A stretch of 33,175 nucleotides of DNA, taken from the IMG/VR virus record IMGVR_UViG_3300024243_000057, positions 1 to 33,175 of that record, one strand, 5' to 3'. This DNA is from a virus. Below, piece by piece: positions 1-33,175 of the stretch (position 1 is the first letter of the stretch; each line of letters begins with the position of its first letter). A program made the translations under genes and the position numbers. The notes under the pieces were generated by a model. It was not told the origin of the DNA. It was given only the letters and a program-made list of their open reading frames with translations, and searched no databases.

Positions 1-1306
1 TTCTTGATGGGTAATTGGTAGTGCCGATAAAGAATGCAACACCTCTGGGGAAGGCTGCGAGAAAGGTTTGTAGCTGGCCCTGTATCTCCTGAGACACGCC
101 TGAGCTATCGCCACTATTGAACATGGTGTGTAACTCATCAAAAAGGACGATAGAGGGTGCAAGGGCTTTGATGCCTTCAAATAATTTGGACATATTCTTA
201 TTACTCTCGCCCACAAATTTATTCTTGATCATATCCATACGGATCATTACAAGGGAGAGATTCAAAGCACATGCCAGAGCCTTAGATAGTTCGGTTTTTC
301 CACACCCTGGATTTCCTGAAAAAACCAGACCTTTCGGGCATCGACCATCGCCAGCCATCATCTTAGGATATACATATTTTTTAAAGTAATCTTTGAGCTG
401 ATCCAGACCCACAATAGAATCAAAGCCTTTTTCTGGATAGGAAATATCAATCACTCCACCATAGGTTTGTCTGACTAAAACATCTTTTCTTGCCTGAACG
501 ATCTTACGGGAAACTATCCCACCCTCTAACTCGGCTTGATACAGGCAATCTTCTAACTGCAAGAGGTTCAACGCTCCCGTTATCCTTGCCAACTCCTCCT
601 CTGTCAATCCCTCTTCTAAAGTGAGATTGGGGTTGGCATCCATCACTCTGCTAACGAAGTCTCTGCGCGTATCTACTTCAGGTAAGGGGATATTGATGGG
701 GGCTATGCGTCCTTGCACCAAGGCACCTCTCAGGTCGCTATGGGCAATTAAGAAGATTCTATGAGGGCTACCATTACCACTTAATAGGGGCATGGCAGAC
801 CACTGGCGCAGATAAGCCAATAAAGTTCGCTCAGGCTCCACCAAGGCACCTTCAGCATCAAAGATGAGATCGGCATCATGTATAATGAGAGCGAGAGGAG
901 GTGCAGCGGGATCGTTGAAATACTGCGCCAAGCGTCCAAAGTCAGCTTCTAATCCACCACCCTGAGCAAAAGGATTACTGTCCGGTGGTGGTGAATAGCG
1001 GCCAAAAACCTCTTCGTGTTCGGGTAGCATCTTGAGGCCGGTAGTTTGATACAACTCAGCAAAAACATGCGCTTGTGCTACTTCTTCTTCTGAGTTATTC
1101 TTCTTGCGGATCGCACCTAACGTCATGCGCTCCAAAAAGCTGGCGCGTCCTACTTGGCTCGTTCCAAGCGTCTCACCGGGGTAAACAGGATAGCCACCTA
1201 CGTCACCCATGAGGGCGAATATCTCGCTCTGCTGCGTCTGTAGGTTATTGTGGATCTGCCTATACCACTGAGGGATCGTGCCGTTGGTTTTGCCTACTGC
1301 CTTCAT
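1..1306 (-). CDS. Ycf46-like AAA+ ATPase, C-terminus cut by window edge
   Basis: Read on the reverse strand, 435 codons are open from ATG at 1306 to the left edge, with no stop, so the C-terminus is missing. The ATG follows a good Shine-Dalgarno (AAAGGAGA). The second half is a full AAA+ core: Walker A GNPGCGKT (331-338), Walker B IVLFDE (386-391) and sensor 1 GTTN (about 428-431). The first half has a degenerate ATPase-like segment (LIIHDADLIF, about 140-149, then RIFLIAHSDL, about 183-192) without a P-loop. A dead N-terminal plus active C-terminal ATPase is the Ycf46 layout. In the family such proteins are presumed remodelling ATPases; the substrate here is unknown. It is the last gene seen of a three-gene operon. 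The ATPase call is sure; the subfamily is less so. Confidence 0.85.
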   Translation of the reverse strand, partial: MKAVGKTNGTIPQWYRQIHNNLQTQQSEIFALMGDVGGYPVYPGETLGTSQVGRASFLERMTLGAIRKKNNSEEEVAQAHVFAELYQTTGLKMLPEHEEVFGRYSPPPDSNPFAQGGGLEADFGRLAQYFNDPAAPPLALIIHDADLIFDAEGALVEPERTLLAYLRQWSAMPLLSGNGSPHRIFLIAHSDLRGALVQGRIAPINIPLPEVDTRRDFVSRVMDANPNLTLEEGLTEEELARITGALNLLQLEDCLYQAELEGGIVSRKIVQARKDVLVRQTYGGVIDISYPEKGFDSIVGLDQLKDYFKKYVYPKMMAGDGRCPKGLVFSGNPGCGKTELSKALACALNLSLVMIRMDMIKNKFVGESNKNMSKLFEGIKALAPSIVLFDELHTMFNSGDSSGVSQEIQGQLQTFLAAFPRGVAFFIGTTNYPSR

Positions 1307-1307
1307 C

Positions 1308-1484
1308 TTAGTATTCTCCTTTGAGTGCAGCTGCTTTGGCCTTGGCATCATAACGATTACCAGCCTTCTGCCGCTTGGTGATTCTCCGCGCCTTGACATC
1401 GGCCAAGATCTGAGCGGAGAGGATCTTTCTGGCGGTGCGTTCGTCTACTTTGTGCGTCTGCATGATGGCGATTAGGTTATTCAT
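1308..1484 (-). CDS. small basic hypothetical protein
   Basis: A 58-residue frame (starts MNNLIAIMQT, ends AAALKGEY). Its ATG shares bases with the stop of the upstream gene (TAATG), and it ends one base before the AAA ATPase start; its last codons supply that gene's Shine-Dalgarno. The middle is rich in Lys and Arg (about residues 31-50), suggesting nucleic acid contact, but no family is recognised. Tight overlap on both sides is the main evidence that it is real. Confidence 0.6.
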   Translation of the reverse strand: MNNLIAIMQTHKVDERTARKILSAQILADVKARRITKRQKAGNRYDAKAKAAALKGEY

Positions 1485-1666
1485 TACGATTTCTCTATCA
1501 TTGCAATAATGACCGCTGCCATTCCCCCGACATACTCGCTTTTGCGAAACATGATCTCGTCAATCTCGTTTCGAGTGGCGCTATCTTCAATATCCAATAG
1601 TTCGGGAAATACCGGCATGAGCTTCTTGGCGATGCTTTTGAATTCCTGTCCGATTGCGTTTTCCAT
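1484..1666 (-). CDS. small acidic hypothetical protein, first gene of the operon
   Basis: A 60-residue frame starting at ATG 1666 after AAAGGAAC. It is predicted helical, with an acidic centre (LLDIEDSATRNEIDEIMF) and a hydrophobic C-terminal stretch (AAVIIAMI). No family is recognised. It lies about 40 bases downstream of a strong sigma-70 promoter and overlaps the next gene by one base, so it heads the operon ending in the AAA ATPase. Confidence 0.55.
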   Translation of the reverse strand: MENAIGQEFKSIAKKLMPVFPELLDIEDSATRNEIDEIMFRKSEYVGGMAAVIIAMIEKS

Positions 1667-1704
1667 TTCAGTTCCTTTCGTGTGTGTGTTTCTTAACTAC
1701 TACT

Positions 1705-1733
1705 AATATAAAACATAGTCTTTTATAAAGCAA
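1705..1733 (-). promoter_or_regulatory. sigma-70 promoter for the AAA ATPase operon
   Basis: On the reverse strand: -35 TTGCTT (1728-1733), 17-bp spacer, -10 TATATT (1705-1710), about 40 bases upstream of the first start codon. The same -10 and spacer recur at the other leftward operons of the window. Confidence 0.75.
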
Positions 1734-1773
1734 GGATTATTTTCGCCTATTACAAAAACAATTTGCCATCTCC

Positions 1774-1801
1774 TTGACTATGCTCTCTATTCCTTTATAT
1801 T
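1774..1801 (+). promoter_or_regulatory. possible promoter for the HTH/lysis operon
   Basis: TTGACT (1774-1779), 16-bp spacer, TATATT (1796-1801). The predicted transcript would begin almost at the AGGAGG Shine-Dalgarno (1808-1813) of the next gene, leaving a very short leader, so a different start point is possible. Confidence 0.5.
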
Positions 1802-1818
1802 AAATACAGGAGGTGACA

Positions 1819-2028
1819 ATGAGACTACATATAGATGCAGACCGCGTCAAAGCAGAGCGACTGAACAAAGGCATCAAATCAGAGGCGCAGCTGGCCCGTC
1901 AGATAGGCATAGGCAAGATATACCTCAATGGTGTTATGAGAGGTAGACAGAACGCCACCCGCCAGATCATAGAGGGTATATGCTGCCAGTTGGATCTTCA
2001 GCCCAAAGACTTCTTGAGTTATAAATGA
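1819..2028 (+). CDS. Cro/CI-type helix-turn-helix regulator
   Basis: A 69-residue protein. I chose ATG 1819 over an in-frame GTG at 1813 because the GTG lies inside the Shine-Dalgarno AGGAGGTGA. Residues about 19-60 fit an XRE/Cro helix-turn-helix (SEAQLARQIGIGKIYLNGVM then a third helix around RQIIEGICCQL). The ending QPKDFLSYK is typical of single-domain Cro-like proteins. It is the first gene before endolysin and holin and overlaps the endolysin by four bases, so it may regulate its own operon. The target site is not identified. Confidence 0.8.
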   Translation: MRLHIDADRVKAERLNKGIKSEAQLARQIGIGKIYLNGVMRGRQNATRQIIEGICCQLDLQPKDFLSYK

Positions 2029-2582
2029 TCGGCTTGTGCGCGGGGCATAGCAGAAACACCACGGGCGAACGCCTCTGGGAGTGGCAGCACTGCGCCCAGG
2101 TGCAACAGCGCCTATCCACCATCCTTATGGACTGTGGGCATCAGGTAGTTGTTCCTCCGCTTGAGTATTGGCAGATGGACAATGATACCGCCCTCAAGAA
2201 TAAAGTGAGATTATTCAATCGTCGCCAAGTGGACTTGGCTATTGAGATCCATGTCAACTCGGGAGGAGGTAAATACTCTACCGTATTATATTGGGATAAA
2301 GATGGTAAGTTCTCCCCTGGGGGTCGGCAGCTTGCACAATGTATCTCAAATCAGTTCGCATCAATGAAGCGAATCATATCCAGTTGGAAAGCTGCTGGCC
2401 CCCGCTCCCAATCGTCTATGGGGCGCAACCTGTATTTCCTGAATGAGACACATATGCCAAGCGTTATCACTGAGATGGGTTTTAAGGACGCACCTGAACA
2501 GCGAGAGTTTTTTGATTCTAAAACAGGACCGATTGTACATGCTGAACTCATCCACCTTGGGATAGAGGAGTATATACGATGA
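2025..2582 (+). CDS. endolysin, N-acetylmuramoyl-L-alanine amidase (Amidase_3 type)
   Basis: A 185-residue single-domain enzyme predicted to cut the amide bond between N-acetylmuramic acid and the peptide stem at the end of infection. Zinc and catalytic residues of the Amidase_3 fold are visible: GHS with His8, probable Glu19 (RLWEW), His76 in IEIHVNS, and the late Glu150 in VITEMGF. There is no signal peptide and no cell-wall-binding domain. Its ATG overlaps the stop of the HTH gene and the holin lies just downstream, so this is the lysis cassette. Host autolysins share the fold, but the context favours an endolysin. Confidence 0.88.
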   Translation: MIGLCAGHSRNTTGERLWEWQHCAQVQQRLSTILMDCGHQVVVPPLEYWQMDNDTALKNKVRLFNRRQVDLAIEIHVNSGGGKYSTVLYWDKDGKFSPGGRQLAQCISNQFASMKRIISSWKAAGPRSQSSMGRNLYFLNETHMPSVITEMGFKDAPEQREFFDSKTGPIVHAELIHLGIEEYIR

Positions 2583-2791
2583 ACCGTTTTTATGTTGACG
2601 CCGATCTATGTTCTTCTGGTGCGGTTATTGTTCGCCTAAAGACTACTGAAAATACATCGTGGAGCCGTGACAGAGAAATATCAAAATTTCCTACTGTATT
2701 AACCAGATGGCGTATGGATCGTCTTGCTCGGAAATTGTTATACATTGCTAAGATACGGGAGGATTTTAATAATGATAACCGATCTGATTAA
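2579..2791 (+). CDS. small hypothetical protein between endolysin and holin
   Basis: A 70-residue frame (starts MNRFYVDADL) overlapping the endolysin stop by four bases, with GAGGAG upstream. Its last 20 bases overlap the chosen holin start. It has no membrane segment and no recognised domain; the second half is basic. Kept because of operon spacing. Confidence 0.55.
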   Translation: MNRFYVDADLCSSGAVIVRLKTTENTSWSRDREISKFPTVLTRWRMDRLARKLLYIAKIREDFNNDNRSD

Positions 2792-3173
2792 GATAGGCGG
2801 GAGCTTGCTGGACAAGATTATTCCTGATCCAGAGGCAAGGGATAAGGCCAAACTGGAATTACTGCGCCTGGAGTCTGAGAATGAATTAAAAGAGCTTGAG
2901 GTATCTATGAGTGCTATCGTTATGGAGGCCAAGAGCAAGGATAAATGGACCTCCAGGGCGCGTCCTGGGTTCCTCTACGTGATTTATATTTTGATGCTCT
3001 CTGCTATACCAATGGGTATTCTCAGTGCTATCTCGCCTAATACAGCAACGGCTATCATCTCAGGTTTTCAGGCATGGTTAGCTGCTATACCTGATAATAT
3101 AATCGCGCTTTTCGGCGCAGGATATTTAGGTTATTCTGGTGCGCGTAGCTATGATAAGGCTAAGATCAAATGA
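2772..3173 (+). CDS. holin, three-transmembrane type (Holin_3TMs-like)
   Basis: A 133-residue protein. ATG 2772 follows GGGAGGA at proper spacing; an upstream in-frame start at 2724 would add 16 residues but has no such site. The N-terminal half is amphipathic and charged (LLDKIIPDPEARDKAKLELLRLE). After DKWTSRARPGFLYVIYILM come hydrophobic segments at roughly 57-80 and 90-120, ending in a short basic tail. The charged start, the W-x-SRARPG junction and the hydrophobic second half match the Holin_3TMs family. It follows the endolysin and overlaps the RNA ligase by four bases. It would open the inner membrane to time lysis. Confidence 0.78.
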   Translation: MITDLIKIGGSLLDKIIPDPEARDKAKLELLRLESENELKELEVSMSAIVMEAKSKDKWTSRARPGFLYVIYILMLSAIPMGILSAISPNTATAIISGFQAWLAAIPDNIIALFGAGYLGYSGARSYDKAKIK

Positions 3174-4069
3174 CCTCTTGGCATAGCTATCCAAAGATAT
3201 ATAACGTAGGCCATGCTGCCATAGATGAGCTTCTACGCGATTCGGTTATCGTAGAGGAGAAGGTGGACGGCTCACAGTTCTCCTTTGGGATGATAGGTGG
3301 AGAGCTATTGGTGCGATCCAGGGGCAAGCAGTTTCCTACGGATGCACCTGATAAGATGTTCACCAAGGCGGTGGCGTCTGTTTTAGATCGACAGTCTATT
3401 CTCAAAGAGGGTTGGACATATAGAGGAGAGTATCTACAGAAGCCAAAGCATAACGCCTTGGCCTATGATAGGATACCCAATGATAATATTATCCTCTTCG
3501 ATATTAACACCAATGAGGAGACATACCTATCTTATGAGGAGAAGGCGGCAGAGGCCGAGCGCATTGGCTTAGAGATTGTTCCTCTTCTACATAGTGGGAT
3601 GGTTGACAATATTACCGTATTGACTGATCTATTGGATACTGTCTCTATTCTTGGTGGTCAGAAGATAGAAGGCTTTGTCATTAAGAACTATAAAAGGTTT
3701 ACAACCGATGGCAAAGCGATGATGGGCAAGCACGTTTCGGAAGCCTTCAAAGAGGTTCATTCAAAAGAATGGGGTAAAAGCAATCCAGGCAAGCAAGATA
3801 TTATTCTTGGATTGATTGATAAATACCGCACACCAGCGCGTTGGCAGAAAGCCGTCCAGCATATCCAAGAGAGAGGTGAATTAGATGGCTCACCAAAAGA
3901 CATTGGCAACCTCATCAAAGAGACGCAGAAGGATATACACGACGAATGCTATGAAGAGATAGCCGTTGCGTTGATGAAGCATTTCTTTCCTCAGATATTG
4001 CGTGGTGTTACTCGTGGATTACCTGAGTGGTATAAGGATGAACTTCTCAAGGCGCAATTTGATGAATGA
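3170..4069 (+). CDS. RNA ligase (Rnl2-like, PF09414 type)
   Basis: A 299-residue ATP-dependent ligase of the covalent nucleotidyltransferase superfamily. Motif I is EEKVDGSQ with Lys31 as predicted AMP-accepting residue. Motif Ia is LLVRSRGK, motif III-like residues are YRGEYL and the following ILFDIN, motif IV is EGFVIKNY, and a later basic segment (GKAMMGKHVSEAF) is probably motif V. About 100 C-terminal residues form an additional helical domain. Phage RNA ligases typically repair tRNAs or other RNAs nicked by host nucleases. No polynucleotide kinase is seen here. Its position directly behind the holin is unusual. Confidence 0.88.
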   Translation: MTSWHSYPKIYNVGHAAIDELLRDSVIVEEKVDGSQFSFGMIGGELLVRSRGKQFPTDAPDKMFTKAVASVLDRQSILKEGWTYRGEYLQKPKHNALAYDRIPNDNIILFDINTNEETYLSYEEKAAEAERIGLEIVPLLHSGMVDNITVLTDLLDTVSILGGQKIEGFVIKNYKRFTTDGKAMMGKHVSEAFKEVHSKEWGKSNPGKQDIILGLIDKYRTPARWQKAVQHIQERGELDGSPKDIGNLIKETQKDIHDECYEEIAVALMKHFFPQILRGVTRGLPEWYKDELLKAQFDE

Positions 4070-4265
4070 TTGTTGTGATGCAGAATATCATGTATGCGAT
4101 TGGGGTGCCAGTTTTAAATGTGAGTTACCACAAGGACACACCGGGTTGCATAGTTGCTCTTGGGATGATTCTGAGGCTGTCTGGTTTAAGGATGAGTGTA
4201 TAGGACAAAGGCTCATCCACATAAACATGACATGGATAACAGGTGCTCTAAATGACGGTGCATAA
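4062..4265 (+). CDS. small Cys/His-rich protein with CxLPxGHxGxHxC motif
   Basis: A 67-residue protein starting at ATG 4062, overlapping the RNA ligase stop by eight bases. Cysteines and histidines are clustered (CCDAEYHVCDW, then CELPQGHTGLHSC). The C-x-LP-x-GH-x-GxH pattern recurs in small phage proteins and suggests metal binding, probably zinc. Function unknown. Confidence 0.65.
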   Translation: MNDCCDAEYHVCDWGASFKCELPQGHTGLHSCSWDDSEAVWFKDECIGQRLIHINMTWITGALNDGA

Positions 4266-4419
4266 TCAAGATGAATTGCGTCAAGTGTTAAAAAAGGAGC
4301 TGGCTATCATTGGCAGGCAGTTGGATGATGTATGCAGGGGTACATGGTGGTCATTGCAGCGCGATGGACGAGTTATATTCTGGTTTGATGATCTGGCGAT
4401 TGACTTGAGGAGAGAATAA
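4252..4419 (+). CDS. small hypothetical protein
   Basis: A 55-residue frame starting at ATG 4252 inside the end of the previous gene and ending with TAATG shared with the next. It is charged, with a tryptophan-rich patch (GTWWSLQ) and no recognised domain. Supported mainly by chain-like overlaps on both sides. Confidence 0.5.
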   Translation: MTVHNQDELRQVLKKELAIIGRQLDDVCRGTWWSLQRDGRVIFWFDDLAIDLRRE

Positions 4420-4520
4420 TGCGTCATCCGATCTATAAGGTATTGGCTATATCAGGCACTGTAGTTGCTATGGTATTGCTTCTGTTTGCCATTGGTGTAT
4501 TTATTAATAACGTATTTTGA
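4419..4520 (+). CDS. 33-residue single-pass membrane peptide
   Basis: Short frame coupled to the preceding gene through TAATG. After a basic start (MRHPIYK) nearly all remaining residues form one hydrophobic helix (LAISGTVVAMVLLLFAIGVF). Small hydrophobic peptides near lysis cassettes can be lysis accessories, but here the role is unknown. It is the last gene before the tRNA. Confidence 0.5.
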   Translation: MRHPIYKVLAISGTVVAMVLLLFAIGVFINNVF

Positions 4521-4524
4521 TTAT

Positions 4525-4598
4525 CGCGAGACAGGCAGTATGGGTGCTGCGTCAGGTTCATATCCTGAAGTGTGAAGGTTCGACTCCTTCTCTCGCCT
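4525..4598 (+). tRNA. tRNA-Met or tRNA-Ile2 (anticodon CAT)
   Basis: Cloverleaf seen by eye: acceptor GCGAGA/TCTCGC (six pairs; outermost position is a C-C mismatch at 4525 and 4597), a D-arm (GCAG/CTGC), anticodon stem TCAGG/CCTGA around loop TTCATAT (anticodon CAT), short variable loop, T-arm GAAGG-TTCGACT-CCTTC. CCA is not encoded. The anticodon stem lacks the three G-C pairs of initiator tRNAs, so an elongator Met or a lysidine-modified Ile2 tRNA is more likely. Confidence 0.82.
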
Positions 4599-4604
4599 GA
4601 TATT

Positions 4605-4712
4605 GCGAGGGTGCAGTGAGGGGTAATAGCAGGTTGTCCACAAGCCCAAGGCGAGAGGGACGTAAAGATCCTTGGATCACACCTGAGATTATAGTGACCT
4701 GGCCATCCTCGC
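4605..4712 (+). other. possible structured RNA segment downstream of the tRNA
   Basis: No gene fits the 220 bases between the tRNA and the palindrome. The stretch is bounded by GCGAGG (4605-4610) and CCTCGC (4707-4712), which could pair, and contains internal hairpins such as GATCC-TT-GGATC and GGTTGT/ACAAGCC. It starts six bases after the tRNA, so it would be co-transcribed. No T-arm is seen, so it is not a second ordinary tRNA. Structure is inferred from pairing only. Confidence 0.3.
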
Positions 4713-4797
4713 TCATTTACCAATAATTGTAACCACAAAAAGTAGTGATAGGTACAAGCCTTGCCATAGACGACATAATATCGCGTATTTTGTCGCG

Positions 4798-4813
4798 TGT
4801 TATACGTATAACA
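4798..4813. promoter_or_regulatory. 16-bp perfect palindrome, candidate operator (copy 1)
   Basis: TGTTATACGTATAACA is a perfect palindrome nine bases before the GTG start of the next gene. Closely related copies lie at 8795, 22576 and 32365. A dimeric repressor or activator is the likeliest ligand. Confidence 0.6.
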
Positions 4814-4821
4814 GAGAGGGG

Positions 4822-5124
4822 GTGGTTATCTTCAAACTTGTGGGCAAAACGACAGACTGGGATAAATTCTTAGATGGCAAGTTGAAGGCTGATTGCTACT
4901 ATGTGCCCTTTGGTCAAGATCGTGACAAGGCAGCAGCGCGGCTATTTTGCCAACTCTATTCTCACGGCGGTCATGGTGTATTTAGTGAACTGATTGAGAT
5001 GATCCAAACCTTTTTAAGGCTCGGTTATGAATCCCACGGTGATCCTGATAAAAAATCCTATCGTGAATTCATAGAGCAATTAGAAGAACAAGCGGGTGAC
5101 TTTATTCCCTATGAGGATGAATGA
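4822..5124 (+). CDS. hypothetical protein, GTG start
   Basis: A 100-residue acidic protein (starts MVIFKLVG, ends PYEDE). GTG 4822 is the only plausible start; it follows a purine run directly after the 16-bp palindrome, so binding there could block transcription or translation initiation. It is predicted mostly helical with no recognised domain. It overlaps the next gene by four bases. Confidence 0.6.
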   Translation: MVIFKLVGKTTDWDKFLDGKLKADCYYVPFGQDRDKAAARLFCQLYSHGGHGVFSELIEMIQTFLRLGYESHGDPDKKSYREFIEQLEEQAGDFIPYEDE

Positions 5125-5711
5125 CTGAACTGGCAACAGTAAACACTGAGATAGTATCGTATGACGATTGGGCTGAACGAGGGATAGGACTGCGTTCCGA
5201 ACTGCGCCAGATAGAGGGCGAGGCATCGCGCCTATATTGGGATATAGGTCATTGGCTGGTCTATGGCGAGAATGCTTTTCCAGATCAATGGTCACAGATG
5301 GCTGATGACTTTGGATTCTCTCGCGAGACGGTTCGTAATATGATGTGGGTGGCAAGCAAGATACCACCCGAGGAGGTCAAGCCTGAACTAAGCTGGTGGC
5401 ATCATCAGGCCGTCGCTGCGCTACCACAAGGCGATAGGGCGGCTGTGTTAGAGACAGCTATTGATGATGCTCTGAGCGTCAAGGATACGCGCCTCATCGC
5501 CAAGTCAGCCAAGCATGAGCATGACGAAGAGGTCTATGCCGACATCATTCAATCACCTGGGCAAGAATTAAAAGAAGCACCTCCGGTTGACAATCCTTCT
5601 GAGAATACTATATTGACTACGATAGTCCAATGGTCAGAGAGTCAGATAGGCCAAGAATGGACACAAGAGTCACATAATAAACTAATTAATTGGCTGGCTG
5701 GAGGTGGGTAG
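5121..5711 (+). CDS. hypothetical protein with possible HTH segment
   Basis: A 196-residue protein overlapping its neighbour by ATGA. Residues about 20-60 look helical (IEGEASRLYWDIGHWLVYGE), followed by a candidate helix-turn-helix (ADDFGFSRETVRNMMWVASKIP, about 62-84). A similar pattern occurs in phage and plasmid proteins with ParB-like central domains, and a ParB-like protein lies downstream at 7399. The C-terminus is a separate tryptophan-containing helical tail after a flexible linker. DNA binding is an inference. Confidence 0.6.
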   Translation: MTELATVNTEIVSYDDWAERGIGLRSELRQIEGEASRLYWDIGHWLVYGENAFPDQWSQMADDFGFSRETVRNMMWVASKIPPEEVKPELSWWHHQAVAALPQGDRAAVLETAIDDALSVKDTRLIAKSAKHEHDEEVYADIIQSPGQELKEAPPVDNPSENTILTTIVQWSESQIGQEWTQESHNKLINWLAGGG

Positions 5712-5913
5712 CGAAACGCTGATGCGAAAGCGCAGCACCTCTAACGAGGGTGGTTGACCAGAGGAATGCATGAATCTCTTAAATAGGATTAATAATTCTA
5801 TTTCATGCCACCTTACAACGGACAAGGCTTAGGCCTCATTCGGCCAAATAATTTGGGTATCCTGTCACATAAACGGTGAGCCACTATCCCCCTAGCAGTT
5901 TACCGGGATACCC
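5712..5913 (+). ncRNA. structured leader RNA upstream of the sigma gene
   Basis: No gene in this stretch; instead consecutive stems can be drawn. TGCG-AAAG-CGCA (5723-5734); CACCTC-TAAC-GAGG(G)TG (5736-5752); GCATGA..AATAG with CTATTTCATGC (5768-5808), carrying an 8-base bulge; a GGCC/GGCC hairpin (5832-5845); and GGGTATCC/GGATACCC (5855-5862 with 5906-5913) enclosing TAAAC/GTTTA (5870-5874 with 5898-5902). The density of exact pairing suggests a riboregulator, ribozyme or processed RNA. It does not match a riboswitch class I can recall. Confidence 0.4.
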
Positions 5914-5920
5914 TTCTATC

Positions 5921-6023
5921 GGGAGGGTTGCCATGATCGCCAACAAAAGGAGAGACAGTGCCGAGCAGACGGCCTACGGGTGCAGTTGCGGTCTTACGCT
6001 CTCTGGGCGGGAGCAACCCTCCC
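5921..6023 (+). promoter_or_regulatory. 10-bp stem sequestering the leader ribosome-binding site
   Basis: GGGAGGGTTG (5921-5930) pairs perfectly with CAACCCTCCC (6014-6023). The left arm contains the Shine-Dalgarno of the small upstream reading frame at 5933; the right arm ends 13 bases before the sigma start. Inner pairs AGAGA/TCTCT and AGAC/GTCT could extend it. Forming the stem would hide the only good ribosome-binding site of this translational unit. Confidence 0.55.
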
Positions 6024-6040
6024 CTAAAACAAATCTATGA
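5933..6040 (+). CDS. 35-residue upstream reading frame coupled to the sigma gene
   Basis: ATG 5933 lies five bases after GGGAGGG. The frame runs 35 codons (MIANKRRDSA at the start, a CSC pair in the middle, ending PKTNL) and its TGA overlaps the sigma ATG as ATGA. The sigma gene itself has no Shine-Dalgarno (the bases before it are pyrimidine-rich and then ACAAATCT), so it probably depends on ribosomes finishing this frame. No family is recognised. Confidence 0.5.
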   Translation: MIANKRRDSAEQTAYGCSCGLTLSGREQPSPKTNL

Positions 6041-6765
6041 ATCCCCAAACCGAAGCACATCTTGTAAAGCAGATCCGCACCAACAACCTGACGGCTCTCC
6101 ATGCCTTTGTCACGGCTCACTATGGTATGGTCTTTGATCTGGCTAAGAAGCACGGCACTCCTGAAGAGTATGAAGAGTACGTAGGCGAAGGCTCTGTCGC
6201 TTTGTGTGAGGGTGCTAAGAACTTTGCTCATGCGGGATTGGAATGTAGATTCTCCACGTATATCCATACGCGCATCAAACGGGCTATGATTACTCACCGT
6301 CGCACCAGCGGCACTGTCCAGGGATCAGAGTGGAAAGCACGAACATCCAAGCAAGCAAGAAAAGTAAGAGATTGGGCAGAGCAAGAGATTGGCGAGACAT
6401 TAACGGCTGAAGAGGTTGCCTATATTGAACAGATAGGTGATCCATCTGTCAAAGATGTGCAGCGTCAGAGCGACAATTTAGAGTCCTATCGCTTTATTGA
6501 TTTGGATGAGTGGGACGAACGTCACGATGCCTCTATAAATCTTTTTGGCGAATCGTTCTCCCTGCCTTTTAACGAACTACCCCTCACCACCCGAGTCATC
6601 TTCCAAGCAGCCCTACAATGTTTTGAGCAGACAGGCAATGCCTCTTTATCCATCATGGCTGATCTACCTGTCATGGATGATATTACCAGGGATGAGATAC
6701 ATAACGAGCTGTGCGCTGTTTGGGGTATGCTGAAATCAAAGAGGGAGGACCATGCGGAATCTTGA
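6037..6765 (+). CDS. phage RNA polymerase sigma factor (sigma-70 region 2)
   Basis: A 242-residue protein. Residues 1-90 align by eye with sigma-70 region 2: HYGMVFDLAKKHG (about 28-40), EEYVGEGSVALCEGAKNF (about 45-62, the region 2.2 polymerase clamp-helix-binding face) and RFSTYIHTRIKRAM (71-84, regions 2.3-2.4). No convincing region 4.2 helix-turn-helix is seen, though the last 70 residues are helical. A sigma without clear region 4 would favour promoters lacking a -35, as with T4 gp55. Translation appears coupled to the 35-residue frame upstream. It is the obvious candidate for recognising the shared element before the portal and protease operons. Confidence 0.78.
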   Translation: MNPQTEAHLVKQIRTNNLTALHAFVTAHYGMVFDLAKKHGTPEEYEEYVGEGSVALCEGAKNFAHAGLECRFSTYIHTRIKRAMITHRRTSGTVQGSEWKARTSKQARKVRDWAEQEIGETLTAEEVAYIEQIGDPSVKDVQRQSDNLESYRFIDLDEWDERHDASINLFGESFSLPFNELPLTTRVIFQAALQCFEQTGNASLSIMADLPVMDDITRDEIHNELCAVWGMLKSKREDHAES

Positions 6766-7396
6766 TTATCTGACCCTATGGGATAAGGGCCAAGCACTTG
6801 AGGCTGAATATGCTCCTCTGGCTAAAAGGAATATGATAAATGGAGGTAAAAACGTACCGCTGAGTGGTAAGCGGATAAAGAAACCAATAAATGTCATTCA
6901 GAAAATTGCCAATGACCTTGATATAAGTCAATCGGCATGGTCGCGTTTAAAAAAGGTTATGAAGTCAAACAAAAACGAAATAATTGATTCACTTATACGC
7001 CATGAGATAAGCCTATCAAGGGCCGAGCGAATATTAATTGATAAAAAAAGGGGGATTGATCGGGCCTCTTGGTTAACCGAAGATGACATAGAGACAATCT
7101 TTGATATAAAACTTTGCGGCGAGGGCAACCGGACTAATCGTCAAGTCAGATGCATAGGTGGGCGTATTGATATATTATCTCAGGATACCATTTACGAAAT
7201 AAAGAGACATTTAACGCTGGATAAAATGCATGAGGGGTTAGGACAATTGATCATATATTCACATTCATATCCCGAGCATAAGTTGGTGTTAGTGGGTCAA
7301 GAGTCCAGTATCACGCGCACAATCGCACAAGCAGTTCAGCGATGGGGTATATCGGTTTGTCTTTATTCTTTCCCTAGAACCTTTGTGGAGATTTAA
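6752..7396 (+). CDS. HTH plus PD-(D/E)XK-type nuclease-like protein
   Basis: A 214-residue protein overlapping the sigma gene by 14 bases. The first half resembles ParB-associated middle regions (AKRNMINGGKNVPLSGKR, then a helical segment NDLDISQSAWSRLKKVMKSN). The second half reads GGRIDIL..TIYEIKRHLT..GLGQLIIYS (about 147-182), which fits a PD-(D/E)XK nuclease core with D-x(n)-ExK residues, followed by a strand KLVLVG. The predicted activity is metal-dependent DNA cleavage or binding. It sits between sigma and ParB-like genes just before the terminase pair, so a role in DNA processing before packaging or in host DNA breakdown is possible. Confidence 0.6.
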   Translation: MRNLDYLTLWDKGQALEAEYAPLAKRNMINGGKNVPLSGKRIKKPINVIQKIANDLDISQSAWSRLKKVMKSNKNEIIDSLIRHEISLSRAERILIDKKRGIDRASWLTEDDIETIFDIKLCGEGNRTNRQVRCIGGRIDILSQDTIYEIKRHLTLDKMHEGLGQLIIYSHSYPEHKLVLVGQESSITRTIAQAVQRWGISVCLYSFPRTFVEI

Positions 7397-7398
7397 TT

Positions 7399-8187
7399 AT
7401 GCGTGATTTTGTTATTGAATTTGTGCCCATAGATACAATTACGGCACATCCATTATCCCTTGAGGTTTTTGGGGAATTGGATATAATGAGGATAGAGGAT
7501 CTCAAAGAAGATATTGAGGAGCGGGGGCTACAATATCCACTTGAGGTAGATAATCAAAATAGAGTGATCTGTGGTAGCCAGCGATTACGCGCAATCACTG
7601 ATTTAAGATGGGACACAGTGCCGATTATTCGCCAAAGTGAGCTAAAAACTGAGGATAGCATTAGGGAACACCTACTTAAAGATAATGTTTTAAGGAGACA
7701 ATTAACTCCGGGGCAGATGTATAAGGCAGGTAAAGAATTAGAGCGAATTTATGGTGTGGGCGCTGAAGAGAGGATGAAGGATGGTGTAGCCCTCCGTCCA
7801 AATGAGCGGGGGGATACACGAGATCGCGTTGCTGCCGATCTTGGAACATCAGCCTCAACCTATGAACGCACCAAGAAAGTATTTGAGGAGGGCAGCGAAG
7901 AACTACAACATGAGGTAGATACGGGCCTCAAAAGCATCTCTGCCGCTGCCGAAGAGATACGCAAGGGACAGGAGGTATTTCAAGGACAAGAGATGCCTTC
8001 TGATGATGGACGGCGGTTGACATTGCGCTATGGGAAGGTCAGGCGGCAGTTAGAAAAATATGCTGAATATCTTGAGAAAAACGACCTCAAAGAATTTGCC
8101 GATGAACCACGCTGGAAAGATAATTTAGTATATAGCCTTCACGATTTACAGAAGATCATTCAATCTAAACTGGAGCAGTTGATGTAA
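7399..8187 (+). CDS. ParB/Srx-fold N-terminal domain protein
   Basis: A 262-residue protein starting after GGAGA. It opens with the ParB/sulfiredoxin fold: VPIDTITAHPLS, RIEDLKEDIEERGLQYPLEV, and the catalytic-box equivalent ICGSQRLRAI (about 57-66, equal to GxxRxxA). A helical middle follows with a helix-turn-helix-like piece (VAADLGTSASTYERTKKV), and the C-terminal third is helical. In phages such proteins are variously CTP-binding clamps, nucleases or regulators; the specific function is unknown. It overlaps the small terminase gene by one base. Confidence 0.78.
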   Translation: MRDFVIEFVPIDTITAHPLSLEVFGELDIMRIEDLKEDIEERGLQYPLEVDNQNRVICGSQRLRAITDLRWDTVPIIRQSELKTEDSIREHLLKDNVLRRQLTPGQMYKAGKELERIYGVGAEERMKDGVALRPNERGDTRDRVAADLGTSASTYERTKKVFEEGSEELQHEVDTGLKSISAAAEEIRKGQEVFQGQEMPSDDGRRLTLRYGKVRRQLEKYAEYLEKNDLKEFADEPRWKDNLVYSLHDLQKIIQSKLEQLM

Positions 8188-8735
8188 TGGATGAGCGGGT
8201 GGTATGGGATAGACAAGAAGGTGAAAGTAGCCTCTGGTATGGCCGCTTTGATGAGTATAGGCTGATGGGTCCAGAGCGGTCTGTGCTGTCAGTAGTGAAC
8301 AGAAGGCGTAGGGATCAGAGCAAAAAACAGGCTAAATACTCCCCCGGCGCATGGCTTGAGAAGGCCAATACCTTCAAGTGGCGCGAACGAGCAGAGGCAT
8401 GGGATGAGTCCGAGCGACAGCGACAGGCGGCACTGAGGGAGATAGAGGCCGATAAACTGTTTGAGAATATTGAACAGGCACTCAAGGCATTGTATGCTAA
8501 GTATAGCCAGCGATTACAAGAGTTAGATCCTGATGATATACCCGCTGCGGTGCTGGCCCCGCACTTCCTATCTACCATCAAGAAGCTGGAGGAGCATTAC
8601 GGGCGGCAAGCCGTCAAGAAGGTGGAGCTATCTGGACCCGAAGGCAAGCCCATTGCTATTGATTTGGAATTACGTCGCATCATTTCGCAACGCGCCGAAG
8701 AGTTTCAGGAAGGAAAAGACAAGAATGATCCTTGA
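8187..8735 (+). CDS. terminase small subunit-like protein
   Basis: A 182-residue protein. The N-terminal pattern WDRQEGESSLWYGRFDEYRLMGPERSV, followed after about 40 residues by FKWRERAEAWDE, is a signature I associate with phage small-terminase-like proteins (W-x-RQ-x-GES..YxxFxxY..LG, then WxxRAxAWD). A long helical region follows, and a C-terminal part (LSGPEGKPIAIDL) may contact the large subunit. Small terminases recognise the packaging site and stimulate the ATPase. The large subunit lies two genes on, with a sliding clamp gene in between. Its stop codon lies inside the -35 of the next promoter. Confidence 0.72.
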   Translation: MDERVVWDRQEGESSLWYGRFDEYRLMGPERSVLSVVNRRRRDQSKKQAKYSPGAWLEKANTFKWRERAEAWDESERQRQAALREIEADKLFENIEQALKALYAKYSQRLQELDPDDIPAAVLAPHFLSTIKKLEEHYGRQAVKKVELSGPEGKPIAIDLELRRIISQRAEEFQEGKDKNDP

Positions 8736-8759
8736 CAGATTCTCCAAATAATGTATATT
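8732..8759 (+). promoter_or_regulatory. strong sigma-70 promoter for dnaN-terL
   Basis: TTGACA (8732-8737), 16-bp spacer, TATATT (8754-8759). The TGA stop of the small terminase gene is embedded in the -35. A second -10-like TATAAT at 8767-8772 has no matching -35 but lies within CTTATATAA, resembling the core of the shared late element. Confidence 0.8.
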
Positions 8760-8794
8760 AATCTTATATAATCATTCTACCCAAAGGGGGATCT

Positions 8795-8808
8795 GTTATG
8801 CGTATAAC
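8795..8808. promoter_or_regulatory. near-palindrome over the dnaN start codon (copy 2)
   Basis: GTTATGCGTATAAC differs by one base from a perfect palindrome and from the copies at 4799 and 22576. It spans the ATG of the clamp gene (8798-8800). A bound protein would sit about 35 bases downstream of the promoter and over the initiation codon. Confidence 0.5.
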
Positions 8809-9907
8809 GGCTCGTGGTTCTGATCTGCGTCGTGCTTTTTCTATCGTGTCTGATGCTGTTCCCAACAAACCGGCTTTGCCTATCTTGGCGAATGTCCTGA
8901 TAGTGGCAGACAGCGAGGGTTTGTTTATTACCGCCAGTAGTCTTGATATTACTATTAGGACCAAGGTAGACGCCACCATCAACGAGATGGGATGCCTTAC
9001 TGTCCCTGCGAAGATCACCAGAGAGATTATCAGCGAGTGGCCGGATGAGGATATAGATATTACCTCTGATGAGGAGTCCATGATACTGACTTCTGATTCA
9101 GGTCAATACACGTTGCAGGGTATGCCATCCGACGATTTCCCTGAGATGCCAGATAAGATGGATGGCACGGTAATTCCTATTGGTGGTAGTGGTATTGATC
9201 CTGTGGTGATGGCTGATATGATCAACAAGACCTCTTTTGCTGTCTCGCAAGATGATACACGGCCCGTTCTTCAAGGTGTCTTCTGCCGCACTAACGAAGA
9301 GGGGGTGTCTATGGTAGCTACTGACGGCCATCGGTTGTCTTGCTATACCTATCCTATCATGGGACTGTCTGATGCGGAGGCCATCATTCCTCCGCAGTGC
9401 CTATCATCGTTGGCTAAGATGTGCAACGGTGACGGCGAGTTGATTATTAATGGCACTAACATCTCCTGTGCTATTGGTGATACTGTCCTTGTCTCACGGC
9501 TCATCGAGGGTCCATACGTTGACTATCAGCAGATCATTCCTCAGCCTGGGGAGAATATCTTGACCGTTGATAGGGATGTGTTGCAACCTACTCTCAAGAG
9601 GGTGTCTATCCTCTCCAGCCAGCACACCAGACAGATCAATCTTTCGCTGGGCGAAAAGGTAGAGATGTCTGCTATCAGTGCAGAGCGTGGTGGCGATGCG
9701 CGGGAGGAGGTCAGTGCGGACTACGACGGTAAGGAGATGACGGTAGGGTATAACGGTCAATACTTGCAGGAGATCCTCAAGTTTATCTCTGGTGTTATCA
9801 CCATCAACTTTACCAACGAGACAACGGCGTCTATCATCCAATCATCTAACCAAGAGGTGGGGGATCTGTTTTATCTGTTGATGCCCCTGCGACCGAATGC
9901 TGGATAG
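8798..9907 (+). CDS. dnaN: DNA polymerase III beta subunit (sliding clamp)
   Basis: A 369-residue protein, the usual length for bacterial beta clamps. The N-terminal domain reads SDLRRAFSIVSDAVPNKPALPILANVLI, domain one ends with DDFPEMP, and the middle domain has TSFAVSQDDTRPVLQGVFC and VATDGHRLS, all hallmark DnaN segments. The C-terminus (DLFYLLMPLRPN) matches the family end. The clamp encircles DNA and tethers polymerases and other partners. ATG 8798 follows AAGGGGG. The gene has its own strong promoter, lies between the terminase genes and overlaps terL by 11 bases. No phage polymerase is in the window, so the clamp may serve an outside phage enzyme, the host enzyme or late transcription. 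Confidence 0.95.
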   Translation: MRITARGSDLRRAFSIVSDAVPNKPALPILANVLIVADSEGLFITASSLDITIRTKVDATINEMGCLTVPAKITREIISEWPDEDIDITSDEESMILTSDSGQYTLQGMPSDDFPEMPDKMDGTVIPIGGSGIDPVVMADMINKTSFAVSQDDTRPVLQGVFCRTNEEGVSMVATDGHRLSCYTYPIMGLSDAEAIIPPQCLSSLAKMCNGDGELIINGTNISCAIGDTVLVSRLIEGPYVDYQQIIPQPGENILTVDRDVLQPTLKRVSILSSQHTRQINLSLGEKVEMSAISAERGGDAREEVSADYDGKEMTVGYNGQYLQEILKFISGVITINFTNETTASIIQSSNQEVGDLFYLLMPLRPNAG

Positions 9908-11441
9908 CGAAATAGAGCAACATGCCAAGGCGATGGCGGTCTATCACGCCTCTCCCGCAGCCTGGGTGATAGATCATATTGACATTGACTTAGCTCATTA
10001 CAGAAGCGAGGAGTCTCTTCGGGCGTGGCTGGCGACAGTCCCGCCCGATTCGCATGAGTGGTGCCGTAAGCAACTGGCAGCGGGTAAACTTTGCTTAGAT
10101 GATGGTGTATCCTATCAAGCAGAGATGCTTGACAAGTTGGCAAAGCCTGGATGGTATGCTTTCAAGTGGGCAAATGGCACTTCCAAAACGACCATAGCAG
10201 CTCTGTTTATCCTATATATGATGGATGTGTATACGGATCTGCGTATACTAACGACAGCAGGGACATGGAGCCAACTACAAGAGCAGCTATGGCGCGAGGT
10301 GCCGCTGTGGTTATCACGGACCAAGTTTGATATAACCGCACAAGGGCATATTGGCAGAGACTCTATTCACATCCCTCCTCCCTATGATGCTCATACGATC
10401 AGCCGTGCAGCATACAAGGCAGCCAACTTTGAGGGCATCCACGCCAAGCACGTAGTCGTATTGGTCGATGAGGCCAAAGCTATCGCTCCGGACATTTATG
10501 ATGCTATCCGTAGGATTCTGCGCGGCGGCGAGGATGCTAAGTTGTGGCTTATTCTACTCAGTTCACCAGGTAGCCCATCTGGTCCTTTTTATGATCTTTG
10601 CACCGGCTCAGAAGGTAGTCGAGTGCAAGTCCTATCTTTATCGGCCTATGAGTCTGAGCGCGTATCCTTGGATCAGATCCACCAAGATGCGTTAGAGTTA
10701 GGCGAGGACTCCCCTCTCTTTATCGCAATGGATTGCGGTGAGTTTCCTGATGAGGGCGAGGACTCTGTTATTCCTTTGTCATGGGTGCAAGCCAACGTAG
10801 ATCGCAAGGTAGAGGGCTTCACGTTCAAGTCTTTAGGTGTGGATATGTCGTATTCGCTGAGAGGTGATAGGACTTGCCTTATTGGGATCTTTGGGCGACA
10901 GGTGCGAATATTGGATACTTACAGAGGACGAGAGCCGTCCTATACCGCAGGGAGGATACAGGACTTAAACAAGATCCATCAGTTCCATGCTATCGGTATT
11001 GATGATCCTGGCAAGGGTGTGGTAGATATGTGCCGACAAAATGGGCTGAAGATACAAGACGTTGTTTTTGGGTCTAAGGCTTATACGGACTCTCGTTATG
11101 TTAATCTCAAGGCTGAGATGTATTTCAAGCTGCGAGCTGAATTAGAGGCGGGATATAAAGATCCCGGCAATGAAGAATGCGGATTGTCATTACCTAACGA
11201 TAAAACCCTGCACCATCAGTTGACAGTACAGGGCTATAGATACGATCTGAAGAATAGAATACTTATTGAGTCTAAGGATGAACTGCGAAAAAGAGGCGAG
11301 TCATCCCCTGATTATGCTGATGCGTTGGCTATTGCTAATCTGATGAGAGCATCCCGCACTAACCGCATCCTAACAGAAACCAACCGCACCACGGCAAGAC
11401 ATACGGGCGCAGGGGCTTCTGTAAGAAAGGCTGAGTTTTAG
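9897..11441 (+). CDS. terL: terminase large subunit (packaging ATPase-nuclease)
   Basis: A 514-residue protein. The ATPase domain shows a variant Walker A (WANGTSKTT, about 91-99), Walker B VVVLVDEA (about 186-193) and the coupling motif LLSSPG (about 220-225). The nuclease domain is RNase H-like with GVDMSYSLRGD (Asp316), IGIDDPG (about 367-372) and a late DYADAL acidic motif. The enzyme drives DNA into the procapsid and cuts it. Its start overlaps the clamp gene end, so they are coupled. The canonical GxxxxGK[ST] is altered to NGTSKT, as occurs in some TerL lineages. Its 3' end overlaps the convergent helicase-methyltransferase gene by four bases. Confidence 0.93.
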   Translation: MLDSEIEQHAKAMAVYHASPAAWVIDHIDIDLAHYRSEESLRAWLATVPPDSHEWCRKQLAAGKLCLDDGVSYQAEMLDKLAKPGWYAFKWANGTSKTTIAALFILYMMDVYTDLRILTTAGTWSQLQEQLWREVPLWLSRTKFDITAQGHIGRDSIHIPPPYDAHTISRAAYKAANFEGIHAKHVVVLVDEAKAIAPDIYDAIRRILRGGEDAKLWLILLSSPGSPSGPFYDLCTGSEGSRVQVLSLSAYESERVSLDQIHQDALELGEDSPLFIAMDCGEFPDEGEDSVIPLSWVQANVDRKVEGFTFKSLGVDMSYSLRGDRTCLIGIFGRQVRILDTYRGREPSYTAGRIQDLNKIHQFHAIGIDDPGKGVVDMCRQNGLKIQDVVFGSKAYTDSRYVNLKAEMYFKLRAELEAGYKDPGNEECGLSLPNDKTLHHQLTVQGYRYDLKNRILIESKDELRKRGESSPDYADALAIANLMRASRTNRILTETNRTTARHTGAGASVRKAEF

Positions 11442-13612
11442 AATAGGCTCGTCTGTGTCCCCGGTCCTGTCCCGGCGCTGGCTATATTCTTACATGCTGC
11501 CCTATAATACGATTCCTTCAGTTCGCATCCCACAAAACGCCTTCCCAATCCAATAGCCTGATGCCCTTCTGATCCGATTCCCATGAAGGGTGAGCATACC
11601 ACATCTCCCTCATTGCTCCACAGCTTTATCACCCGCTCAATGGTCCCGAGTTGCAGGGGGCAGATATGCCGCTCGTCCTTCTCGTCCCGCCCCTCAGCGA
11701 CATTGAGGGTGTCGCTTTCTCTTATATTATACCAGATGGGTCTTGCCCACTCAATCCATTGGTTGTTGGTTATGTCTGGCTTGATGGGTTCCGCATTATC
11801 TCCCGGCTTACGAAATACAAGGATGTAGTCAGCCAGTGCCGGTCTAAGCCATGATGCATCTTTTTTCAGTTGCGTGAAGAGGAGAGATTTAGCCTTAGTT
11901 CTGATGGCCTGTGCCTGGGGATCTTTATCAATGCAAACTTCCCCATGATAGATAAACCCATGTTCTTGGAATAACTCAATCGTCATGCCCCTGAAGTCCT
12001 TCAGGCCGATATACCCATCTCTTACCAGCATAGCAGGGACTTGGGCAACGTGTACCGCACAATTGCGCCCCGGTTTAGTGATCCGCAATAGGTGATCGGC
12101 AATGATGCCAAAATGATCCATGAAAGTGTCTTTGTCGTCCGAGTTGCCTATGTCTCTGGGCGTTGGAGAATAGGTATAGAGGCTCAGGAACGGAGGAGAG
12201 AACACGGACAACCCAACCGAATCATCCTCTATTTCAGCCATACGGATACAGGAATCACCAAGCATCAGTTTATAATCATGGGTCTCAACTGTGTCTTCGT
12301 TATATTTCTCCACTTTTTCTCCTCCGTCAAGTTCCTCTTTTTCAAATTCCTTGATGTTTTCTATCAGCTTATCCTTCAGGAATGTAGCCATCTTCTCTTT
12401 CCTTTTGATGTTTTTGAATATTGCACTCTCGATGTCTGTCAGGACAATATGGGCATCCACTGGATGAGTCTGTCCGAACCTATAGGATCTACGGATGCAC
12501 TGATAGTAAGTCTCCCACGAATCATTTAAACCCATGAAAACCATCTTATGGGCATTCTGAAAATTCATACCAAAGCCCCCGATCTTGGGTTTGGTGACAA
12601 GGACTCTGATCTTACTATCCTGAAAATCTTCAAAAACCTGCGTCTTGTGTTCAGCGTCATCAGCCCCCGACACCTCAACGGCCCCAGGTATGATCTTTCC
12701 CAGCTTGGTTGATTCGTCGTTGAGGCCGCACCATACAATCCACTGGTCCTCATCGTTGATGAGATCGCAGACTGCCACCATGCGCTCTTCTACGGTGCCC
12801 TTACGTATTCTGGCCCTATCAGAGATACCTTTCATACCTGTGAAAAAAAGGGCATCATCAGGGCGGTAGTCTGTCTTTACAAACAACGGATTGATGTTAA
12901 GCGGAGGAAGGATATAGCCATCATCATCATATCCAAGATCAGATGGTAGTTGAATGAACATGCCCCACGATGCCATCCAGCGGAAGAAGGCCTCATGGGC
13001 ATGGCCCTTGAGCCGCCATCCATCATCGTCGTGAACGAAATATGTTGCCAGCATATCGTTTCTTGTTTTGACCCCAAGAAACTCTGCATGATTAGCCATC
13101 TCCGTTATATCATTGGGTGCTGGAGTGGCCGTACAGCATAGCCGGTAGGGCGTTTTACCGAACTGATCAAGCAACTTCAGGCGTGTTTTTCCATCCAGAG
13201 ACTTCAGAATAGAACTCTCGTCAAGGACTACCCCTTGAAATCTGCTTGTGTCTAACTTTGTCACCATCTCATAGTTGGTAATTTGTATTCCATCAGTCAT
13301 CTCGGCATTATTACGGATATAAGGCAAGTCAATGCCGATGATTTTCGCTTCTCTCTGTGTCTGTCGTGCCACTGACAATGGAGCAACAATAAGGGTATTG
13401 TCAGTCATCAGCCGCCCCCACTCAAGCTGCATCCTTGTCTTTCCAAGGCCGGTGTCGGCAAAGATTGCAGCACGACCCTTGCGAATTGACCATTGCGTCA
13501 GATCGCGCTGGAACGGGAACAGCGATGGGTGAATCTCATCCCGCTCCACATGCTTGCCTGTTTCGTGCGTTATTGATTGCTTATCCTCCAAGAACTGTGC
13601 ATAGTCTTTCAT
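11438..13612 (-). CDS. SNF2/superfamily-2 helicase fused to DNA methyltransferase
   Basis: A 724-residue two-enzyme fusion. The helicase part covers about 30-420: Walker A ADTGLGKTR (52-60), DEAD-box equivalent LDES (130-133), TATPAPN (161-167) and motif VI QCIRRSYRFGQ (371-381). The methyltransferase part is about 445-715: LMLGDSC, motif IV SPPF (472-475) and, near the end, SPFMGIGSEGHQAIGLGRRFVGCEL (from about 674) carrying the AdoMet-binding motif. The motif IV before motif I order is a beta-class N4-cytosine/N6-adenine layout; SPPF leans to N4-cytosine. It probably couples DNA translocation to modification, protecting phage DNA. It has its own promoter and is the last gene of its module. 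Confidence 0.88.
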   Translation of the reverse strand: MKDYAQFLEDKQSITHETGKHVERDEIHPSLFPFQRDLTQWSIRKGRAAIFADTGLGKTRMQLEWGRLMTDNTLIVAPLSVARQTQREAKIIGIDLPYIRNNAEMTDGIQITNYEMVTKLDTSRFQGVVLDESSILKSLDGKTRLKLLDQFGKTPYRLCCTATPAPNDITEMANHAEFLGVKTRNDMLATYFVHDDDGWRLKGHAHEAFFRWMASWGMFIQLPSDLGYDDDGYILPPLNINPLFVKTDYRPDDALFFTGMKGISDRARIRKGTVEERMVAVCDLINDEDQWIVWCGLNDESTKLGKIIPGAVEVSGADDAEHKTQVFEDFQDSKIRVLVTKPKIGGFGMNFQNAHKMVFMGLNDSWETYYQCIRRSYRFGQTHPVDAHIVLTDIESAIFKNIKRKEKMATFLKDKLIENIKEFEKEELDGGEKVEKYNEDTVETHDYKLMLGDSCIRMAEIEDDSVGLSVFSPPFLSLYTYSPTPRDIGNSDDKDTFMDHFGIIADHLLRITKPGRNCAVHVAQVPAMLVRDGYIGLKDFRGMTIELFQEHGFIYHGEVCIDKDPQAQAIRTKAKSLLFTQLKKDASWLRPALADYILVFRKPGDNAEPIKPDITNNQWIEWARPIWYNIRESDTLNVAEGRDEKDERHICPLQLGTIERVIKLWSNEGDVVCSPFMGIGSEGHQAIGLGRRFVGCELKESYYRAACKNIASAGTGPGTQTSLF

Positions 13613-13639
13613 CTATCCCCCTTTGTTGAGTGTCTATAG

Positions 13640-13668
13640 AATATAGTAAATAAATTGATATAAGTCAA
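13640..13668 (-). promoter_or_regulatory. sigma-70 promoter of the helicase-methyltransferase gene
   Basis: Reverse strand: TTGACT (13663-13668), 17-bp spacer, TATATT (13640-13645). The TGA stop of the upstream mazG-like gene lies inside the -35. A GGGGGA Shine-Dalgarno follows before ATG 13612. Confidence 0.8.
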
Positions 13669-14012
13669 GATATGTCGGTATATTTCTTATTGCTCCCCTT
13701 GGCCTTTTCTACAGGATACTTGATTCTATTCTTTGCCATCTTCCACGCAATAGCAGCCAATGGGTCACAATCCATCTTCTGACACATCATCAAGGCATAG
13801 ATCATTACATCTGCTATCTCCTCCAAGATAGCATCCTCAGTCCCTTCAATACCTTCCTCAATCTCTTCATTGGTGCGGAACATGAATATCTCAAGCAACT
13901 CAGAGGCTTCAACTGATAGGGCAATGGCAAGGTCCTTGTGGGTGTGGAACTGCCCCCAATCGCGTTCCTCTGTGAATTGGGCTATATCAGCCATGATCTT
14001 TTCTATGGTCAT
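13665..14012 (-). CDS. MazG-like nucleotide pyrophosphohydrolase
   Basis: A 115-residue all-alpha protein. The metal-binding pattern is clear: KDLAIALSVEASELLEIF (helix with ExxE, about 26-43), then ILEEIADVMIYALMMC (about 62-77, EExxD). Proteins of this size belong to the single-domain MazG/dCTPase-like group, which split nucleoside triphosphates into monophosphate and pyrophosphate. In phages they trim (p)ppGpp-like or non-canonical nucleotide pools. Its start overlaps the upstream gene by four bases. Substrate cannot be read from sequence. Confidence 0.85.
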   Translation of the reverse strand: MTIEKIMADIAQFTEERDWGQFHTHKDLAIALSVEASELLEIFMFRTNEEIEEGIEGTEDAILEEIADVMIYALMMCQKMDCDPLAAIAWKMAKNRIKYPVEKAKGSNKKYTDIS

Positions 14013-14209
14013 TCGCTCTCCTTCCAGAATAACCGCTTGGCTACTACCTCTCCTCTTGTCATTCCTGTCGCCTTAGACTGCCTGATGATCTCCTTAGCCA
14101 ATCCCTCGGGTATGCTCATACTGAACGATACCCATCCTGTTTTCTTACGCCTACCCGCTCCCTTGCGTGATCCTCCCCAGTTGGGACTATCTGTAGGACG
14201 TTTAGCCAT
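14009..14209 (-). CDS. small basic protein, GxxRKGAGRRK motif with RHH-like tail
   Basis: A 66-residue protein. ATG 14209 follows AGGAGGATC; a longer open frame upstream lacks a ribosome-binding site and overlaps another gene. It begins with a basic, Gly-rich segment (NWGGSRKGAGRRKKTG), a motif common at the start of small phage and mobile-element regulators, then a strand and helices (WVSFSMSIPEGLAKEII) resembling a ribbon-helix-helix. Probably a DNA-binding regulator; the target is unknown. Confidence 0.65.
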   Translation of the reverse strand: MAKRPTDSPNWGGSRKGAGRRKKTGWVSFSMSIPEGLAKEIIRQSKATGMTRGEVVAKRLFWKESE

Positions 14210-14423
14210 TGAAGATCCTCCTGTATAGTTTCTGAGTGAATGACGGCGGTGCGGGTTCCCATTTATCACAATCGCCCTTTTTATTAACCCACCCGATAGG
14301 CGTATCGCCAGTTTTTTCCCACTTACCATCAAAAACCCTTTTACGAGCAATGGGTTGTATCAGACAGACATATTCGTCAATCCGACCCAACCCGAGATAC
14401 TTACATCCCTTACAGTAAGGCAT
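14202..14423 (-). CDS. small cysteine-containing hypothetical protein
   Basis: A 73-residue protein after an ideal AAAGGAGG site. It starts MPYCKGCKYLG; Cys4, Cys7, Cys20 and Cys52 could bind a metal. No family recognised. Overlaps the next gene by eight bases, supporting an operon. Confidence 0.6.
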   Translation of the reverse strand: MPYCKGCKYLGLGRIDEYVCLIQPIARKRVFDGKWEKTGDTPIGWVNKKGDCDKWEPAPPSFTQKLYRRIFNG

Positions 14424-14434
14424 ATCAACCTCCT

Positions 14435-14779
14435 TTATGAGAATTCATAACCACTGAACGAATATCCCTCTGCGTCGGTCCAGGTATTATCACTCGGATA
14501 TTCCTTTGCGTGGTGGTGCTGATCGGTTCTCTTTGACTTTACCAAGTATAAGAAATCAGCAATAGTTATTTGGTCGCCCTCATCGCTCCATATCTCTCCT
14601 TCCGTCAGTATATCCTTCCACTGTTTAAAGGATATAATCTCAAAATCATTATATCCTTCATATTTCCGACACCCGTGAAAGTTAAATTGCCATCCCCATG
14701 ATGCTTTGCCAATGTGCAGCTCATCATATCGCCCACACTCAGAGCAGATATTAGTTCGGTGGTAGTAGTTGGTTCCCAT
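14435..14779 (-). CDS. conserved phage protein of the MGTNYY family
   Basis: A 114-residue protein that starts MGTNYYHRTNICSECGR and continues HIGKASWGWQF. This opening, with a CxxC pair and an HIGK-x-S segment, is a widespread phage and bacterial family of unknown function that I recognise from its N-terminus. A zinc knuckle is likely. The gene is coupled to the upstream one by TAATG. Confidence 0.7.
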   Translation of the reverse strand: MGTNYYHRTNICSECGRYDELHIGKASWGWQFNFHGCRKYEGYNDFEIISFKQWKDILTEGEIWSDEGDQITIADFLYLVKSKRTDQHHHAKEYPSDNTWTDAEGYSFSGYEFS

Positions 14780-15372
14780 TACTCTCCTCCGCTAAATAGT
14801 AGATCCATCAGTGTCTTTGTCTGCCACTCTTGTTCAGCAGCCCTCGCAGCAGCCCTCGCAGCATCCACCGCAGCAGCCCTCGCAGCAGCCCTCGCAGCAT
14901 CCACCGCAGCATCCACCGCAGCATCCACCGCAGCAGCCACCGCAGCATCATCAATATCACCTACTGCAAAAGCTTCGGCTACCTCTATTGCCTTCCGTGG
15001 TCTATCGTCGCTTGGATAATCCTTCTCATAGATCGGCAGCACTCGTCTGGCGCACTCGGCAGCGAACAATCGCGCAGAGCAGTCATCCCATGTCCATAGG
15101 TGCTTGGTCAATCGTGCTTCTCTAACGATGATCTTATTGCTCTCATCTATCCTATCACCGCGACACTCGGCAAGATAGATATTCGGTCCCAACCATTCTA
15201 TCAGATCTTTCTCCCGGCAGAGGTGATACCCGTTTTGGCAGGGTATCAGGTTGCCCTGTATCGGCGGCATCCATTTACCGGGCCGATCATCGTCAGTCGG
15301 CAGATTCCACTCGCCAGTGCCACCATTGGCCGGTCGGTGATCTTCATTCAAAACCTTAAATAGACGTTCCAT
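14779..15372 (-). CDS. DUF7666-like protein with alanine-rich repeat tail
   Basis: A 197-residue protein. The front (about 1-140) fits the DUF7666-like pattern of a conserved GYHLC segment followed by IYLAEC, a later ARLTKHLWTWDDCSARLFAAECARRVL and a basic end. Residues about 142-180 are a repeat of four-residue units (D/A-AA-V/R) with almost only Ala, Asp, Val and Arg, forming a long helix. Function unknown; the family is frequent in phage accessory regions. The repeat is likely to vary in length between relatives. Confidence 0.65.
   Translation of the reverse strand: MERLFKVLNEDHRPANGGTGEWNLPTDDDRPGKWMPPIQGNLIPCQNGYHLCREKDLIEWLGPNIYLAECRGDRIDESNKIIVREARLTKHLWTWDDCSARLFAAECARRVLPIYEKDYPSDDRPRKAIEVAEAFAVGDIDDAAVAAAVDAAVDAAVDAARAAARAAAVDAARAAARAAEQEWQTKTLMDLLFSGGE
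14836..14948. repeat. 12-base tandem repeat encoding the alanine-rich helix
   Basis: About nine units of a 12-base motif, on the plus strand roughly GCAGC(C/A)(C/T)(T/C)CGCA, mixed between two variants. It lies inside the 14779 gene and preserves frame. Opposite-strand open frames across it are by-products. Confidence 0.85.
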
Positions 15373-15532
15373 CTCTATCCTCGCTTAATCTATCCAGATC
15401 GGCCAGCAGCCTATCCAGATGTGGGTTGGGGTTGACTAACGGCTCTGATCTCAGGTAAGCAGCCATCTTGGCAAAAGCCTCCGTGCGCTCTCTTATACGA
15501 TTCTCGCGTAACCGCTCTAATTCAGCATCCAT
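15356..15532 (-). CDS. small helical hypothetical protein
   Basis: A 58-residue charged protein (starts MDAELERLRENR) with a predicted N-terminal helix and a second helix (LDRLLADLDRLSED). It starts directly after the stop of the upstream gene and its end overlaps the next start by 17 bases, supplying that gene's ribosome-binding site (GAGG). No family recognised. Confidence 0.55.
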   Translation of the reverse strand: MDAELERLRENRIRERTEAFAKMAAYLRSEPLVNPNPHLDRLLADLDRLSEDRDGTSI

Positions 15533-15823
15533 CTATGAACTGGCCCATCCGAAGAAAAGCCATTCACCGTCTTGGATCTTAATACACCCGACTGGCCCCC
15601 ACTTATCATCAATTCGGGGATCTCCATCAGAGATAAGCTCATCAGAATACTCCCCCGCCTCCCTTCCTTCTGGTAGGGGAATGATAATAAATCTATCTTT
15701 CTCTGCTATCGTGCCTGTATACCCGCTATGCCCATAATCGTAATATGCCTCCTCCTTGGCATTATTGAACGCTATCTGCACCGTCTTACCCTTGCCTATC
15801 GTTTCAAACGTTTCCGCGCCCAT
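15533..15823 (-). CDS. conserved phage hypothetical protein
   Basis: A 96-residue protein starting MGAETFETIGKGKTVQIAFNN after AGGAGA. The opening and the HSGYTGTIAEKDRFIIIP segment resemble a small phage/bacterial family that I recall without function. It is probably a compact alpha/beta domain. Member of the module operon. Confidence 0.6.
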   Translation of the reverse strand: MGAETFETIGKGKTVQIAFNNAKEEAYYDYGHSGYTGTIAEKDRFIIIPLPEGREAGEYSDELISDGDPRIDDKWGPVGCIKIQDGEWLFFGWASS

Positions 15824-15833
15824 GATCTATCTC

Positions 15834-16214
15834 CTAATGGCCGAAAAACAGGACTTCCAACTCCTCGGGATCATCTTCCATCGCACTCAGTAGGGCAATA
15901 GCCCAATCAAAGCGGCGATAGCTCTCCTCCTCTGCTGCCTCTCGTAGAGCAGCCAATACCACACTGACCGGAACGGGCTTGGGCCTATCTCCATAAAAGT
16001 CCTCCGTTATATGAGTATTGCCGTCATGTCCGTAAAAATACCATACCTTCTTATTGTCGTAATTACCCCAATCGATATTCGTCACCGGGGAGTCGTGACC
16101 GCACTTGCACAGGTCAATCTCTGCAAAGACGTTAAAGTAGATTTCGGTGGTGTCATTCTCCTCAAACTCTACGGAAGTGGCCTTGCCAATGATAAGCTTC
16201 GTTTCGTATCCCAT
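15834..16214 (-). CDS. hypothetical protein
   Basis: A 126-residue acidic protein. ATG 16214 is preferred over a TTG six bases earlier because AAGGAGAG lies at correct spacing for the ATG. It opens with strands (MGYETKLIIGKA), has a CKCGHDSP metal-knuckle-like piece and a helical C-terminal half (VVLAALREAAEEESYRRFDW). No family recognised. Confidence 0.6.
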   Translation of the reverse strand: MGYETKLIIGKATSVEFEENDTTEIYFNVFAEIDLCKCGHDSPVTNIDWGNYDNKKVWYFYGHDGNTHITEDFYGDRPKPVPVSVVLAALREAAEEESYRRFDWAIALLSAMEDDPEELEVLFFGH

Positions 16215-16216
16215 TC

Positions 16217-16585
16217 TCAACTCTCCTTGTGAAGTGCACGAAAGGCGGTTCCTCTACGTCTGAGCATCTTGCTTGCTTGGGCCTTGGGCAGTTTACGGTT
16301 ACGGCAATCGTTGATATGCTTGATGATGGCCTTTTTGCGGATACCGACGTATCCAGCAACCTTACCAGCGAACTCAGCGACGGGTCGATTACCACGGGCA
16401 GTATTGCACTTGCGGCAACAGGTGACGAGGTTCTGAGGGCTGTTGTTACCGTCTTTGCTGCGCGGCTGGAGATGATCCAGGCTCAACTCAGCGCCATCCT
16501 CTACCGTCGATCCGCAATAAGCGCAAGAAAGGCCATCTCTGAGGTAAATTGCTAATCTGTGGTGGTCGCTGATCCATCGTGCCAT
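16217..16585 (-). CDS. HNH endonuclease
   Basis: A 122-residue protein. The HNH core is textbook: YLRDGLSCAYCG (CxxC), LSLDHLQPRSKDGNNSPQNLVT (first His, then the conserved Asn) and CRKCNTARG (second CxxC). A basic C-terminal helix pair follows. It may be a free-standing (homing-type) nuclease or, as in many HK97-type phages, an aid to packaging, though it is not beside the terminase. It is the first gene behind a sigma-70 promoter and has an AAGGAGA site. Confidence 0.88.
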   Translation of the reverse strand: MARWISDHHRLAIYLRDGLSCAYCGSTVEDGAELSLDHLQPRSKDGNNSPQNLVTCCRKCNTARGNRPVAEFAGKVAGYVGIRKKAIIKHINDCRNRKLPKAQASKMLRRRGTAFRALHKES

Positions 16586-16614
16586 TTGATCCTCTCCTTA
16601 TTTAACCTACTTAA

Positions 16615-16643
16615 AAGATAATAAATAGATTTATATACAGCAA
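16615..16643 (-). promoter_or_regulatory. sigma-70 promoter of the HNH-led operon
   Basis: Reverse strand: TTGCTG (16638-16643), 17-bp spacer, TATCTT (16615-16620), about 30 bases before the HNH start. It likely drives the genes down to mazG. Confidence 0.65.
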
Positions 16644-16648
16644 GGATT

Positions 16649-17341
16649 TTATTGGTAATCAATGGCTTTTTTAATTCTCGCAGCAAAAAACTCAGCCCAT
16701 TGTGGTACAACACTATTACCTAATCCTCTAATTCTGTCCATCCTTCTCGGAATCCCATCATCCATTCTACCCATGTTGGGTTCCTGTAATAGCCAGGCTT
16801 CTCTTTTATTGCTCGTTTGCACCCGGCTCCATTCTTCATCATCGATGGACAAGATTGGTTCCCCTTTGTAGTCGGAGTAGGCAACCAAGCATATTCTTTT
16901 TCTAAGGTGTGGCGCTCCAACGGTTGCTGCTGATAACACCGTCCATTCTGCATCATACCCGATTTCGGCCAAGCCCCCAAGAATAGTTCCGAATCCCCGG
17001 TTAAGCAACGCTGATACGTTTTCCACAAGGATGAATCGTGGTCGTAGTAGGCGAATGATTCGGAGCATTTCAAACCACAGTTGCGATTTTTCACCATGAA
17101 TACCTCTAGTTTTTCCAGCATTACTTATGTCTTGACATGGGAATCCACCGATCAATACATCAACTGGCTCTAAGGTGGCACATTTTATATCTGTATGGCA
17201 AGGTATCTCAGGCCAGTGTTTCCTCAAAATATTCTGACAAAACGGATCAATCTCACATTGCCATTTTATCTCAAATCCAGCTCTCTCAAAGCCAATATCC
17301 AAGCCACCAATACCTGAGAATAGAGATCCAACTGTATACAT
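16649..17341 (-). CDS. C5-cytosine DNA methyltransferase (copy 1, short)
   Basis: A 230-residue enzyme from ATG 17341, which overlaps the upstream stop as TGATG. Motif I is GSLFSGIGGLDIGFE, motif IV carries the catalytic Cys in GGFPCQDIS, motif VI is VENVSALL, motif VIII is HLRKRICLVAY, and motifs IX/X are RIRGLGNSVVPQWAEFF. Only about 40 residues separate motif VIII from IX, so the target-recognition region is unusually small. Its N-terminal 45 codons are nearly identical in DNA to copy 2 at 24521. Probably modifies phage DNA against host restriction. An extra reading frame overlaps its C-terminal half. Confidence 0.92.
   Translation of the reverse strand: MYTVGSLFSGIGGLDIGFERAGFEIKWQCEIDPFCQNILRKHWPEIPCHTDIKCATLEPVDVLIGGFPCQDISNAGKTRGIHGEKSQLWFEMLRIIRLLRPRFILVENVSALLNRGFGTILGGLAEIGYDAEWTVLSAATVGAPHLRKRICLVAYSDYKGEPILSIDDEEWSRVQTSNKREAWLLQEPNMGRMDDGIPRRMDRIRGLGNSVVPQWAEFFAARIKKAIDYQ
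16720..17121 (-). CDS. overlapping frame, methyltransferase-associated WVEWxMG-type protein
   Basis: A 133-codon frame lying wholly inside methyltransferase copy 1, shifted +1. It carries the signature of a known phage/bacterial protein type: SLWKTYQRCLTGD, WPKSGMMQNGRCYQ, LPTPTT, and NPTWVEWMMGFREGWTELED at the end. ATG 17121 has a weak ribosome-binding site; an in-frame ATG at 17097 follows AGAGGT and is a better start. The same frame with the same signature exists in copy 2. Whether it is translated, or is the trace of an old frame change, cannot be decided here. Confidence 0.45.
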   Translation of the reverse strand: MLEKLEVFMVKNRNCGLKCSESFAYYDHDSSLWKTYQRCLTGDSELFLGAWPKSGMMQNGRCYQQQPLERHTLEKEYAWLPTPTTKGNQSCPSMMKNGAGCKRAIKEKPGYYRNPTWVEWMMGFREGWTELED

Positions 17342-17526
17342 CACGACAAGATACCTGTTGTTTCATATTTTCTCATCACTACCTCAGCCGTTGCCTCATC
17401 CTTAAAGCCATCGCAAGCCATGCACAGGCGAGAATAATTACCTGTCTGAATATGGATGGCTACTATATAATATCTTCCGTTCTTTTCGTCCTGATCTACT
17501 CCGAGTAAAAAAAGGCGCTTGTCCAT
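17341..17526 (-). CDS. small hypothetical protein ahead of methyltransferase copy 1
   Basis: A 61-residue protein (starts MDKRLFLLGVDQDEKNGRYY) after AAGGAGA. The first half is beta-like, the second a short helix. No family recognised. It is the first gene behind a strong promoter and overlaps the methyltransferase start. Confidence 0.6.
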   Translation of the reverse strand: MDKRLFLLGVDQDEKNGRYYIVAIHIQTGNYSRLCMACDGFKDEATAEVVMRKYETTGILS

Positions 17527-17565
17527 TGTATTCTCCTTGTGTGGTTGTTGTTAAACTCTACCCAA

Positions 17566-17594
17566 AATATATAACAATCAAGTTGAAATGTCAA
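17566..17594 (-). promoter_or_regulatory. consensus sigma-70 promoter of the methyltransferase 1 operon
   Basis: Reverse strand: TTGACA (17589-17594), 17-bp spacer, TATATT (17566-17571). It diverges from the shared element upstream of the portal operon, 18 bases away. Confidence 0.85.
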
Positions 17595-17611
17595 TAGTTA
17601 TTTTAAGATAT

Positions 17612-17634
17612 TCCACCGCTTATACTATTATAAG
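17612..17634 (+). promoter_or_regulatory. candidate phage late promoter (portal operon)
   Basis: TCCACCGCTTATA (17612-17624) is shared exactly with 27613-27625, the only other place before a structural operon start. It continues into TATAAG so that CTTATA and TATAAG form an inverted repeat with a 4-base spacer. A -10-like TATACT (17621-17626) is present, but no -35 is seen at 16-18 bp. The portal start follows 40 bases later. Confidence 0.55.
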
Positions 17635-17664
17635 TAAACTAATGGGCGTATAGAGGAGATAGGC

Positions 17665-20112
17665 ATGGGTAAGTCTTCAAGGTCTGCACTGCAAAAAGAG
17701 ATCGGTGCTGGAGGGGTCGCTTTTTACAACGGGCAGATTGATAATGATGAGTTCAATAGCAAGCTGACCGGCACAGAAGGGACAGAGACGTATGATCGTA
17801 TGCGCAGATCTGATGCACAAGTCGCTGCCCTCGTCAATGCCGTCCAGTTACCTGTAGAGAGTGCTGATTGGGATGTTGAACTACCCCAGGATGAGCGAGA
17901 GGCTGAGAAGATAACCGACGAGATGCTTGACTTCGCTCGGTATAACATGTTCACCCTCATAGACTACCAAGCCTTTCTCCGACATGCCACCTCATGCGTA
18001 TGGCCTGGATTCAGCTTCTTTGAGATAGTATATGCCCTCAAGGAAGGGCGATTGGTATTTGGCAAGATAGCACCCCGCTTGGCTACCTCCCTATATAACT
18101 GGCTCACCGATGGCCGGGGCGACTTAGAAGGCATACAACAGCAGGTATGGCTGGATGGCGCTTATCAGTATCCCAAGATACCACGCGATAAGATAGCTCT
18201 CTTCACCTACAATAAAGAGGGCAATAACTACGAAGGGCAGAGCCTTCTCCGTCCAGTTTTCAAACATTTCTTCATAAAAGATGAGTTGTACCGCCTGGAT
18301 GCCATTCGCTCTGAGCGATATGCTGTGGGCGTTCCCAAGTTCACCCTCCCTGAGAACTACGATGATGACCTGTTTGCCATGATGGAAGCCGCCGGGGCCG
18401 CATGGCGAGGTGCCGAGCAGTCTTTTATCATCCTCCCCAACGGCGCAGAGGTAGAGATATTACAGGTGGATGGGGGGCAAGCATTGGATCTGGTTCCCAT
18501 GATAACCCACCATAACGAAGAGATAATGAAGGTGGGGCTGGCGCAGTTTATCAGCTTAGGTACGACACAAACGGGTAGCCGATCATTGGGCGAGGTTTTT
18601 ACTGATTTCTTTTATGATGCTGAAGAGTCCTTTGCTGATATGATCGCCCGTAGCATAGAGAGGGAGGTATTATGGCCGCTCATGGATCTCAATTACCCCA
18701 ACAAGCCACGCCCACGAATGGTCTACAAAGACCTAGGTGCTGTCGCCTTGGGCGAGATGGTAGAGACACTGGAGAAGGTTGGGGAGCGTTATATCAGGCC
18801 GAGTATCGACATTGAGAACGATATATTAGAGCGCCTGAACCTACCTGTGAGGGAAGATGACGAGGATTTTGAACCACCTGAAACGCCTCCTGAGCTACCG
18901 GAACAGGAGGAGATGGTACATCTACAGACAATTAGCGAGACAGAGATACCAGAAGAAGAAAAGGAGTTTTGGCGAGCATTAAGGCCAGTGGAGCGCCATG
19001 TAGCACTGAGACAAATAACCTGTGTGCTGGATGACTCACGCGATAAACTGATGCGAACGCTTATCTCCTCACGGGACGATTGGGCTGACCCCATAGCTCA
19101 ACAGGTCAGAGAGAAGATGCCCGAAGGTCCGAAGGCATTGAATACTATTACCATCCCCGATGATACTATACCCGGTATCCAAGGGCGCGTGACTAATATC
19201 TTGGATTATGTATACGACTTTGGTGCAGAGCAAGTAGTCAAAGAGTTGGCATCACAAGCAGAGGAGATGCGCGAGGAGCTGCGGGATGATTCGATGGATG
19301 CCGATGATATATCTGAACTGATAGAGGCACGATCTGAGTTTATCACCACCCGCTTGAAGCGCAAGACAGAGGAAGCAGCCCGAGCGATTGCAGCGGGGAT
19401 GTATCGCACCGTTGGCCCTGATGATTTTGATGAGGCCGATGTGATGCGGTTGATGGATGAGGTGTTCGATACGGTGGAACAGGAAGCCAAACTGACGGCT
19501 TCTTATTCAGTCTCCGAAGCATTGAACATGGGACGCGATGCCTCTGCCCAAGATCTCATTGAGCAGATAAGGGTTGCCGAGTATTCGGCCATCCTTGACC
19601 AGAATACATGCGAGAACTGCCAGCCTGTTGATGGGACGCAAACGTCCGTAGGCAGTCCAGCCTATTATGATCTGATGCCGCCCCTCAACAGCGCCAGAGC
19701 AGGTAGCTGCTTAGGTAAGGGTAGATGTCGCTGTATGTGGGTTTACATCCTCAAGCGCGAGCTACGGCTCACCTCTTGCGCCTATGAGCCTCCAATGGTG
19801 ACGGCTGCTGATCTGGTTGAGTTAGCCCAACCCGATCCGGTCATGGTAGAGCATCTGGCAAGGGACTCCACGCCCATCCAAGCCTTTCTGTTCACCAAAG
19901 AAGAATACGCTCTTGATGAAGCAGTAGCATGGATACAAGAACACGACTACCACATGATGACCATAGAGGACGTAGGCGCAGCATGGCGCGTCCGTCAATT
20001 CCCCCGGCAAGAATGTGCTGAGGGATCATTCCACACTCTTAGCCTTGGGTCGGGCATCATAGCAAGCTATTGTCTCCGCATCCAAGATATTGGACCGGAG
20101 GCAGTTGAATGA
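17665..20112 (+). CDS. portal protein (DUF935, Mu gp29-like) fused to MuF-like domain
   Basis: An 815-residue protein. The first 430 residues follow the DUF935 portal pattern (TYDRMRRSDAQVAALVNAV, then DWDVELP, FAQFIS-like and GSRSLGEVF segments). A Pro/Glu-rich linker follows. Around 640-690 lies a MuF/SPP1 gp7-type head-morphogenesis core: AILDQNTCENCQPVDGTQT ending in GRCRCMWVYI. The last 110 residues contain FTKEEYALDEAVAWIQEHDY..FHTLSLGSGI, an add-on domain also seen in phage protease and portal proteins. In Mu, gp29 and gp30 (F) are separate, so this is a natural fusion or a read-through of two genes. The portal forms the DNA channel at one capsid vertex. Confidence 0.87.
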   Translation: MGKSSRSALQKEIGAGGVAFYNGQIDNDEFNSKLTGTEGTETYDRMRRSDAQVAALVNAVQLPVESADWDVELPQDEREAEKITDEMLDFARYNMFTLIDYQAFLRHATSCVWPGFSFFEIVYALKEGRLVFGKIAPRLATSLYNWLTDGRGDLEGIQQQVWLDGAYQYPKIPRDKIALFTYNKEGNNYEGQSLLRPVFKHFFIKDELYRLDAIRSERYAVGVPKFTLPENYDDDLFAMMEAAGAAWRGAEQSFIILPNGAEVEILQVDGGQALDLVPMITHHNEEIMKVGLAQFISLGTTQTGSRSLGEVFTDFFYDAEESFADMIARSIEREVLWPLMDLNYPNKPRPRMVYKDLGAVALGEMVETLEKVGERYIRPSIDIENDILERLNLPVREDDEDFEPPETPPELPEQEEMVHLQTISETEIPEEEKEFWRALRPVERHVALRQITCVLDDSRDKLMRTLISSRDDWADPIAQQVREKMPEGPKALNTITIPDDTIPGIQGRVTNILDYVYDFGAEQVVKELASQAEEMREELRDDSMDADDISELIEARSEFITTRLKRKTEEAARAIAAGMYRTVGPDDFDEADVMRLMDEVFDTVEQEAKLTASYSVSEALNMGRDASAQDLIEQIRVAEYSAILDQNTCENCQPVDGTQTSVGSPAYYDLMPPLNSARAGSCLGKGRCRCMWVYILKRELRLTSCAYEPPMVTAADLVELAQPDPVMVEHLARDSTPIQAFLFTKEEYALDEAVAWIQEHDYHMMTIEDVGAAWRVRQFPRQECAEGSFHTLSLGSGIIASYCLRIQDIGPEAVE

Positions 20113-20399
20113 CGGCTATACAGATATTAGCCATCGTCCTACCTATTATGTTCAGCATCTTCGCATCAGCCTTCTTCATCGTCTTCAGGACGGGTAATAT
20201 GATCGGACGCTTTCAGGCCGACATAAATTCTATAAAAGGTGACATCAAATCCTTGGAGGAGAATGCAGCCACCAAGGACGAGTTAAGTCTTGTACAGACC
20301 TCCACCTCTGATATGATTAAATCGCTGGTGGTGAGCATAGGTGATCGTATATCTGGCTTGGAGGATCAGATACGCAGCCTACATGGGCAATCAGTGTAA
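20109..20399 (+). CDS. membrane-anchored coiled-coil protein
   Basis: A 96-residue protein overlapping the portal gene by four bases. One strong N-terminal membrane helix (ILAIVLPIMFSIFASAFFIVF, about 5-26) is followed by an amphipathic heptad-like helix (DINSIKGDIKSLEENAATKDELSL) to the end. This topology suits an inner-membrane spanin-like or tether protein, but location in the head operon makes that uncertain. No family recognised. Confidence 0.6.
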   Translation: MTAIQILAIVLPIMFSIFASAFFIVFRTGNMIGRFQADINSIKGDIKSLEENAATKDELSLVQTSTSDMIKSLVVSIGDRISGLEDQIRSLHGQSV

Positions 20400-20644
20400 T
20401 GGGTAAGAAGGCTTATACAGCTACGGGGAAGATCCAGAAGGCTCCTTATAGGGCAGGGGCGTATGTCCTTGGCAAAGATAGAAGCAATGAACCCCGTATC
20501 CTATCAATGGATGAGGACGACCGTCTTAACATAGGGCAGATGGATTTGTATGCGGTTTTTAATGATATGCTGACAGAGTTAAAGAAGATCAATCTACAAC
20601 TAAGTCTAATGACAGACGTAGAATTAACCAATGAGGTTGAATAA
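20399..20644 (+). CDS. hypothetical protein of the head operon
   Basis: An 81-residue protein coupled on both sides by TAATG. It has a basic start (MGKKAYTATGKIQKAPYRAG) and a helical C-terminus (LYAVFNDMLTELKKINLQL). Possibly a small head-joining factor; no family recognised. Confidence 0.55.
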   Translation: MGKKAYTATGKIQKAPYRAGAYVLGKDRSNEPRILSMDEDDRLNIGQMDLYAVFNDMLTELKKINLQLSLMTDVELTNEVE

Positions 20645-21225
20645 TGTCAGGAACGGTAATAGAAAGCGGATGGGGCCAGAATAACAAGCTGAAGATAAAC
20701 GAAGAGGGTTGTGCTAGTGTTTGCGGCTATACTACACGGGTTATCCACCACGTATCTCAGGTAGAGCATCAAGCTTTCGTGGTGGGTATGCACCTTGCAC
20801 AGGCAGCAGGTGGCACCACTGAGGGGTGCGGGTATATCAAGTATAATGGGGATGATGTTCTTATCATTGATCAGATACGCCTTTCTACTGAGGAGCCAAC
20901 AGGAGGGCTAACAAAGTGGGGCTTATGGGTTAATCCTACAGTCTATACGGGGGGAGCAGCATCTACTCCGGTAAATCTATGGCTCCCGTCGTCTATTGAG
21001 TTAGATGCATCTTGTGTTCAAAACAACGACGGGACAGCACTGACGATTACTGGAGGGTCTTCTATGACAACTATAAGAGCAGAGGGGGGCGCGTCCATCT
21101 TAGTAGATACATTGGGGGCACTGGCTCTCGGCAAGAATGATATATTCGCTGTCATGGGAAACGCTGCAACTACCGGGACGAAAACACGTGCTTATGTATG
21201 GTGTTATATCCACAAGGGAGGCTGA
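20644..21225 (+). CDS. probable virion structural protein
   Basis: A 193-residue Gly/Thr-rich protein, mostly beta-strand by composition. The C-terminus (KTRAYVWCYIHKGG) and the general style resemble small beta-sandwich decoration or vertex proteins. It lies in line with the portal gene and two similar-sized neighbours. I do not recognise a named family; virion location is an inference from context and composition. Confidence 0.5.
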   Translation: MSGTVIESGWGQNNKLKINEEGCASVCGYTTRVIHHVSQVEHQAFVVGMHLAQAAGGTTEGCGYIKYNGDDVLIIDQIRLSTEEPTGGLTKWGLWVNPTVYTGGAASTPVNLWLPSSIELDASCVQNNDGTALTITGGSSMTTIRAEGGASILVDTLGALALGKNDIFAVMGNAATTGTKTRAYVWCYIHKGG

Positions 21226-21228
21226 TAA

Positions 21229-21765
21229 GTGAATATCAATGATGGTGCATACGGCACCAATGATTCGGCGGGTGTGCGAGAAGGTAGGGTTGATGTTAAC
21301 TCGCGCACATCCACCCGACAATATTATGTGAGCAGAGATAGAGCGAATGCTTTTAGTTTCACCACCTCTTATAACTGCACTGGATCACCAGCACAACCGT
21401 TCTATCTGAAGAATAAAAACACCGATTATGATCATATGACGGTTACGACCGTTAAGTTTTCTTCAGCTAAGGAGGGCTTTTTTGAGATATATGGGGCATC
21501 GGGGAACCCAACAGGAACAACTATCTCAGGTGCCAATTTAAACACCATGAGCAACCGAACAGCGTCAGTCACTTGTCTTGGTGGCGGCGTCTCTCAGCTG
21601 ACGCTCAGTGGACGTTTTGCCATGGCAAGGACTCAGGCTTATGGCTTACAAACAATACTTCCTGCCGGTGCGTTGATTGGGCAGGAGATAGCCATAGCTG
21701 TTCAGTATACGGGTGGAAATGGTACTGTTGATGTTGAGGTAGCAGGGTATTGGGAAAATAAATGA
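21229..21765 (+). CDS. probable virion structural protein, GTG start
   Basis: A 178-residue beta-rich protein with a GTG start preceded by GGGAGGC. Ser/Thr/Asn/Gly content is high and the end (GTVDVEVAGYWENK) is strand-like. The middle (RTASVTCLGGGVSQLTLSGRF) fits a beta-sandwich. Overlaps the next gene by four bases. No named family; it likely belongs to the same surface set as its neighbours. Confidence 0.5.
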   Translation: MNINDGAYGTNDSAGVREGRVDVNSRTSTRQYYVSRDRANAFSFTTSYNCTGSPAQPFYLKNKNTDYDHMTVTTVKFSSAKEGFFEIYGASGNPTGTTISGANLNTMSNRTASVTCLGGGVSQLTLSGRFAMARTQAYGLQTILPAGALIGQEIAIAVQYTGGNGTVDVEVAGYWENK

Positions 21766-22391
21766 GCCTTGCATTCCGTATACTCAATGGCTTGGGCCGT
21801 AAGAGGTATGCTGCTGTAGACGATCAAAACGCTTTGGTCGTTACTAATACCGCTTGTCCTCCGATGATTGAGCAGAAGAATATCATCTTCAGCCAGTATT
21901 TAACCAATAGTGGCAATGCAACGGGCGATAGTCAGATGTCTACAGCTACCACAGGCGAGTTTTTTATACCGTCCCATGTGGAGCGTGATAGGTATATTAC
22001 ACAGATTAGCTTTGCTATCATAGATGCGGGGGCTGGCCTTAATGAATTTGGTAATATTGCTGCTCTGACCAATGGGTGTAGGTTTTACTATACCAGGGGT
22101 GGAGGACAAGAGGTAGATATAAAAGATGGCTTGAAGTCTAATTGGGATTTTGTGAGGATGTGCCGCCTCAATCCAGCCTGGGGCGATGCGGGAACAGCTT
22201 TTATAGCTCAGAATGTTACGGGGGCCAGTGAAGCCTTTGCGCCCGTGATGAACTTTCTGGATATACTACCACCCTACGGGCTTAAGCTGGATAAAGGATC
22301 AGAGCAGAAGTTAGCTTTGGAAGTGCGGGATGATACCAGTGGCGTGGACGGGTTTGACGCTATTGGTTATGGCTTTGAGCGTTTTGAGTAG
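21762..22391 (+). CDS. probable virion structural protein, last gene of portal operon
   Basis: A 209-residue protein. The start (MSLAFRILNGLGRKRYAAVDDQNALVV) resembles the openings of small phage proteins with a short basic lead into a beta domain. Segments such as GEFFIPSHVERDRYITQISFAII and KLALEVRDDTSGVDGFDAIGYGF suggest strands and a surface-exposed fold. It ends just before a transcription terminator. Function unknown. Confidence 0.5.
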   Translation: MSLAFRILNGLGRKRYAAVDDQNALVVTNTACPPMIEQKNIIFSQYLTNSGNATGDSQMSTATTGEFFIPSHVERDRYITQISFAIIDAGAGLNEFGNIAALTNGCRFYYTRGGGQEVDIKDGLKSNWDFVRMCRLNPAWGDAGTAFIAQNVTGASEAFAPVMNFLDILPPYGLKLDKGSEQKLALEVRDDTSGVDGFDAIGYGFERFE

Positions 22392-22435
22392 TTATCATCT
22401 AACCAAAGCTGAATCTTAACAGCACCATATATAAA

Positions 22436-22463
22436 AGCGGCTATCAAAATAACGGTAGCCGCT
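22436..22463. terminator. bidirectional terminator between convergent operons
   Basis: AGCGGCTA (22436-22443) pairs with TAGCCGCT (22456-22463). The T-run is weak rightward (GTTTCT) and better leftward (TTTTATATA on the reverse strand). It closes the portal operon and the leftward tRNA-Tyr transcript. Confidence 0.7.
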
Positions 22464-22490
22464 GTTTCTATGTATTCCATATTATTTTTC

Positions 22491-22575
22491 TGAGGAGGGA
22501 GGGAATCGAACCCCCAATGGCCTTTCGGCATCAGGTTTACAGCCTGATCGCTTCACCCAATTTGCATACCTCCCC
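22491..22575 (-). tRNA. tRNA-Tyr (anticodon GTA)
   Basis: On the reverse strand: acceptor GGGGAGG with CCTCCTC (one G-T pair), anticodon stem TCAGG/CCTGA around CTGTAAA (anticodon GTA), a class II variable arm GCC-GAAA-GGC, T-arm GGGGG-TTCGATT-CCCTC, discriminator A. Long variable arm plus GTA fits bacterial tRNA-Tyr. CCA is not encoded. It lies last in the second leftward module, next to a palindrome. Confidence 0.88.
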
Positions 22576-22589
22576 GTTATACGTATAAC
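22576..22589. promoter_or_regulatory. perfect palindrome abutting tRNA-Tyr (copy 3)
   Basis: GTTATACGTATAAC, extended to 16 bp with flanking C/G, begins at the base next to the first nucleotide of tRNA-Tyr and ends two bases before the stop codon of the upstream gene. It could be an operator or a processing/insertion border. Confidence 0.6.
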
Positions 22590-22591
22590 GG

Positions 22592-22789
22592 TTAGAGTTC
22601 AAGGTAATCCCGATAGTTATAATATAACTCGCCACACTTACGACACTGCATATCGGGACCACCGGCAATCTGAGGATAAACAGCGATCCATTCATGTTCA
22701 CAGTCCTTGCTTGGTGGGCAAGAATCGCACTTTACAATATACGGCGCATGAACCGTCTTGCATACAGGACAGATCCATCCTTCATTCAT
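22592..22789 (-). CDS. small zinc-ribbon-like protein
   Basis: A 65-residue protein. ATG 22789 is chosen because GGAG lies six bases before it; an in-frame ATG at 22801 is possible. It contains CPVCKTVHAPYIVKCDSCPPSKDCEHEW and later CRKCGELYYN, giving four CxxC-like pairs that should bind zinc. Such small ribbon proteins are common in phage accessory operons; function unknown. Confidence 0.65.
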   Translation of the reverse strand: MNEGWICPVCKTVHAPYIVKCDSCPPSKDCEHEWIAVYPQIAGGPDMQCRKCGELYYNYRDYLEL

Positions 22790-23003
22790 CTTCGTCTCCA
22801 TTGAAGAATTCTATAGCATCACTGAACATATAACCGCCATGTATTTCTATCTTAATACTTTCACCTGCTTTTATATCACGCATGGCTCGGCCTATCGGCA
22901 AATCTCCTGGCTGATATGGTCGTATTCTATATTTAGATTTCCATTTTGTATCTTCGATATCTATGACCATCCCGCCAAAGTCCGTTTTAACTTCCGTCCG
23001 CAT
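22782..23003 (-). CDS. hypothetical protein
   Basis: A 73-residue acidic protein (starts MRTEVKTDFGGMVIDIED) after AGGAGA. The DIKAGESIKIEIHGGYMFSDAIEFF segment looks like strands with a final acidic tail. No family recognised. Overlaps the next gene. Confidence 0.55.
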   Translation of the reverse strand: MRTEVKTDFGGMVIDIEDTKWKSKYRIRPYQPGDLPIGRAMRDIKAGESIKIEIHGGYMFSDAIEFFNGDEDE

Positions 23004-23004
23004 A

Positions 23005-23352
23005 TCAATCTCCTATAATAACTGACCAGTAAGCTACCAAGATAAACAGGAACAACTTATTACCCTCCCATTCATAATAATCATACATAGCTAATACCCA
23101 CTGCCATATCCTACCATCATCAAACACAGATCCCTTCATTGTATCCAGCAGATACAATATCCTATACCCATCATTAAGCCAATTGATTGTTTTTATATCA
23201 CCGGCAATAATATCTATTCGCTGATCTTCTGGATAGATACTATATACTTCCTCAATCTCTCTTATGCCCCGTTGATCGCGCTTCATGGGATAATCAGTCC
23301 AATCAGCAAAAACAGGCGCGGCGATGAGCAATAGAATAGGTATAAGTTTCAT
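23005..23352 (-). CDS. secreted or membrane-anchored hypothetical protein
   Basis: A 115-residue protein with a clear N-terminal signal peptide (MKLIPILLLIAAPVFA, cleavage likely after Ala16) and a hydrophobic C-terminal segment (LFLFILVAYWSVII, about 99-112). Between them is an acidic soluble stretch. Export to the envelope is an inference. It may be a superinfection-exclusion or envelope-modifying factor, but no family is recognised. It overlaps the RusA gene by ATGA. Confidence 0.6.
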   Translation of the reverse strand: MKLIPILLLIAAPVFADWTDYPMKRDQRGIREIEEVYSIYPEDQRIDIIAGDIKTINWLNDGYRILYLLDTMKGSVFDDGRIWQWVLAMYDYYEWEGNKLFLFILVAYWSVIIGD

Positions 23353-23741
23353 ATCAAGTTGTCCTGATTAAACTCAATCAATACTACCTCAATGCGCGGA
23401 TGCTTCTTATCTACTAAAAAGGCATGTTCAAAATTAGCTATCTCGCCCCATCCATCGTTCCTTATGATCCCTGCTTTTTGGAGCGAATCCTCAATGAGTT
23501 TTTGCCCCATGCTGCTAATATTAGACTTATCTGTCCTTTTATCCTTACAATACCACGTATACTCCATATGAATAGGATAAGAGCCGACTGGTTTTACCTC
23601 AGACCTCTTTATCCATGCTTTAATAGCTTGCTCAGTCTTTTTCTTCAACTTGGCACCAGCATACTTATTAGATCGCTCAGTATTGATATACTCGTTGAGC
23701 GTCGGTAGGCTGCCTTCAATTACTAATGTTTGGTATCGCAT
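23349..23741 (-). CDS. RusA-like Holliday junction resolvase
   Basis: A 130-residue protein. The RusA layout is seen: LPTLNEYINTERSN at the start, a basic helix (KLKKKTEQAIKAWIKR), the acidic catalytic region KRTDKSNISSMGQKLIEDSLQKAGIIRNDGW (about 72-102) and a final strand (RIEVVLIEF). Catalytic aspartates likely fall in RTD, IED and RND. RusA enzymes cut four-way junctions formed during phage recombination or replication. Its start overlaps the upstream gene by 19 bases. Confidence 0.75.
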   Translation of the reverse strand: MRYQTLVIEGSLPTLNEYINTERSNKYAGAKLKKKTEQAIKAWIKRSEVKPVGSYPIHMEYTWYCKDKRTDKSNISSMGQKLIEDSLQKAGIIRNDGWGEIANFEHAFLVDKKHPRIEVVLIEFNQDNLI

Positions 23742-23905
23742 TCTATCGGCCAGTTGGTTAATTCCTCTGTGAGTATCCTATTGCGCTCCTTCAGTTTCTC
23801 TACCTCAAACTGTAAGGACTGTATCTCGGCATCCTGTTGTGCAGAACGTCTATCACACCACCAAAGATACGTTAGTAATCCATCTTTACTCTTCGGTAGC
23901 GTCAT
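23723..23905 (-). CDS. small coiled-coil protein
   Basis: A 60-residue protein; ATG 23905 follows AGGAGGA, better than a TTG six bases earlier. From about residue 22 the sequence is a heptad-like helix (AQQDAEIQSLQFEVEKLKER). No family recognised. Overlaps both neighbours. Confidence 0.55.
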   Translation of the reverse strand: MTLPKSKDGLLTYLWWCDRRSAQQDAEIQSLQFEVEKLKERNRILTEELTNWPIECDTKH

Positions 23906-24104
23906 TCCCAATCCTCCTGAAATAACAATCCCTTGCCATGCTGATAGATATACAAGATCCCAACTCGCCTATCTTCTCCCATCGCAGCTCAGGCACCCAA
24001 TCGGCATCCTCATAGTCATACTGCTCAAAATGACAATCATCCTCAAAGATATTTATATCACCACTCGGATCAATGGCTATCACGTCGGCCCACTCAGGTA
24101 TCAT
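23886..24104 (-). CDS. acidic hypothetical protein
   Basis: A 72-residue protein (starts MIPEWADVIAIDPSGDINIFEDD) after GGAG. Very acidic middle, slightly basic end. No family recognised. Starts directly after the upstream stop and overlaps the coiled-coil gene by 20 bases. Confidence 0.55.
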   Translation of the reverse strand: MIPEWADVIAIDPSGDINIFEDDCHFEQYDYEDADWVPELRWEKIGELGSCISISMARDCYFRRIGNDATEE

Positions 24105-24105
24105 A

Positions 24106-24330
24106 TCACATCTCCAATTCTATGTCGGGTAAGATTATTTGAACACATAAGCGAGTACCGTCAAGCTCTGCCTCTGGCCTAAGCCGACCTTCTCTAATTA
24201 GGTTCAGGCGCATCTCCTCCAGTTTGCCGGGCTGCCATATCGCTATATTGCCTTGCGGTCCACCATCAAAGAACCCGACCTCATTGACAATACGTAGATA
24301 CCCATTAAGCTGAATAACAAAATCGCTCAT
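24106..24330 (-). CDS. hypothetical protein
   Basis: A 74-residue protein (starts MSDFVIQLNGYLRIVNEVG) with alternating strands (TRLCVQIILPDIELEM at the end). Coupled to the upstream gene by ATGA, with GGAAGTGA as ribosome-binding site. No family recognised. Confidence 0.55.
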   Translation of the reverse strand: MSDFVIQLNGYLRIVNEVGFFDGGPQGNIAIWQPGKLEEMRLNLIREGRLRPEAELDGTRLCVQIILPDIELEM

Positions 24331-24524
24331 TCAGTCACTTCCCACACCGTCCTACCCTCGGCTGTCCAGCGTCGAAAATTGATAGATCGTTGACGATTAT
24401 GGGATAAAGGCACATTGAATCGCACCTCTGACTGTTCAGGCACACTGCCCAACAGATTGCCCATCTGTGATTCTGTCAACATCTTACCATTCTTCAGCCG
24501 CAGCAATTCATCTCTTTTATTCAT
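24327..24524 (-). CDS. small hypothetical protein behind methyltransferase copy 2
   Basis: A 65-residue protein (starts MNKRDELLRLKNGKM). It opens with a basic helix and ends in a beta-like basic half (SINFRRWTAEGRTVWEVTE). Overlaps the stop of the methyltransferase gene by four bases. No family recognised. Confidence 0.55.
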   Translation of the reverse strand: MNKRDELLRLKNGKMLTESQMGNLLGSVPEQSEVRFNVPLSHNRQRSINFRRWTAEGRTVWEVTE

Positions 24525-25369
24525 TCTATCCTCCCATTAATCTCCCTTTCAGTTATGATGTTATATAGTCTACGGGCAAAAAACTCAGCCCATTGCGGAA
24601 CAACACTATTACCTAACCCTCTAATTCTGTCCACCCTTTTGGGTATCCCATAAGCCACTCTACCCATGCTGGGTTTACTCCAAAAGTTAGACAATCCCAA
24701 TTGTTCTTCCTTCTCCATTCTTTGGCTGAAATATGGTCCCACTGTGGATCTGTTGGGATCTTCCCTTGGGATTCCAATGGGCTTCTCCCTTTGAGCATCT
24801 TTCGTCCCTCTATCTCTGTGATGACCCCCTTTTTTATCATTGCCCTCAATATCCTCACGTTGCCCTCGCAAGGTCTGTCTGTGGAGACAGTTGGGGTAGG
24901 CCATAATTGCCACTCGTTTTCGCAACTGTGGAGATCCAACTGAGGAAGCTGATAGTGTGTACCACTCCGCATCATACCCGATGTTGGCAAGGTTTTCGAG
25001 GACAGTGGATAATCCTCTCCGAATAAGTCCAGGGACGTTTTCAATGAAGATCCACCTCGGATGAATTGTTTTTATAATTCTGAAAAATTCAGACCAGATT
25101 TTCGACTTAGGGCCAGTGATCCCTCTTTTTCTCCCAGCAATAGATACGTCCTGACATGGGAATCCACCGATCAATACATCTACCGGCTCTATGTTATCAA
25201 TATTCATTTTTGTTACATCATCATGGCAAGGTATCTCAGGCCAGTGTTTCCTCAAAACATTCTGACAAAACGGATCAATCTCACATTGCCATTTTATCTC
25301 AAAGCCAGCCCTCTCAAAGCCAAGATCCAAGCCGCCAATACCTGAGAATAGAGATCCAACTGTATACAT
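24521..25369 (-). CDS. C5-cytosine DNA methyltransferase (copy 2)
   Basis: A 282-residue enzyme. Motif I GSLFSGIGGLDLGFE, motif IV GGFPCQDVS with the catalytic Cys, motif VI IENVPGLI, motif VIII QLRKRVAIMAY and motifs IX/X RIRGLGNSVVPQWAEFF are all present. The region between VIII and IX is about 95 residues, twice that of copy 1, and unrelated, so target specificity probably differs. The N-terminal third is almost identical to copy 1. GGGAG precedes ATG 25369. The second methyltransferase of this type in the window implies several protected sites. Confidence 0.93.
   Translation of the reverse strand: MYTVGSLFSGIGGLDLGFERAGFEIKWQCEIDPFCQNVLRKHWPEIPCHDDVTKMNIDNIEPVDVLIGGFPCQDVSIAGRKRGITGPKSKIWSEFFRIIKTIHPRWIFIENVPGLIRRGLSTVLENLANIGYDAEWYTLSASSVGSPQLRKRVAIMAYPNCLHRQTLRGQREDIEGNDKKGGHHRDRGTKDAQREKPIGIPREDPNRSTVGPYFSQRMEKEEQLGLSNFWSKPSMGRVAYGIPKRVDRIRGLGNSVVPQWAEFFARRLYNIITEREINGRIE
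24613..25044 (-). CDS. overlapping frame in methyltransferase copy 2, WVEWLMG-type protein
   Basis: A 143-codon frame inside methyltransferase copy 2, shifted +1 exactly as in copy 1. Signature pieces: TSLDLFGEDYPL, LPTSGMMRSGTHYQLP, LWPTPTVS, and NPAWVEWLMGYPKGWTELEG at the end. The longer middle follows the longer recognition region of the main frame. The only early start is TTG 25044, with GAGGTG eight bases before it; an in-frame stop lies eleven codons upstream. Translation is unproven, but the protein type also exists as stand-alone genes. Confidence 0.45.
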   Translation of the reverse strand: MKTSLDLFGEDYPLSSKTLPTSGMMRSGTHYQLPQLDLHSCENEWQLWPTPTVSTDRPCEGNVRILRAMIKKGVITEIEGRKMLKGRSPLESQGKIPTDPQWDHISAKEWRRKNNWDCLTFGVNPAWVEWLMGYPKGWTELEG

Positions 25370-25370
25370 T

Positions 25371-25547
25371 TTATATCTCCCTCTCAGTTATTATATACGC
25401 TACTCCGTGATCAAATCGTGTCTTAACTAATTTGTCTACTATAAATACTCTTGTTGGATCTTTAAGCAATTGTCGCCATATCCCATCCCGCTCAGGCTCA
25501 GTAAAGGTTATCTTGGTGCGCTCTATGATATGGCGTTCAACTAACAC
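25371..25547 (-). CDS. small hypothetical protein, GTG start
   Basis: A 58-residue frame from GTG 25547, preceded by GGGAG. It opens VERHIIERTKITFTEPERDG, a strand-helix pattern, and ends YIITEREI just before the methyltransferase start, supplying its ribosome-binding site. No family recognised. Confidence 0.5.
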   Translation of the reverse strand: MLVERHIIERTKITFTEPERDGIWRQLLKDPTRVFIVDKLVKTRFDHGVAYIITEREI

Positions 25548-25662
25548 GTATCTCCCGCTTGAATATCCTTCGTGTAGATTTATTAGCTATCCGTTTACCT
25601 ATGCGCCTGAGATGCTTGGCCCATTGCCGCGCCTTATTGCTGATGGGGTATGTTTTCTTCAT
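25537..25662 (-). CDS. 41-residue highly basic peptide
   Basis: Short frame coupled at both ends (ATGA with the upstream gene; its end overlaps the next start by 11 bases). Of 41 residues, 16 are Lys or Arg (KKTYPISNKARQWAKHLRR and on). It may bind nucleic acid. No family recognised. Confidence 0.45.
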   Translation of the reverse strand: MKKTYPISNKARQWAKHLRRIGKRIANKSTRRIFKREIRVS

Positions 25663-25943
25663 CTACAATCTCTATCAATCAATACCATCCCATCCTCACT
25701 ATATCCACCTGTCCAGCCGCGATTCTTGTATATACTATTCTCATGAACCGTATCATCTTTATCATAACATAGTGAATATAGAGGCGTTCCGTCGCAATCC
25801 CTACTGTGTGATACCACAAAGAGCCTTGCACCGCTTTCTATTTCAACCAGGCTCCCAATAGGAAAGGTATGTTTCAGCGCATTGTTTCCTTCCCGATACG
25901 TTTCCCCTGTATCTGGATTTTTAAGATCAGCTACATTCATCAT
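25659..25943 (-). CDS. hypothetical protein, SH3-like by composition
   Basis: A 94-residue protein. ATG 25943 follows GAGGAGGA; a longer open frame runs upstream but has no ribosome-binding site. Beta-rich pattern: HTFPIGSLVEIESGARLFVVSHSRDCDGTPLYSL reads like a small SH3-type barrel, a shape I have seen in phage accessory proteins. Function unknown. Confidence 0.6.
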   Translation of the reverse strand: MMNVADLKNPDTGETYREGNNALKHTFPIGSLVEIESGARLFVVSHSRDCDGTPLYSLCYDKDDTVHENSIYKNRGWTGGYSEDGMVLIDRDCR

Positions 25944-26121
25944 ACCAATCCTCCTCTGGGAATCGCAAGTAACAATCATCACATTCACCCGACATATCCC
26001 ATGACTCGCTATATTCTGCTGCATAAACAGGACGCTGGCAGTTGCCACAGAATCCCATTACTGGCCCAAGTAAATCCGTCATATCAGCATCGGTTAGATC
26101 GAGTTCTATAGTATCAGTCAT
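25927..26121 (-). CDS. small zinc-ribbon-like protein
   Basis: A 64-residue acidic protein with two CxxC pairs (CGNCQRPV, then CDDCYLRF) about 20 residues apart, the spacing of a zinc ribbon. Overlaps the next gene by 17 bases. Function unknown. Confidence 0.6.
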   Translation of the reverse strand: MTDTIELDLTDADMTDLLGPVMGFCGNCQRPVYAAEYSESWDMSGECDDCYLRFPEEDWYDECS

Positions 26122-26124
26122 TGA

Positions 26125-26298
26125 CTAATCCTTATTTTCCTCATCATGTATTTCATTAATCAGCTTCAATACTTCTGATCTCTTTATATATTCAGTTGAT
26201 GAGTCTCCCTTTTCCATCCACTCGTACGATATATCTTCGCCATCCATGTTCTTTATTTGGTGCCAGATATAATCAAGCAATTCCAGGTCTGTCTTCAT
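26125..26298 (-). CDS. small acidic helical protein
   Basis: A 57-residue frame from ATG 26298 (starts MKTDLELLDYIWHQ) overlapping the upstream gene by 26 bases. Helical and acidic, ending HDEENKD. No family recognised. Missing from simple length cut-offs but well placed in the operon. Confidence 0.5.
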   Translation of the reverse strand: MKTDLELLDYIWHQIKNMDGEDISYEWMEKGDSSTEYIKRSEVLKLINEIHDEENKD

Positions 26299-26461
26299 CT
26301 TTAGCTATACTCCCGTTAAGGTGCTTTGCCATGAATTCCTGTATGGCTTGCTCTACGATATCCCTTTTACACATTCTCAATTTCCACTTCAGTTCCTCTA
26401 TCCCACTATGGGTTGATTCTTTCGTGAACTTATAGCTTGTCAATTTTGTCCCAGGGGGCAT
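26273..26461 (-). CDS. small RHH-like regulator, first gene of second module operon
   Basis: A 62-residue protein after AAAGGAG. The order strand-helix-helix (LTSYKFTKEST, then EELKWKLRMCKRDIVEQAIQEFMAKHL) resembles ribbon-helix-helix DNA-binding proteins. It lies just downstream of the best promoter of the window and may regulate it. Inference from pattern only. Confidence 0.5.
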   Translation of the reverse strand: MPPGTKLTSYKFTKESTHSGIEELKWKLRMCKRDIVEQAIQEFMAKHLNGSIAKDEDRPGIA

Positions 26462-26485
26462 ATAAACTCCTTTCTTATATTTACT

Positions 26486-26514
26486 AATATATGCGGCGTA
26501 TATTGTCCTGTCAA
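26486..26514 (-). promoter_or_regulatory. consensus sigma-70 promoter of the RusA/methyltransferase 2 operon
   Basis: Reverse strand: TTGACA (26509-26514), 17-bp spacer, TATATT (26486-26491), about 25 bases before the RHH-like gene. It can drive the tightly overlapped genes down to tRNA-Tyr. Confidence 0.88.
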
Positions 26515-26548
26515 GCTATAAGGTGTAATCAAAATATATTCAAGCTAC

Positions 26549-27379
26549 TTAAGGGAGCGTCAAGGGCAGACTCTGTTGAAATGTTTTTTCAATCTTGTTC
26601 TTCTTCTTGAGATTATCCACTGCCCACAGAGGCCTCAAGTTTTTCAATGCCCAAGCCTCTTGAAAGTGTAGATCCTCAGATTTTGAAAAAGAAAAGGCTG
26701 TGATTGGGATGATGTGATCTATGTGCCACTCGCCCATATTATCCCATGACATCCCTGGCTGAAATTGTTTTGATAAGTGCTTCATGAGATCGCCAAGCGT
26801 ATAATCCACGAGGGATTCCCAATGTCGGCCAGCCTTGTTCTCTTTAATGCTTTTATAGATACCAACTCTGACACGGGCAGATATCTTATGTCTCGGATCG
26901 TTAGCATACTTATCTGTCATACTCTTTTTGTTTTTTTCGTGGTTGGCATAATACCAATCTAATTTTTGCTTCCTATACTTATCTGGATTGGCAGCATATG
27001 CCGCTTTTCTCTCCTCCGACATTTTTTTGCTATTCTCGCTCCACCATTTCCTCCTTTCTGGTAGTCGTTCTTCTTTAGTCCGGTCACGATACGCCTTGAA
27101 CTTAATCAGGTTCGCCTCCCTGTTTTTCTCGTAATATTTTCTATGCGCTGCCATGCACTTGTCTTTATTAGCCCAATAATAAGCCTTAGACCGCACCTTT
27201 ATTTTTTCCTTGTTTTTCTGGTAATGATCAGCAGAAGCCCGTTTCTCTTTCTCCTTTCTTTTCAATTTCCTCTTTTCTTGGCAATCTTTGCATCTCCATA
27301 AGTATCCATCTTTCCCATATTGGTTTTCCTCAAAACAGGTATAATTTTTAGTTATACCACACTCGGCACACTGTTTCAT
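26549..27379 (-). CDS. HNH endonuclease with repetitive basic middle
   Basis: A 276-residue protein. ATG 27379 follows AAGGAGA and overlaps the RHH gene stop; a longer open frame upstream reads across that gene. A zinc knuckle opens the protein (CAECGITKNYTCFEEN then CKDCQEKRK). Residues about 40-170 are a run of roughly ten-residue basic repeats with aromatic pairs (HYQKNKEKIK, YYEKNREANL, YRDRTKEERL). The C-terminal HNH core is WHIDHIIPITAF, with NLRPLWAVDNLKKKNK near the end. This layout is common in phage free-standing HNH nucleases. Probably a selfish or recombination-promoting element. Confidence 0.87.
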   Translation of the reverse strand: MKQCAECGITKNYTCFEENQYGKDGYLWRCKDCQEKRKLKRKEKEKRASADHYQKNKEKIKVRSKAYYWANKDKCMAAHRKYYEKNREANLIKFKAYRDRTKEERLPERRKWWSENSKKMSEERKAAYAANPDKYRKQKLDWYYANHEKNKKSMTDKYANDPRHKISARVRVGIYKSIKENKAGRHWESLVDYTLGDLMKHLSKQFQPGMSWDNMGEWHIDHIIPITAFSFSKSEDLHFQEAWALKNLRPLWAVDNLKKKNKIEKTFQQSLPLTLP

Positions 27380-27540
27380 TTTACTTCTCCTTCTATAACT
27401 TCCCGCGCTTTGATGAAATCCTCCAATGCGATTCGGACTATGACCTGTTTGGGCTTTCGGAGTTCCCATTTAAGTGTTTCAAGCTCCTCAAGCAGATCCA
27501 TAGGTAGCTGGAACGTCACCATCTTCATTCTTTCTTTCAT
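27376..27540 (-). CDS. ribbon-helix-helix regulator
   Basis: A 54-residue protein from ATG 27540 with an ideal AAGGAGG site. MKMVTFQLPMDLLEELETL followed by KPKQVIVRIALEDFIKAR is a classic RHH pattern: a beta strand (VTFQLP), then two helices. It overlaps the HNH gene by four bases and lies just behind its own promoter. RHH proteins of this size usually repress their own operon as dimers; it is also a candidate ligand for the palindromes. Confidence 0.75.
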   Translation of the reverse strand: MKERMKMVTFQLPMDLLEELETLKWELRKPKQVIVRIALEDFIKAREVIEGEVK

Positions 27541-27566
27541 AGCATCCTCCTTTATTGGTTGTATTA

Positions 27567-27594
27567 AATATAAATAAAATTAAGAATAAGTCAA
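27567..27594 (-). promoter_or_regulatory. sigma-70 promoter of the RHH-HNH operon
   Basis: Reverse strand: TTGACT (27589-27594), 16-bp spacer, TATATT (27567-27572), 27 bases before ATG 27540. It diverges from the shared late element at 27613. Confidence 0.78.
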
Positions 27595-27612
27595 GCCAAC
27601 ATAATAAAATAA

Positions 27613-27636
27613 TCCACCGCTTATATAAGGTATAAG
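27613..27636 (+). promoter_or_regulatory. candidate phage late promoter (protease-capsid operon)
   Basis: TCCACCGCTTATA (27613-27625) is identical to the element before the portal gene. CTTATA and TATAAG (27631-27636) form an inverted repeat with a 5-base spacer. The -10-like TATATA has no -35 at a usual distance. Protease starts 48 bases after the element. Confidence 0.55.
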
Positions 27637-27673
27637 CAAGATCAATAGACCATATAAAATAGCAAGGAAAGCC

Positions 27674-29248
27674 ATGTCGCTTACAGCAGAGCGCCTTTTT
27701 CTCGTCCACCTATTGACTGAAAATGCCACACTGGAGCCTAACGGCAAGCCCGTTGAGATCATTTATGCGGGTGAGTTTGAGCTAAGAGATCGAGGGCGCG
27801 TCCTTGAGCTTACTGAAGAAAACATTGACTCGATGGTTGATGCTTTTAACAAGTTTAACGAGTCGGGACGTATCCCGTTCAATGTCAACCATAGCGGCGG
27901 TTCTACGACTTTAGAAGCAGGTAGAGCCGTAGGATACTTGACGGGGTTATTCACCAAGCGGGACGAAGAGACAGGTCGCTATTCGCTCTATGGCGCACCG
28001 CACTGGCTACAGGATACTAAAGAAGCACTGGCCGAGATGCACTTTCGTTTTTTGAGCGCAGAGATTGTATTCGGAGATAGCCATCCTGTTACCAAGGAAG
28101 AGATTCCATTTCACTTGGTCGGATGTGCCATTTGTACGTCCCCGGCGATTCCAGACCTTGAGCCTATATCACTAACAGCAAGGAATGACATGGCACTGAA
28201 GAAAGAAATAACTATCGCCAGCTTTGCCAAATCTCTTGAGATCCTCAAGATCAACGGCTCCATCCTTGAACATGCTCAAAACGTAGCTGAGGCATTTTTC
28301 AAGACGTTCATGGATACCAACAACGAGAGCTATTGGCCGAAGGATTGTTTTGAGGAGTTCATCATTGTTGAGGTTCAGTCCGAGAATTCGACCAATCTAT
28401 ATCGTGTGGACTATACCGCCACCGATGAGGCCATCACCTTTGCCGATAGAGAAAGCTGGCAAGCAGTTGAACAACAGTATGTCCCACTGAACAGGCAGAC
28501 GGCACCGGAGGACGGTGGGTCGGGCGTAGAGCCGTCTGCCATGAATAATACCACCGCTCATATTACTATGAGCACTACTAACCAAGCCGCCGAGAGCGGC
28601 AAAAAGGAGAGATCCATAATGGATGAGAAGTTGAGGGAACTCCTGGGACTTGACGCCGAAGCAAGCGTTGAAGATGCCGTGGCGGCTCTCTTGGCGACTG
28701 TGGAAGAGGTCCGAGGGCAGAACGAAGCCCTTATGATCGAAAAAGCAGAGGCCGAGCAGAAAGTTGTTGACGCCGAGACCGAAGCCGCAAAGGTGGAAGA
28801 GGCAGAAACTACGCTTACTGAGACAAGAGGACAGATTGAGACTCTTACTGTCGAACTTCAGGAGACGAAGGGCGAAGCGGAGACGTTGGCTACGCGTGTG
28901 GCTGAACTGGAGGCTGAGACGCTTTCCAGGGAGGCAGAGGATCGCGTTGAGCTGGCACTACGCCAGGGTCGTATCACCCCTGCACAGCTGGATGATCAGG
29001 AGGGTTGGTTGCGCGGCTTGGCTCTGACGAGTCCTACCGAGTTTGATAAGTATATGAACATTCTTCCCGCTAACGAAGATCAGTTTATTGAGGTGGGTAA
29101 GGATGGCGAAGAGAAGCCTCCGGTTTCTGAAGATGCTCTTTTTGAAGCCACGGATGCGAGAATGAAAGAAACGGGAGAGGATTGGCCCACTGCTCACAAG
29201 GCGGTGCTGGCTGCTAATCCCAAGTTTACCAAAGTCATTACAGGATAA
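27674..29248 (+). CDS. Mu gpI-like head maturation protease with C-terminal scaffold
   Basis: A 524-residue protein. The first 170 residues follow the Mu gpI-like protease family: EIIYAGEFELRDRG, IPFNVNHSGG with a possible catalytic His, then HFRFLSAEIVF and LVGCAICTSPAIP. A middle segment of about 100 residues (from ITIASFAKSLEI) looks like an inserted domain. From about residue 320 to 430 is a long acidic coiled coil typical of scaffolds, followed by ALRQGRITPAQ and a C-terminal capsid-binding end. Such proteins organise the procapsid, then cleave scaffold. No Shine-Dalgarno of the usual strength is seen, only AAGGA. Confidence 0.85.
   Translation: MSLTAERLFLVHLLTENATLEPNGKPVEIIYAGEFELRDRGRVLELTEENIDSMVDAFNKFNESGRIPFNVNHSGGSTTLEAGRAVGYLTGLFTKRDEETGRYSLYGAPHWLQDTKEALAEMHFRFLSAEIVFGDSHPVTKEEIPFHLVGCAICTSPAIPDLEPISLTARNDMALKKEITIASFAKSLEILKINGSILEHAQNVAEAFFKTFMDTNNESYWPKDCFEEFIIVEVQSENSTNLYRVDYTATDEAITFADRESWQAVEQQYVPLNRQTAPEDGGSGVEPSAMNNTTAHITMSTTNQAAESGKKERSIMDEKLRELLGLDAEASVEDAVAALLATVEEVRGQNEALMIEKAEAEQKVVDAETEAAKVEEAETTLTETRGQIETLTVELQETKGEAETLATRVAELEAETLSREAEDRVELALRQGRITPAQLDDQEGWLRGLALTSPTEFDKYMNILPANEDQFIEVGKDGEEKPPVSEDALFEATDARMKETGEDWPTAHKAVLAANPKFTKVITG
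28619..29248 (+). CDS. nested in-frame scaffold (internal start of the protease gene)
   Basis: ATG 28619 is codon 316 of the protease gene, preceded by AAAAAGGAGAG nine bases before, stronger than the site of the full-length gene. Translation from here would give a free 209-residue protein: helical DEKLRELLGLDAEASVEDA, the coiled coil and the capsid-binding end. This copies the C/Nu3 arrangement of lambda and the I/Z arrangement of Mu, where scaffold is made in excess from an internal start. Confidence 0.65.
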   Translation: MDEKLRELLGLDAEASVEDAVAALLATVEEVRGQNEALMIEKAEAEQKVVDAETEAAKVEEAETTLTETRGQIETLTVELQETKGEAETLATRVAELEAETLSREAEDRVELALRQGRITPAQLDDQEGWLRGLALTSPTEFDKYMNILPANEDQFIEVGKDGEEKPPVSEDALFEATDARMKETGEDWPTAHKAVLAANPKFTKVITG

Positions 29249-29259
29249 AGGAGATACTA

Positions 29260-29658
29260 ATGGCTGCACCCAGTGGTGCGTATGAAAACGTGTTGCTTGC
29301 TAAGTCGATGACGGTTTCGGGGAATGATCTGTCTGCATCCACCGACATCCACATCTTCTGTAAGTTGGGCGACGCAGAGAATGATACTGTTCCGGCTGCG
29401 TCGGGCGATTTGCCTATTGGCATCTCTCTCGGAACGGGGTCGGATGGACAAGATATTAATGTCGCGCTGGTAGGCATCAGTAAGATTCGCCTTGCCGGTA
29501 CTGTCAAGCGGGGTAATCCCCTCAAGCCGACCTCGGGAACAAACGATGGTCGAGCGGTCAAGACCACTCATATTGGAGCGCATGGTGCTATCGCTATGCA
29601 AGACGGTGCGTCGGGTGAAGTTATCGCTTGCTTGATCACTCAGGGCTTCGGGACCTAA
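29260..29658 (+). CDS. capsid decoration protein (DUF2190-like)
   Basis: A 132-residue protein after AAAGGAGA. Gly- and Ala-rich beta-sandwich pattern with PIGISLGTGSDGQDINVALVG and IRLAGTVKRGNPLKP matches DUF2190-type capsid cement proteins that sit on the capsid surface. Position between protease/scaffold and major capsid genes is standard for this family. Confidence 0.75.
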   Translation: MAAPSGAYENVLLAKSMTVSGNDLSASTDIHIFCKLGDAENDTVPAASGDLPIGISLGTGSDGQDINVALVGISKIRLAGTVKRGNPLKPTSGTNDGRAVKTTHIGAHGAIAMQDGASGEVIACLITQGFGT

Positions 29659-29670
29659 GGAGATAATATA

Positions 29671-30603
29671 ATGCCTGGACAGCCGCAACTTTCGAGCACG
29701 TATATCCAGAAGGCGATTGACGATGCTGCCATCGCCTATGGTAATTCCGCATATATCCTTGACCAGATCGCACCTATCGTAGATGTTGATCAGCGCCAAG
29801 GTAAGTATTTCACTTTTGACCGTGGGGAATCGGTTCAGGATGCCGCCTCTCCCAATCGCCAGCCGAGTTCTGATGCGCCGCGTGGTGGGTATACCATTGG
29901 CAATGAGTCGTATGACTGCAAGGAGATGGCTTTCGCCCATGAGATCCCCGATGAAATCGCTGCACAGGCCGATCCGGCTATCCAGCCGTTTAGACGGGGC
30001 ATTGACTTCTGTATGGAGAAGGCTCTGTTGCGTCGTGAGCGATTGGCTGCGGCCACCTTCTTCGCCGCCTCTGTTTGGGGGACCGATGCATCCGTTTCCG
30101 ACACTTGGGATGATTATGTCGACAGCGATCCTGCTGATGATGTAAACACGGGTAAAACCACCATCGTAAAAGATACGGGCTTTGATCCCAACGTGCTGGT
30201 GATGGGACGCGAGGTATGGGATAAGCTGATCCTCCATCCCGATGTCCTTGATCGTATCAAGTATACCAAAGCAGCTACGCAGGATGAGGTTGCTGGTATG
30301 CTGGCCGCATGGCTGGGTCTGGAGCGCGTCGTTGTGGGTAGTGCTTCCTACAATGCCGCTGCTGAAGGAGCTACCGTTGATCGTCAGTTCATCTGGGGTA
30401 AAGATGCTGTTCTTCTGTATGTCCCGGCGGCTCCCGCCAAGGATGTGCCGAGTGCCGCTTATACCTTCCAGTTGGCTGGTATCGAAACGCGCCAGTGGCG
30501 TGAAGAGTCTCCAAAGCAGAGCGTCGTTGAGGCGTCTATCTGCGCTGATCCAGTTGTCACCGCTTCCAAGGCTGGCTATCGGTTCGCATCTGTCGTGGCT
30601 TAA
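29671..30603 (+). CDS. major capsid protein
   Basis: A 310-residue protein after AAGGAGA. It starts MPGQPQLSSTYIQKAIDDAAIAYGNSAYILDQIAP, typical of Mu-like/HK97-fold major heads with an N-arm. KYFTFDRGES and EMAFAHEIPDE fit E-loop and P-domain starts; the helix MEKALLRRERLAAATFF is the spine; NVLVMGREVWDKLILHPDVLDRIKYT and the ETRQWREESPKQ end are A-domain features. Protease, decoration and head genes are adjacent, which supports the call. It forms the icosahedral shell. Confidence 0.88.
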   Translation: MPGQPQLSSTYIQKAIDDAAIAYGNSAYILDQIAPIVDVDQRQGKYFTFDRGESVQDAASPNRQPSSDAPRGGYTIGNESYDCKEMAFAHEIPDEIAAQADPAIQPFRRGIDFCMEKALLRRERLAAATFFAASVWGTDASVSDTWDDYVDSDPADDVNTGKTTIVKDTGFDPNVLVMGREVWDKLILHPDVLDRIKYTKAATQDEVAGMLAAWLGLERVVVGSASYNAAAEGATVDRQFIWGKDAVLLYVPAAPAKDVPSAAYTFQLAGIETRQWREESPKQSVVEASICADPVVTASKAGYRFASVVA

Positions 30604-30615
30604 GGAGGGATTATA

Positions 30616-31125
30616 ATGGCAAGACCGACGATTAATCCCAGAGGTACTAATCTCGCTGGTGCGTATATTGACGGCCAGATCCGTGGTCCGGCACTCGGAA
30701 CTAACTCGGTGGGACTGACACAGGTGCCTACGGTGCTGGAGCGGAGTATTTCTATTGCTTCCGTTGGTGTCACTCCCGCCACGGGCCATGCGCCCGTTGT
30801 GTTCCGCGCCCCGGCTTCGGGTGCAACGGTTACAGCAGTGTATATTAACCCCGGCTCTGTACAGAATCACGCTGCCAACGAGGCTGACGTTTGGACCTTT
30901 CGAGTGAAGAATACCACCACAGGCAATAATCTAAATGCCCTTGGTGCCAGCTTGAGTAATACCACGCTGGCCGCAACGGCATGGAAGTCTATTCCGGTGG
31001 ACAACGGCAATTCGACAGTCCTATCCGGCCATACTCTTAGTCTGTCTATGGGTATTTCCGGTAGCCCTGCCGCTTTGCAGAATCCGGTATGTTTGGTCGA
31101 GTGGGTGCCTTATAGCAACGCATAA
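30616..31125 (+). CDS. probable virion structural protein
   Basis: A 169-residue Gly/Ala/Thr/Asn-rich beta protein after AAGGAGGGA. It starts MARPTINPRGTNLAGAYIDG and has no recognised domain. Last gene before a strong terminator. Likely a second decoration protein or a tail/head fibre component; composition and place are the only evidence. Confidence 0.55.
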   Translation: MARPTINPRGTNLAGAYIDGQIRGPALGTNSVGLTQVPTVLERSISIASVGVTPATGHAPVVFRAPASGATVTAVYINPGSVQNHAANEADVWTFRVKNTTTGNNLNALGASLSNTTLAATAWKSIPVDNGNSTVLSGHTLSLSMGISGSPAALQNPVCLVEWVPYSNA

Positions 31126-31128
31126 ATT

Positions 31129-31176
31129 CATTAGGTGGTATCTTTCAGGGGGGAGATACCACCTAATGACTTTTTA
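31129..31176 (+). terminator. strong intrinsic terminator after the capsid operon
   Basis: CATTAGGTGGTATCT (31129-31143) pairs perfectly with AGATACCACCTAATG (31154-31168), a 15-bp stem with a 10-base loop, followed by ACTTTTT. The Shine-Dalgarno of the next gene lies just behind, so that gene may need read-through. Confidence 0.85.
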
Positions 31177-31189
31177 ATGGAGATCCCCC

Positions 31190-31384
31190 ATGCCTGAGAT
31201 TATACTTACTGAAGATCTGAACAAGAAGAAAGATTTGCTGCGAGGTAAGAAGCGCGATTGGCCACGCTCCACCATCTCACAGGTATCTGCCTCTTTGGGT
31301 AGGACCGATTGGTATGAGATGGCTGAAGCGGTAGAGGAGCGACAGGCGCAGCGGTCTGTCAAGCGTAAACGTAAGGAGGAATAA
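31190..31384 (+). CDS. small basic hypothetical protein
   Basis: A 64-residue basic protein (starts MPEIILTEDLNKKKDLLRGKKRD) after GGAGA. The C-terminus is strongly basic (SVKRKRKEE). Shares one base with the next gene (TAATG). Function unknown; possible head-completion or DNA-binding protein. Confidence 0.55.
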   Translation: MPEIILTEDLNKKKDLLRGKKRDWPRSTISQVSASLGRTDWYEMAEAVEERQAQRSVKRKRKEE

Positions 31385-31683
31385 TGGCTGCTGATCGGAC
31401 GGGCTTCGTTTTCACCAATGCGAATACGATGGCGGCTACAAATAATGCCCTTATGTTTGGCGTTTGTCTCTCGTCTAATATTGCCAATGCCAGCTTGACC
31501 ATTTATAATGTCGATAGCTCTGCGGCTCCCAACTTCACCGATAGGGTATTGGTATTGCAGATGGGTGCTGCCACCGGGACGATGCCTTTTTTTCCTCCGG
31601 TTCCAGCTTATTGCGAGAATGGGCTTTACTGTTCTCTGAGTTCGGGTGCGGTAGCTACGGTTTTCTTTACCAATAAGACATAA
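31384..31683 (+). CDS. small hypothetical protein, structural-like
   Basis: A 99-residue beta-rich protein (starts MAADRTGFVFTNANTMAATNN). Hydrophobic strands alternate with loops (LTIYNVDSSAAP, FFPPVPAYCENGLYCSL). It resembles small virion surface proteins but no family is recognised. Followed by a bidirectional terminator. Confidence 0.55.
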   Translation: MAADRTGFVFTNANTMAATNNALMFGVCLSSNIANASLTIYNVDSSAAPNFTDRVLVLQMGAATGTMPFFPPVPAYCENGLYCSLSSGAVATVFFTNKT

Positions 31684-31706
31684 TATACATAGTTTTTCTT
31701 ACAAAG

Positions 31707-31741
31707 TAATAGCGGGTAGACTGATAATCTACCCGCTATTA
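31707..31741. terminator. bidirectional terminator between convergent operons
   Basis: TAATAGCGGGTAGA (31707-31720) pairs with TCTACCCGCTATTA (31728-31741), a 14-bp stem with 7-base loop and AT-rich flanks. It separates the rightward structural operon from leftward genes. Confidence 0.8.
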
Positions 31742-31761
31742 TTATTGTTATGGCTTAGAGT

Positions 31762-32352
31762 TTATTTAATACTCTCCCTCAGTTTTTTTAGCCACTCATT
31801 TCTCATCTCTACCCTATCTACCTCCTTCTCATATTCATCAGCATAACGCTGAACGCTGTCCTTAGCTTCTTTTAGATCATCAATATAAAATAGGATAGGA
31901 GCTTTGGCTGTAAGCGCATCAATATCTCTGCGAATCCAGCTTACATCGTGCCTGGATATATCTAACTGGTCCAGCATGAACTCTTTCAGCCCCACATGAT
32001 CTGGCGATGGCGGAGTCCACATCGCTGCTTGGTCCCGCATCTGCGCCAGCGCATCATTCTCCTCTATCTCCTTCTGTAGCCACTTGACACGCTCGGCTAT
32101 TCTCCGCGCCCTTTCATCCTCTCCATACTCCATCTGTTCATCTGGTGACATACCCTCCAATTTTTCTAATGTGGCCTTCGCCTCCATCTCCTTTTCAACA
32201 TAAAACTGGCTTGGTTCAAATCGCTCTGGTATGGGAGCATTGGGTTCATCTCTGAGCATAACACAAGCCCCGAAATTTCTGGCACAATCCAGAATGAACT
32301 CTTCAAAAGACTGTCCCTCTTCCATCAGCTTCGCGGTGTATCCAGTAGGCAT
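31762..32352 (-). CDS. conserved phage hypothetical protein (MPTGYTAKL family)
   Basis: A 196-residue protein after AAAGGAGGG. It begins MPTGYTAKLMEEGQSFEEFI and continues CARNFGACVMLRDEPNAPIPERFEPS, a conserved phage family I recognise without function. The remainder is helical with a coiled-coil-like end (YEKEVDRVEMRNEWLKKL). Confidence 0.72.
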   Translation of the reverse strand: MPTGYTAKLMEEGQSFEEFILDCARNFGACVMLRDEPNAPIPERFEPSQFYVEKEMEAKATLEKLEGMSPDEQMEYGEDERARRIAERVKWLQKEIEENDALAQMRDQAAMWTPPSPDHVGLKEFMLDQLDISRHDVSWIRRDIDALTAKAPILFYIDDLKEAKDSVQRYADEYEKEVDRVEMRNEWLKKLRESIK

Positions 32353-32364
32353 TTAGCCCTCCTT

Positions 32365-32380
32365 TGTTATACGTCTAACA
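32365..32380. promoter_or_regulatory. imperfect palindrome, candidate operator (copy 4)
   Basis: TGTTATACGTCTAACA has one mismatch from the perfect palindrome at 4798. It lies in the short gap upstream of the Shine-Dalgarno of the 31762 gene. A direct imperfect repeat of its right half (CGTCTAAC-GCATT) follows at 32399, inside the end of the next gene. Confidence 0.45.
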
Positions 32381-32384
32381 GCAT

Positions 32385-32660
32385 TTATATAGCCTTAGCG
32401 TCTAACGGCATTAACGAATTGGAACACTCCTGACAAATCAAAACACCCTCACGGTCATCCTTGTCAATACGAAAGAAGGTCATGAGGGCTAAATACCCAT
32501 CCTCTGCTATAGGATAACCTCCTCTATACCAAAACGAAGACCAATATCCATCGGGGCTTTCGCCGCATTGCTCGTTACATATCTCACATTTAACAGGGGC
32601 ATCATATAGCCGCGCCTCCTGAAGTGTACTCCATCTCTCAGTCCTTAGCAATTGAGCCAT
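32385..32660 (-). CDS. small zinc-finger-like protein
   Basis: A 91-residue protein from ATG 32660; an ATG 12 bases earlier overlaps the upstream stop and is possible. It has CEICNEQCGES and later CQECSNSL, two cysteine pairs separated by about 50 residues. The family is not recognised. Part of the leftward operon. Confidence 0.6.
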   Translation of the reverse strand: MAQLLRTERWSTLQEARLYDAPVKCEICNEQCGESPDGYWSSFWYRGGYPIAEDGYLALMTFFRIDKDDREGVLICQECSNSLMPLDAKAI

Positions 32661-32661
32661 C

Positions 32662-33175
32662 CTACATCTCATCCTCTACGGCTTCAGCCCATTGCGGATA
32701 AGCATCAGCCATATCATCCATTTTCAGAGCGTTGAATTCATCCAAATCAGCTACCACGCGAAACCTTTTCACCCTGCATTTGTGATTCTCTGGCGTTCCG
32801 GCAACGATGGCTTCATCCAGCCAATAGGCCACAAGGATAGGATCATCCCCGACATCCCATTCGGTATCGGCTACATACAAGCCGGGATGACATTCAGTTG
32901 TGGTACATGACGAGAAAACGGGGGCTGTATAGACCTTTCCATTCTCATAGACCGCATTCCCCACATACTGGCTTTTGCGGGATCGCCTACCCATTACAAG
33001 GGTACGGTCGTCTACTTGGCGCATGATGTATTTTTGGACTTTGACCCATTCGTAGGGCGTCTGGATAGGTTGGAGAATTGTCCCGCTCAGGTCGGCACCG
33101 CTCAGGTCGGCACCGCTCAGGTCGGCACCGCTCAGGACGGCATCGCTCAGGTCGGCACCGCTCAGGTCGGCACCG
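32662..33175 (-). CDS. pentapeptide-repeat protein with DUF5758-like C-terminus, cut by window edge
   Basis: The frame is open to the right edge, so the N-terminus is missing; an internal Met at 33024 is not its start. The visible front is six pentapeptide units (mostly GADLS), a right-handed square helix. The remainder (VKVQKYIM, TAPVFSSC, HPGLYVADTEWDVGD, DPILVAYW, KCRVKRFRVV) fits the DUF5758-like C-terminal domain seen on phage pentapeptide proteins. Function of the family is unknown. Confidence 0.75.
   Translation of the reverse strand, partial: GADLSGADLSDAVLSGADLSGADLSGADLSGTILQPIQTPYEWVKVQKYIMRQVDDRTLVMGRRSRKSQYVGNAVYENGKVYTAPVFSSCTTTECHPGLYVADTEWDVGDDPILVAYWLDEAIVAGTPENHKCRVKRFRVVADLDEFNALKMDDMADAYPQWAEAVEDEM
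33086..33175. repeat. 15-base tandem repeat encoding pentapeptides
   Basis: Six head-to-tail units of CTCAGGTCGGCACCG; the fourth has two changes. It continues past the window edge and encodes (S)GADL units on the reverse strand. Confidence 0.95.

What the first reader, a model, noticed from the sequence alone, without database searches (positions are those of the whole stretch)
16720..17121. Second protein-like frame hidden inside cytosine methyltransferase copy 1
In the reverse +1 frame of the methyltransferase gene there is a 133-codon run with family-type segments (WPKSGMMQNG, LPTPTT, NPTWVEWMMGFREGWTELED). I recall this protein type as stand-alone or methyltransferase-adjacent phage genes, so it is not random noise. 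An internal ATG at 17097 has a plausible ribosome-binding site. Either the locus is dual-coding or the two proteins share history through a frame change.
Basis: partly seen in the sequence, partly recalled or inferred. Interest (0 to 1): 0.78.

Follow-up and report, generated by a model that had tools for sequence, protein, structure and literature searches.

The report
Methyltransferase hidden in two frames
One stretch of phage DNA encodes two different proteins in two overlapping reading frames, and together they most likely form a single DNA-marking enzyme (a cytosine methyltransferase); one such enzyme, M.EcoHK31I, was already known, and this report shows that the same arrangement is conserved in a wide range of phages and bacteria.

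Summary
The +1 frame inside the C5-cytosine methyltransferase gene (16649-17341, minus strand) is a real second gene (beta, 16720-17097 or 17121). The second methyltransferase copy in the window (24521-25369) carries its own nested +1 gene (24613-25044), which the finding did not mention.

When the codons are shuffled without changing the methyltransferase protein, the beta-family score falls by 7-8 SD and no shuffle leaves the frame open (0/1000). Four-fold sites inside the overlap diverge about half as much as those outside, or less. In 312 of 314 fetched loci the beta-like frame is +1 of a C5-methyltransferase on the same strand. The other two are single-chain fusions. None stands alone. 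Eighteen canonical C5-methyltransferases show no beta.

Alpha holds motifs I-VIII and X and lacks motif IX. Beta ends in a motif-IX segment (NPTWVEWMMGFREGW). A single-chain relative carries the alpha and beta parts in one frame (hhalign E 2e-40 and 9e-17).

This is the layout described for M.EcoHK31I, a two-polypeptide C5-methyltransferase: larger subunit I-VIII and X, small polypeptide IX. Best reading: alpha and beta are separately translated and assemble into one enzyme that methylates the phage's own DNA. No activity was tested. It is a new member of a known kind.

The parts
16649..17341 (-). alpha subunit, copy 1: C5-cytosine methyltransferase with motifs I-VIII and X (230 aa from ATG 17341, which overlaps the TGA of the upstream ORF as TGATG; GTG 17344 is the mechanical start)
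   Evidence: PF00145 E 5.6e-47, covering only profile 2-181 of 324; TIGR00675 3.4e-39; AlphaFold pLDDT 86, Z 26.6 to M.HhaI
16720..17097 (-). beta subunit, copy 1: nested +1-frame gene, 125 aa from ATG 17097 (upstream alternative ATG 17121, 133 aa)
   Evidence: phrog_1008 E 7.2e-18; shuffle z 8.0; AGAGG 5 nt before ATG 17097
16723..16782 (-). motif-IX segment NPTWVEWMMGFREGWTELED in the beta frame; the same DNA gives EPNMGRMDDGIPRRMDRIRG in the alpha frame
   Evidence: alignments A1/A5; hhalign to a single-chain methyltransferase
16700..16723 (-). motif X (LGNSVVPQ) in the alpha frame, immediately after the beta stop
17015..17149 (-). catalytic motif IV (GGFPCQ, from 17149) and motif VI (ENV, to 17015) of alpha copy 1; motif VI lies inside the overlap
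   Evidence: invariant columns in A2/A6; coordinates
24521..25369 (-). alpha subunit, copy 2 (282 aa, 61% identical to copy 1)
   Evidence: TIGR00675 3.5e-41; alignment A6
24613..25044 (-). beta subunit, copy 2: nested +1-frame gene, 143 aa, TTG start with GAGGTGG 7 nt upstream, ending NPAWVEWLMGYPKGWTELEG
   Evidence: phrog_1008 1.8e-12; shuffle z 7.2

Best explanation
Each of the two methyltransferase loci is a dual-coding gene for a two-polypeptide C5-cytosine DNA methyltransferase of the M.EcoHK31I kind. Frame 0 makes alpha: SAM binding, the PCQ and ENV catalytic motifs, motif VIII and motif X. It has only a short, unordered linker (copy 1) where a canonical enzyme has its recognition domain and motif IX. 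Frame +1, started internally (ATG 17097 in copy 1, TTG 25044 in copy 2), makes beta. Beta carries the PTPT-rich variable segment and motif IX, the helix that normally packs the recognition domain on the catalytic domain. Alpha and beta then associate into one active enzyme, with beta contributing to target recognition, probably to modify the phage's own DNA against host restriction. Shown here: both frames code and are constrained; beta is found only with this alpha subfamily; alpha lacks motif IX and beta has it; the two are parts of what some relatives encode as one chain. Inferred: separate translation, assembly, specificity role, anti-restriction purpose.
For: Universality: in 253/253 entries (251 loci plus the two window copies; 230 distinct genes) beta is in the +1 frame of alpha on the same strand; 59 of 61 further loci likewise. 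Coding beyond the alpha shadow: 230/230 distinct genes beat all 100 synonymous shuffles; mean stops 3.6 in shuffles against 0. Constraint: divergence at alpha four-fold sites is 0.35 inside against 0.67 outside at 60-70% alpha identity, and 0.10 against 0.43 at 80-90%. Motif split: IX in beta and X in alpha is the dominant pattern (187 of 234 distinct genes with both motifs strictly matched), IX-to-X distance constant at 62 nt. Negative control: 18 canonical C5-methyltransferases have no beta, while all 12 with the truncated PF00145 match have it at +1. Single-chain relative L314 = alpha (hhalign E 1.7e-40) + beta C-terminus (E 9.3e-17) in one frame. Internal starts: a Shine-Dalgarno match of 4 or more in 89% against 64% of shuffles, 5 or more in 60% against 33%. 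Structure: alpha aligns to M.HhaI over 215 of 230 residues (Z 26.6), residues 186-201 low confidence. Precedent: M.EcoHK31I large subunit has motifs I-VIII and X, small polypeptide has motif IX (PMC3404938).
Against: No expression, binding or activity data. The beta model folds poorly alone (pLDDT 66, pTM 0.35) and gives no structural match, so the docking is unproven. PMC3404938 places the predicted recognition domain of M.EcoHK31I in the large subunit; here the alpha linker of copy 1 is short and unordered, so who reads the target is not settled. That M.EcoHK31I beta sits in an alternative frame of the alpha gene is my recollection of the 1995 report, which is not held.
Confidence: 0.9

Rival explanations
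1. The second frame is only a shadow: conserved methyltransferase codons force a similar +1 translation in all relatives, and nothing is made from it.
For: A real shadow exists: synonymous shuffles of the methyltransferase still score a median of about 35 bits against the beta model.
Against: Real scores exceed every shuffle in 230/230 genes and the frame is always open; four-fold sites are held in the overlap only; 18 canonical C5-methyltransferases show no such frame.
Confidence: 0.02
2. The ribosome shifts +1 from alpha into the beta frame, giving a fused protein rather than a separate beta.
For: The shift is always +1, and in phiBT1-type loci (L006, L007) such a shift would join motifs I-VIII to IX-X in one chain.
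Against: In copy 1 the beta frame opens right after an in-frame stop just upstream of 17124, and conserved beta sequence begins before alpha motif VI, so any shift would delete motifs VI-VIII. Motif X lies in frame 0 after the beta stop. Internal starts with Shine-Dalgarno matches are enriched.
Confidence: 0.05
3. Beta is a separate regulator or inhibitor (or an independent anti-defence protein) that happens to be overprinted on the methyltransferase gene.
For: The N-terminal half of beta has no counterpart in the aligned part of the single-chain relative and could have its own role; beta may be made in a different amount from alpha.
Against: The beta C-terminus is motif IX of the same enzyme, alpha lacks motif IX, and no beta was found without alpha.
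Confidence: 0.05
4. The locus is a decayed methyltransferase, with the second frame a relic of a frameshift mutation.
For: Frame exchanges do occur in the family (L251, L292, L314).
Against: Both frames are intact and constrained in two diverged copies of one phage and across hundreds of genes; catalytic motifs are intact.
Confidence: 0.01

Closest known systems
M.EcoHK31I (E. coli, YGGCCR), a two-polypeptide C5-methyltransferase (Lee, Kam and Shaw 1995, cited in PMC3404938)
   Same: Large polypeptide with motifs I-VIII and X, small polypeptide with motif IX (PMC3404938). From memory, the small one is encoded in an alternative frame within the large one's gene, as here.
   Different: Phage-borne, two copies in one window, no restriction gene seen beside them, target unknown; alpha of copy 1 is short, with hardly any variable region. 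The M.EcoHK31I sequence itself was not available for comparison.
M.AquI (CYCGRG), a split C5-methyltransferase
   Same: Catalytic motifs I-VIII in one polypeptide, motif IX in a second, smaller one (PMC3404938).
   Different: In M.AquI motif X is with motif IX in the small subunit; in the window it is in alpha. The phiBT1/JangDynasty relatives (L006, L007) do have IX and X together in the +1 frame.
PHROG family phrog_1008 ('DNA methyltransferase')
   Same: Beta of both copies belongs to it by score (7.2e-18, 1.8e-12).
   Different: The family name does not say that its members overlap another gene or what they do; Pfam and NCBIfam gave no match for beta.
Cluster F1 mycobacteriophage methylase with the ShiLan/HNH insertion (PMC11855218, 2025)
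   Same: Our locus from F1-type phage Hades (L005, gp69 methyltransferase) shows the +1 beta frame; that the paper's methylase is the same gene is inferred from the cluster.
   Different: [quoted passage not shown] the passages read do not mention beta, and a term search found no mention of M.EcoHK31I.

Membership tests
C5-cytosine DNA methyltransferase (PF00145/TIGR00675), alpha | Motif I, PCQ (IV), ENV (VI), RxR (VIII) and overall family score | tested here: met
   PF00145 5.6e-47, TIGR00675 3.4e-39 and 3.5e-41; catalytic residues invariant
M.EcoHK31I-type two-polypeptide C5-methyltransferase | Large polypeptide carries motifs I-VIII and X but not IX | tested here: met
   PF00145 match stops at position 181 of 324; motif X LGNSVVPQ present, linker low confidence
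M.EcoHK31I-type two-polypeptide C5-methyltransferase | Motif IX is in the small polypeptide | tested here: met
   NPTWVEWMMGFREGW / NPAWVEWLMGYPKGW in beta; profile match to a single-chain methyltransferase
M.EcoHK31I-type two-polypeptide C5-methyltransferase | Small polypeptide encoded in another frame within the large one's gene (my recollection of the 1995 report) | tested here: met
   +1 frame in both copies and in 312 of 314 loci
M.EcoHK31I-type two-polypeptide C5-methyltransferase | Predicted recognition domain lies in the large polypeptide (PMC3404938) | tested here: inconclusive
   Copy 1 alpha has only a short low-confidence linker; beta carries the PTPT-rich segment; no DNA-contact data
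M.EcoHK31I-type two-polypeptide C5-methyltransferase | Both polypeptides required for methylation | not testable with these tools
   needs protein or plasmid assay
M.EcoHK31I-type two-polypeptide C5-methyltransferase | Sequence similarity to M.EcoHK31I itself | not tested
   its sequence was not found in the material available here
M.AquI-type split C5-methyltransferase | Motifs IX and X both in the small subunit | tested here: not met
   Motif X of both window copies is in alpha; met only in relatives such as L006 and L007
   0 of 314 loci; distant forms beyond the search reach not excluded

The most novel reading that the evidence does not exclude
The dual-coding alpha/beta methyltransferase is one of the broadest and most tightly constrained same-strand nested gene pairs in prokaryotes and phages. 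Its halves pass between split, nested and single-chain forms by small frame changes. Beta has an N-terminal half born by overprinting on motifs VI-VIII, with its own role, for example setting target specificity or enzyme amount.
Probability: 0.35. Interest if true: 0.65.

Novelty: new member of a known kind. Interest (0 to 1): 0.5.

Why it matters
If right, a very common phage gene annotated as one 'DNA methyltransferase' (or a hypothetical protein) makes two required proteins from one stretch of DNA. Annotation usually keeps only one of them, and neither Pfam nor NCBIfam recognised the second. Cloning only the annotated ORF, with its codons recoded, would be expected to give an inactive enzyme. 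The family also offers hundreds of natural examples of two functional proteins sharing the same bases, useful for studying overprinting and how overlapping genes arise and dissolve.

Tried and rejected
Shadow hypothesis: tested by synonymous shuffles, codon-site divergence and canonical controls, and rejected. Stand-alone or fused beta: looked for in 314 loci; none stand-alone, two single-chain. Frameshift fusion: considered and rejected for the window copies on frame geometry. AlphaFold model of beta alone is weak (pLDDT 66, pTM 0.35), and its Foldseek search gave only noise (best E 4.6), so no fold is claimed for beta. phmmer of beta against PDB sequences: chance antibody hits only. Pfam and NCBIfam: no match for beta. 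The 1995 M.EcoHK31I paper is not held. Further paper searches for phage examples of this overlap found none. A start-codon scan for copy 2 returned nothing because its beta starts inside the model's first block; it was read by eye.

Full report
What is there. On the minus strand, the ORF 16649-17344 encodes a C5-cytosine methyltransferase (alpha). The true alpha start is probably ATG 17341, which overlaps the stop of the upstream ORF as TGATG and matches the ATG start of copy 2. A second methyltransferase copy at 24521-25369 (61% identical protein) has its own nested +1 ORF at 24613-25044 ending NPAWVEWLMGYPKGWTELEG. The window is a virus record with phage terminase, portal and capsid genes.

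More than chance. A conserved protein casts a shadow in its other frames, so I shuffled synonymous codons within each methyltransferase, keeping its protein and codon pool, and scored the +1 translation with a beta model built without window sequences. Copy 1: 133.4 bits against 45.8 +/- 11.0 (z 8.0); copy 2: 93.3 against 18.8 +/- 10.4 (z 7.2); neither frame stayed open in any of 1000 shuffles. Over 230 distinct genes the real frame beat all 100 shuffles every time; the shadow alone has a median of about 35 bits and 3.6 stops on average. In pairs of relatives, alpha four-fold sites differ at 0.35 inside the overlap against 0.67 outside (60-70% alpha identity), 0.29 against 0.59 (70-80%) and 0.10 against 0.43 (80-90%). 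In this frame arrangement an alpha third position is a beta second position, so this is the signature expected of beta coding.

Who else has it. A tblastn of beta finds 263 phage records, including Mycobacterium, Stenotrophomonas, Salmonella, Bacteroides, Synechococcus and Streptomyces phages, and 15 plasmids. In all ten phage loci first examined, beta is +1 to alpha. Of 253 entries (phage records, IMG/VR by alpha, IMG/VR by beta, GTDB genomes by beta, and the two window copies) all 253 are +1, 204 of them fully nested. With 61 further loci fetched by phiBT1- and JangDynasty-type beta queries, 59 are +1 and two are single-ORF. None is stand-alone. The GTDB loci include Patescibacteria, Planctomycetota, cyanobacteria, pseudomonads, actinobacteria and archaeal contigs. 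As a negative control, 30 C5-methyltransferase loci from 20 bacterial genomes fall into two clean groups: 18 with no beta in any frame, and 12 whose PF00145 match stops near position 160-190 and which all have beta at +1 (71-223 bits). Some sequences recur between collections, so counts of loci are not counts of independent events.

What the two frames are. Alpha carries the invariant PCQ, ENV and RxR residues and motif X, but no motif IX. Its AlphaFold model is confident (pLDDT 86) except residues 186-201 between motifs VIII and X, and it aligns to M.HhaI over 215 of 230 residues, Z 26.6. Beta ends in NPxWVEWLMGxPxGWT, which corresponds to motif IX (canonical form, from general knowledge: LTPRExaRLxGFPdxw). 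The beta start of this motif lies 62 nt before alpha's motif X in nearly all loci, and the dominant pattern is IX in beta, X in alpha (187 of 234 distinct genes by strict patterns; most others miss a pattern by a residue or are cut). The same DNA that reads WVEWMMGFREGWTEL in beta reads GRMDDGIPRRMDRI in alpha; both are conserved.

The proof that beta belongs to the enzyme is in relatives with other frame arrangements. In phiBT1 and JangDynasty, alpha stops after motif VIII and the +1 frame carries IX and X. In L251 motifs IX and X are both in the alpha frame and PF00145 then matches over positions 2-322. In L314 one ORF carries everything: the alpha profile aligns to residues 5-171 (hhalign E 1.7e-40) and the beta profile to 250-338 (E 9.3e-17). 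L314 and L292 still keep a beta-like N-terminal stretch in their +1 frame over motifs VI-VIII, as expected if they arose from a two-frame ancestor by a small frame change. The N-terminal half of beta, encoded over motifs VI-VIII, is not part of the single chain and looks overprinted (inference).

How it works (inference beyond this point). Beta is most likely started internally: ATG 17097 has AGAGG five bases upstream, and TTG 25044 in copy 2 has GAGGTGG seven bases upstream. Across loci a start with a Shine-Dalgarno match of at least four bases is present in 89% against 64% of shuffles. A +1 frameshift cannot explain copy 1, because the beta frame opens after a stop just upstream of 17124 and its conserved part begins before alpha motif VI, so a fused product would lack motifs VI-VIII. 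Alpha and beta then assemble: PMC3404938 states that M.EcoHK31I consists of two polypeptides, the larger with motifs I-VIII, X and the predicted recognition domain, the smaller with motif IX, and that M.AquI is split with IX-X in the smaller subunit. [quoted passage not shown] That its small polypeptide lies in an alternative frame of the large one's gene is from my own memory. For a phage, the likely purpose is self-modification against host restriction; no restriction gene was seen next to either copy, though this was not searched exhaustively.

Comparison and novelty. By arrangement the window loci are M.EcoHK31I-type and not M.AquI-type, because motif X is in alpha. Direct sequence membership with M.EcoHK31I could not be tested. 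The kind is known since 1995; these are new phage members. What a specialist may not expect is the breadth, the strength of the double constraint, the absence of any Pfam or NCBIfam match for beta, and that a 2025 study of a cluster F1 phage methylase (inferred to be the gene seen here in phage Hades) does not mention M.EcoHK31I, nor the beta frame in the passages read (PMC11855218).

Limits. No expression, interaction or activity was tested. Beta's own model is poor and its fold search was uninformative. Loci came mostly from best-hit lists, so rarer arrangements may be under-sampled.

Noticed in passing
24521-25369 and 24613-25044 (-): The second methyltransferase copy in the same phage carries the same nested +1 gene; the two beta proteins are far more diverged than the two alpha proteins (39% against 61%).
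   Followed up: yes
11438-13612 (-): A single ORF matches a DNA helicase at its N-terminus and a DNA methyltransferase of another kind at its C-terminus, a second type of DNA modification gene in this phage.
   Followed up: partly
16217-16585 and 26549-27469 (-): An HNH endonuclease gene and an endonuclease VII-like gene lie near the two methyltransferase copies; possibly homing endonucleases.
   Followed up: partly
L205:1647-3161, L243:1272-2180: Some beta proteins hold several [LWF]PTP repeats; the alpha frame over the same DNA in L243 shows repeated AN/SNS-like segments, so repeat units seem to expand in both frames at once.
   Followed up: no
L314, L292, L293: Single-chain methyltransferases that still keep a beta-like N-terminal ORF in the +1 frame, apparently caught after a frame change.
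   Followed up: partly
29257-30870 (-): A 537-codon open frame runs antisense across the capsid genes; probably a by-product of codon bias, not tested.
   Followed up: no
14779-15372 (-): A protein with an AAVDAA-type alanine-rich repeat tract; the repeats also leave long open frames on the opposite strand.
   Followed up: no
window 24608-24676 against Phage C72C1 (L315): 68 bases at the beta motif IX / alpha motif X overlap are 88% identical to an otherwise unalignable phage, and that phage has the +1 frame too.
   Followed up: yes
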